NCBI GenBank assembly: GCA_015493585.1
Contig: WGCW01000001.1
Span: forward strand, 1 to 42,613
Length of the DNA: 42,613 nt
Direction: 5' to 3'
Origin: Acidobacteriota bacterium
GTDB lineage: Bacteria; Acidobacteriota; Thermoanaerobaculia; Thermoanaerobaculales; Sulfomarinibacteraceae
Each line of letters opens with the position of its first letter. Positions within the stretch are counted from its first letter, which is position 1. Under the pieces are notes generated by a model. The model was not told the DNA's origin. It made no database searches and worked only from the letters and a program-made list of their open reading frames with translations. Below are positions 1-42,613 of the stretch, piece by piece. A program made the translations under genes and the position numbers.

Positions 1-90
1 CGTCTGGAAGGCCAGTACCGGGGCTGGATTGCTCTCTCGCGCCAGCTCATTGTGCCTCAAGTGGCAGGGATTCGTGAGGATCGGATCTGA
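1..90 (+). CDS. 3' end of an unidentified protein (partial)
   Basis: An open frame enters from the left edge and runs 29 codons to TGA at 88-90. The visible tail contains GWIALSRQLIVPQVAG and ends in EDRI. No family can be recognised from so little sequence. It is on the same strand as the pilin genes that follow, with about 100 nt between the stop and the first prepilin start. The frame could be chance. Confidence 0.35.
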   Translation, partial: RLEGQYRGWIALSRQLIVPQVAGIREDRI

Positions 91-147
91 ATCGCCGGGG
101 TGCGATCCAGTCCGGCATGGGGGAACGTCGTGCGTTTTTCGTTGTGG

Positions 148-153
148 TATACT
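148..153 (+). promoter_or_regulatory. Candidate -10 element (TATACT) for the pilin operon
   Basis: TATACT sits in the context TGGTATACTTC, 38 nt before the first prepilin ATG. No convincing -35 hexamer is seen about 17 nt upstream. The flank GGTA(TA)CTTCTTGCTT partly recurs before the second pilin at 708-724 (GGTACCGTTCTTGCTT), so the two genes may have duplicated together with upstream sequence. Confidence 0.4.
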
Positions 154-191
154 TCTTGCTTGAGAGAGAAACGAACGAATGGAGGTGTTCT

Positions 192-656
192 ATGAGGAGA
201 GAAAGAGGTTTCACGTTAATCGAGCTGCTGATCGTGGTGGCCATCATTGGTATCATCGCCGCGATCGCAATCCCCAACCTGTTGAACGCGTTGAATCGTG
301 GCCGTCAAAAGAGGACGATGGCCGACATGAGAACCATTGGGACCGCCGTCGAGCAGTACCAGGTGGACTTCAACTTCTATCCGAAGGTCGGTGGCATCGT
401 TGACGTGTCAAATCTAGCCAGCTACATTGAGCCAACCTACTTGAAGAAAATCCCCACCCAGGATGGTTGGAACAACCCCTTTAAGTGGGACGGTGATGGT
501 ACTAACGGGCTGGATTACACGATCATTTCCTATGCAAAGGACGATAAGAGTGGCCCGACGACGTGGAAGCCTGGCAACCGGACAACCAATTTCAACGACG
601 ACATCGTCTTCTCCGATGGAATGTTTGTCCAGTGGCCTGAGGGTCTGCAGCAGTAA
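192..656 (+). CDS. Type II/IV prepilin, GspG-like
   Basis: A 154-residue prepilin. The chosen ATG follows GGAGGTG at 181-187 with 5 nt spacing; an upstream in-frame start at 117 has no such site. The leader MRRERG is followed by FTLIELL, the class III signal cut by prepilin peptidase between Gly6 and Phe7, with the usual Glu at mature position 5. A hydrophobic helix runs to about residue 30. The globular part has ALNRGRQKRTMADMR and ends with a loop reading NFNDDIVFSDG. This resembles the calcium-binding C-terminal loop of GspG pseudopilins; the calcium role is inferred. It lies 90 nt before a close paralogue, and a prepilin peptidase closes the locus at 20834. No secretion ATPase or platform gene is in the window, so type II secretion versus a pilus cannot be settled. 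Confidence 0.88.
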   Translation: MRRERGFTLIELLIVVAIIGIIAAIAIPNLLNALNRGRQKRTMADMRTIGTAVEQYQVDFNFYPKVGGIVDVSNLASYIEPTYLKKIPTQDGWNNPFKWDGDGTNGLDYTIISYAKDDKSGPTTWKPGNRTTNFNDDIVFSDGMFVQWPEGLQQ

Positions 657-681
657 CGCACCATATAGGTTCGTTTTCGAT

Positions 682-707
682 GGGGACGCGGAAGCGTCCC
701 CTTTTTT
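682..707 (+). terminator. Intrinsic terminator between the two prepilin genes
   Basis: A perfect 8-bp stem, GGGGACGC (682-689) with GCGTCCCC (694-701), closes a GGAA tetraloop and is followed by six T (702-707). It starts 25 nt after the first pilin stop and ends 39 nt before the second pilin start. It should end most transcripts after pilin 1, leaving the rest of the operon to readthrough or a second promoter. Confidence 0.9.
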
Positions 708-746
708 GGTACCGTTCTTGCTTAAGATGCAGGAGGGGATACTGCC

Positions 747-1193
747 GTGAGACAGAGGGGATTTACGCTTGTCGAGCTCTTGATCGTCGTTGCGATCATC
801 GGGATGCTCGCCGCGATCGCCGTTCCGTACCTGTTTCGTGCGCTCAACCGCGCGCGCCAGAAGAGATCGATGGCAGACATGAGAACGTTGGCTGGCGCCG
901 TTGAGCAGTATGGGCTCGACATGACTTTTTACCCAAAGGTTAGCGATGTCGAGAGCCTGGCTTTAAACCTTGAGCCAACATATCTCCGGAAAATCCCGCG
1001 GAACGATGGTTGGAACCGGCCATTTTTGTACCAGACGGATCTGAATTCCGGTACCGACTATACACTTGCTTCTCTTGGGATGGATGGCGTTCGGGGGAGC
1101 TGGGTGATTGGACGACGGACGACGAATTACAATGATGACATTGTGATCTCGGACGGTCAGTTCGTTCAGTGGCCCGAAGGGATGCAGAAGTAG
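747..1193 (+). CDS. Type II/IV prepilin, GspG-like (paralogue)
   Basis: A 148-residue prepilin starting at GTG behind AGGAGG (731-736, 10 nt spacing). The leader MRQRG is cut before FTLVELL, with Glu5 in the mature form. It is clearly a duplicate of the preceding gene. Shared blocks include RQKR(T/S)MADMRT, AVEQY, EPTYL(K/R)KIP, DGWN.PF, and the C-terminal RTTN(F/Y)NDDIV.SDG.FVQWPEG. The middle has diverged. Products are expected in the inner membrane before cleavage and then in a pseudopilus or pilus. It follows an intrinsic terminator, so its expression may differ from that of pilin 1. The next gene, an O-antigen-ligase-like protein, starts 36 nt downstream. Confidence 0.88.
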   Translation: MRQRGFTLVELLIVVAIIGMLAAIAVPYLFRALNRARQKRSMADMRTLAGAVEQYGLDMTFYPKVSDVESLALNLEPTYLRKIPRNDGWNRPFLYQTDLNSGTDYTLASLGMDGVRGSWVIGRRTTNYNDDIVISDGQFVQWPEGMQK

Positions 1194-1229
1194 CTTTGGT
1201 ACGGTTGGCCGTTCTGATAGCCTGAGGCC

Positions 1230-2792
1230 ATGAGAACCGGTTTGCTCGTGGCCATCGCCGGTGTATTGGCCGCATGGCTTCCCGTCGAGGTTTTCCCGTG
1301 GGCGGGTGTCGCCGTGCTTGGGCTTCTCGTGATCAATGCAGGCCTCAGCGGGAAGGCGCTGGCTTGGGAGCGTGAAATCCTTGTACCGGCTCTCGCTATT
1401 GGTCTCTGGGTCGCGGCGGGATTGACGGTGGGATGGGACCGGGCGACGGCGGCATCGGAGCTCGGTTTGGCCGCCGTAGTTGCAGCCGTGCTCTGGCTGG
1501 CATCGAAACGCGTTCCACGAGCCGGGGTGGTGACAGCTCTTTCGCTCGGAGTGTCCCTCCTGACCTTGTGGGCGGTGTGGCAGGTGAGCTTTGGTCTCAA
1601 GGCTGACCTCACGGGTGTGGCGTTGCTTCCCGAGGGCCTGCGTGGGATGGCGCGTTTCAAGATCCTGACCGGCCGGGCCTTTGCGGCGCTCGCTCAACCC
1701 GGACATCTGGCCGTGCTTCTGGCAACGGTTGTGCCGGTTGCCATCAGCAGAATCACGGCCGGGCAGCGGCGCGGATTCTGGGCAGGGATCCTCGGCTCAT
1801 GCCTGCTTGGGATCGTGTTGACCCGATCCCTGCTTGGAGCTGCGCTCGCCGTGCTTGGGTTGATGCTCGGTTGGGAGGAGAGGCACAGCCCGGCATGGAA
1901 GACAGCGTTGGCCGTTGTGCTCGGCTGTCTTGTCCTTGTCGCTGTGCTGCGGACGGATCTCACCCGTTTGGAGCCGGTGCGCCAGCGTGTTGAGAACTGG
2001 AAGGCCGCTGTCTGGGTTTGGGAGGGGGCGCCGGTGACCGGAGTAGGCCTCGGGGGTTTCGGTCAGGCGGCGCTGGGCTATCCTGGGAGAGCAGCGAATC
2101 ACCCGCAACATGCTCACTGTCTGCCCTTGGAGTGGGGCGCCGAGATGGGGGTTCCCGGCTTTGGCCTGGCGCTTTTGTTTTTCCTTTGGGTTACCCGTTT
2201 GAGTTGGCGTACGTGGCGGACCGATCGAGGTCTTGCAGTGGCCGTCCTCATCGTGCCTCTCCACAACCTCTTTGATTTCTCGTTCTTCAGCTGGGGTGTT
2301 GCCATTCCCTGGGCAGTGATCGCCGGTTGGACGGTGGCGAAGGCACGGGATGGTGAAGTGCGTCACTCACGTCCGAAACGATGGGGCCGTCCGCTGCTGC
2401 TCGCCATGTTGGTGTCGATGATGTTTGTCGCGTGTCTCAACGCATTCGCAAGCTCACTGGAACAGCGGGCGGCTAGCGACCCCGTGCCGTCCGCAGCTCT
2501 GCATCTTGCCGAGCGGGCACGATTCATCGCGCCGTGGCGCCTCGATCCAGTACGGACGATCAGCCGTTCGGCCAGCGAAAATCCTGCTCTTGTGCACCGT
2601 GCGCTTCGGGATGTGGAGAAAGCTCAGTGGTGGCGTCCCCACTCTCCAGGCCTTGCGATGCAGCTTGCCCTCCTCGAGCTTGCTGCGCATAACACGCCTG
2701 GCGCCATGGAAGAAGCGGCTCGCGCCGCTGCCTACGCCCCGCCGGGTTCCGGCCTGGAGAAGATGGCCCATACGATGTTGTCCGGGCAGTAA
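1230..2792 (+). CDS. O-antigen ligase/polymerase-like membrane protein with TPR-like tail
   Basis: A 520-residue polytopic protein with about ten hydrophobic segments across residues 1-435. Residues 270-310 carry the large periplasmic-loop signature of the Wzy_C/O-antigen ligase family: TGVGLGGFGQA, then HPQHAH, then EWGAEMGVPGF. HNLFDFSF follows in a late membrane segment. Members transfer lipid-linked glycans to lipid A or protein, or polymerise them. The last ~90 residues are soluble and helical, with TPR-like alanine spacing. It lies between prepilins and a second ligase-like gene, so a pilin-directed oligosaccharyltransferase is possible but unproven. The sequence alone cannot separate WaaL, Wzy and PglL roles. 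A GAGG sits only 2 nt from the ATG, so the start is moderately sure. Confidence 0.78.
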   Translation: MRTGLLVAIAGVLAAWLPVEVFPWAGVAVLGLLVINAGLSGKALAWEREILVPALAIGLWVAAGLTVGWDRATAASELGLAAVVAAVLWLASKRVPRAGVVTALSLGVSLLTLWAVWQVSFGLKADLTGVALLPEGLRGMARFKILTGRAFAALAQPGHLAVLLATVVPVAISRITAGQRRGFWAGILGSCLLGIVLTRSLLGAALAVLGLMLGWEERHSPAWKTALAVVLGCLVLVAVLRTDLTRLEPVRQRVENWKAAVWVWEGAPVTGVGLGGFGQAALGYPGRAANHPQHAHCLPLEWGAEMGVPGFGLALLFFLWVTRLSWRTWRTDRGLAVAVLIVPLHNLFDFSFFSWGVAIPWAVIAGWTVAKARDGEVRHSRPKRWGRPLLLAMLVSMMFVACLNAFASSLEQRAASDPVPSAALHLAERARFIAPWRLDPVRTISRSASENPALVHRALRDVEKAQWWRPHSPGLAMQLALLELAAHNTPGAMEEAARAAAYAPPGSGLEKMAHTMLSGQ

Positions 2793-2847
2793 TTCGATGG
2801 ACGTGCAGATACCGCTAGATCGTCTCGCGCTTTGTTACCCTTGCAGC

Positions 2848-2943
2848 ATGCTTGAGCCTTCCCGTGCGCCGGCGCAGCGCATCATGTTCCGGAAACATTT
2901 CATGCAGCTATCGCCTTGGCTTTTGCTGGGGGCGGGAGTGTGA
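2848..2943 (+). CDS. Possible 31-residue leader ORF before the second ligase-like gene
   Basis: ATG at 2848 opens a 31-codon frame ending in TGA (2941-2943). It is in phase with, and only 3 nt upstream of, the GTG start at 2947. A weak TANNNT hexamer (TACCCT, 2836-2841) lies 6 nt before the ATG and no Shine-Dalgarno site is seen, so translation would have to be leaderless. The peptide ends in hydrophobic residues (LSPWLLLGAGV). It could couple translation to the next gene or be chance. Confidence 0.22.
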   Translation: MLEPSRAPAQRIMFRKHFMQLSPWLLLGAGV

Positions 2944-2946
2944 ACC

Positions 2947-4797
2947 GTGCAGCGCGGACCGGCTGATTCGCCTCCAGTGATTGCGTCTCCTCAAGCCGCT
3001 GCCGTGCGCGATGTGCTGAGCTTGATCGCCGCCGGCATCGTGACCGTTACGGCTGCCGCGGGAGGCGCTTTCGATCCAACCGTGGCGGTGTGGGCAGGCG
3101 TATGTGCGGCCCTGGTCGCCGGGGTGATGGTGGCGTCACGCTCATTCGTGCCTGATGGCTTTGAGTGGGCGCTTGTGGCGTGCCTCGCCTGGGCTGGAAT
3201 CGTTGCGTTCATAGACCGTTTGTCTCCGCTCGCCTCCAAAGAAGCGATCGCCGGGTGGTTGATTGCCCTGATTATCATGATGGCGGCGCGGCGGGCAGGG
3301 CAGCGATCTCGCCGGGTGAGCCTCGGACTTTTAGCCGGCACCGGTGTTGTGATCGTGATCTGGCAAGTGCTCGATGCCGTCTCAACCCGGCAGCTCCGTT
3401 CAGCGGGTCCCTTCATCGATCCAAATCTCGTGGCGGCCCTTCTCGTTCCACTGATCCCGCTCGTCATGGTCATGATCTCGAAGAAAACCGTGGCTGCTGC
3501 GCTCTTGATCGTGTTGAGCGTGGGCGTTGTTCTGACCGGCTCGAGAGCGGGGGTGGTTGCACTTGCAGTTGCACTGTTGATCGCCGCCCGGCGAGGGTGG
3601 CAACGGCGAGCTGTGGCCGTGGCGGTAGCTGCCGGGGCGGCGGTCGTTTGGTGGCGGTTCGCCGCTCATCCCGATGCGTTCGCGTGGTACCGGACGAGCA
3701 TCTGGGGGGCACTTGTCCGGCTCCTCGGCGCCCATCCGGTCATGGGGATCGGCCCCGGCGGGTTCCCCGACGCGACGGGCGTTGTGCGGTTGGCACACCG
3801 CACGGGATGCGCCCTGCACGCCCGCCGGATCGGGGGCGCGGAATCGATGCTCGTTGGTTGGATCGTGCGGACGGGCACCGTCGGCGTCGCGATCGGTCTT
3901 GCAGCGATTTTGGCTTTAGGGCAGCGGCTCGCGAGCCGCCGGTGGTGGGGCGGGCGCGGTTTCGCCGCCTCCCTGGGCGCAATAGGGATCATGGCCCTAT
4001 TTCACGATTTCTTTGACGTCGCTATCGTGCTCTGGTGGTGGGGGTTGCTCCTGGGCCTTGGATTGAGCAGTCCCGATGACATGCCTTCGGGTGCAGCGCC
4101 CGGCACGCGGGGACGATCCGGAGCATCCCGGGTGATCCCCGGTGTGGTGGTGGCTGGGCTGGTGTTGTGGGGGATGACACAGCCGGCGCTCGCGCGTCTC
4201 GTTGCCCGCCGTGGCGAGGATGCAACCACGGTGCGAAGAGCCGTGCGCCTCGAACCGTGGCTCGACACGGCCGCTTTGGCGCGGGTTCACGCGCTCCTTA
4301 CCAAGGGGCGGTGGACATGGGCAGATGCCGCCGAAGCCAGGCGCTGGAGTGATGTTGCCGTACACGTTCATCGTGGTTCGTCTGATGCCTGGGTTCTGGT
4401 GGGTGACGTCAATGCCAGGATCGTCAGTGATCTTGGAATCTGGCCAGCCGCTGTAGAACGGGCACGAGAGGGGTACCGGATGGCATGCCGCCTCGAGCCT
4501 GAGCTGCCGTGGGCATGGGTGGCCTGGGCCCGTTTAGAGCGGACGCTCGGCCATATCGAGGCAGCGCGTCGCCTCGATCAACGCGCCGTCCTGGCCGAAC
4601 CCAACTGTGTCCGCGCCTGGCTGCTGCTGGGACGGATCGATCTTGATCTCGGACGGATCGGCCGTGCCCGTCAGGATCTTGAGGCTGCACGGAGAGCCCG
4701 GAGGTGCGGCCAGGGCCGATTGCTCGAAGCGTATGACCGGGACCTGATGGCGGCGCCGGCGTGGCAGTGGAGCGCGCTCGAGGAGGCGTTGCGGTGA
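2947..4797 (+). CDS. Second O-antigen ligase/polymerase-like protein with C-terminal TPR
   Basis: A 616-residue membrane protein starting at GTG with GGGAG about 8 nt upstream. Residues 15-420 are strongly hydrophobic with about ten membrane segments. GSRAGVVAL in mid-protein, HPVMGIGPGGFPD, GAESMLVGWIVRTGTVG and a late FHDFFDV follow the layout of Wzy_C-type ligases. The last ~170 residues contain TPR-like pairs (AWVAWARLERTLGHIEAARR, then AWLLLGRIDLDLGRIGRARQ). The general architecture matches the preceding ligase-like gene, although the sequences have diverged, so one may polymerise and the other transfer. The stop overlaps the next start by 4 nt (GTGA), so this gene and the YfhO-like gene are translationally coupled. 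Confidence 0.78.
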   Translation: MQRGPADSPPVIASPQAAAVRDVLSLIAAGIVTVTAAAGGAFDPTVAVWAGVCAALVAGVMVASRSFVPDGFEWALVACLAWAGIVAFIDRLSPLASKEAIAGWLIALIIMMAARRAGQRSRRVSLGLLAGTGVVIVIWQVLDAVSTRQLRSAGPFIDPNLVAALLVPLIPLVMVMISKKTVAAALLIVLSVGVVLTGSRAGVVALAVALLIAARRGWQRRAVAVAVAAGAAVVWWRFAAHPDAFAWYRTSIWGALVRLLGAHPVMGIGPGGFPDATGVVRLAHRTGCALHARRIGGAESMLVGWIVRTGTVGVAIGLAAILALGQRLASRRWWGGRGFAASLGAIGIMALFHDFFDVAIVLWWWGLLLGLGLSSPDDMPSGAAPGTRGRSGASRVIPGVVVAGLVLWGMTQPALARLVARRGEDATTVRRAVRLEPWLDTAALARVHALLTKGRWTWADAAEARRWSDVAVHVHRGSSDAWVLVGDVNARIVSDLGIWPAAVERAREGYRMACRLEPELPWAWVAWARLERTLGHIEAARRLDQRAVLAEPNCVRAWLLLGRIDLDLGRIGRARQDLEAARRARRCGQGRLLEAYDRDLMAAPAWQWSALEEALR

Positions 4798-6764
4798 AGC
4801 GGCTCGGCGTGTGGTGGGTTCCGCTTCTGCTGCTGCTCGCGCCGCTCTTCGGCAGGATGCCCCTGGCCAGGGACATCCCCGGCTACTTTGTGCCGATCCG
4901 GACGTTAACGTCAGCACGCATGGCCACCGGAGAGCTCCCCTGGCTCAACGATCAGAACGGCTGCGGTGAGGCGTGGTTCGCCGATCCGGAGACGGGTATC
5001 CTCTACCCGCCACACTGGGTGTACATGGTCGTACCGGCCGGCTGGGGGATGAGCTTTGAGATCGGCTTTCACCTGGCCCTGCTGGCACTGGGCATTGGGC
5101 TGCTGGCCAAGAGGCTGGGGGCGGGGCCGTGGGGACAGCTGGTGGCGGAGGCCGCCACCTGGTCGGCCGGGCCGGTTCTCACTGTGGCGGGGATGACAAA
5201 CAACCTCGATACACTGGCCTGGGCGCCTTGGATGATCCTGGCGGCGCTGAGGAAGGACCGGTGGTCCGTTCCGTTGCTCGCGCTTGCGACGGCGATGGCG
5301 TGGTTGGCGGGCGAGCCGGAGCTCTGGGCCGTGGCCGTGGGTGTCACCATCTTTGCCACACCCCACCGCGAAAAAGCGCTCGCGGGTCTTGGACTTGGAA
5401 CGGCCATCGCCGCGGTGCAACTGGTCCCGTTCGTGTTTTGGGTGCTGAGCGGCGACCGGGGCTCGGGAGCCACGATGCCGTACCTCTTCGGCGCAGTCAC
5501 GCCATCCGGTTGGCTCAAAATTCTTGCGCCTGGCATCCCGGCCTACGGCAAGGGAACGTACTTCGTCGAGAGTCTCTTTTTGAGCGCTCCTCTCGCCTTG
5601 TGTGCCTGGCTCGGTCTCAAAAAGCGATGGATCTGGCTTGTGCTTATGGTTGGCCTGGCCCTGCTGGCGACACTTCCCACCATCGGAGGGAGCGGTATCT
5701 ATCTTTTCCTGACTCATGAGCTCGTCCGGTATCCATCCCGTTTTGCGGTTATGGCGCTCGTTCTGCTCCTGCCGTTTGTAGGGACCGGCGTGACACGTTG
5801 GCTCGGGGGTGAGGGGAGGATCGCGGGCGCAGTGCTCGGCGCTGGGGCCGTGGTGGCTGGCTTGGCGTCACACGGGCCGTGGGCCATGATCACCGGTGTG
5901 GTGACGGGCGCAGCCGTACTCATCGCTGGTGTGATGCCGCCGTCCCGCCGCCTCCGGGCTGCCGTTCTCGGAATTGGGGTTGCCGCCTGTACCGGCGCGG
6001 GTTGGCCGCTGCTCCACGTGGCTCCTGCACATTCGTTCACCCTGGATTGGAAGGGCGTTGCCGGCGATGGGAGGCTCTACACGCCTCCGCCGCCTGCAGG
6101 TTCCATCTGGTGGCTCGCTGAGGCGCGCCACGGCAGCCATCTTTGGCCACTTGGGTACGCCAACCTTCTGGGAAATGTCGATCTGGTGCGGACATACGCC
6201 CCGTTGACAGATGCCCATCTCGCCAGGCATCTCAAACGGGCGGATCGTGGTCCAGCCGGAACCTGGTGGCTCGATATGCTTGGTGCCCGCTGGCTGGTCT
6301 TGGGATCCCGCTTTGATGTTCCGGGCCTGGATCCAATCGATGTCAAGAAAGGATTGTGGCTGTACCGGAACCGGAGAGCCCTGCCGGAAGCTTCACTGTG
6401 GAGGCGGGCTCCACATCCAGGATTGATCGCCCTGGGTCCGGCGGTGATGACGATCTCCCGGCCGAGGCCGGAGCGCCTGACCGTTGCCGTGTCCTCGCCG
6501 GCGGGCGGGGATGTCGTGCTGACCGAAACCCCGGTGCGGGGCTGGCGGTGGACGCTTGACGGACGTCCGGTCACACCACACCTTGGCCCGGGCATTCTGC
6601 AGAGCTTCCGGACCGGGCCCGGTCTCCACATCCTGCGGGGGACGTACATGCCTCCAATGCTGGTTCCAGCGGCAGCGCTGAGCCTGACGGCATCGGCGGT
6701 GATCGTGATCTGGCTGATGGTGGCGGCTGTTGGCCAGAAGGATCGTGCTTTCTCAACCACGTAA
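4794..6764 (+). CDS. YfhO-like polytopic membrane protein (GT-C type fold likely)
   Basis: A 656-residue protein starting at GTG, overlapping the previous stop by 4 nt, with AGGAGG 7 nt upstream (4781-4786). The N-terminus has one membrane segment and then DIPGYFVPIRTL and a NGCGEAWFADPETG.LYPPH loop. This is the typical first periplasmic loop of YfhO-type proteins. About ten more membrane segments follow. The C-terminal periplasmic part has GWRWTLDGRPV and ends in YMPPML followed by a last membrane helix, again as in YfhO. Bacterial YfhO is linked to sugar decoration of surface polymers through polyprenyl-phosphate sugars. Here it presumably acts on the glycan made by this locus. The 3' end overlaps the convergent glycosyltransferase gene by 12 nt. 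Confidence 0.72.
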   Translation: MKRLGVWWVPLLLLLAPLFGRMPLARDIPGYFVPIRTLTSARMATGELPWLNDQNGCGEAWFADPETGILYPPHWVYMVVPAGWGMSFEIGFHLALLALGIGLLAKRLGAGPWGQLVAEAATWSAGPVLTVAGMTNNLDTLAWAPWMILAALRKDRWSVPLLALATAMAWLAGEPELWAVAVGVTIFATPHREKALAGLGLGTAIAAVQLVPFVFWVLSGDRGSGATMPYLFGAVTPSGWLKILAPGIPAYGKGTYFVESLFLSAPLALCAWLGLKKRWIWLVLMVGLALLATLPTIGGSGIYLFLTHELVRYPSRFAVMALVLLLPFVGTGVTRWLGGEGRIAGAVLGAGAVVAGLASHGPWAMITGVVTGAAVLIAGVMPPSRRLRAAVLGIGVAACTGAGWPLLHVAPAHSFTLDWKGVAGDGRLYTPPPPAGSIWWLAEARHGSHLWPLGYANLLGNVDLVRTYAPLTDAHLARHLKRADRGPAGTWWLDMLGARWLVLGSRFDVPGLDPIDVKKGLWLYRNRRALPEASLWRRAPHPGLIALGPAVMTISRPRPERLTVAVSSPAGGDVVLTETPVRGWRWTLDGRPVTPHLGPGILQSFRTGPGLHILRGTYMPPMLVPAAALSLTASAVIVIWLMVAAVGQKDRAFSTT

Positions 6765-7844
6765 GTCGATGGCCTGGTGGTAGATCTCGATCAGCCGTTC
6801 TGCCGAGCGCTCCCATGTCTGTTCGCTCGCAAGGGTAATCCCTCGTGCAGCCAGCCTCGTGCAAAGCGTCACGTCACTGGTCAGCTTCCGGACAGCCGCT
6901 GCCCATGCTGCGGCCGACGCCGTGACGGGAAGGAAGAGGGCAGCATCCCGGCCCACTTCGGGGAGTGAGGCACGATCGGTGAGAACGGGGATACACCCCG
7001 ATGCCATCGCTTCCAGGACCGGGAGGCCAAAGCCTTCCCAGAGAGAAGGCAGCAGGAGCGCAATCGCGGTCCGGTACAGGCCCGCGAGCTGGTGATCGTC
7101 GACAATGCCGGCGAGCACGAGACGATCCGGGTGTTGAGCGGCGGCGCTGCGAACGAAGGAGGCTCGTGCCGCGCTGCCGGCGATTGTCAGAGGAGGCAGA
7201 CCATCCGCTTCCGCGCTCGTCCACGCTTGGATCAGCAGGCTGATCCGTTTGTGAGGATCGGCTCCCCCGACGAACAGGACGTGGTTGCGGGCGGTGTCCG
7301 GACCGGGGGAGAAGATCTCGGTGTTGACGCCCCACCCGGCGACCCGCACGCGCTCCGGCCAGATGCCGAGGCCGTGGACGGCATCTGACGCCGTAGCCCG
7401 TGAAACCGCATGCACGAGCGTTGCCCGCCGGTGGGTCGTGAGGCGCTGGATGGCCCGGCGCCGCGTCCGCGCCGGGGGAATGCTTTCGGGAATCCTCAGC
7501 GGTGTGATGTCGTGCAGCGTGCTGACGACGGGAACCGGCACGCCCGGCGGAACGCCCCACGCCGGCAGGTGGAGCACATCGATGTGATGCCGCCGGAGGA
7601 CCCACTTCCACGCTGGCCCGTCGAAGAAAAAAGCGCCCCGCGATGGCTGGGGAAGATGGACGATGGCCCGGGCGCCCCGGTACCATGCATCTGGAACATG
7701 AGCATACCGCGGGATAAAGAGCGTCACCTCAAGATCGTCGCGCCGGACCAAAGTCCGGGCGAGCTGGGCGGTCACCCTGCCCAGCCCCCGGTGGGGGTCG
7801 AGGATGGCCGCGCGTGCGTCAAAACCTATCTTGAGAGGTTTCAC
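6753..7844 (-). CDS. Glycosyltransferase family 4
   Basis: A 363-residue GT-B enzyme. The N-terminal domain begins KIGFDARAAI and includes the glycine-rich RGLGRV loop, with THDITPLRIP near residue 120. The C-terminal domain has HVLFVGGADPHKR and the E-x7-E nucleotide-sugar motif as WEGFGLPVLE. These features fit GT4 cytoplasmic transferases of the mannosyl/rhamnosyl kind; donor and acceptor cannot be told. The start codon is GTG. A TAGAAT hexamer lies 6 nt upstream with no Shine-Dalgarno site, which suggests a leaderless transcript. It is read opposite to the flanking genes, diverging from the 7919 glycosyltransferase and converging on the YfhO-like gene. Confidence 0.86.
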   Translation of the reverse strand: MKPLKIGFDARAAILDPHRGLGRVTAQLARTLVRRDDLEVTLFIPRYAHVPDAWYRGARAIVHLPQPSRGAFFFDGPAWKWVLRRHHIDVLHLPAWGVPPGVPVPVVSTLHDITPLRIPESIPPARTRRRAIQRLTTHRRATLVHAVSRATASDAVHGLGIWPERVRVAGWGVNTEIFSPGPDTARNHVLFVGGADPHKRISLLIQAWTSAEADGLPPLTIAGSAARASFVRSAAAQHPDRLVLAGIVDDHQLAGLYRTAIALLLPSLWEGFGLPVLEAMASGCIPVLTDRASLPEVGRDAALFLPVTASAAAWAAAVRKLTSDVTLCTRLAARGITLASEQTWERSAERLIEIYHQAIDLRG

Positions 7845-7850
7845 GAAGCG

Positions 7851-7856
7851 ATTCTA
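7851..7856 (-). promoter_or_regulatory. Candidate -10 element (TAGAAT) giving a leaderless start
   Basis: On the reverse strand TAGAAT is followed by six bases and then the GTG of the GT4 gene, so transcription would begin at or next to the start codon. No good -35 hexamer is visible. Confidence 0.4.
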
Positions 7857-7918
7857 CCCTTGCCAGGGGCGGGCATCGGTCTTGGCGCAGGACCCTGGAA
7901 CCCGAGGAGCCGGGGGGC

Positions 7919-9184
7919 ATGAAGGTGCCACGTCCACTTTCAGTCGGAGTGCTTCATCCTACCTTCGAATCCTGGGGCGGTGCCGAGTGGTTCATCCATG
8001 GTCTCCTCGAAAGCTGGGCCGCTGGGAACGAGATGAACGCTGTGCTCTACACCTACCGCTGGAGTGACCCTCCGGGCGGCCGTGCTGACTACCCTGTCGT
8101 GACCCATGGTCTGGGAGGCATCGTGTCGGGACCGTGGGACTGGCGGGCGATCGGCCGGTTCCTTGCTCCCCGCTGGAGCGGCCACGATGTCCTCTTCGTT
8201 CACAACCATCCCGCAGGTGAATGGGTTCGGTGTTCCCAAAGCCGCCTCCCCTTCGTGTGGTATTGCCAAGAACCCCCGCGATCTCTGTGGGATCTTCAGC
8301 ATGAGGTGGTCCAGCCGGGGCCCACACGGCCCCGTGATGCTCGAGAGGTCTTCCGGAGCCTCCGTCGGCTCGGACCGGGACGGGCTTTCTGGCGAGTCTC
8401 CAGCCGCTTGCGTCTTGCCCTGATAAGGGGTTGGATCGGTGCGGAAAAGTGGAGCGATCGGCTCAGAATATGGGACCGCGAGACGGTCCAAGCTGCTGCC
8501 GCCATCATTGCCAATAGCCATTTCACTGCCGGGAGGGTCACATCCATCTATGGGAGAGAAGCCACCGTAGCGTACCCTCTCCTCCCACACTTTGATGCCC
8601 AAACCCCCGTTCCGGTCCCTGATAAGGAACCGGTCGTGCTGTGGGTTGGCCGCCTGGCTCCGGAAAAGCGTCCGGAGATGATGCTTCAAGCGTGGCAAGA
8701 AACCGTCATGAGAGAAGGATGTCAACACTTCAAATTGATCATGGTCGGTGACGGACCGATGAGGCCCTTGATCGAGGAACAGCTCGCACTTCTCATTGAG
8801 AACGGCTACGCAGAGCTCCGTACCGGGGTTGCCACGCCCGAGCTCCACGCCCTGTATCGCCGGGCACTCCTGACGGTTCACCTTGGCAGGGAGGAGCCCT
8901 TCGGCCTGGTTCCCTTGGAATCTCTCTGGCAGGGGACCACGGTTCTTGCCGACTGTGCGGGGGGTGTCAAGGAAACAGTGGTGCCCAATCAGACCGGGTA
9001 TTGCGTGGAAGATCCTTCGGCGGACACGCTCAGCAGTGCTCTTGTCAGATTGCTTCTGAGGCCTGAGGACCTCGTCGAGATGGGACAAAAAGGAGCGTTG
9101 GCAGTGCGTAGGAAGTTCTCCTTCGAGACCACCGTCGAGCTCATCGTCAGAACCCTCTCCGGTGCGGCCCGTCGAGATCGTTGA
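7919..9184 (+). CDS. Glycosyltransferase family 4
   Basis: A 421-residue GT-B glycosyltransferase. The N-terminal SVGVLHPTFESWGGAEWFI holds the GGAE loop common in GT4. IIANSHFTAGRV marks the domain junction, VVLWVGRLAPEKRPE opens the second domain, and EEPFGLVPLE is the E-x7-E motif. GAGGAG and a run of G precede the ATG. The sugar specificity is unknown. Upstream is a divergent GT4 gene. Downstream, its last codons overlap a remnant of another glycosyltransferase on the opposite strand, and then comes a 480-nt gap, so this gene probably ends its transcription unit. Confidence 0.86.
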   Translation: MKVPRPLSVGVLHPTFESWGGAEWFIHGLLESWAAGNEMNAVLYTYRWSDPPGGRADYPVVTHGLGGIVSGPWDWRAIGRFLAPRWSGHDVLFVHNHPAGEWVRCSQSRLPFVWYCQEPPRSLWDLQHEVVQPGPTRPRDAREVFRSLRRLGPGRAFWRVSSRLRLALIRGWIGAEKWSDRLRIWDRETVQAAAAIIANSHFTAGRVTSIYGREATVAYPLLPHFDAQTPVPVPDKEPVVLWVGRLAPEKRPEMMLQAWQETVMREGCQHFKLIMVGDGPMRPLIEEQLALLIENGYAELRTGVATPELHALYRRALLTVHLGREEPFGLVPLESLWQGTTVLADCAGGVKETVVPNQTGYCVEDPSADTLSSALVRLLLRPEDLVEMGQKGALAVRRKFSFETTVELIVRTLSGAARRDR

Positions 9185-9255
9185 AAACCCGATGATAGAG
9201 GTCGATCATGGCCTCCACATGGCGTTCGAGCGAAAACTGGGGCAACCTCATGGCT
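9147..9255 (-). pseudogene. Remnant of a GT4 glycosyltransferase C-terminus
   Basis: Read on the reverse strand, this stretch encodes LPQFSLERHVEAMIDLYHRV and then VFNDLDG, ending at TGA 9149-9147. That is the usual last-helix pattern of GT4 enzymes (F-S-x-E-x-x-x-x-x-M-x-x-L-Y). Upstream in the same frame the sequence becomes unrelated (TTPGPAM), and no start or catalytic domain is present. It overlaps the last 38 nt of the intact forward GT4 gene. It looks like the surviving tail of a deleted gene, although a chance frame cannot be excluded. Confidence 0.5.
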
Positions 9256-9666
9256 GGCCCAGGTGTTGTACCATTACTTTGTGGAGGCTCTCTTTCCCGC
9301 TAGCCGCTCCGTGGTCATGAAGGTCACTGTGGAGAGTGAAATCAAGACGCTTCAACAAAACGAGACCCCGCTGTTGGCAGAGCATCAACATGGAGCGGCC
9401 CCACACCCCCTCTGTGGTTTCCGGGGCTTCCCACGGGACCCGTCTTGGCGTCTAGCACTTGGAGCTTCCTGGTTTCTAACAATAGAAAAACAAGGTGGCG
9501 ATCGGCTACAGGAACACCCAGCCCACAACCGAGAAGTGCCCGCGAAAGAGGTGACTTCCCTCTCTGACCGGCGGTGTCCCGCCGGGACAACGTCCCGGTA
9601 CCATACGGGCTTACTCCCCTTTTCACGGCCGCAGCGTTCAAGGATGATGCTTCCGGGGAATTGGTA
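9185..9666. other. Non-coding gap with small inverted repeats
   Basis: No frame here looks like a real gene apart from the glycosyltransferase remnant at its left edge. It contains an AT-rich inverted repeat, TTTCTA (9473-9478) with TAGAAA (9483-9488). It also has two adjoining GC hairpins near the next gene: CCGGCGG/CCGCCGG (9568-9574, 9579-9585) and GGGAC/GTCCC (9584-9588, 9592-9596), which share two bases and so are alternatives. These may be leader structures of the CDP-ribitol synthase gene. No T-run follows them. Confidence 0.4.
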
Positions 9667-11043
9667 ATGAAAACGTTCGCCATCATCCTTGCCGGGGGCC
9701 TTGGGTCCCGCCTTGGCTATGGAACTCCTAAACAGCTTTTGAAGATTGCCGGAAAGCCGATCATGCAATTTGCGATTGAGGCCTTCGAGAAGCATCCGCG
9801 CATCGACGAAATTGTCCTTGTGGTTAATCCGGCGCTTCGAGGTCACCTGACAGGGATTGTTTCGGCGATGCGATCGGCAAAGATGGTGACGATTGTCGAT
9901 GGTGGCGAAACGCGCCAAGAGAGCTCAAGGCGTGGGCTTGAGGCGATCTCGTCAGAAGATGGCTATGTTTTGATCCACGATGCTGTACGGCCCTTCGTGA
10001 GCCGGAAAATCATTGACGATATTCTTATGGCTCTCGAACGGCACTCCGCCGTGGATGTCGCGATCAAACCCGCCGATACAATCATCGAGGTCAACAAGCG
10101 GAACCTCATCACGTCGATTCCAGAACGCGACTCCTTGAGAAGGGGACAGACACCTCAAGGATTTCGCCTGCCCCTAATTCGGGAAGCCCATCGCATGGCT
10201 GATACCGATCTTGACGTCCGCGTGACCGATGATTGTGGGCTCGTAGCCCGGTACCATCTCTGCGACATTGCCGTGGTAGAGGGTGAGCTGACAAACATCA
10301 AAATTACCTATCCCCAAGACCTGTTTCTCGCGGACCGGCTCTTTCAGCTCAAATGCCTCACAGTTGGCGATGAGCTGGATTATGACAGGCTCCGTGGGCA
10401 GGTCGTTGCCGTTTTTGGAGGGACGCGCGGAATTGGGAAAGCGGTCGTCGAGCTGTTAACTTCACATGGCGCTCGCGTTCACGCCTCGAGCCGCTCAACC
10501 GGCGTGGATGTCTCCGATTCCGGCTCGGTCTCACGGTTCCTCGAGGCCGTGGCTCGCGAGGAGCACCGTATCGATCATGTGGTGAACTGTGCCGCCGTCC
10601 TGCGCGTTGGGAAACTGTGCGAACGGACGCCGGAAGGTATCAGGAGAGAAATTGAGATCAATTATCTCGGCTCTGTGAACGTCGCCATGGCCGCTCTGCC
10701 TCACCTTCGAAGAACCCATGGATCTATTGTGCTTTTCACATCCAGCTCCCACACGAGGGGACGGCCCCGGTACGTCATCTATTCCTCCGCCAAGGCAGCG
10801 ATCGTCAACCTTATCCAGGGGCTCTCGGAGGAGTTGGCCGAGGATGGCATCCGGATCAACGCGATCAATCCGGAGCGCGCGGCAACCCCAATGCGGTTTG
10901 AGAACTTTGGTGAGGAGCCCCCTGAAACGCTCCTCGATCCAGCCGACGTAGCTTCGACGACTCTTGCTGCGTTGCTCTCTCCCGTGTCGGGGATGGTCTT
11001 CGACGTGAGGGTTGCTCGACAGAACCATGGGACGAACGGTTAG
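9667..11043 (+). CDS. Bifunctional cytidylyltransferase/SDR reductase, CDP-ribitol synthase type
   Basis: A 458-residue fusion, with ATG after GGGGAA at 6 nt spacing. Residues 1-228 are an IspD/TarI-like cytidylyltransferase: LAGGLGSRLG then PKQLLKIAGKPI, HDAVRPF, RGQTPQGF, and NIKITYPQDL as in TarI rather than IspD. Residues 245-458 are a short-chain reductase with GGTRGIG (251-257), SSS near 360 and Tyr372-x3-Lys376. The order and size match Haemophilus Bcs1/Acs1 (about 470 residues). Those enzymes reduce ribulose 5-phosphate and couple it to CTP, giving CDP-ribitol. The next gene is a polyol-phosphate transferase, which supports that product. CDP-linked alditols other than ribitol remain possible. 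The enzyme is cytoplasmic. Confidence 0.85.
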   Translation: MKTFAIILAGGLGSRLGYGTPKQLLKIAGKPIMQFAIEAFEKHPRIDEIVLVVNPALRGHLTGIVSAMRSAKMVTIVDGGETRQESSRRGLEAISSEDGYVLIHDAVRPFVSRKIIDDILMALERHSAVDVAIKPADTIIEVNKRNLITSIPERDSLRRGQTPQGFRLPLIREAHRMADTDLDVRVTDDCGLVARYHLCDIAVVEGELTNIKITYPQDLFLADRLFQLKCLTVGDELDYDRLRGQVVAVFGGTRGIGKAVVELLTSHGARVHASSRSTGVDVSDSGSVSRFLEAVAREEHRIDHVVNCAAVLRVGKLCERTPEGIRREIEINYLGSVNVAMAALPHLRRTHGSIVLFTSSSHTRGRPRYVIYSSAKAAIVNLIQGLSEELAEDGIRINAINPERAATPMRFENFGEEPPETLLDPADVASTTLAALLSPVSGMVFDVRVARQNHGTNG

Positions 11044-12184
11044 AAAGATGCGTGTTGGGAGGGTGGTCAGACCCCCCCTTCGTGCGCTGCTTGGGCTCAC
11101 TTCCCGGAGCCGGAAGGCGATGCGCGCCTTGTGGGGGGTCCCGAAACCACGCATTCTCGTGGACTGCCTGGAACCTTTCCACTATCTTCACATCCGGCCC
11201 CTCATTGAACGGCTGCACAAGGATGCAACCGTGAGCCTTTTCTTCCTTGAGAACCCAGGGTTTTCGAGGGCGACCTTCTCCACGGACCCAATCGTTGTGG
11301 AGCGTTTTGTTTCTCCACTGTCCGTGAAGTTCCGGTCCTTTGACCTGACGATTTCTCTGGATTACGGAGAGCTGTCCTGGATTCCGCACAGGGGAACATG
11401 GCTCTTCATCCCACACGGAGATGGCATGAAGGCGAACTACACCGGATGCACCGAGCTTGGCAAGTACGACGCCATCTTTGCGCTCACAAGGTCCCAGGCG
11501 GCCCTCCAACGCCGGTTTGCGCGGACCGGAGCAGAGATTATTGAGGCCGGCTTCATGCTGGGTGACAGGCTCCTCAGACACCCATGCACAGACCGGGTAC
11601 CGAGGAGGTTCGGACTCGAGCTGGGGCGGCCTGTCGTGCTCTACGCCCCTTCCTGGCATGCCCGGCCGGATCTGATCGCGATGAACGAACCCATGCTGGG
11701 GGCGTTGTGCCGGCAGCGCGAGTTCAACGTGATCGTTAAACCTCATCCAAACCTGCTCCGGCCGGAGCGGTGTGGGGGCAAGGACTGGCACAAGATTCTC
11801 GTGGAGCTGCAGAGCCGGAACGTCGTGGTCGTTGACGATCCGGACACATCGATCTACGAAATCATGTCCGCTGCCGATGTCCTGCTCTCGGATGTTAGCT
11901 CCGTGATCTACGAATTCCTCTTCCTCGACCGGCCGATTGTCGTTCACCGGTATGACAGACTCCTCCAGGCGATCGGAGGACAGCCATATCTCAATGAGGT
12001 CTTGAGTGCAATTGTCCAGGTTGAGGATCCTGCAGCGATGCTTAGAGCGCTGAATGAGGCACTTCAGTTTCCTGCCAGGAGGTCACAAGAACGGCGACGG
12101 ATCCTCCAAGAGCGGTTCTTCAACGTCGGGAGCGCCACGGATCACGCCGTGAGGTGGATCTACCGTACCGTTGGAGTGTCCTGA
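11027..12184 (+). CDS. CDP-glycerol/CDP-ribitol polyol-phosphate transferase (TagF/TarF/TagB family)
   Basis: A 385-residue protein of the CDP-glycerol glycerophosphotransferase family, which adds polyol-phosphate units to teichoic-acid-like polymers at the inner face of the membrane. Family features are HRGTWLFIPHGDGMK, VVLYAPSWH, FNVIVKPHPN and the C-terminal SDVSSVIYEFLFLDRPIV that binds the CDP-alditol. It lacks the long N-terminal extension of TagF and is nearer TagB/TarB in size. The chosen ATG overlaps the CDP-ribitol synthase stop by 17 nt. ATG 11048 and TTG 11012 are alternatives, since no Shine-Dalgarno site decides. The pair predicts a ribitol-phosphate modification or polymer in this locus. 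Confidence 0.82.
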   Translation: MGRTVRKMRVGRVVRPPLRALLGLTSRSRKAMRALWGVPKPRILVDCLEPFHYLHIRPLIERLHKDATVSLFFLENPGFSRATFSTDPIVVERFVSPLSVKFRSFDLTISLDYGELSWIPHRGTWLFIPHGDGMKANYTGCTELGKYDAIFALTRSQAALQRRFARTGAEIIEAGFMLGDRLLRHPCTDRVPRRFGLELGRPVVLYAPSWHARPDLIAMNEPMLGALCRQREFNVIVKPHPNLLRPERCGGKDWHKILVELQSRNVVVVDDPDTSIYEIMSAADVLLSDVSSVIYEFLFLDRPIVVHRYDRLLQAIGGQPYLNEVLSAIVQVEDPAAMLRALNEALQFPARRSQERRRILQERFFNVGSATDHAVRWIYRTVGVS

Positions 12185-12196
12185 GCTCCATCTTCC

Positions 12197-13339
12197 TCAC
12201 CGGATACGATGGCCGTAGCCCCCGGCATTTCGAAGGCGCCACAATTTTTGTTTCCAGCGGACGAGGTATGGGAAAACATGCGGCATGGTCGCGAGAGTGC
12301 GGTACATCCAAAGCTTCCATTCGACATGGGACCACCCCAGCCCCTCACTGCTCCAGCTCTTCGCTCCCATTCCATCCCTCCTGCAGAGTGCGGCGTACGC
12401 ATTCTCCCGGCACAATATGGCCATCCTTCGCCGAAAGCGGGTGGTCCCCCTCAGCTCCGGGTGCCAGACTAAGACACTGGAAAGTACCCGGTAGGTCGCC
12501 TCCGACATCATGAAATGTGCCGCGCTCGTCTGACGCGGGTGGAAGCGCACCCACACCAGTGGTTCGGCGATCAAGGGGAACGGTCCCACGAGCTCGAGGA
12601 TACGGAACCAGCAGTCGTAATCCTCAGCGCCTGGCAGCCGTTCATCGAAACCGCCGGCCTCGACCATCAACCCGCGCTTGAGGAGGATTGCCTCGATTGG
12701 AAAAAGAGGGCGAAGAGCAAGTTCCTCAATTGTGACCCTGTGCGGGAGATCTGCGCCAAATAGGGGCCAGGTAGGTACCCCTGGATCTCCGGCACGGAGA
12801 CGCGAGGAATCAACGGGAACGAGTGGCGCGTCAAAGGCAGTGGCCCGGCATGCCACGGCCGGCACATCATCAGCATAGGCGGCCTCGAGGAGGGTCTCAA
12901 TGCAGCCCGGCTCCAGCAGGTCATCGTCGTCGAGGAACAGAACCCATTCGCCTCGCGCGATCTTGAGTCCGGTATTGCGTGACGCTCCATGCCCGCGGTG
13001 GGACTGCCGGACGATCCGGACGCTCCGGTCCGAACCGGAGAGGCGGCGCAACACGGCAGGCGTATCATCGGTGGAGCCGTCGTCGACAACGATGATTTCA
13101 ATGTGCGGCCAGGTCTGCTGCTGGACCGAACGAACCGCTGTGGCGAGCACCTCCGCACGGTTCCGGGTCGGGATGACGACCGTTACGAGATCGTCCCTCT
13201 CCTGCTCAGCCTCTTCGTTATGACTTGCGGTCGCCACTGTCTCCTGATGACGCACAATGGTATCCAACGAGTCAGGGGCGGCTCTGTTGCGTTGCCGTCC
13301 TCCACGGTTCCCGGCCAAGTCCCTCCTGCCCCCTTTCAC
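12197..13339 (-). CDS. Glycosyltransferase family 2
   Basis: A 380-residue GT-A transferase. After an unusual ~50-residue polar N-terminal extension, the catalytic domain starts with TVVIPTRNRAEVLATAVRSV. VVDDGSTDDTP and the metal-binding WVLFLDDDDLLEPG follow, and GGFDERLPGAEDYDCWFRI supplies the later Glu-Asp pair. The C-terminus is basic and may touch the membrane. The GTG start lies 10 nt after the stop of the flippase gene, with AAGG about 9 nt upstream, so the two are cotranscribed. Donor sugar is unknown. It converges on the polyol-phosphate transferase gene, leaving only 12 nt between the stops. Confidence 0.84.
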   Translation of the reverse strand: MKGGRRDLAGNRGGRQRNRAAPDSLDTIVRHQETVATASHNEEAEQERDDLVTVVIPTRNRAEVLATAVRSVQQQTWPHIEIIVVDDGSTDDTPAVLRRLSGSDRSVRIVRQSHRGHGASRNTGLKIARGEWVLFLDDDDLLEPGCIETLLEAAYADDVPAVACRATAFDAPLVPVDSSRLRAGDPGVPTWPLFGADLPHRVTIEELALRPLFPIEAILLKRGLMVEAGGFDERLPGAEDYDCWFRILELVGPFPLIAEPLVWVRFHPRQTSAAHFMMSEATYRVLSSVLVWHPELRGTTRFRRRMAILCRENAYAALCRRDGMGAKSWSSEGLGWSHVEWKLWMYRTLATMPHVFPYLVRWKQKLWRLRNAGGYGHRIR

Positions 13340-13349
13340 CTCGTTGACC

Positions 13350-14888
13350 TTACCATCGCTTGATTGCCCGTCGTATCGCCATCCGGTCTTCTCTGCGCAG
13401 GATCATCCACCATGCCACCGGCGCGAAAAGGAGGATCTCACCACACCAGATTGGGATCATGGAGGTATAGGTTGGGTGCAGCAGTGAACGGATCAGCAGA
13501 AAGTATGGCACAACGGGGAGCAGCGTACGAAACATGACTGTTGCAATCAGCTGGTAGTAGTTTCGTGCCGGCATGCCAATCGACCGGCACGTGTACACCG
13601 GCTGAATGCACATCTTGAACAGGAGCATCGGCGCGGCAGTGCCGAGAGCTACGCCGGTGAGGCCGAACCGTTTGACGAGCAATATGCTAAGGAGCAAGTT
13701 AAGGAGGCCCTCGACGATGTTCGCCACCGTGTAATAGTGATGTTTCGAGATGCCATACAGCACGCTGATACCTGGGTTCAGCATCAGCGCAAGGGTTGCC
13801 GGGACGCCTAGGATGACGAGGATCCGGTAACTCGACACATACCCCGGGCCGATCCACCGACTAATGAACTCTCTCCCATAGAGCAGGAGGTTGGCTCCGA
13901 TAAAGGTTGCCGCCATCACTGAAATCCGGGAGATGTCGAGAAACCGCCTCCGGATCATGTCTAGATCTGCTCGCCCCTCGTACCAGCTGAACAGGGGGCT
14001 GACGAATCCGACGATGCTCAGCATGAAATTCGTGAAGTATTCGAGAAGCTTGACCGGTATGGCGTACAGTGTGATCGGTGCAAGGCCAAGAAACCCTCCG
14101 ATGACGAAGTTGTCCAAATGGAACCGCAGGTAGTCGCCGATGCGATTGAGGAGTGTGAAGATACCGTACTGCAAGAGCTTACGCGCCTCGAGGAGGGAAA
14201 AACGCGTAGTAGAAAGGAGGGCGCTCCCGGACAACCGCCGGCCCATCAAGGTCGTCACGCCGAAGCGAAGTACGACCATCGCGGAGACGATGATTGCAAG
14301 AGAGCGAATACCTCCCCCGGACCTGAGGACGAGGACAATGAGCGCTGTCTGAGTCAGCAGGCTCCCAAGCCACACGAGGGACAGGAGATCCTGTTTGAGG
14401 CGAGCGGCAAGCACTCCCTCGAAAATCCGGCCAGGCAGGCTGAGGCCGATTCCGATGCCGACGATCATAATGAGCTTTCCAAGGAGCTGGATGTCCGGAG
14501 AATTGTGCAGAAGCTGGGGGAGCAACAGCGGGACGAGAAGCGAGAAGAGTACTGTGACAATGCCGACAACAAGGAAGAGAAAGACGGCTGTGCTGACCAC
14601 GACAGCAGCACCCTCAAGATCTTGCCGGCCTAGAGCTTGCGAGACGTACCTCTGTACGGCCGAGGAGACACCAAGATCGAGTAACATGAAGTAGTTGAGG
14701 AAGGTCCCGACGAGAGCCCAGAGGCCGTACATCCGGTTGCCTAACGAATGGAGGATGAACGGCATCAGGAAGAACCCAACCGCGGCTGTGATGAAGAATG
14801 TGGCCGCACGCAGGATCGAGCCGCGAATCACCAGGCCGGATGTTGAGCTATCATCCGTTGGCTGCTGCTCACCGTTGACTGGTTTCAT
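13350..14888 (-). CDS. Polysaccharide flippase, Wzx/MATE-like
   Basis: A 512-residue integral membrane protein with about 14 predicted helices. It fits the polysaccharide-biosynthesis (MOP) flippase family that moves undecaprenyl-linked repeat units to the periplasm. Near the N-terminus are GSILRAATFFITAAVGFFL and GNRMYGLWALVGTF, and AAVVVSTAVF lies near residue 100. The C-terminus is short and basic. The ATG was chosen because AAGG lies 7 nt upstream; a longer in-frame start at 14933 lacks a site. The start also overlaps the stop of a small upstream frame (ATGA). The following GT2 gene is 10 nt downstream. It is the only flippase in the window and probably serves the whole locus. Confidence 0.86.
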   Translation of the reverse strand: MKPVNGEQQPTDDSSTSGLVIRGSILRAATFFITAAVGFFLMPFILHSLGNRMYGLWALVGTFLNYFMLLDLGVSSAVQRYVSQALGRQDLEGAAVVVSTAVFLFLVVGIVTVLFSLLVPLLLPQLLHNSPDIQLLGKLIMIVGIGIGLSLPGRIFEGVLAARLKQDLLSLVWLGSLLTQTALIVLVLRSGGGIRSLAIIVSAMVVLRFGVTTLMGRRLSGSALLSTTRFSLLEARKLLQYGIFTLLNRIGDYLRFHLDNFVIGGFLGLAPITLYAIPVKLLEYFTNFMLSIVGFVSPLFSWYEGRADLDMIRRRFLDISRISVMAATFIGANLLLYGREFISRWIGPGYVSSYRILVILGVPATLALMLNPGISVLYGISKHHYYTVANIVEGLLNLLLSILLVKRFGLTGVALGTAAPMLLFKMCIQPVYTCRSIGMPARNYYQLIATVMFRTLLPVVPYFLLIRSLLHPTYTSMIPIWCGEILLFAPVAWWMILRREDRMAIRRAIKRW

Positions 14889-15148
14889 CCGGCTGCCTTT
14901 TCCGGGAAGAGATGTTTGCAAGGCCGGCCACAAGGCTTACTTTCCACAGCGGCCTTTGCATGCGCCACCGCCGGATAGTCCCGTACGGTGCAATGGCTCC
15001 CACGCGGCAGACGCTTTCCGGAGCCACTCCGAGGACGAGGTTCCCGCTGCCATCCAGAGTCCGGGGCGTCCAAGCCCAGCCGGTGTTCTCCGCCAGCGAA
15101 CTTCAAGTCACATGACCAATACGGGAATGGCCACCTGGCCACCTTCAT
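14885..15148 (-). CDS. Possible small protein of 87 residues upstream of the flippase
   Basis: A frame starting at ATG 15148 has GGAGGAG 6 nt upstream. A TACAAT -10 hexamer lies a further ~35 nt up. Its TGA overlaps the flippase ATG in the ATGA pattern used by other genes here. The product is basic with four cysteines (GSHC, and KPCGRPCKHLF near the end), has no membrane segment and matches no family I know. Third-position GC is lower than in neighbouring genes, so the frame may only be a leader whose translation couples the flippase. The signals around it are better than the sequence itself. Confidence 0.38.
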   Translation of the reverse strand: MKVARWPFPYWSCDLKFAGGEHRLGLDAPDSGWQREPRPRSGSGKRLPRGSHCTVRDYPAVAHAKAAVESKPCGRPCKHLFPEKAAG

Positions 15149-15193
15149 GCATTGCTCCTCCACTCCACCCAGCCCGCCTGTATGACTGGGGTG

Positions 15194-15199
15194 ATTGTA
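15194..15199 (-). promoter_or_regulatory. Candidate -10 element (TACAAT) for the flippase operon
   Basis: On the reverse strand the context is GATGGTACAATCACC. Predicted transcription would start near 15187, about 26 nt before the GGAGGAG site of the small upstream frame. No clear -35 hexamer is seen. Confidence 0.4.
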
Positions 15200-15385
15200 C
15201 CATCGGTCGTCCGCGAATCTGTTGGCGCTGCAGGAGAGGTTGTCGCGCTGTGCCCATCTTGGGGGTGGAACCGATCGGGGTTGCGGTCGGCGCTGTTTGG
15301 TTTCCGGAAGGGGATGGCATGCTGGTGGATGTGCTGCGGCGGGGTTTGCCGGCGGCCATTGTCTCCGCTGTCCTCGTCCCTGGGG

Positions 15386-15391
15386 TACACT
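15386..15391 (+). promoter_or_regulatory. Candidate -10 element (TACACT) for the glycan operon
   Basis: TACACT lies 11 nt before ATG 15403. The predicted start site would leave only about 5 nt of leader. A second in-frame ATG at 15409 is preceded by GGATGGAG, so translation might use either codon. Confidence 0.35.
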
Positions 15392-15402
15392 GAAGCGTAC
15401 GG

Positions 15403-16464
15403 ATGGAGATGCTCACGGTTGCCATCGATGCGAAGCCGATGATGGGCCGTCCGACCGGTGTTGGACGGGTCGTGCGGGGGGTGCTCGATGGGTTGGACGA
15501 TGTAGCCGATGCCAGTATCGTGACGCGTCTGCTCGCTCCCACGCGGCCTGCCAGGACCCTCCCGTGGGTGCAATTCGGACTGCCACGGCGGGCGCGTGGT
15601 GCGGGCGTGCTCTTTTGCCCCTTTTACTACCGGCCGTTTGTGACGCCGTGCCCAACAGTCGTCACCATCCACGACGTGCTCCCGGTCACGCATCCGGAAT
15701 GGTTTCCACGCCGGGGAAGGCATCCATTCGCCGAGCTGCTCGTTTGGTCGGCGCGGCACGCGGCGGCGGTCATTACCCCATCTCAGGCGGTGCTGGACAC
15801 ACTTCAGGAGATCGTTGGGCCACTGGGTGAAAGGGGGAGGGCGATCCCGCACGGCGTCGATTCCAAGCGTTTTCGTCCACGTCCGCCGGGGGATCTGGCG
15901 CCGGTCACGGCCCGCCTGGGGATCTCCTCACCGTATCTGTTGACGGTGGGATCGCTGCACCCGAGGCGTGGGACCAGTACGGCGCTTGACGCGCTGGGTC
16001 TCCTGCTCCGTGACTGGCCTGACCTAAAGCTCGTCATCGTCGGCAAGGAAGAGCAACGCTGGGGCGCGGTTCCAGGCACGTTGGCAGAGCGGGTGATCTT
16101 CACCGGATACCTTCCGGACGAGGATCTCCCGCCGTTGCTGAGCGGTGCCGCGGTAGGCCTCTCGTTGAGCTTTGGCGAGGGGTTCGACCTGCCGTTGCTG
16201 GAGGCGCTCGCCTGTGGAGCACCCGTGGTTGCCTCGGACATCGATGTCCACAGGGAGCACTTCAAACGGTGGGTCCGGCTGGTTCCTCCGGGCGACGCGG
16301 AAGTGGTGGCATCAATGGTCGACGAGATCCTGCGCCATCCGCCGGATCTCGAGGAGCGGGAAGCACAGGCAGCGGCGATCCACCGGCGCTTCCGGTGGGA
16401 AGATTCGGCGCGGGCTCACGTCGAGGTTTGGCGCTGGGCGGCCGGTTCAGGGGCATCGCGGTGA
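15403..16464 (+). CDS. Glycosyltransferase family 4
   Basis: A 353-residue GT-B enzyme, first gene of an operon that runs to the prepilin peptidase. The N-terminal domain has AIDAKPMMGRPTGVGRVVRG, a glycine loop, and VTIHDVLPVTHPEWF. The C-terminal domain has LLTVGSLHPRRGT, VIVGKEE and the E-x7-E motif GEGFDLPLLE. It resembles the 6753 gene in plan (DAR/DAK start, IHD.LP), suggesting related sugar donors such as GDP-mannose, but this cannot be fixed from sequence. An alternative ATG lies two codons in. It overlaps the next gene by 4 nt (GTGA). Confidence 0.86.
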   Translation: MEMLTVAIDAKPMMGRPTGVGRVVRGVLDGLDDVADASIVTRLLAPTRPARTLPWVQFGLPRRARGAGVLFCPFYYRPFVTPCPTVVTIHDVLPVTHPEWFPRRGRHPFAELLVWSARHAAAVITPSQAVLDTLQEIVGPLGERGRAIPHGVDSKRFRPRPPGDLAPVTARLGISSPYLLTVGSLHPRRGTSTALDALGLLLRDWPDLKLVIVGKEEQRWGAVPGTLAERVIFTGYLPDEDLPPLLSGAAVGLSLSFGEGFDLPLLEALACGAPVVASDIDVHREHFKRWVRLVPPGDAEVVASMVDEILRHPPDLEEREAQAAAIHRRFRWEDSARAHVEVWRWAAGSGASR

Positions 16465-17408
16465 AGCTCGGCGCGGTCGTCGTCTCATTCAACTCCCGGA
16501 ATGATCTTCCGGCTTGCCTGGAGGCGTTGCTCGCGAGCCGGCCACGGCCGGAGATCGTCGTTGTCGACAACGCGTCGGTGGATGGCTCGGCGGGGTTGGT
16601 TCAGGAACGGTTTGGACGCGATGTCAGGCTGATCGCCCTTGCTCAGAACACGGGGTTCGCGGGTGGCTGCAACCGGGGGCTTGACGCGTTGCCGCCCGAT
16701 GTCGAAGCCGTTGCGTTCATGAATCCGGATGTGACCGTTGCGCCAGACTGTCTGGCGCAGTGTACCGGGAAGCTGGAGGAGCATTCTGAGCTCGCGGGGA
16801 TCGCGCCGCGGCTGATGCGGCCGGACGGGGTCCTGGTCGATAGCGTTGGACAGGTGCTGCGGCACTGGAACCTTGAAGTCCGCGACCGCGGGTACGGCCG
16901 TCCGCTCGACGCGGCGCTGCTTCAAGAGACCCCAGTGTTAGCAGCGTGCGGTGCGCTGGCGGTCTACCGGCGCCGCGCGCTCAATCGTGTCGCAACGGAT
17001 AGCCGTGTGTGGGCCGAGGAGTTTTTTTGTTTCTGGGAAGATCTCGAGCTCGGTTGGCGGCTCAATGCCGCTGGTTTTCCCATCGTGGCGCTTCCGGACG
17101 CCGTCGCGACCCACCTGCGGGGAGGGGGAGCGGCTGCCGGACGTGGCCCTCTGCGGTGGCGGCGTCCGCCCGAGCTGGAGGCGTTGATCATCACGAACCG
17201 CTGGATCACGCTGATCCGCCACCTGCACCCGCTTGATCTTGCCGTGCGTGCCCCCGTACTCTTGGCCTGGGATGTTGGCATGATCATACTTGGTGCGATC
17301 CGTCGTCCGCGGCTCCTTCGGCATCTGATCCGGCGGGGACCGCTTCTGCGTTCCGAGTGGCGCCGGCGGCGGACGTGGCCGAAGAAACGTCTCCGGGAGC
17401 TGCCATGA
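16461..17408 (+). CDS. Glycosyltransferase family 2, rhamnosyltransferase-like
   Basis: A 315-residue GT-A transferase starting at a GTG that overlaps the previous stop by 4 nt; longer in-frame starts fall inside the upstream gene. Motifs are AVVVSFNSRNDLPACLEAL, VVVDNASVDGS, QNTGFAGGCNRGL and AFMNPDVTVAPD, where NPD takes the place of DxD as in WbbL-like rhamnosyltransferases. FFCFWEDLELGWRLNAAGF holds the acceptor-site Glu-Asp and Trp-Arg. The C-terminus is a hydrophobic stretch followed by a very basic tail, likely a membrane contact. The acceptor is presumably the lipid-linked sugar made by the next gene product. Confidence 0.85.
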   Translation: MKLGAVVVSFNSRNDLPACLEALLASRPRPEIVVVDNASVDGSAGLVQERFGRDVRLIALAQNTGFAGGCNRGLDALPPDVEAVAFMNPDVTVAPDCLAQCTGKLEEHSELAGIAPRLMRPDGVLVDSVGQVLRHWNLEVRDRGYGRPLDAALLQETPVLAACGALAVYRRRALNRVATDSRVWAEEFFCFWEDLELGWRLNAAGFPIVALPDAVATHLRGGGAAAGRGPLRWRRPPELEALIITNRWITLIRHLHPLDLAVRAPVLLAWDVGMIILGAIRRPRLLRHLIRRGPLLRSEWRRRRTWPKKRLRELP

Positions 17409-18409
17409 TCATCCGCCTGAGCCTCGGATGCGCATTGGCGTTTCTGCTGAGCCTGTGGGCGATGCCACAGGCGAGGCGGGCTGCGCTGAGGTTCGGAATC
17501 GTCGATGCCCCGGATGGGAACCTCAAGCATCAGGAGGAACCGGTGCCCTACTTCGGAGGGCTGGCCGTTTTTGCAGCGTTTCTTCTGGCGTACGGGATGA
17601 TCTTCGACCTCAACGCCTCCGTGCTGGCCCTTCTCCTCGCTTCGAGCATCGTTGCGATGGTCGGGCTGATCGACGACTTCGGCGTGCTGACGCCGCTTGC
17701 AAAAGTCGTGGGCCAGCTGATTGCGGTCTTTGTGCTTCTCAGAGCTGGGATCTCTGTGCACGTAGTGGCACTGCCCTGGGCGGTCCGAATCCTCGTGACA
17801 ATCCTGTGGCTCGTTGGGCTCTCCAACGCATTCAACCTGATCGATATTATGGATGGTCTGGCGGGGAGCATCGGAACGATTGCAGCGATCTACCTGCTGG
17901 CCGTTGCCGTCATCAATGGGCGCTGGGTCGTGGCCTCGTTGACGGTTGTGCTGATTGGGGCCCTGCTCGGCTTTCTACGGTTCAACTTTGCGCCTGCACG
18001 GATTTACTTCGGGGACTGTGGCAGCCTGTTTCTGGGTATGACGTTGGGTGCACTGGCGATGGTCATGCAGTACACGCGGTCCAATCCGCTGGGCTGGCTG
18101 GCGCCGGTCTACATCCTCGCGGTTCCGCTGACAGACACCGTCTACGTCAGCGTGCTGAGACTGCGCGCGGGCAAGAAGATCTACCACGGAAGCCCCGATC
18201 ACTTTCCGCTGCGGCTCCGGCGCCGGCTTGGCGGTTCGACGGTTGCAACGGTTCTCCTGATCGACGTAGCGGCCGTCGTCCTCGGCGCGTGCGGCCTGCT
18301 CGTCATGTGGCTGAGCCCGAGGGCGACCCTCTGGTTGACCGCCGGCGTCGGCGTGGGTGTGCTGGCGGTTCTCATCTGGCTGGCCCGGGTTCCGATGGAG
18401 ACCGGATGA
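17405..18409 (+). CDS. MraY/WecA-family polyprenyl-phosphate sugar-1-phosphate transferase
   Basis: A 334-residue inner-membrane enzyme with about ten helices. It should start glycan synthesis by moving a HexNAc-1-phosphate from UDP to undecaprenyl phosphate. The family motifs are in order: HQEEPVPYFGGLA, GLIDDFGVLTPLAKVVGQL with the Asp pair, SNAFNLIDIMDGLAG with the catalytic Asn/Asp set, RIYFGDCGSLFLG, and the cytoplasmic HGSPDHFPLRL loop. ATG overlaps the GT2 stop (ATGA), with GGGAG 5 nt upstream. It is the only initiating transferase in the window and is probably the first step of this locus. WecA-like GlcNAc transfer is the likeliest activity, but the sugar is inferred. Confidence 0.88.
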   Translation: MIIRLSLGCALAFLLSLWAMPQARRAALRFGIVDAPDGNLKHQEEPVPYFGGLAVFAAFLLAYGMIFDLNASVLALLLASSIVAMVGLIDDFGVLTPLAKVVGQLIAVFVLLRAGISVHVVALPWAVRILVTILWLVGLSNAFNLIDIMDGLAGSIGTIAAIYLLAVAVINGRWVVASLTVVLIGALLGFLRFNFAPARIYFGDCGSLFLGMTLGALAMVMQYTRSNPLGWLAPVYILAVPLTDTVYVSVLRLRAGKKIYHGSPDHFPLRLRRRLGGSTVATVLLIDVAAVVLGACGLLVMWLSPRATLWLTAGVGVGVLAVLIWLARVPMETG

Positions 18410-19713
18410 GCGGCATCCTGATTGTGGGCGGCGGGTTGACCGGCCTCGTGGCCGCCGAGCGTCTGGCCCGTCATGGCGTCGAAGCGGTTGTTCTCGAACG
18501 CGAGGCCAGACCGGGTGGGGCGTGCCGGTCGTTCGAAGAGGGAGGATTCACCTTTGACCTGACCGGACATCTCCTGCACGTTCAACAGAAGCAAACGGTC
18601 GCGTACCTGGAGGAGCTCGGAGTTTGGGATGCCCTGGAGGTTCACGAACGCCGGGCCGCGGTCGTGATTGGTGGCCGGACGACGCCATACCCCGTGCAGA
18701 TCAATACGGCAGGGCTGGCTCCCGAGGTGCGCCGTGATTGCCTGCTCGGTTTCATCCGGTCGTGGTGTGATCCGCAGGAAGGAGCTGGGTCCGCCGGAAC
18801 CTTTCGCGAGTGGGTGCTGGACCGGTTTGGTGAAGGGCTTGCGCGGCATTTCTTTTTCCCGTACAACACGAAGCTCTTTCGCGCAGCGCCCGAGGAGCTC
18901 GGCGTCGATTGGGTGGGCCGTTACGTCCCCAAGCCGGATCTGGAGGAGGTCATCGATGGGGCGCTGGGGCTGGAGCATCGTGGTGTGGGGTACAACGCGG
19001 TGTTCCGTTACCCTACGCGCGGTGGCATCCGGCTGTTGCCCGATACCGTTGCCAGCCGTGTGCCGGGCGTGGAGACGGGCGCAGAGGTGACCGGTATTGA
19101 CCTGAAACACCGTCGCGTGACGCTTCAAGACGGCCGCTCGCTCGTCTATGAGCACCTCGTTTCGACCATCAGCCTGCCAGCCCTGATCGATCTGCTCGAG
19201 CGACCGGTGCCCGAGGCTGTGACCGCTGCGCGCCGCGCCCTGCGCTGGGTCGGTGTGCTCAACGTTGCGCTCGGCGTAGAGGGCGCCGCACCGGCCGATC
19301 AGCACTGGGTGTATTTTGCCGATCCGGAGATCCCGTTCTACCGGATCGGATTCCCATCGAATCATGGCCGGGTCGCGCCAGAGGGGTGTCACACGGTTTC
19401 GATTGAGGTGAGCCTCGCGGGGGGTGCGCGCGATGTCGACGACGTTGCGGTACAGGCCGAGTCAGCAGCGGCGGCCGCGGGCCTTCTCGATCAGGGAAAG
19501 ATTCGTGTTCGCATGGTCCATGTGATCGACCCAGCGTACGTCGTTTTTGATCATCACCGGCGTAAAGCTGTGGACGTTCTCCTGCGTTTCCTCGGCGAGC
19601 AGGGCGTCATCGTCGCGGGACGCTGGGCAGAGTGGAAATACTCGGCCATGGAGGACGCGATCCTTGATGGCATGGGCGTGGCACAGCGGATCGTTGGGGA
19701 TTTGAGCGCGTGA
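18406..19713 (+). CDS. FAD-dependent enzyme, UDP-galactopyranose mutase/amine oxidase-like
   Basis: A 435-residue flavoprotein. Residues 3-33 form the FAD dinucleotide fold (ILIVGGGLTGLVAAERLARHG, with Glu ending the second strand at VVLERE), followed by RPGGACRSF. FDLTGHLLHV resembles the GGH.LH segment of UDP-galactopyranose mutases. HFFFPYNTKLFRA near residue 150 and a C-terminal GRWAEWKYSAMEDAI FAD contact also fit that superfamily. Protoporphyrinogen-oxidase-like enzymes share this layout, so the substrate is uncertain. Location between sugar-phosphate and glycosyltransferase genes favours nucleotide-sugar isomerisation. It starts in an ATGA overlap and ends in a GTGA overlap. Confidence 0.75.
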   Translation: MSGILIVGGGLTGLVAAERLARHGVEAVVLEREARPGGACRSFEEGGFTFDLTGHLLHVQQKQTVAYLEELGVWDALEVHERRAAVVIGGRTTPYPVQINTAGLAPEVRRDCLLGFIRSWCDPQEGAGSAGTFREWVLDRFGEGLARHFFFPYNTKLFRAAPEELGVDWVGRYVPKPDLEEVIDGALGLEHRGVGYNAVFRYPTRGGIRLLPDTVASRVPGVETGAEVTGIDLKHRRVTLQDGRSLVYEHLVSTISLPALIDLLERPVPEAVTAARRALRWVGVLNVALGVEGAAPADQHWVYFADPEIPFYRIGFPSNHGRVAPEGCHTVSIEVSLAGGARDVDDVAVQAESAAAAAGLLDQGKIRVRMVHVIDPAYVVFDHHRRKAVDVLLRFLGEQGVIVAGRWAEWKYSAMEDAILDGMGVAQRIVGDLSA

Positions 19714-20858
19714 CGGAGCGGCTGACCGTGCTGCATGTCATTACCCGGCTTGAGCTGGGAGGAGCACAGCGCAACACGTTGTACACCGTTGGACACCTGA
19801 ACCGGACGCTCTTTCGTCCCGCGCTTGCCTGGGGGCCCGGGGGCCGGCTCGATCAGGAGACGGCTGGGCTCGAGGGCGCTGGCCTCTACCCGGTCAGCGA
19901 GCTGGTGCGTGAGATCAGACCAACCTCTGATATCCGCGCGCTCGGCCAGCTCAGGCAGATCATCCGCAGGCTGAGGCCCGATATCGTGCACACACATTCT
20001 TCCAAGGCGGGCATCCTTGGCAGGCTGGCCGCTCATCTCGAACGCGTTCCGGTGGTGATCCATTCGATCCACGGCTTCGGATTCACGCCGTTACAACCGG
20101 CACCGGTACGCGGCATGTTTCTCTCCCTCGAACGGCATGCGGCGCGCTGGACGGATCATTTCATTGCCGTTGCCAGGGCAAACGCCGCAAGAGGGGTTGC
20201 GCTCGGGTTGTTCGAACGGGACCGGGTCAGTGTCATCCGCTCCGGCATCCGGCTGAGCGAGGTGTGTTCCCCCGGTGGAGGGGAGGCGCTGCGGGACCGG
20301 CTTGGGATCCCGCGCGAGGTCCCGCTCGTGACGCAGGTGGGAAACTTCAAGCCGCAGAAAGCCCCACTCGACTTCGTCCGCGCGGCGGCAAAGATTGGTG
20401 ACGCCGTTCCGGACGCGCACTTCCTGATGACCGGTGATGGCCCGCTTCGCGATGACGCCGAACGGTTGGCGAACCGGGTGGGGCTTGGCGAACGCATCCA
20501 CTTTCCGGGCTGGCTCGATGACATTCCAGCCGTCTTGAGCGCGACGACCGTTGCCGTGTTGACGTCCCGCTTCGAAGGACTCCCGCGAGCTGCCGTGGAG
20601 GCTGTGGCCGCCCGCGTTCCGATTGTGGCGACCGCGGTCGATGGAACGCCGGAGGTGGTCACCGATGGCGTCACCGGTTTGCTGGTTGAGCCGGGTGATA
20701 TCGAGAACGCGGCTCGTGCCGTGATTCGGCTGCTCAGAGATGAAGGGTTGTACCGGCGCATGACCTCCGCTCCGAGAAAGCTCGATCAATTCGATATTGA
20801 CACGATGGTGCAGCAGCACGAGGATCTCTACCGATGGATGTCTGGCTCCAACCACTGA
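19710..20858 (+). CDS. Glycosyltransferase family 4
   Basis: A 382-residue GT-B enzyme starting at GTG overlapping the FAD enzyme stop by 4 nt. The N-terminal domain reads VLHVITRLELGGAQRNTL, then RPDIVHTHSSKAGILGRLAA and HSIHGFGFTPLQP. This is the His-rich pattern of WcaL/PelF-like and related GT4 enzymes. The C-terminal domain has VGNFKPQKAPLDFV, FLMTGDGPLRDD, and the E-x7-E motif FEGLPRAAVE. The acceptor and donor are unknown. The 3' end overlaps the prepilin peptidase gene by 25 nt. Confidence 0.86.
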   Translation: MTERLTVLHVITRLELGGAQRNTLYTVGHLNRTLFRPALAWGPGGRLDQETAGLEGAGLYPVSELVREIRPTSDIRALGQLRQIIRRLRPDIVHTHSSKAGILGRLAAHLERVPVVIHSIHGFGFTPLQPAPVRGMFLSLERHAARWTDHFIAVARANAARGVALGLFERDRVSVIRSGIRLSEVCSPGGGEALRDRLGIPREVPLVTQVGNFKPQKAPLDFVRAAAKIGDAVPDAHFLMTGDGPLRDDAERLANRVGLGERIHFPGWLDDIPAVLSATTVAVLTSRFEGLPRAAVEAVAARVPIVATAVDGTPEVVTDGVTGLLVEPGDIENAARAVIRLLRDEGLYRRMTSAPRKLDQFDIDTMVQQHEDLYRWMSGSNH

Positions 20859-21607
20859 TGCTGATCTACGCGGTGTGCGTCGGGGCCGTTGTGGGCAGCT
20901 TCCTCAACGTTGTCATTTACCGGGTGCCCCGCGGGGAGAGCGTGGTCAAGCCACGTTCCCACTGTCCGAACTGCGGGCATCTGATCCGATGGTATGACAA
21001 TATCCCGGTTCTCTCGTGGCTGATCCTGCGGGGCCGGTGCCGTGACTGTGGTGCACCGATCTCAGTGCGATACCCCGTCGTCGAGCTGGTTACCGCCATC
21101 CTAACCGCCTTGATCGTCTCGCGGTACGGTCTGAGTGTCGCAATGGGGGAAGCGGTGGTCTTCGTCTGGATGTCGATTGCGCTGGGGCTGATCGATCTCG
21201 AGCATCAGATCCTGCCCGATGTGATCACCTACCCGGCGGTGGTGCTGGGTATTGCCGGTTCCCTGGCGGGAGGGCTGACGACGCCGCTTGAAGCGGGGCT
21301 CGGCATCGTTGTCGGTGGGGGGATTCCCATTGCCGTGATTGTGCTGTACAAGGCCGTGCGCGGGATCGAAGGGATGGGGTTCGGCGACGTCAAATACCTT
21401 GCTGCGATCGGGGCCGTCCTCGGGGTCATGGGGTGTCTGTGGGTGTTGATCGTCGCGGCTATTCTGGGTGCGCTGGTCGGGGTCGGACTGATGATCGCTG
21501 GACGGGGTGACGGCCGCACGGCGCTGCCTTTCGGGACATTCCTCGCCGTTGCCTCGATCGTCTACCTGCTAGTTCCTCTGCCTTGGCACCAACTCTTCCG
21601 GTTTTGA
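20834..21607 (+). CDS. pilD: Prepilin peptidase/N-methyltransferase
   Basis: A 257-residue bitopic aspartyl protease that cleaves class III leaders such as those of the two prepilins at 192 and 747 and methylates the new N-terminus. The N-terminal membrane helix GSFLNVVIYRVPRGES is followed by a zinc-type loop with Cys44/Cys47 and Cys69/Cys72 (CPNC, CRDC), typical of bifunctional enzymes. The catalytic aspartates are Asp121 in LGLIDLEHQILPD and Asp185 in GMGFGDVKY. ATG 20834 is chosen for GAGGA at 9 nt spacing; ATG 20858 (TGATG overlap) has no site. It closes the glycan operon, tying pilin maturation to polysaccharide synthesis by position. The symbol follows pseudomonad usage (gspO equivalent). 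Confidence 0.93.
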   Translation: MDVWLQPLMLIYAVCVGAVVGSFLNVVIYRVPRGESVVKPRSHCPNCGHLIRWYDNIPVLSWLILRGRCRDCGAPISVRYPVVELVTAILTALIVSRYGLSVAMGEAVVFVWMSIALGLIDLEHQILPDVITYPAVVLGIAGSLAGGLTTPLEAGLGIVVGGGIPIAVIVLYKAVRGIEGMGFGDVKYLAAIGAVLGVMGCLWVLIVAAILGALVGVGLMIAGRGDGRTALPFGTFLAVASIVYLLVPLPWHQLFRF

Positions 21608-21727
21608 CGGGGCCTACCGGTACCGCATGCGGACCTCATCGTGGGCGCTAGGCATGTAGAGAGTGAAAGCCGTTGAGCAGCTGCCGCCAGCTGGGAGGCG
21701 CCGTGTGGAGTGTCCCCCGCCAACTTT

Positions 21728-22282
21728 GTCATCCCGGGCCATTCTCCATCCCGAGTCATCCCGAGCCGCCCCCTTCACCCAATGTCATCCTGAGTGGTAC
21801 GCCAACGGCGCTCCGCGAAGGATCTGGGTGGGGGGCTCGGGTACACCTGCCACCACTTGTCGCCTCTCTTGCCCACGAGGTTTCGGGCAGGAAACACTGG
21901 GCAAGAGGAGACAGAAATGCTCGTTTCCCCCGCCCAGATTCTTCGTCGGCTACGCCTCCTCAGAATGACAGTGGGGGGAAGGTTGCGCCTGCTCTCAACT
22001 AACAGGCATTGCATCACGTGGAAGCAAGTAGCGTAACCTACTGAGAACACCAAACTTCGAGAAACCAAAGAAACGGTACCCCAATCCCTGTTCGTCCACC
22101 GTCCCGGTGCCCCACACTGGGGCATGTCGGTGCTCAGAATGACAAAACAAAAAGGGAGAACAGTCTGCGCCTGCTCAGAATGACGGTGGGGGGAAGGCCG
22201 CGCCTGTCCAGAATGAAGCCTCCCCCTGTCATCCTGAGCCATGCTACTTCCTGCGTCATCCTGAGCCGAAGGCGAAGGATCT
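21728..22282. repeat. Array of TCATCCTGAG-type interspersed repeats
   Basis: This gap holds at least eight copies of a short motif. Forward forms (GTCATCC[TC]GAG) lie near 21755, 21784, 22228 and 22255, with a degenerate one at 21728. The longest, at 22255-22282, continues to GAAGGCGAAGGATCT. Reverse forms (CTCAGAATGAC) lie at 21959-21969, 22133-22143 and 22174-22184, with a degenerate one near 22208. No gene is seen in 21608-22281. The last copy touches the stop codon of the acyl-CoA ligase. The pattern is that of REP/REPIN-like mobile repeats. Confidence 0.75.
21784..21969. repeat. Nested long inverted repeat (MITE- or REPIN-like, 186 nt)
   Basis: Outer arms 21784-21835 and 21927-21969 are inverted copies of the repeat (GTCAT.CTGAG ... 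CGAAG.ATCTGGG.GGGG). Inside them are further inverted arms: 21858-21875 with 21898-21913 (CTCTTGCCCA/TGGGCAAGAG) and GTTTC/GAAAC around a GGGCAG loop (21880-21895). The whole unit can fold into one long hairpin. There is no coding capacity, so it would need help from outside to move. Confidence 0.65.
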
Positions 22283-23928
22283 CATGACTGCATCTGCTGC
22301 CGGAGTTTTTTCTTGTCAAGCTTGCCGACGCTGGTCTTGGGCAGCTCCTCGACGATCAATACCCGGTCGGGGATTCCGTAACGTGGGATGATGCCTTGCT
22401 CTGCTGCCGTGGCCACGTGCTGCTGGACGAGCGCCTCGGTGAGCTCCTCCTCGCGGCCTGGCGCTGGGACGACGAAGGCCGCCGGACGCTCACCCCACTT
22501 GGGGTCGGGAATGCCGATGACAGCCACTTCGGCGACGGCCGGATGGCTGATGATGATCTCCTCGAGATCGAGGGAGGAAATCCACTCGCCGCCGGTTTTG
22601 ATAACGTCCTTCAGACGGTCGACAATCTTCAAGTACCCGCGCTCATCCTGGGTGGCTAAGTCGCCGGTGTGGAGGTAGCCGCCACGCCAGAGCCCTTCTG
22701 ACGCCTCTGGATTCTTAAAGTAGCCCTGAGTCAGCCAGGGGGCCCTCGTCACGATCTCTCCCCGGCTTTGGCCGTCGTTCGGGAGGACGTGACCGTCGAG
22801 GTCCCAGAGCTGCAGGTCGACGAGCGGAACGGGACGTCCGGTGCTGGTCCGAACCCGGATCTGCTCTTCCTCCGGCCAGTCCGCCATGTCGGCGGTCATG
22901 TGGGACAGAGAGAGGAGCGGGCAGGTCTCGGACATCCCGTAGCCCGTGATGACGTCGATGCCGAGGTCTAGCGCTGCTTTTGCCAAAGTTGTCGTCAGTG
23001 CCGCACCCCCGATGACGACCTTCCATTTCGTCAGATCGAGCTGCTTGACGGCTGGGCTCGCGACGAGCATTTGCAGAATGGTGGGGACGCAGTGACTGAA
23101 GGTCACCCCCTCCGTGGCCAGCAAGCGCCCGAGCATCGCTGGCTCGTAGCGGCCGGGATAGACCTGTTTGACGCCGAGCAGCGTCATCATGTAGGGCATG
23201 CCCCAGGCGTGGGCGTGGAACATCGGCGTCAGCGGCATGTAGACATCACCGCTGTGTACCCGGCAGTGCAGCGGAGAGGTGGACAGCCCAGCAATCAGCC
23301 CCAAGGTATGGAGGACGAGCTGGCGGTGGCTGAAGTACACCCCCTTGGGCAGACCGGTGGTTCCGGTCGTATAGAAGATAGTTGCCCGGGTATTTTCGTC
23401 GAGGTCCGGGAACTCGTAGTCAGGATCGGCCTTGCTGAGCAGATCCTCGTACTCACCCTCGAACGGCACGGGAAGCTCGGCGGGCTGGGTGTCATCGGTC
23501 ATCAGGACGAGGTGAGACACCGTATTGAGCCGGCTCCTCAGGGCGGCGATGAGCGGCACGAAGTCGCTGTGGACGAGGACCGCCTTATCGCCCGCATGGT
23601 TCATGGTGTAGAGGACCTGCTCCGGTGAGAGGCGCACGTTGATGTGGTGCAGCACGGCTCCCATCATCGGAACGGCAAAGTACGCCTCGAGGTACCGGTG
23701 GCTGTCCCAGTCCATGACGGCTACCGTGTCCCCCGGCTGAACGCCCAGCGATGCCAGGGCGCTGGCGAGACGGCCGACCCGTTCACGAAAGGTGCGGTAG
23801 GTCAGCCGGACCTTGTCCCGGTAGACGATCTCTTGGCCGGGCGCCCAGACCAAAGGCGTATGGAGGAGCTGTTTGATCAACAGTGGATACGGATCAGCGG
23901 ACTCGGTTCGAGGAATGGTTAGGTCCAT
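22282..23928 (-). CDS. Medium/long-chain fatty acid-CoA ligase (ANL superfamily)
   Basis: A 548-residue acyl-adenylate-forming enzyme that activates a carboxylic acid with ATP and loads it on CoA. Motifs in order: YTTGTTGLPKGV (AMP/phosphate loop, near residue 185), PMFHAHAWG, the A5 motif TGYGMSETCP, YLHTGDLATQDERGYLKIVDR with the ribose-binding Asp, the hinge DVIKTGGEWIS, and a C-terminal KTSVGKLDKKKL with the catalytic Lys. Length and the H..AWG segment fit DmdB/AlkK-like medium- or long-chain ligases; the exact substrate is open. ATG 23928 has GGGGG 6 nt upstream; the GTG two codons earlier abuts that site and is less likely. The gene stands alone, and its 3' end abuts the repeat array. 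Confidence 0.86.
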   Translation of the reverse strand: MDLTIPRTESADPYPLLIKQLLHTPLVWAPGQEIVYRDKVRLTYRTFRERVGRLASALASLGVQPGDTVAVMDWDSHRYLEAYFAVPMMGAVLHHINVRLSPEQVLYTMNHAGDKAVLVHSDFVPLIAALRSRLNTVSHLVLMTDDTQPAELPVPFEGEYEDLLSKADPDYEFPDLDENTRATIFYTTGTTGLPKGVYFSHRQLVLHTLGLIAGLSTSPLHCRVHSGDVYMPLTPMFHAHAWGMPYMMTLLGVKQVYPGRYEPAMLGRLLATEGVTFSHCVPTILQMLVASPAVKQLDLTKWKVVIGGAALTTTLAKAALDLGIDVITGYGMSETCPLLSLSHMTADMADWPEEEQIRVRTSTGRPVPLVDLQLWDLDGHVLPNDGQSRGEIVTRAPWLTQGYFKNPEASEGLWRGGYLHTGDLATQDERGYLKIVDRLKDVIKTGGEWISSLDLEEIIISHPAVAEVAVIGIPDPKWGERPAAFVVPAPGREEELTEALVQQHVATAAEQGIIPRYGIPDRVLIVEELPKTSVGKLDKKKLRQQMQS

Positions 23929-23952
23929 GTTCACCCCCTCAGTGCTGCCACA

Positions 23953-23958
23953 AATATA
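23953..23958 (-). promoter_or_regulatory. Candidate -10 element (TATATT) for the acyl-CoA ligase
   Basis: The reverse strand reads GGTGGTATATTTGTGG. The -10 lies 24 nt before the ATG, leaving room for the GAGGGGG ribosome site. No -35 match is seen. The rest of the gap to selA (to 24212) shows no gene or tRNA; it has a TGGCCATGTGGCCA repeat near 24165 without a T-run. Confidence 0.45.
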
Positions 23959-24212
23959 CCACCGGGAAGACGCGAGCGCCTGGGACCGCTCCCGCCCGCG
24001 ATGCCTTGTCGAGAAGCGGCCGGGACTGCTTTGTGGAGCAACAGATCTCTGGGGTCCTGGTGGGCCGGAGGGTATTGAAATGGTTGCTCACAAGCCTCTT
24101 ACGCTACATTCCTTGTACGTCGTGCGGATGGACAGCCATCTGCTCGATAGGTTTCGGCCGTTGGCCATGTGGCCAGCCAGGAGAAGAGAGCGGCTCGGCG
24201 GTCAAGCGGTGG

Positions 24213-25586
24213 CTACGGTTCGGCGATCGAACGCGCAGCGGTGATGATGCTCTCGCCGAGCGCACTGTCCTGCGAGGGGAAAACTGTTCTCAAGTCGAGG
24301 ACGACCTCGGCGTTTTCGATGTGACCGATGACCGGTGGACGAACGGCGCGCAAGGCGGCGGCGAGGCGGTGGTCGCCTGGGAGGCGCAGTCCGTAGCTCG
24401 GGATGATGGCACCGGGGGTGGTTCCCCCTCCGAGGGTCGCTTCTGTTGGAGCGGCCGTTACTGTGATGCCAGCTTCATGCAGGCGCTTGACCAGACGCCG
24501 GGCGCGACGGCGGAGGGTGGCGACCGGCGTACCGAGCATGGCGTAGAGCGGGATATCGTCGAGACGTTCAGCATGATGGGCTGCAAGGACAGCGTCCATC
24601 CAGGCCAGTGTGGTCTTCCCCGGGCGCAGGGCACGGAACAATGGGTGGCGGCCGAGCGGTTCAATCCACCTGCCTGTGCCAACGAGGACACCGGCCTGTG
24701 GTCCTCCGAGGAGCTTGTCTCCCGAGAAACAGACAATGTCGGCGCCGGCTTGGAGAATCTCTGAGACCGTCGGTTCGTGGGGCAACCCCCAGCGGCGCAG
24801 ATCGTGGATGGCGCCCGAACCCTGATCCATGAAGAGCGGAAGGTTGTGCTCGTGTGCGAGAGCGGCAAGCTCATCGAGAGCAGGATCGGCCGTAAAGCCG
24901 GTGATCCGGTAGTTGGAGCGGTGCGCAACGAGAATTGCGGCCGTATCCTCACGGATTGCGGCAGCATAATCGGCGAGATGGGTGCGGTTCGTGCAACCAA
25001 CCTCGACCAGGTGTGCACCGGACGCCTCCATGACGTCCGGAAGCCGGAATGAGCCGCCGATCTCGATCAACTGGCTGCGCGAGACGATGACGGATCGTCC
25101 CTTGGCGTGTGCGGTCAGCATGAGGAGGACCGCCGCGGCGTTGTTGTTGACCATGACCGCGTCCTCGACCCCGAAGACGTCCGCAAGGCGGCGGCGTATC
25201 GGGGTCAGACGCTGCCCGCGCCTGCCAGATTCGAGATCGAGCTCGAGCGCCAGATACCCCTTCAGATTCGCGGGGACTGGGACGGACAGGGGGGAGCGCC
25301 CGAGGTTAGTATGGATCATGACGCCCGTTGCGTTGATGACACCGATGTATGGCTCGTGGGCCGGTGCGTCGAGTGAGGTGGCGATTTCGGAGGGAAGACG
25401 GTCGCAGGCCTCGCCGAACGATGTTTCGGTGATCTGTCCTGCGTCAATGGCGGCTCTCATGGCATCCAGGGCGCGCTGGCACGCCGTGACAACGGCAGTG
25501 TGTCCGTGACGTTGGATCGCGCCGGCGAGCTCCGGCGTGGTGAGGAGTCTGTGGACGGCGGGGAGCTGACGGTACAATGACGACAT
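24213..25586 (-). CDS. selA: L-seryl-tRNA(Sec) selenium transferase
   Basis: A 457-residue PLP enzyme that converts Ser-tRNA(Sec) to Sec-tRNA(Sec) using selenophosphate. The N-terminal domain (MSSLYRQLPAVHRLL to about residue 75) is the tRNA-binding part. NATGVMIHTNLGRSPL, VNNNAAAVLLML, EIGGSFRLPDVM, DQGSGA and the PLP lysine Lys291 in CFSGDKLLGGPQAG are classical SelA features. Length equals the family norm (~460). An in-frame extension to 26231 exists but runs through the antisense of the next gene and is rejected. A good promoter puts the start site 1-3 nt from the ATG, so the mRNA is probably leaderless. selB, selC and selD are not in the window. Confidence 0.92.
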   Translation of the reverse strand: MSSLYRQLPAVHRLLTTPELAGAIQRHGHTAVVTACQRALDAMRAAIDAGQITETSFGEACDRLPSEIATSLDAPAHEPYIGVINATGVMIHTNLGRSPLSVPVPANLKGYLALELDLESGRRGQRLTPIRRRLADVFGVEDAVMVNNNAAAVLLMLTAHAKGRSVIVSRSQLIEIGGSFRLPDVMEASGAHLVEVGCTNRTHLADYAAAIREDTAAILVAHRSNYRITGFTADPALDELAALAHEHNLPLFMDQGSGAIHDLRRWGLPHEPTVSEILQAGADIVCFSGDKLLGGPQAGVLVGTGRWIEPLGRHPLFRALRPGKTTLAWMDAVLAAHHAERLDDIPLYAMLGTPVATLRRRARRLVKRLHEAGITVTAAPTEATLGGGTTPGAIIPSYGLRLPGDHRLAAALRAVRPPVIGHIENAEVVLDLRTVFPSQDSALGESIITAARSIAEP

Positions 25587-25594
25587 GAGATCAT

Positions 25595-25622
25595 ATTGTA
25601 ACCGGCGTCGCGATGAGAGCAA
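25595..25622 (-). promoter_or_regulatory. selA promoter, leaderless type
   Basis: Reverse-strand TTGCTC (25622-25617), a 16-nt spacer and TACAAT (25600-25595). The -10 ends 8 nt before the selA ATG, and no Shine-Dalgarno site intervenes, so transcription should begin at or within a few bases of the start codon. Confidence 0.55.
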
Positions 25623-25652
25623 GGAGGCGGGGAGCTGGGAGGGCGCTGGGCT

Positions 25653-25672
25653 CCGTGGCGACCTCGCCACGG
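25653..25672. other. Perfect hairpin in the selA/25710 divergent region
   Basis: CCGTGGCG (25653-25660) pairs with CGCCACGG (25665-25672) around ACCT. It lies between the selA promoter and the start of the divergent gene, with no T-run after it. It could be an operator or a leader hairpin of the gene at 25710. Confidence 0.4.
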
Positions 25673-25709
25673 GACGCACGGGAAGGTGGAACCGAAAGGC
25701 CGAACATTG

Positions 25710-26255
25710 ATGGACGAAGCGAAGAAACTTCAGATTCTTACCCAGCAGGTGGATCGCCTGATCCTCGACTGGGAGAGGTTCTTCGCCGGTGAGCGGAAGA
25801 CGCCTCCTCAGAACGAGAGGCAGCTGATCGCCAGGCGTTTGCGGCGTCTCGGAGAAGCGGGGTTCAGGACGCACGCCAACCAGTTCCGGCTGGAGCAGCT
25901 CCAGCAGCGGTTCATGACGTATAGCGCCTTGTGGGAGCGGCAGCTCCGGATGCGAGAGGAGGGGCGGCGAGCCGGCGCTCCTGTACAACCGGCAGGCGCA
26001 CGACCCAACGCTGGGGGTGCGAAACCCGTACAGGGGGGTGAGGATGGTGCGCAGCGGCTGTATGAGCAGTATTGTGCGGCGAAACGTTCTCTCGGCGAAG
26101 ATGTTCGACTCGACCGGGAAAGCTTTGCGGCACGGCTTGAAAAGCAGAAAGCGGCGTTGGAAAAGCGGCTTGGAAAGGCCGTGAGCTTCGATGTCGTCGT
26201 TCGGGATGGTAAGGTGAAGCTCGCCGCCCATGGGCGGAATGGGAACGGGGGTTGA
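25710..26255 (+). CDS. Protein resembling the MXAN_5187 C-terminal domain family
   Basis: A 181-residue, soluble, charged protein. The first half, with DRLILDWERFFAGERKTPP, RQLIARRLRR, and then FRLEQLQQRFMTYSALWERQLRMREEGR, matches my memory of the MXAN_5187 C-terminal domain family found in myxobacteria and acidobacteria. A Gly/Ala/Pro linker (about 90-115) leads to a C-terminal block with LYEQYCAAKRSLGE, a coiled coil (FAARLEKQKAALEKRLGK) and VSFDVVVRDGKVKLAA. No catalytic motif is seen and the family has no firm function; myxobacterial relatives are sometimes fused to signalling modules. ATG 25710 is preferred over GTG 25686 because AAAGG lies 10 nt upstream. The TPR gene follows 4 nt after the stop. 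Confidence 0.65.
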   Translation: MDEAKKLQILTQQVDRLILDWERFFAGERKTPPQNERQLIARRLRRLGEAGFRTHANQFRLEQLQQRFMTYSALWERQLRMREEGRRAGAPVQPAGARPNAGGAKPVQGGEDGAQRLYEQYCAAKRSLGEDVRLDRESFAARLEKQKAALEKRLGKAVSFDVVVRDGKVKLAAHGRNGNGG

Positions 26256-26259
26256 CGGG

Positions 26260-27300
26260 ATGCGAACGAGTCTGACGAAATTCGTGGGTGGAGCGCTTGG
26301 TGCGCTGTTGATGGTGGCATCTCCTGCAGTCGCGCAGGAAAGGCTTCAACCGCGTCCCAAGGGGGAGCCGATCTTTTTTCACTGGTTGAACCCAAAGGCA
26401 CCGAAAGATCGTGTGATCCTCGAATACTGGTCGAAGGTCAAGGCGAACAAGGCAACGCCCGCCGAGATGCTCGATCTCGGAACGATGCTCTACCGGCGCG
26501 GTTTCTCTGGGGATGCCATCAAAATCTATCACCGCACGGCAAAGGCCTACCCCAATCTGGCGGAGCCGTGGTTCCTCGCTGGGCTCGTGGAACACCAACG
26601 GGATCATCTCAAGGCGGCACGTTCGAACTATAAGCGGTGTTTGAAGCTTCTGACCGGCAACGGCTGGTGCAACTTCTACATGGGCCTCGTGGAGGAACAG
26701 CTCGGAGATCCTTTCGACGCGATGCATTACTATGACCGCGCGTTTCATTTCGATCCGGATCTCGCCAATCCCAAGGTCAACCCGGAGGTGCTCAAATCCC
26801 GGCTTCAGCTCGGCGCCTATGTGAGGCACCTCAATCAGGAGCAGTTTGCCGGAAACATGCCGATCCACTTTTTCGAGGCTCACGGGCCACAGGGGTTCAG
26901 GTTGAGCTCGGCTGCACAGAGACGCAGGGCTCTCGAAAAACCGGTGGGTGCCGTTCACCGGCCCAGGAAGCTGGCTCGCCCGCATAAGGCTCGGGTGCGG
27001 CGCCGGCCAGCTCACTCGAGGAAGAAACCGGGCACACATGCCAAGGGGTTCACACCAAAATTCGTGGTCAAGGGGGTGCCAGCTCCGACACCGAATCCGA
27101 ACCGGATGCCGTGGGGGAGCTCGTGGAAACCCTCGAAAAAGGTGCAGCCGAAGACGCCTCCGAAGAAGCGTTCGATGTCCTTGTCAAAGGTTGCGCATCC
27201 GGTGGTGCCTCGGCGATCAAAGAAAAGACTGTCGACATCGGGGAAGATACGGCACGTGAGGCCGGCGCCCCCGACGCCGACGCCAGCACCGAAGAGGTAG
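26260..27300 (+). CDS. Secreted TPR protein with a basic proline-rich tail
   Basis: A 346-residue protein. The N-terminus MRTSLTKFVGGALGALLM then VASPAVAQ is a signal peptide with likely cleavage after AVAQ or VAQE. Residues 55-170 contain three or so TPR-like units: DLGTMLYRRGFSGDAIKIYH, PWFLAGLVEHQRDHLKAARS and FYMGLVEEQLGDPFDAMHYY. From about residue 215 to the end the chain is Lys/Arg/Pro/Ser-rich (for example RPHKARVRRRPAHSRKKP) and probably disordered, with a net charge far above its surroundings. Such tails can bind peptidoglycan, teichoic-type polyphosphates or nucleic acid; no role can be assigned. It starts 4 nt after the preceding gene, with GGGGG 8 nt upstream, so the two are an operon. 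Confidence 0.7.
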   Translation: MRTSLTKFVGGALGALLMVASPAVAQERLQPRPKGEPIFFHWLNPKAPKDRVILEYWSKVKANKATPAEMLDLGTMLYRRGFSGDAIKIYHRTAKAYPNLAEPWFLAGLVEHQRDHLKAARSNYKRCLKLLTGNGWCNFYMGLVEEQLGDPFDAMHYYDRAFHFDPDLANPKVNPEVLKSRLQLGAYVRHLNQEQFAGNMPIHFFEAHGPQGFRLSSAAQRRRALEKPVGAVHRPRKLARPHKARVRRRPAHSRKKPGTHAKGFTPKFVVKGVPAPTPNPNRMPWGSSWKPSKKVQPKTPPKKRSMSLSKVAHPVVPRRSKKRLSTSGKIRHVRPAPPTPTPAPKR

Positions 27301-27337
27301 ACGGCTCCTCCTCTCACCTAAGGTTTCACCTGAGGTG

Positions 27338-27730
27338 TCAGATATCGATTGTCGGTGGTGAGGGAGGACTGAAGCGCCGGGAGAGCGACTGAAGGATCAG
27401 GCGCCGAATCCACCTTCGGCAGGGGGGAATCAGCAGCAGGAACCCGCAGGCGTCAGTCATCAAGCCGGGTGTCAGCAGGAGGAGGCCCGCAGCGGCGATC
27501 AACGCGCCGTCAGCGAGATTTGCCGCTGGGATGCGGCCGTTGTGGAGGTCTTCCTGGATGGCTCGCAGCACCCTGAACCCCTCCCGCCGGGTCAGCCAGG
27601 CACCGATGACGCCGGTGATGATGACCAGCATCAGTGTTGGCAAGAGGCCAGTGAGCTCCCCGATTTTGATGAGGAGGAACAGTTCCACCAGGGGCACAAC
27701 GATGAAAAGGAGGATCAGCCAGCGCATCAT
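27338..27730 (-). CDS. fxsA: FxsA family membrane protein
   Basis: A 130-residue protein with four hydrophobic stretches. It begins MMRWLILLFIVVPLVELFLL, then KIGELTGLLPTLMLVIITGVIGAWLTRREG and later LLLLTPGLMTDACGFLLLIPP. These are the hallmark segments of FxsA (suppressor of F exclusion of phage T7), an inner-membrane protein of uncertain biochemical role. The reading frame stays open upstream to 28387, but that part is antisense to gdhA and its leader. Start is one of two adjacent ATG codons. TATGCT lies 6 nt before the first, so it may be leaderless. It converges on the TPR gene with a 37-nt gap and no T-rich terminator. Confidence 0.88.
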   Translation of the reverse strand: MMRWLILLFIVVPLVELFLLIKIGELTGLLPTLMLVIITGVIGAWLTRREGFRVLRAIQEDLHNGRIPAANLADGALIAAAGLLLLTPGLMTDACGFLLLIPPCRRWIRRLILQSLSRRFSPPSPPTIDI

Positions 27731-27827
27731 GCGGTGAGCATAGCATTCGCGCCATTGAGCCTCCATCCGGGCCTTGAGGCGTTGATTGGATGGTTTCTGT
27801 TCGGGAAATATCACGTGTATTGGTGGG

Positions 27828-27855
27828 TTGCAATGGGTCCAATTGCTGATATCAT
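27828..27855 (+). promoter_or_regulatory. Promoter of the gdhA leader RNA
   Basis: TTGCAA (27828-27833), a 16-nt spacer and TATCAT (27850-27855). The expected start site, near 27862, coincides with the first base of the predicted P1 stem of the leader RNA. The same -10 (TATCAT) serves the sigma-factor and icmF genes. Confidence 0.6.
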
Positions 27856-27861
27856 GCGATT

Positions 27862-27945
27862 CCGATGTGTCGCTCGTTGCGTTTCCAGGACTCTGGTCCA
27901 CACATCCGGCAGAGGTGGCCGAACCCGTCAGGGTCGGCTTTTTTT
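27862..27945 (+). ncRNA. Candidate structured leader RNA (riboswitch-like) or small RNA upstream of gdhA
   Basis: Between the promoter and a terminator lies an 84-nt stretch that folds as a three-way junction. P1 is 27862-27870 with 27900-27909 (9 bp, one bulge). P2 is CGC/GCG (27871-27881). P3 is CCAG GACT CTGG (27885-27896). An alternative stem, GG-CCAC (27895-27901, one bulged base) with GUGGCC (27915-27920), would break both P1 and the base of the terminator, giving a two-state switch. It does not match any riboswitch consensus I remember. It could instead be a free-standing small RNA. All pairings were made by eye. Confidence 0.5.
27918..27945 (+). terminator. Intrinsic terminator/attenuator in the gdhA leader
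   Basis: GCCGA-A-CCC (27918-27926) pairs with GGGTCGGC (27931-27938) around GTCA, with one bulged A. Seven T follow (27939-27945). It lies 161 nt before the gdhA ATG, so gdhA needs readthrough or a further promoter. A 37-codon frame (27964-28077) follows it without a clear ribosome site. The remaining 27731-28106 gap shows nothing else. Confidence 0.7.
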
Positions 27946-28103
27946 CTTTGGGAACGAAGAGAAATGGGAGGCAACCGGAGACAACGGAAAACGTGGAATG
28001 TGTTCGCCGCAGAGATGGGGTGCCGCTGCGGTGAATCGCTTCAATGGCGTGCATCCCAGGACAGCTCTCGTCACTGAGTGTTGGCTCGACACAGGAGGTC
28101 TGA

Positions 28104-29465
<1,362 letters not shown>

Positions 29466-29486
29466 TCTCTGCTTTCTTGAGAGTTG

Positions 29487-29514
29487 AGCGGCGGCCTGCG
29501 GGCCGCCGCTTTTT
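29487..29514 (+). terminator. Intrinsic terminator of gdhA
   Basis: A perfect 10-bp stem, AGCGGCGGCC (29487-29496) with GGCCGCCGCT (29501-29510), closes a TGCG loop. A run of five T (29510-29514) follows, starting 21 nt after the gdhA stop. Confidence 0.92.
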
Positions 29515-29560
29515 CGTGTGCATGTTCCGAATCCCACAGAATATGTTTAAAGCATGTAAC

Positions 29561-29573
29561 ACAGTGGCACTGT
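29561..29573. promoter_or_regulatory. Palindromic operator candidate before the sigma-factor gene
   Basis: ACAGTG-G-CACTGT is a perfect 13-bp palindrome lying 21 nt upstream of the -35 element, in unusually AT-rich DNA. A second short palindrome (ACATATGT, near 29581) lies closer to the promoter. ATAATG/CATTAT (29612-29617, 29621-29626) overlaps the -10. No regulator can be named. Confidence 0.4.
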
Positions 29574-29594
29574 TTCTTGAACATATGTGAAAGC

Positions 29595-29623
29595 TTGACA
29601 TGTATGGATTGATAATGTATCAT
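29595..29623 (+). promoter_or_regulatory. Near-consensus promoter of the sigma-factor gene
   Basis: TTGACA (29595-29600), exactly 17 nt, then TATCAT (29618-29623). The expected start near 29630 leaves a 15-nt leader holding GGAGG (29635-29639) before ATG 29645. It is the strongest sigma-70-type promoter in the window, so the gene does not seem to rely on its own product for transcription. Confidence 0.75.
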
Positions 29624-29644
29624 TATTGAAACGTGGAGGCTGAT

Positions 29645-30289
29645 ATGCACCGGAGAGAAGAACAGACGAAATGGGATCCCCAAGCGAGTGAGTTGCCGTA
29701 CCGCGATCAGCTCTTCAAGAGCGCGTTGAGGATGACCCGTTCGGTCGACGATGCGGAAGATCTCGTGCAGGAGACGTACCTGAAGGCCTTCAGAAGTTAC
29801 GACAGTTTTTCAGAGGGTACGAACCTTAAAGCGTGGCTCTTCAGGATCATGAAGAACACCTTCATCAATATCTACAGGCGAAAGAAGGTTCAACCGTACC
29901 AGGTCAACCTGGACGATGTTCGTGAGGGGCTGGAGAGCACGTTGTCGGAGAGGATCCCAGTTGGAAATCCTGAAGAGGAATATCTCAGTACCGAGATGGA
30001 TAGCGAGGTGCGTCAAGCTATTCTCGCCATGCCGCACGATTACAAAATGGTCGTGCTCCTGACTGATCTGGCGGGTTTCTCGTACAAGGAGGCCGCGGAG
30101 ATCCTGGAGATCCCGGTTGGAACGGTGATGTCCCGGCTCTATCGTGGCCGCCGAATGCTCGAACGGGCGCTTTTGAGCTTCGGCAAGCGGTACAACTATC
30201 TTCACGTCCTGCCGGCTAAGCTTCGCGACAAAGGTATTGATCCGGCCACGCTGTTCAAGGATCAAGAGCCCCAAAAGGCATCTTTCTGA
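29645..30289 (+). CDS. ECF-type RNA polymerase sigma factor
   Basis: A 214-residue sigma factor with only regions 2 and 4. Region 2 runs from [20 protein letters not shown] through [17 protein letters not shown] and [19 protein letters not shown]. Region 4 is [48 protein letters not shown], whose helix-turn-helix reads the -35. A ~45-residue C-terminal tail ([20 protein letters not shown]) is longer than in minimal ECF factors. ATG 29645 is chosen over GTG 29633 because GGAGG lies 5 nt upstream. No anti-sigma gene is adjacent; the next gene is purA. Control may therefore be transcriptional, through the palindromes, or through an unlinked partner. Confidence 0.9.
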
Positions 30290-30450
30290 GCTGAGAGCCG
30301 GAGTGCTCGCGACGCACAGGAATCACGTACCACGGACGAGGGCTCGGGTTGCATCAGCGGCGCCTTGCCGTAGCTGCTGCTCAAGACTGTTCGCAGGAAT
30401 CTGGCCTCCTCAGCATGTGGGTGCTCAGGACGATCCTGGAAGAACCGGTG

Positions 30451-30456
30451 TAGAAT
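30451..30456 (+). promoter_or_regulatory. Candidate -10 element (TAGAAT) for purA
   Basis: TAGAAT lies 18 nt before the GTG start, with GGAGGG (30465-30470) between them. No -35 hexamer is convincing. The rest of 30290-30450 shows no gene. Confidence 0.45.
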
Positions 30457-30474
30457 CCCATCGCGGAGGGTGAT

Positions 30475-31839
30475 GTGGAATCAAACCAGCAACCAGGGTC
30501 TCTAACCGTGATTGGCGGGCAGTGGGGGGATGAGGGGAAGGGGAAGATCGTTGATCTCCTTTCCGCTAGGGTTGCTGCGGCCATCCGGTACAACGGCGGT
30601 AACAACGCTGGTCATACGGTCAAGTTCGCGGACCGGCACTTTGCGTTGCACTTCATTCCATCTGGGATCATTCATCCGCAGGTACGCTGTTACATGGGCT
30701 CATGGATGGTCATCGATCCCAAGGAGTTGCTCGGAGAGATCGATTCGCTCCAAGATCAGGGCATCGACGTGATGCGGCGCCTGTTCCTCTCGGAACGGGC
30801 AACGATCATCCTGCCAACCCACCGGGCGCTCGACGGTGCGCGCGAGGCTGCTCGTGGAGCGGGCAGCATTGGGACAACGAAGAGGGGGATCGGCCCGGCC
30901 TACCAAGACCGCGCTCAGCGGCGTGCCCTGACGGCCACCCTTCTGACCGATCCGAAGAGGTTTGGTGAGCGTGCCGTCCAAGTCATGACTGCCCATAACC
31001 GCGAGCTCGAGCTGCTCTACGACGCTGAGCCGGTCGGCCTCGATACGGCGCGGGATGAGCTTGAAGCCGCTGCTGCGAGGCTTGCGCCGCTGGTCACAGA
31101 GATAGGCCCCAAAATCCTTGAGCACCTGACCCACCAGGAACCGGTTTTGTTCGAAGGAGCCCAGGGGGTCATGCTCGATCTCTTCCAGGGGACCTACCCG
31201 TTCGTAACCTCGTCCTCCTGCTTACCCGGGGCTGCAGCGATCTCGTGCGGGATCCCGGTACAGACACTTGGTCCAACGGTCGGCGTGATGAAAGCGTACG
31301 TGACACGTGTTGGGGGAGGTCCTTTTCCGACCGAGCTGACGAACGCCGCTGGGGATCACCTGAGGAAACGGGGCAACGAGTTTGGAACAACCACTGGCCG
31401 GCCACGCCGGTGCGGCTGGTTTGACGCGGCTGCCGCGCGGTTCGCGGCGCGCGTGGGGGGGCTGGACGGGATCGCCCTGACGAAGCTGGACGTGCTCGAT
31501 GATCTCGATGAGATTCAGGTTGCCGTCGGTTACCGTCATCCCGATGGAACGATCATCACGGAACCGCCGTCTGATCTCGAAAAGTTGGCAACGCTCGACC
31601 CGGTCTACGAAACGCTTCCGGGCTGGCGCAGCAACACGGCAGGGACTCTGGAGATTGAATCGCTCCCTGCTCAGGCCCGAGCATACATTTCGTTTCTCGA
31701 ACGTCAGGTCGGGGTTCCGGTCGTTCTCGTTTCGACGGGGCCACGCCGGAAAGAAACGTTCGCTTTGGGGGATTCGAACTTGGCATCCACGCTGCGGCGG
31801 CTTGCAGGCGGCCTTGATCAGCCGATCCAAAAACGCTAA
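30475..31839 (+). CDS. purA: Adenylosuccinate synthetase
   Basis: A 454-residue enzyme joining IMP and aspartate with GTP, the first step from IMP to AMP. The GTP/IMP loop GGQWGDEGKGKIVDLL carries the catalytic Asp19, and NNAGHTV carries His47. GSIGTTKRGIGPAY, FEGAQGVMLDLFQGTYPFVTSS, and EFGTTTGRPRRCGWFD follow in the usual order. The Arg loop near the end, VSTGPRRKETF, is also normal. It is ~25 residues longer than the E. coli enzyme, mostly by a short N-terminal extension. GTG start with GGAGGG 4 nt upstream. tRNA-Lys begins 15 nt after the stop and may share its transcript. Confidence 0.95.
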   Translation: MESNQQPGSLTVIGGQWGDEGKGKIVDLLSARVAAAIRYNGGNNAGHTVKFADRHFALHFIPSGIIHPQVRCYMGSWMVIDPKELLGEIDSLQDQGIDVMRRLFLSERATIILPTHRALDGAREAARGAGSIGTTKRGIGPAYQDRAQRRALTATLLTDPKRFGERAVQVMTAHNRELELLYDAEPVGLDTARDELEAAAARLAPLVTEIGPKILEHLTHQEPVLFEGAQGVMLDLFQGTYPFVTSSSCLPGAAAISCGIPVQTLGPTVGVMKAYVTRVGGGPFPTELTNAAGDHLRKRGNEFGTTTGRPRRCGWFDAAAARFAARVGGLDGIALTKLDVLDDLDEIQVAVGYRHPDGTIITEPPSDLEKLATLDPVYETLPGWRSNTAGTLEIESLPAQARAYISFLERQVGVPVVLVSTGPRRKETFALGDSNLASTLRRLAGGLDQPIQKR

Positions 31840-31854
31840 TCTACCCTTCCGGAT

Positions 31855-31929
31855 GGGCCGTTAGCTCAGTGGTAGAGCATCTGACTTTTAATCAGGTGGT
31901 CGCTGGTTCGATCCCAGCACGGCTCACCA
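31855..31929 (+). tRNA. tRNA-Lys (anticodon UUU)
   Basis: All four arms fold. Acceptor GGGCCGT/ACGGCTC has one G-U pair, D arm is GCTC/GAGC, and anticodon stem TCTGA/TCAGG holds loop CTTTTAA with anticodon TTT. T arm GCTGG/CCAGC has loop TTCGATC. The discriminator is A and CCA is encoded. Total 75 nt. Confidence 0.97.
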
Positions 31930-32097
31930 TATAACCTCCAAGCATTCAATACATGACAACTATTGAGAACGGGGCGTGACGCGCCATCTGTGCCAGACGT
32001 GCACGGGCACGTGCCGCACGCTTCCCGGGATGGCGATTGTTCCGGGTCACACAGAGGTTCTGTCCGGATGCAGACCGCACCGGCCTCGTACAGATCG

Positions 32098-34563
32098 TTA
32101 CGGCTGGTAGAGTTTCAAATCGAACCCCTTGACGAGGAAGACGGCCATCTGGTCCCGTGTCATCACGTCGGAGGAACAGTAGTTGCCGTTCCCACACCCG
32201 GCCGTTACCTGGTGGGCGGCCAGATAGTGGATGTGCGGACATGCCGGGTCGGTTGGCGTGACGTCACCGAAGAGCGAGACCCCACCCGGCGTACAGTTGT
32301 ACGTTCCCATCCCCTCGACGGTACCGCTTGCCGGAATAGGAGCTCCGTCAGCCATGCCCTTGGCGATGAAAACGGCCATCTGCCAACGATCGACGTTGGT
32401 GTCTGGACAGTAACGTGTCCCATCACCGCATCCAGATGTGATGTCGTGTGCGGCGATGTAGTGAATGTAGCGGCACGTCGTGCTCTCCGGCGGGACGTCA
32501 GCAAAGACCGAAGTGCCTCCGGCAGAACAGTTGTACGCCCCTTTTCCCGGTACGGTTCCGGAAGCCGGAATGGTGTTTGTACCTGCCATCGCCTTGGCGA
32601 TGAAGACGGCCATTTGGGCCCTCGTGACGTCGTTCGCCGGGCAGTAGAGATCTGGACCGCACCCATCCGTCACACCGTTGTGGTAGAGCGTTTCGATGAA
32701 GGTGTAGGTCCAGAAATCTTCAGGAACGTCGGTGAAGCTGTCACCGATATGGAGGACCCATGTCTTCGTTTCACCGCTCGAGAGGGTTTCTGTGATCGTG
32801 CGGTCGAGGTGCCCTGAGGGGCGCGATGAGGAGACGAGCGCCGAGTAGCACTCCCCGGAGCCGGCGCACGAGCTGGAGCCACCGGCAGCAATCGTGCCGT
32901 ACGTCGCCGACGAGCTTCCAGGGCTCAGTCCGGCGCTCATGACAGCGCTTCCGGTGACATCGGCCACGGGAAGGCTTCCGGGATTGAACCAGACGGGGGC
33001 GAGCGAAAAGACTTCGCCCGGCTCCAGGATACCGTTTGCGTTGCCCGTGGTTTCCGTGACGGAAACTGCAGTTGGCTGGAGTGTGACGTCTTCGGTCAGG
33101 GCCTGCTTGACGTCAACCAGGCCAAACCCCCACGAGTTGTTGGGGCCGTTGACGTAATCGCCGCCACAACTTTCAACGATCGAGCTCAGTCTGTAGGCGC
33201 TGCTGTTGAGCAGATCTTCGGTTGCCCCCTGATCATTCTTCAACGCCGGCTTGGCGGACCAGATCAACGCAACGGCTCCCGCGACATGAGGGCCTGCCAT
33301 GCTCGTTCCGCTCATGGTTCCGTATCCGCCTCCGGGGAGCGCTGACCGGACATTGGAGCCAGGAGCGACGATGTCGGGTTTCATGAGATTCGGGTTTCCC
33401 GCATTGTTCGAAGCCGGTCCGCGGCTCGAAAACGAGGCTAAATCGTCCGATGATGTCGTCGCTCCCACCGAGTAGGCTGCATCATACAGCGCCGGCGGAT
33501 CACCGACGGTTCCACAGGAAGGACCGTCGTTTCCCGCGGAGACGACGGTCATGATCCCCGCGTCACGCTGCGCTTCGACCGCGCTCTTTAAGGTGTCCCA
33601 GGAGCACCCCTCCGAAGCCGGGCAGCCCCATGAGTTGTTGGTGACATCGGGTGCCTTGTCAGGATCGCCTTCGGAGGGCGTGCCGCCGACCGGATAGGGG
33701 GCGAGGAAGAACTGGAAGCACTCGAGGTAGCGCGCCGGTGTGCCGACCCCGTTGTCCATGTTCCGGCATGCGATCCACTTTGCGCCAGGCGCCATGCCGA
33801 TCTGATTGCCCTGGCCATCATCTCCGACGACCGTACCGATTGTGTGCGTGCCGTGCCCATAGTCGTCGCACGGCTCCGGCGAGTCGTTGCCGCAGGGGTT
33901 GCCCGTCGAGTCGTGGATCGCATCGTGCCAGTTGTAATCGTGGTCCGCTGACGACCCATCCCAGCCGCGGTAATGCCCTTTGAGCGCAGGATGGGTCCAG
34001 TCGACGCCGGTGTCCTGTCCGCCAACGACGATCCCCTGGCCGGTGAATCCCATCGCCCACACATCCGGCGCATGGGTGCGTTCGATGCCCCACTCGATCG
34101 AGCTCGTGCGCTCCTCGTTGAGCGAGGGGACCGGCCGGGGCAGCGCATTGTGAACGTGCGGATTCCCTTCGATTCTGAGAACATCTTCCCGTTCGGCGAG
34201 CTCATTGACGAGCGCACGGTCTCCGCGAACCAGGATTGCGTTGACGATGTAGTACGGGCGGTACCAGACGTGGTGCTGGTCAAGCCACCTGCGCAGAGGT
34301 GCCTGGGTTCTCGTCGCGAGGTCAAGCAGCGTGTGAAACACGTACCGTCCACGCTGCACCTTCGTTGGCAAGTTTTTCGCAGTGGACAGGTCAGCTTGCG
34401 CCCGGAGGACGACAAAGAATTCCGCCGTTTGGCCGTTGGCGGTGTGCGCCAGCACCCACGGGCGGACCTCACCGTGGGGTACGCTGGCCGTAACGGGAAG
34501 AGCGATCACAGTGATCCATGCCGCGATCGAGGCGCTGAAAAGGGTGTGAAACGTTCGTCTCAT
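32098..34563 (-). CDS. Secreted subtilisin-like S8 peptidase with three C-terminal SLH-like repeats
   Basis: An 821-residue exported serine protease. A signal peptide (to about residue 26, LPVTA|SVP) is followed by an inhibitor-I9-like propeptide region. The catalytic triad is Asp184 (GGQDTGVDW), His237 (DYGHGTHTIG) and Ser421 (MSGTSMAGPHVAG), with oxyanion Asn in TNNSWG. After a beta-rich stretch (about 490-620) come three ~65-residue repeats of the form F.DV....Y...YI..L....(V/I)T.GCG....YCP...V.R.QMAVF(I/L).K. Each has paired cysteines. They resemble S-layer-homology modules and may anchor the enzyme to the envelope. GGGAGAA precedes the ATG. It follows the 123-residue gene by 24 nt and is likely cotranscribed with it. 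Confidence 0.92.
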   Translation of the reverse strand: MRRTFHTLFSASIAAWITVIALPVTASVPHGEVRPWVLAHTANGQTAEFFVVLRAQADLSTAKNLPTKVQRGRYVFHTLLDLATRTQAPLRRWLDQHHVWYRPYYIVNAILVRGDRALVNELAEREDVLRIEGNPHVHNALPRPVPSLNEERTSSIEWGIERTHAPDVWAMGFTGQGIVVGGQDTGVDWTHPALKGHYRGWDGSSADHDYNWHDAIHDSTGNPCGNDSPEPCDDYGHGTHTIGTVVGDDGQGNQIGMAPGAKWIACRNMDNGVGTPARYLECFQFFLAPYPVGGTPSEGDPDKAPDVTNNSWGCPASEGCSWDTLKSAVEAQRDAGIMTVVSAGNDGPSCGTVGDPPALYDAAYSVGATTSSDDLASFSSRGPASNNAGNPNLMKPDIVAPGSNVRSALPGGGYGTMSGTSMAGPHVAGAVALIWSAKPALKNDQGATEDLLNSSAYRLSSIVESCGGDYVNGPNNSWGFGLVDVKQALTEDVTLQPTAVSVTETTGNANGILEPGEVFSLAPVWFNPGSLPVADVTGSAVMSAGLSPGSSSATYGTIAAGGSSSCAGSGECYSALVSSSRPSGHLDRTITETLSSGETKTWVLHIGDSFTDVPEDFWTYTFIETLYHNGVTDGCGPDLYCPANDVTRAQMAVFIAKAMAGTNTIPASGTVPGKGAYNCSAGGTSVFADVPPESTTCRYIHYIAAHDITSGCGDGTRYCPDTNVDRWQMAVFIAKGMADGAPIPASGTVEGMGTYNCTPGGVSLFGDVTPTDPACPHIHYLAAHQVTAGCGNGNYCSSDVMTRDQMAVFLVKGFDLKLYQP

Positions 34564-34587
34564 GGGTTCTCCCTGACGAGGGGGTTC

Positions 34588-34959
34588 TTAGTGGACCCGG
34601 GCTGGACTGAATGTTGTGTCCTCGTCGTACCCATGAATCATAACAAAGAAATAGGCTGCGAACGGACGATTCCCAGCATCGGAGATTAGCTCGAAGACGT
34701 GTTCATCCTCCCGTTCCTGGGGAACGGCCTGGACGAAGCTGATCTGATCGGGACGGATGAAAAGCTCACCCAAGAGCCGTTTGCCGCGGATGAGCTGGAC
34801 GAGGAGCGTTTCTTCATCCTCGGCGGCGAAACGCCAGTGAAGGTCTTCATCGTCGTAGATTACCGCCTCCGGGGTGCCAGCACGGAGGATACAATTTGGA
34901 TGGCCGCTGATCCAACGCCAAAAATCTTCGAAGCTCAGGCTGAATGGTGGTTCCATCAC
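34588..34959 (-). CDS. Conserved-looking protein of unknown function, 123 residues
   Basis: I do not recognise this protein. It is acidic, soluble and has no signal peptide. It starts PPFSLSFEDFWRWISGHPNC, has an alternating beta pattern in the middle (LHWRFAAEDEETLLVQLIRGKRLLGELFI) and ends with PFAAYFFVMIHGYDED. GGGGG lies 7 nt before GTG 34959; ATG 34956 is an equally possible start. It sits between icmF (37 nt upstream) and the S8 peptidase (24 nt downstream), all on the reverse strand. This supports a real gene in an operon. No catalytic or metal motif is visible. Confidence 0.65.
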   Translation of the reverse strand: MMEPPFSLSFEDFWRWISGHPNCILRAGTPEAVIYDDEDLHWRFAAEDEETLLVQLIRGKRLLGELFIRPDQISFVQAVPQEREDEHVFELISDAGNRPFAAYFFVMIHGYDEDTTFSPARVH

Positions 34960-34995
34960 GGATCGTCCCCCTTGCGGTTCCTCATCGCGGCGTAG

Positions 34996-37900
34996 CTACA
35001 TGTTCCGCCGGTATTGGCCTCCCACTGTGAAGAGAGCGTGGGTAATCTGGCCCAGAGAACATGTTTGAACGGCCTTGAGCAGCTCCTCGAAGATGTTGCC
35101 CCCGGACCGGGCAACCGCCTGGAGCCGTGCGAGCGCATCGGGCGCCTGGGATGCGTGCCGTGCGTGGAAATCGGCCAGATGGGCCAGCCGGGCATCCTTT
35201 TCTTCCTTGGAAGAGCGTGACAGTTTCATCGAGTCCGCCTCGTCAGCGGTTTCGGCCCCTTTGCGGAGGAAGGTGTTGACGCCGACGATCGGCAGCTCAC
35301 CGGTGTGCTTGAGCCGTTCGTAGTGCAGCGATTCCTCCTGGATCTTGGAGCGTTGGTACATGGTTTCCATGGCGCCCAGTACGTCGCCGCGTTCGGCCAG
35401 GCGCTCGAACTCGTCGAGGACGGCTTCCTCGACGTATTCGGTGAGCCACTCGATGAAGTGAGACCCTTGCCACGGATTTTCATTCTTCAGCAGTCCGAAT
35501 TCGAGCGCGTTGATCAGCTGAATAGCCACAGCGCGCCGGACCGACTCTTCGGTTGGCGTTGTGATCGCCTCATCGTACGCGTTGGTGTGGAGCGAGTTGC
35601 AGTTGTCCGCCATGCCCAGTAAGGCTTGAAGGGTGGTGCGGATGTCGTTGAAGTCGACTTCCATCGCATGCAAGCTGCGGCCCGATGTTTGAATGTGGTA
35701 CTTGAGCTTCTGGGACCGTTCGTTACCGCCGTACCGGTTGCGGATGGCGGTGGACCAGATCCGGCGTGCCACACGGCCGATGACGGTGTACTCGGGATCC
35801 ATCCCGTTGGAGAAAAAGAAGCTCAAGTTGTGGGCGAATGCATCGATGTGCATCCCTCGCGCGAGGTAGTATTCGACGTACGTGAACCCGTTGGCGAGGG
35901 TGAAGGCAAGCTGCGTGATCGGATTCGCGCCAGCCTCGGCGATGTGGTACCCGGAGATCGACACTGAATAGAAGTTGCGGACATCGTGATCGACGAAGTA
36001 ACTCTGGATGTCACCCATCATCCGGAGGGCGAAGTCGGTCGAGAAGATGCAGGTATTCTGGGCCTGGTCTTCCTTGAGGATGTCGGCCTGGACGGTACCC
36101 CGGACGATCTTGATCGTGTCGGCGAAGATCTCGTCCCACTCGCCGGGTTTGAGGAGCGGCGCGAGTGCGTCCCAATTCTTGCCGCCGGCGATTGGCTGAA
36201 ACGCTTCGGACGGGTCCGCCTCCAGGCGGCCTGACTCGATTAGCCGCTTCCGGGCCTGCTGACGCGCCGCGGCATTGAAGAACATCGCCAGCATCATCGG
36301 CGCGGGACCGTTGATCGTCATGCTGACAGAGGTCGTCGGGGCACAGAGGTCGAACCCGGCAAAGAGCCGTTCCATGTCCTCGACGGTGCAGATGGAAACA
36401 CCGGCCTCCCCGATCTTGCCGTAGATGTCCGGCCGGGTCGCCGGATCCTGGCCGTAGAGCGTTACCGAGTCGAACGCCGTGGAGAGCCGGGCAAAGCCCT
36501 GACCGTCGGAGAGGTAGTGAAAGCGTGTGTTGGTTCGTTCGGGTCCCCCCTCCCCGGCAAACATCCTCGTGGGGAGCTCGCCCGTCCGTTTCAACGGAAA
36601 GACGCCAGCGGTGTACGGGAAGGCTCCTGGAACGTTTTCAAGCAGGAGGTACCGGAGAATTTCGCCCCAGGCGCCGGTTTCTGGCAGCTTGACCTTCGGA
36701 ATACCGGTGCCGGCGAGTGATGTCGTCGTTAGCGGAACCCGGATCTCGCGGCCGCGCACGGTGTAGGAGAACTCCGTACCGGCGTACTCTTTGACGATAG
36801 TGGGCCAGGCGGAGAGCAGGTTTTTCGAATCATCGTCGAGGTTGTGGGCCAGGCGCCGGATCTCGGCGTCGATATCGGCCAGCTGAGGTTCATGCGCGGC
36901 CTTCCCGCTCGCAACCTCCTCGAACAGCTCCCACAGATTGTCATGCTCTCCCGAGCCGTTGGCGGCACAGAGGATGGCCCGGGCGCCGGTCAGCTGGTAG
37001 AGCCGGTCAGCCGTTGCAATCTGATCGCGGGCCCACGCCTTGTAGGAGCGTACGGTCCGGGCGATCTCGCGGAGATAGCCGGTTCGCTCCGTTGGGATGA
37101 CCGGATGCCGCTCGGGGATGCCGGCAGGCTCGGCATGGGTCTCCTCGAGCGCCCATGCGGATCCGAAGTCCTTTTCCAGCCGGTGAACGAAGCCGAGATA
37201 GAGCGCGTTGACGCCACGATCGTGAAACTGGCTGGCGATGGTGGGATAGACGGGGAGCTCCTCGTCAGCCGGTGCATCGAAGAGGTTGTGGCAGCGCCGG
37301 TACTGCTTGCGCACATCCCGCAGCGCATCGAGCGCCTTGGGGCGGTCGAATTTGTTGATCGCTACGAAATCGGCATAGTCGAGCATCTCGATCTTCTCGA
37401 GCTGCATCGGTGCGCCGTACTCCGGTGTCATCACGTAGACGGAGAAGTCAGAGATGTCGACGATTTCGGAGTCGGCTTGCCCAATTCCAGAGGACTCAAC
37501 GAGGATGAGGTCGAAGCCGGCGGCCCGGCAGACGGCGATGGAGCGCTCGATGTTCTCCGACAGCGCGCGATGGGCCTGCCTCGTCGCCAGCGACCGCATG
37601 TAGACCCGGTCCGAGCCCAGGACGTTCATGCGAATCCGGTCGCCCAGCAGCGCGCCCCCCGTCTTCCGCTTGGTGGGGTCAATCGAAAGGATGGCAACGC
37701 GCAGCTTTGGAAAGTCATTGATGAACCGCCGGGCGATCTCATCGGTCAGCGAGGACTTGCCCGCGCCGCCCGTTCCCGTCAGGCCGATGGCTGGGGCGCG
37801 ATTTTTCGTCTTGGGGATCTCGATCTCGCGTCCTTCCTCGACGAGCGTGATCGCCCGGGCAACGTCAAGCCAGCGCTCCGGCGTCAACCCGGCAGCCGGG

Positions 37901-38349
37901 CCTCCAAGGTCGGCAGGATCGAAGTCCGAAGCCTCCATCATCGCGTCGATCATGCCGTCGAGGCCGAGCCGGCGTCCGTCCTCGGGTGAGAAAATCTTGA
38001 CGACCCCGTACGCCTCGAGCTCGGCGATCTCGCGCGGGATGATGACACCGCCGCCGCCCCCGAACACGCGGATGTGGCTCGCTCCCCGCTCCTTGAGGAG
38101 ATCGATCATGTAGGTGAAGAACTCCATGTGCCCGCCCTGGTAGGACGACACGGCGATGGCCTGGGCATCCTCCTGGATCGCGGCATCCACGATCTCCTTG
38201 ACCGACCTGTCGTGGCCGAGGTGAATGACCTCCGCACCGTGGGCCTGGAGCAGGCGCCGGATGATGTTGATCGCCGCATCGTGCCCGTCGAAGAGGGCGG
38301 CAGCCGTGACGAAGCGAATCTTGTTGCGTGGGTGATACTGCGCGCTCAT
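34996..38349 (-). CDS. icmF: Fused isobutyryl-CoA mutase (B12-dependent, with G-protein chaperone)
   Basis: An 1117-residue fusion. Residues 10-140 bind cobalamin ([15 protein letters not shown], axial His23). Residues 185-420 are a MeaI-type GTPase with Walker [13 protein letters not shown] and the later NKFD. Residues 520-1110 are the acyl-CoA mutase barrel. At the two residues that separate isobutyryl-CoA from methylmalonyl-CoA mutases, this protein has Phe584 (AGVFPLKR) and Gln764 ([10 protein letters not shown]). This is the isobutyryl type, so it should interconvert isobutyryl- and n-butyryl-CoA and may also act on pivalyl/isovaleryl-CoA. ATG 38349 follows GGGAGGA at 5 nt; a longer in-frame start at 38487 overlaps the divergent kinase gene and is rejected. 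Confidence 0.93.
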
Positions 38350-38369
38350 GAATCCTCCCGCAGAAGGTG

Positions 38370-38375
38370 ATGATA
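38370..38375 (-). promoter_or_regulatory. Extended -10 element (TGC TATCAT) for icmF
   Basis: The reverse strand has TG one base before TATCAT, which can replace a -35. The predicted start near 38363 is just upstream of the GGGAGGA ribosome site of icmF. Confidence 0.5.
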
Positions 38376-38403
38376 GCAGCTTTCGCTGGCTCATCGCCCG
38401 CAG

Positions 38404-38409
38404 TATACT
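38404..38409 (+). promoter_or_regulatory. Candidate -10 element (TATACT) for the Ser/Thr kinase gene
   Basis: TATACT with TTTCGC 17 nt upstream (38381-38386) as a weak -35. The hexamer and its flank (GTATACTTC) match the one before the first pilin. The kinase ATG lies 51 nt downstream. Confidence 0.45.
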
Positions 38410-38460
38410 TCCCGGTAACCGAGGTCGACGGGGTCCCCGGCCGAGGGAGCTGGTCACAAG

Positions 38461-41214
38461 ATGTGTGACGAAACACAGAGCCTGCATTCGAGCGGAGCGG
38501 CTGGTGGTCAGAGCGGCACCAGCGGCAGGGCGATTGGACCGGGCACGTTACTTGCCGGCCGCTTCTTTCTCAAGGAGATGATCGGGCGTGGGGGCTCGGG
38601 GACGGTCTGGGCGGCTCAAGATGTTCAGCTGAAGCAGCGCGTCGCCATCAAGGTCTTACATCCAGGGCTCATCGGCTCTCATGGTCTCGAACGGTTTCGC
38701 CGGGAGGTTCGGGCGGCTCGTGGCTCGCACCCCCACATGGTGACGATCTACGATCTTCATAGCGATGGTGATATCCATTTCTTGAGTATGGAGCTGGTTG
38801 AAGGGCGGAGTCTCAAGGAGATTGTCAAAGAGGGAGCTCCCCTCGATGTGGAAGAGGCCATCCGGATCGGGGCCCAGGTTGCTGAGGCGCTGGCGAGCCT
38901 TCACGCAAAAGGTGTGATTCATCGGGATGTCAAGCCGGGGAACATCCTGATCACGGCCGAAGGTGAGGCAAAGCTGTGCGATCTCGGGCTGGCACGGTTC
39001 GTCGGTACGGGGATGACGATCACTGAAACGATGACGGTCGTTGGGACACCGGCGTACATGGCACCGGAACAGGCGCTGGGTAAGGAGCTGACGCCGGCAG
39101 TCGATGTTTACGCGCTCGGTCTGACACTGTACGCCATGCTGACGGGAGCGCCACCGCTCGAGGATGTGACGGCGCTCTCGACCCTGATGCGGCGCCAGAA
39201 GGAACGGGCGCCCTCCGTCCGCCGCCGTTGCCCTGGAGCCCCAAGGTGGCTGAGCCGGCTGCTCTCGCGGATGTTGGAACCGGTGCCCGGCGACCGTCCG
39301 TCTGCCAGCACTGTTCAGCGGGCGCTCGAGCGTGGCCGCTACGGCATGTGGGCCCGCCGCCGGATTGTCGTGGGCGCTGCCGCCAGTGCCGCCGTGGCCC
39401 TTCTCATTGCGATTGCCATCCCGATCGTGTCCTCGGCGTACCGCCGTGGGGAAACCGTCACATTTGCAAAGATTCAGAGCGGCATCCGCGGTGTCGATGC
39501 GCACGGCCGGACGACGTGGCGCTTTAAGCTCGGCGGACCGGTTGGGAGAATGATCCGGGCCGATCTCGACGGTGACGGCAGCCCTGAGCTCGTCGTCGGC
39601 AGCGCGCCGCCGGCTGATCTCCAGGTGCGGAACGGGACCACGCCCTCAGCGTGGATCGCGGTCCTGACGCGGAGCGGCCGGGTGCTGACCCATGTCCGTG
39701 CGCAGGACGTCATTCAGTATTGGAAAGAGCCGTACCCTGAGGATCTGATGGTCTACCCGCAGGTGATGGACCTCGACAAAGATGGCATCTCTGAGGTGGT
39801 TGTCCGGTACAACGAGCGTGGCTTCTATCCCGGCGGGATTCTCGTCTACTGGCCGCGTTGGAACATTTGGGATGACGTGCTGTCGCACCGGGGCTATATC
39901 AACCAGGTCGTTCCTATCCCGGGGCGTGGCGTCGGCGTGCGGTTCGCCGGGATCAACAACAGGCTGTGCATGTTCCGCGTGGCCGGGGAGATTGGGATCG
40001 TGCCGCCGTCATCTCCCTCCGAGCGGGGAGAACGGAATGCGCTCAGCTCGCCGGAGCTCGCGCTCTCCGATACTGAGGCCTTCCACTGGCACTGGTACAC
40101 GCCGTTTCCCGGATCGAGCTCCGGGAGGATGATGGGCGCGATTGTCGAGGCACACAACGGCCCGGGAGGGACCTTTATTTGCCGGGATCAAAGGGGGCGA
40201 CAGCTCGCCGTCGACCGCTTCGGTAATCCGGTCGGTGGACCGGACGAGGGGCGGGATCTCCGGGCGGTGCGGCGGGCTTTCCTCTTCAACCTTGGGCACC
40301 TCGAGCAAACGGGCCGCGGGCTGACGATGGATGTCTCCCAGACACAGGCGTTCATCGCAAGTGTTCACTCCCAATGTGCCGCGTTGTTCGTGGAAAAGCC
40401 GTACCGCGTGATCCTCGCTCTCAAGGGGGGGCGTGCGCTCGCTCGTGTGGGCGATCTTGACGGTGCGATCAGGCTGCTCAGGACGACTGAGGCGGCCGTT
40501 TCAAATGAGGACGTCATCTATAGGCTGGCACAGCTCGAGGCGCTTGCCGGCCACCCGGGCGAAGCGGCCCAAGAGATCGCGCCGGTCTTGCGCAGTCCGG
40601 TCACACCCCGTGGAAACTTCGATGTTCCAACGCTCGGGATCCGGCTTGGCATTGTGCTCCATGATCCCTCCTTGGTCGGAGGATGTATTGCCCACCTCGT
40701 TCGCCTGGATCGCCGGGATGCGGAGACCGCCCGGCTGGCGGAAGCGTTCTGGGCACGCGCTCACCTGTGGTGGGACGAGATCAAACCGGCCGACCTGCAG
40801 GCGGAGACGTTCAACTACGAACCGGCTGGGGCGGCCCTGGCATGCCTGTGCCGGTGGAGGCGGGGACGCTCGAGGCCTGGGGATGTTGACCGGATGAAAC
40901 GGTTGGTGGCTGCGAACCCGGATGCACTCTACGAGGGCGAGATCGCACTAGCGGCGGCCGAGCTTGCACGGCACCGGCCCACGCAAGCGCTTGCCGTTCT
41001 CGACCCGGAGATTCACGTGTTGCAGGCGTTGGCCACGGATGATTTCTTCAATCATCAGCTCCTCGAGCTGGCACTGGGGGTTCGACTCAAGGCATTGCGT
41101 GCGAGCGGTCAAACCCAGATGGCGCGCCGGGCGGCACAGCGGCTGCTTCACCAAACGGCGCCCGGCCTCCTTCCGGCGCGTCTGGCGCGCGAGGTGCTGG
41201 CCGCGACGGACTGA
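38461..41214 (+). CDS. Membrane Ser/Thr protein kinase with FG-GAP-like sensor and TPR-like tail
   Basis: A 917-residue receptor-like kinase. The kinase domain (about 34-295) has [10 protein letters not shown], Lys64 in [14 protein letters not shown] (Asp156), DLG instead of DFG (Asp174) and GTPAYMAPE, so it should be active. One membrane helix follows (301-327). The extracytoplasmic part has two FG-GAP/VCBS-like calcium motifs, [15 protein letters not shown] (367) and [15 protein letters not shown] (436), suggesting a beta-propeller. The last ~300 residues are helical repeats of TPR/SEL1 type ([25 protein letters not shown]). The ligand is unknown. GAGGGAG lies 12 nt before the ATG, a little far. 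It diverges from icmF, and the SDR gene follows by 41 nt. Confidence 0.9.
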
Positions 41215-41255
41215 AACGCAAAGGTGCGAAATGTCAAGTTCTGCGGGAGGTGACG

Positions 41256-42032
41256 ATGGAGGTTGAGGGCAAGATCGTTCTCATTACCGGCGCATCAAGT
41301 GGAATTGGGGTGGCGTGTGCCCGGGAGTTTGCCGCGGCCGGTGCACGTTTGATCCTGGCCGCACGGCGAGGGAGGCGTTTAGAGGAGCTGGCGGACGAGC
41401 TCGGGACAACTTTCGGAACAGAGATCCTGACCAGCGTTGTCGATGTGCGCGAGCGGGTCGCGGTCACGCGGTGGATCCGGGAGCTCCCCACGGCGTGGCA
41501 GGCGATTTCAATCCTCGTCAACAACGCCGGCCTCGCGAGGGGCGTCGCACCGGTGCACGAGGGCGTGATCGATGACTGGGAGGAGATGATCGATACCAAC
41601 CTCAAGGGGGTGCTGTACATCACCCGCGCCGTCCTGCCCGGGATGGTGGCACGCGGGGAAGGGCACGTGATCAACATCGGCTCGATCGCGGGGCACGAGG
41701 TCTATCCCGGAGGCAATGTCTACTGTGCAACGAAACACGCCATCAACGGTCTGAGCCGCGCGATGGGGATTGATCTGCTTGGTACCGGTGTGCGTGTTTC
41801 GTCGGTCGATCCGGGGATGGTTGAAACGGAGTTCTCCATTGTGCGGTATCACGGCGATGAGGAGCTGGCGGCTGCCGTCTACGAAGGATTCGAGCCGCTC
41901 CATCCCGCCGATGTCGCGGACGCCGTGCTCTTCTGCGCGACGCGGCCGCCGCACGCCAACGTTCGTGAGATGGTCTTGATGCCGTCCGCCCAGGCGTCGG
42001 CCGTTCACGTTGCCCGGACAAGCCGTTCGTAG
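41256..42032 (+). CDS. Short-chain dehydrogenase/reductase, YdfG-like
   Basis: A 258-residue NAD(P)-dependent oxidoreductase. TGASSGIG (11-18) is the cofactor loop, and AARR at 35-38 points to NADP. NNAG lies at 89-92, and the catalytic set is Ser143, Tyr156 and Lys160 (NVYCATKHA). The PGMVETEFS segment after the substrate loop is that of the YdfG/serine 3-dehydrogenase group, which oxidises 3-hydroxy acids such as L-allo-threonine or 3-hydroxypropionate. The true substrate is open. ATG 41256 has GGGAGG 5 nt upstream; GTG 41250 overlaps that site. Its 3' end overlaps the convergent deformylase gene by 28 nt. Confidence 0.87.
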   Translation: MEVEGKIVLITGASSGIGVACAREFAAAGARLILAARRGRRLEELADELGTTFGTEILTSVVDVRERVAVTRWIRELPTAWQAISILVNNAGLARGVAPVHEGVIDDWEEMIDTNLKGVLYITRAVLPGMVARGEGHVINIGSIAGHEVYPGGNVYCATKHAINGLSRAMGIDLLGTGVRVSSVDPGMVETEFSIVRYHGDEELAAAVYEGFEPLHPADVADAVLFCATRPPHANVREMVLMPSAQASAVHVARTSRS

Positions 42033-42556
42033 CGGTCTGCGGGAAGGCGGCGCCAGCGGAGGCGCGCAACGGCGACCCTCGCGAGGAAGAGGCTCCGTGC
42101 CACTCCGCGAAGGTGATCGGGGAGCAAGATGCCGTCGAGATGATCGATCTCGTGGCAGAAGGCCTGTGCCAGCGTTCCCTCAGCCGTCAGCGTCCTCCAG
42201 GCACCGTGTTCATCCTGGGCGCGGACGGTCACCTTGCGCGGGCGGCGGATCCTCGTGAAGATCCCTGGGAAGGAGAGGCACCCTTCCTCGAGGATCACGT
42301 GACCCTCGCGTGCGATAATTTCCGGGTTGGCGAGGACGGTAAGAGCATCTGGATCTTCACCGATCGAGAGATCGACGAAAGCCAGGCGGCGATTGAGGCC
42401 GACCTGGGGCGCGGCAAGCCCGAGACCTGGCAGCGTCCAGCAGGTGTGTTTCATCTCATCGAGCAGGCGGCTCAATGCCGGGCCAAACTCCTCGACCGGG
42501 GCGTTCGATGCGACGAGTCTTCTGTCGCCGTAAAGAAGGATCTTCAGGATCGTCAT
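42005..42556 (-). CDS. def: Peptide deformylase
   Basis: A 183-residue metalloenzyme removing the formyl group from nascent proteins. The three motifs are present: GLGLAAPQ (44-51), EEGCLSFPG with metal ligand Cys93, and FCHEIDHLDG with His135, Glu136 and His139. EGCLS and HEIDH are the type I forms. The N-terminus (TILKILLYGDRRL) matches the family without extension. The C-terminus has a basic helix (FLARVAVARLRWRRL). ATG 42556 lies 1 nt after the stop of an upstream frame, so translation is likely coupled; an in-frame ATG at 42601 would add 15 unrelated residues. No strong ribosome site is seen. Confidence 0.94.
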   Translation of the reverse strand: MTILKILLYGDRRLVASNAPVEEFGPALSRLLDEMKHTCWTLPGLGLAAPQVGLNRRLAFVDLSIGEDPDALTVLANPEIIAREGHVILEEGCLSFPGIFTRIRRPRKVTVRAQDEHGAWRTLTAEGTLAQAFCHEIDHLDGILLPDHLRGVARSLFLARVAVARLRWRRLPADRYERLVRAT

Positions 42557-42557
42557 T

Positions 42558-42613
42558 TCAGTCTTGCCGGCGTTTCCGGATGATCGCCTCGACAGTTTCA
42601 TGAGCCCGGCGTG
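42558..42613 (-). CDS. C-terminal end of an unidentified protein (partial)
   Basis: A frame entering from the right edge encodes a tail ending AHETVEAIIRKRRQD and stops 1 nt before the deformylase ATG. The basic helical end and tight spacing look like the last codons of a real upstream gene in the def operon. Too little is visible to name it. Confidence 0.45.
   Translation of the reverse strand, partial: RRAHETVEAIIRKRRQD

Follow-up and report, generated by a model that had tools for sequence, protein, structure and literature searches.

A conserved, terminated leader RNA upstream of gdhA in one genus of Sulfomarinibacteraceae as a candidate transcription attenuator

The systems closest to the leader described here are transcriptional riboswitches, organised around P1, antiterminator and terminator stems. 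The gdhA leader shared with them a predicted helical junction near the promoter, overlapping stems that would exclude one another and an intrinsic terminator in front of an enzyme gene. Yet it displayed neither a covariation-supported aptamer core nor an Rfam match, and it was recorded in two species only. Two nitrogen-associated riboswitch candidates, glnA RNA (RF01739) and Downstream-peptide RNA (RF01704), were listed for cyanobacteria and marine samples in a study from which gdhA is absent (PMC2864571). They are, like the present element, leaders of nitrogen-assimilation genes, but neither of them was matched by the gdhA leader, whether at the gathering score or with E values allowed up to 5. 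In Mycobacterium tuberculosis, ilvB1 is governed by a uORF-dependent attenuator with a leader terminator (PMC13236596), and polycysteine leaderless uORFs are attributed there to mycobacteria (Canestrari 2020, as cited in PMC13236596). Mycobacterial uORF attenuators resemble the gdhA leader by a start codon near the transcription start, ilvB1 also by its leader terminator, and the polycysteine uORFs by the cysteine found as second codon of the gdhA leader ORF in four of five species. The latter ORF differs from them in that it shows no regulatory codon run or conserved peptide and has its stop far past the terminator. No leader RNA for gdhA in this group was found in the literature searched.

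The window, i.e. the whole stretch analysed, comprises 42,613 nucleotides of contig WGCW01000001.1 from an Acidobacteriota bacterium of the Sulfomarinibacteraceae (genome G000), and was compared with a single further genome of its genus (G001, the congener). Promoter, leader RNA and terminator all lay within the divergent fxsA-gdhA spacer. The features considered are the following.

27338-27733, minus strand: fxsA, divergent from gdhA
27828-27855, plus strand: promoter with -35 TTGCAA, 16-nt spacer and extended -10 (TGA)TATCAT, from a consensus scan
27862-27909, plus strand: three-way junction, from the MFE folds of both species
27862-27870 with 27900-27909, plus strand: P1, 9 bp, C27906 bulged (MFE fold)
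27871-27873 with 27879-27881, plus strand: P2, 3 bp (MFE fold)
27888-27891 with 27896-27899, plus strand: P3, 4 bp (MFE fold)
27895-27901 with 27915-27920, plus strand: alternative stem of the first-pass annotation, judged unlikely
27907-27921, plus strand: candidate antiterminator hairpin, CGGC (27907-27910) with GCCG (27918-27921), from folds
27918-27945, plus strand: intrinsic terminator, 8-pair stem interrupted by a one-base bulge that can slide, loop GTCA and seven T, from sequence and folds
27865-28077, plus strand: possible leaderless upstream ORF of 70 codons (MCRS...), extending across the terminator
28003-28035, plus strand: downstream hairpin, 28003-28012 with 28026-28035, loop GGGGUGC at 28017-28023
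28051-28057, plus strand: pseudoknot partner GCAUCCC, complementary to that loop
28093-28098, plus strand: Shine-Dalgarno sequence AGGAGG of gdhA
28107-29465, plus strand: gdhA, NADP-specific glutamate dehydrogenase (NCBIfam NF006929, 780.6 bits against a cut-off of 536)

The promoter proposed in the first-pass annotation was recovered by the scan, in which TTGCAA-16-TATCAT with its TG extension (9 of 12 matches) was the sole sigma-70-like site in 27300-28500. The accompanying claim that transcription starts exactly at the base of P1 was too sharp, since plausible starts extend from 27862 to 27865, a precision of about 3 nt. The extended -10 TGnTATNATGC was also present upstream of gdhA in the congener and in three sister genera (G005, G007 and G009), the same promoter type heading gdhA in four genera. 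Neither 27851-28244 nor the corresponding stretch of the congener contained a TA dinucleotide, so that no -10 of the sigma-70 type (other sigma types apart) is possible between terminator and gdhA. As this holds in two species, transcription of gdhA very likely reads through the terminator at 27918-27945, as far as sequence can tell. A main gdhA promoter downstream of 27945 was thereby argued against for sigma-70, and glutamate dehydrogenase would be the controlled gene, in agreement with the initial proposal. Furthermore, fxsA is oriented away, so the terminator can act only on a transcript started in the fxsA-gdhA spacer. The absence of TA was used solely to exclude a -10; the TA-free leader as a special signal was rejected, TA being scarce throughout the window (odds ratio 0.43, with none in 5% of 250-nt windows).

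Other signals were recorded around these genes. A dyad, ATTGG-N15-CCAAT (27819-27843), spans the -35 of the gdhA promoter, is kept in the congener and may be an operator. The fxsA gene is possibly leaderless, with TGCTATGCT 9 nt before the ATG at 27727 (27727-27745, minus strand), in which case its promoter would diverge from that of gdhA at a distance of about 100 nt. Downstream of gdhA, a sigma-70 family factor gene at 29633 displayed TATCAT 9 nt before its GTG and is also possibly leaderless.

The three-way junction followed by an intrinsic terminator, as initially described, was seen in the MFE fold, and a transcript spanning 27862-27945 would have the predicted short length of 84 nt. The terminator hairpin (27918-27938) is G+C-rich and stands directly before a run of seven T (27939-27945), as in intrinsic terminators; it was kept in the congener with altered loop and altered bulge. 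A consensus terminator scan missed 27918-27945, though it is plain in the sequence, which we attribute to the bulge interrupting the stem. Folding energies were near chance, with z values of -1.26 for the whole leader and about -1.4 for P1-P3, and some 10% of shuffles were equally stable; being that ordinary, they would not by themselves make the case for the fold.

Conservation was more informative. A DNA search of 60 relatives recovered the block in the congener only, at 87% identity over 126 bases and there too immediately before gdhA, with fxsA on the other side, its three other matches being 20-33-nt chance matches. Identity between both genomes was about 85% across 27830-27930 and about 50% in the flanks; per 20-nt step, 16-19 of 20 positions were identical from 27830 to 27929, against 8-12 of 20 on either side. 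With such diverged flanks, and with 43.5% of the fourfold degenerate sites of gdhA differing, the block is strongly constrained. Nine differences occurred in 27862-27941, located in loops, J2/3 or the sliding bulge. The terminated fold left all nine of them unpaired (P 1.2e-4); each of the two single-sequence MFEs left eight unpaired (P 1.3e-3 and 7e-4), and the ninth was the slidable bulge. In the overlapping ORF they fell on codon positions 1, 2 and 3 in the ratio 2/4/3, compared with 21/7/149 for gdhA. Since the differences avoided pairs and showed no codon-position bias, the constraint is of RNA type and not of protein type; a protein-coding explanation of the block was rejected on these codon positions and on the lack of a Pfam match for the ORF peptide. 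No covarying pair was found, since nearly every pair was invariant between the two sequences compared. Taken together, the block is very likely a real, conserved and structured leader with a terminator.

Outside the genus, the element was not encountered. A model of the junction (R2) retrieved its two training genomes only among 149 class and 396 phylum genomes, other matches being at chance level, and the genome held no second copy. In Rfam, only a tRNA reached the gathering threshold in the window; at E up to 5, the region 27700-28120 gave nothing relevant (two chance lncRNA matches), in keeping with the early remark that the fold was of no recognised class. In the sister genera G005, G007 and G009, gdhA followed the matching extended -10 after 356, 363 and 274 nt of leader, respectively, where no homologous junction was found (the folds were different and without comparable terminator). 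This distribution suggests that the promoter is older and that the terminated junction was added in the present genus. Elsewhere in the family, genus g6 (L091 and the near-identical L092) displayed a CRP-like palindrome, TTGTGA-N6-TCACAA, roughly 80-130 nt before gdhA, which would point to a different control of the gene. In genus g8 (L094, L095 and L096), the gdhA leaders have an ATG close to the predicted start, from which M[FR][DE]GI[IP]LRT is read; a long hairpin, GAGGA...TCCTC, then precedes the ribosome site of gdhA.

As to switching, the stem initially drawn between 27895-27901 and 27915-27920 was indeed complementary in both species, but its energetics were unfavourable: the best fold containing it reached -18.4 kcal/mol where the minimum was -30.9 (in the congener, -22.4 and -30.3), a deficit of 8-12 kcal/mol. 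The transcriptional logic proposed with it fared better for attenuation itself than for this two-state antiterminator. That logic is better fitted by the hairpin 27907-27910/27918-27921, whose left arm is shared with the P1 foot and whose right arm is shared with the terminator foot. Of the nascent RNAs tested at lengths of 62-75 nt, most preferred this hairpin in both species; it is compatible with P2, P3 and the P1 core, and kept its pairs in the congener while the loop changed. Its best full fold (-26.1 against -30.9) was 5-6 kcal/mol less stable than the final minimum. Should there be a switch, this hairpin would, on the folding models, be the more economical candidate. A start at 27864 or 27865 would remove two or three pairs from the P1 foot, so the winner between foot and antiterminator would depend on the transcription start. 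The terminated fold was the minimum and the terminator still formed with the first 12-30 nt masked; consequently, no computed state was clearly 'on'.

A second element was observed further downstream, some 35 nt ahead of the Shine-Dalgarno sequence of gdhA. The hairpin with its pseudoknot partner was arranged alike before gdhA in G000, G001, G005 and G007, that is in four genomes from three genera, and the seven pseudoknot pairs were standard in all four species. Between clades, three of these pairs showed double changes in the register used (two if the loop is aligned unshifted), and the hairpin stem carried further ones. Shuffled downstream strands paired equally well or better in 6.8% (G000), 0.8% (G001), 1.6% (G005) and 22% (G007) of cases. 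The hairpin model R1 retrieved the four gdhA leaders from 149 class genomes with E at most 4e-13; its other matches there were at chance level and, on inspection, without the pseudoknot layout. Rfam gave no match for this element. It is better supported than the block at 27828-27945 and might act on translation or on the stability of the message.

That the only visible route into gdhA passes a conserved, structured leader and its intrinsic terminator speaks for transcription attenuation, and we consider the block to be a cis-acting, lineage-specific transcription attenuator of gdhA with a probability of about 0.5. The odds are thus about even for control by RNA structure and higher if control coupled to translation is counted in. 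In its favour stand the conserved block, the nine unpaired changes out of nine, the conserved terminator and the absence of a downstream sigma-70 -10; two sequences without covariation, ordinary stability and confinement to one genus count against it. RNA polymerase would start near 27862-27865, make the three-way-junction RNA and then either stop near 27945, releasing the 84-nt RNA, or continue into gdhA. Pairing of 27907-27910 with the start of P1 would leave the terminator free to form, while pairing with 27918-27921 would block its foot. The natural guess for a trigger would be a metabolite or protein that reports nitrogen status and acts on the junction.

The main rival mechanism could be coupling to translation, an unlikely reading at present. 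A ribosome on the leaderless ORF from AUG 27865, which lies 9 nt after the -10 and inside the 5' strand of P1, would follow RNA polymerase closely, open P1 and sterically block the terminator, given that the first stop of the ORF comes only at 28077; untranslated, the RNA would let the terminator form. An ATG lies 8-9 nt after the gdhA -10 in five species, where the ORFs start MCR, MCR, MRC, MCC and MCC. In three of them the frame remains open up to or beside gdhA, ending in a TGA that overlaps the gdhA start in G001 and G009 and just before that start in G005; likewise, the ATG of neighbouring fxsA follows a -10 at 9 nt. However, the peptides are unrelated beyond the first residues, G000 and G001 show no third-position excess, and the short ORF with conserved regulatory codons typical of leader-peptide attenuators is not recognisable (no codon run, no coding-type constraint). 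Leaderless starts, moreover, were not clearly enriched in about 255 kb of genome sampled, and the masking of just the first 12-30 nt left the terminator intact. Promoter, compact fold and terminator also form a complete transcription unit of small-RNA size with conservation biased to structure, as would be expected of a stand-alone 84-nt sRNA, gdhA being fed by leak-through. This is rather improbable: gdhA has no other visible promoter, the sister genera have it behind a matching promoter without comparable terminator, and the element precedes gdhA in both species with no further copy in the genome.

A passive partial terminator, stopping a fixed fraction of polymerases and thereby setting the gdhA level without sensing, would agree with a terminator that forms in all computed conditions and with folds that give no switching. 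It is distinctly improbable, as conservation covers P1, P2, P3 and the linker besides the terminator. Within the attenuator reading preferred here, the junction might further be the aptamer of an undescribed riboswitch class for a nitrogen metabolite, acting through gdhA transcription termination, perhaps joined by the downstream pseudoknot as a second sensor at the level of translation. As in transcriptional riboswitches, the leader terminator lies on the only visible transcript of the gene, as far as sigma-70 promoters are concerned, and glutamate, glutamine, 2-oxoglutarate or ammonium are possible ligands; we nonetheless regard this extension as possible but improbable.

The pseudoknot provides a second, testable element of the gdhA leader, one with compensatory changes. 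If the attenuator reading is true, glutamate dehydrogenase, through which ammonium enters glutamate, would be controlled in this organism by premature termination.
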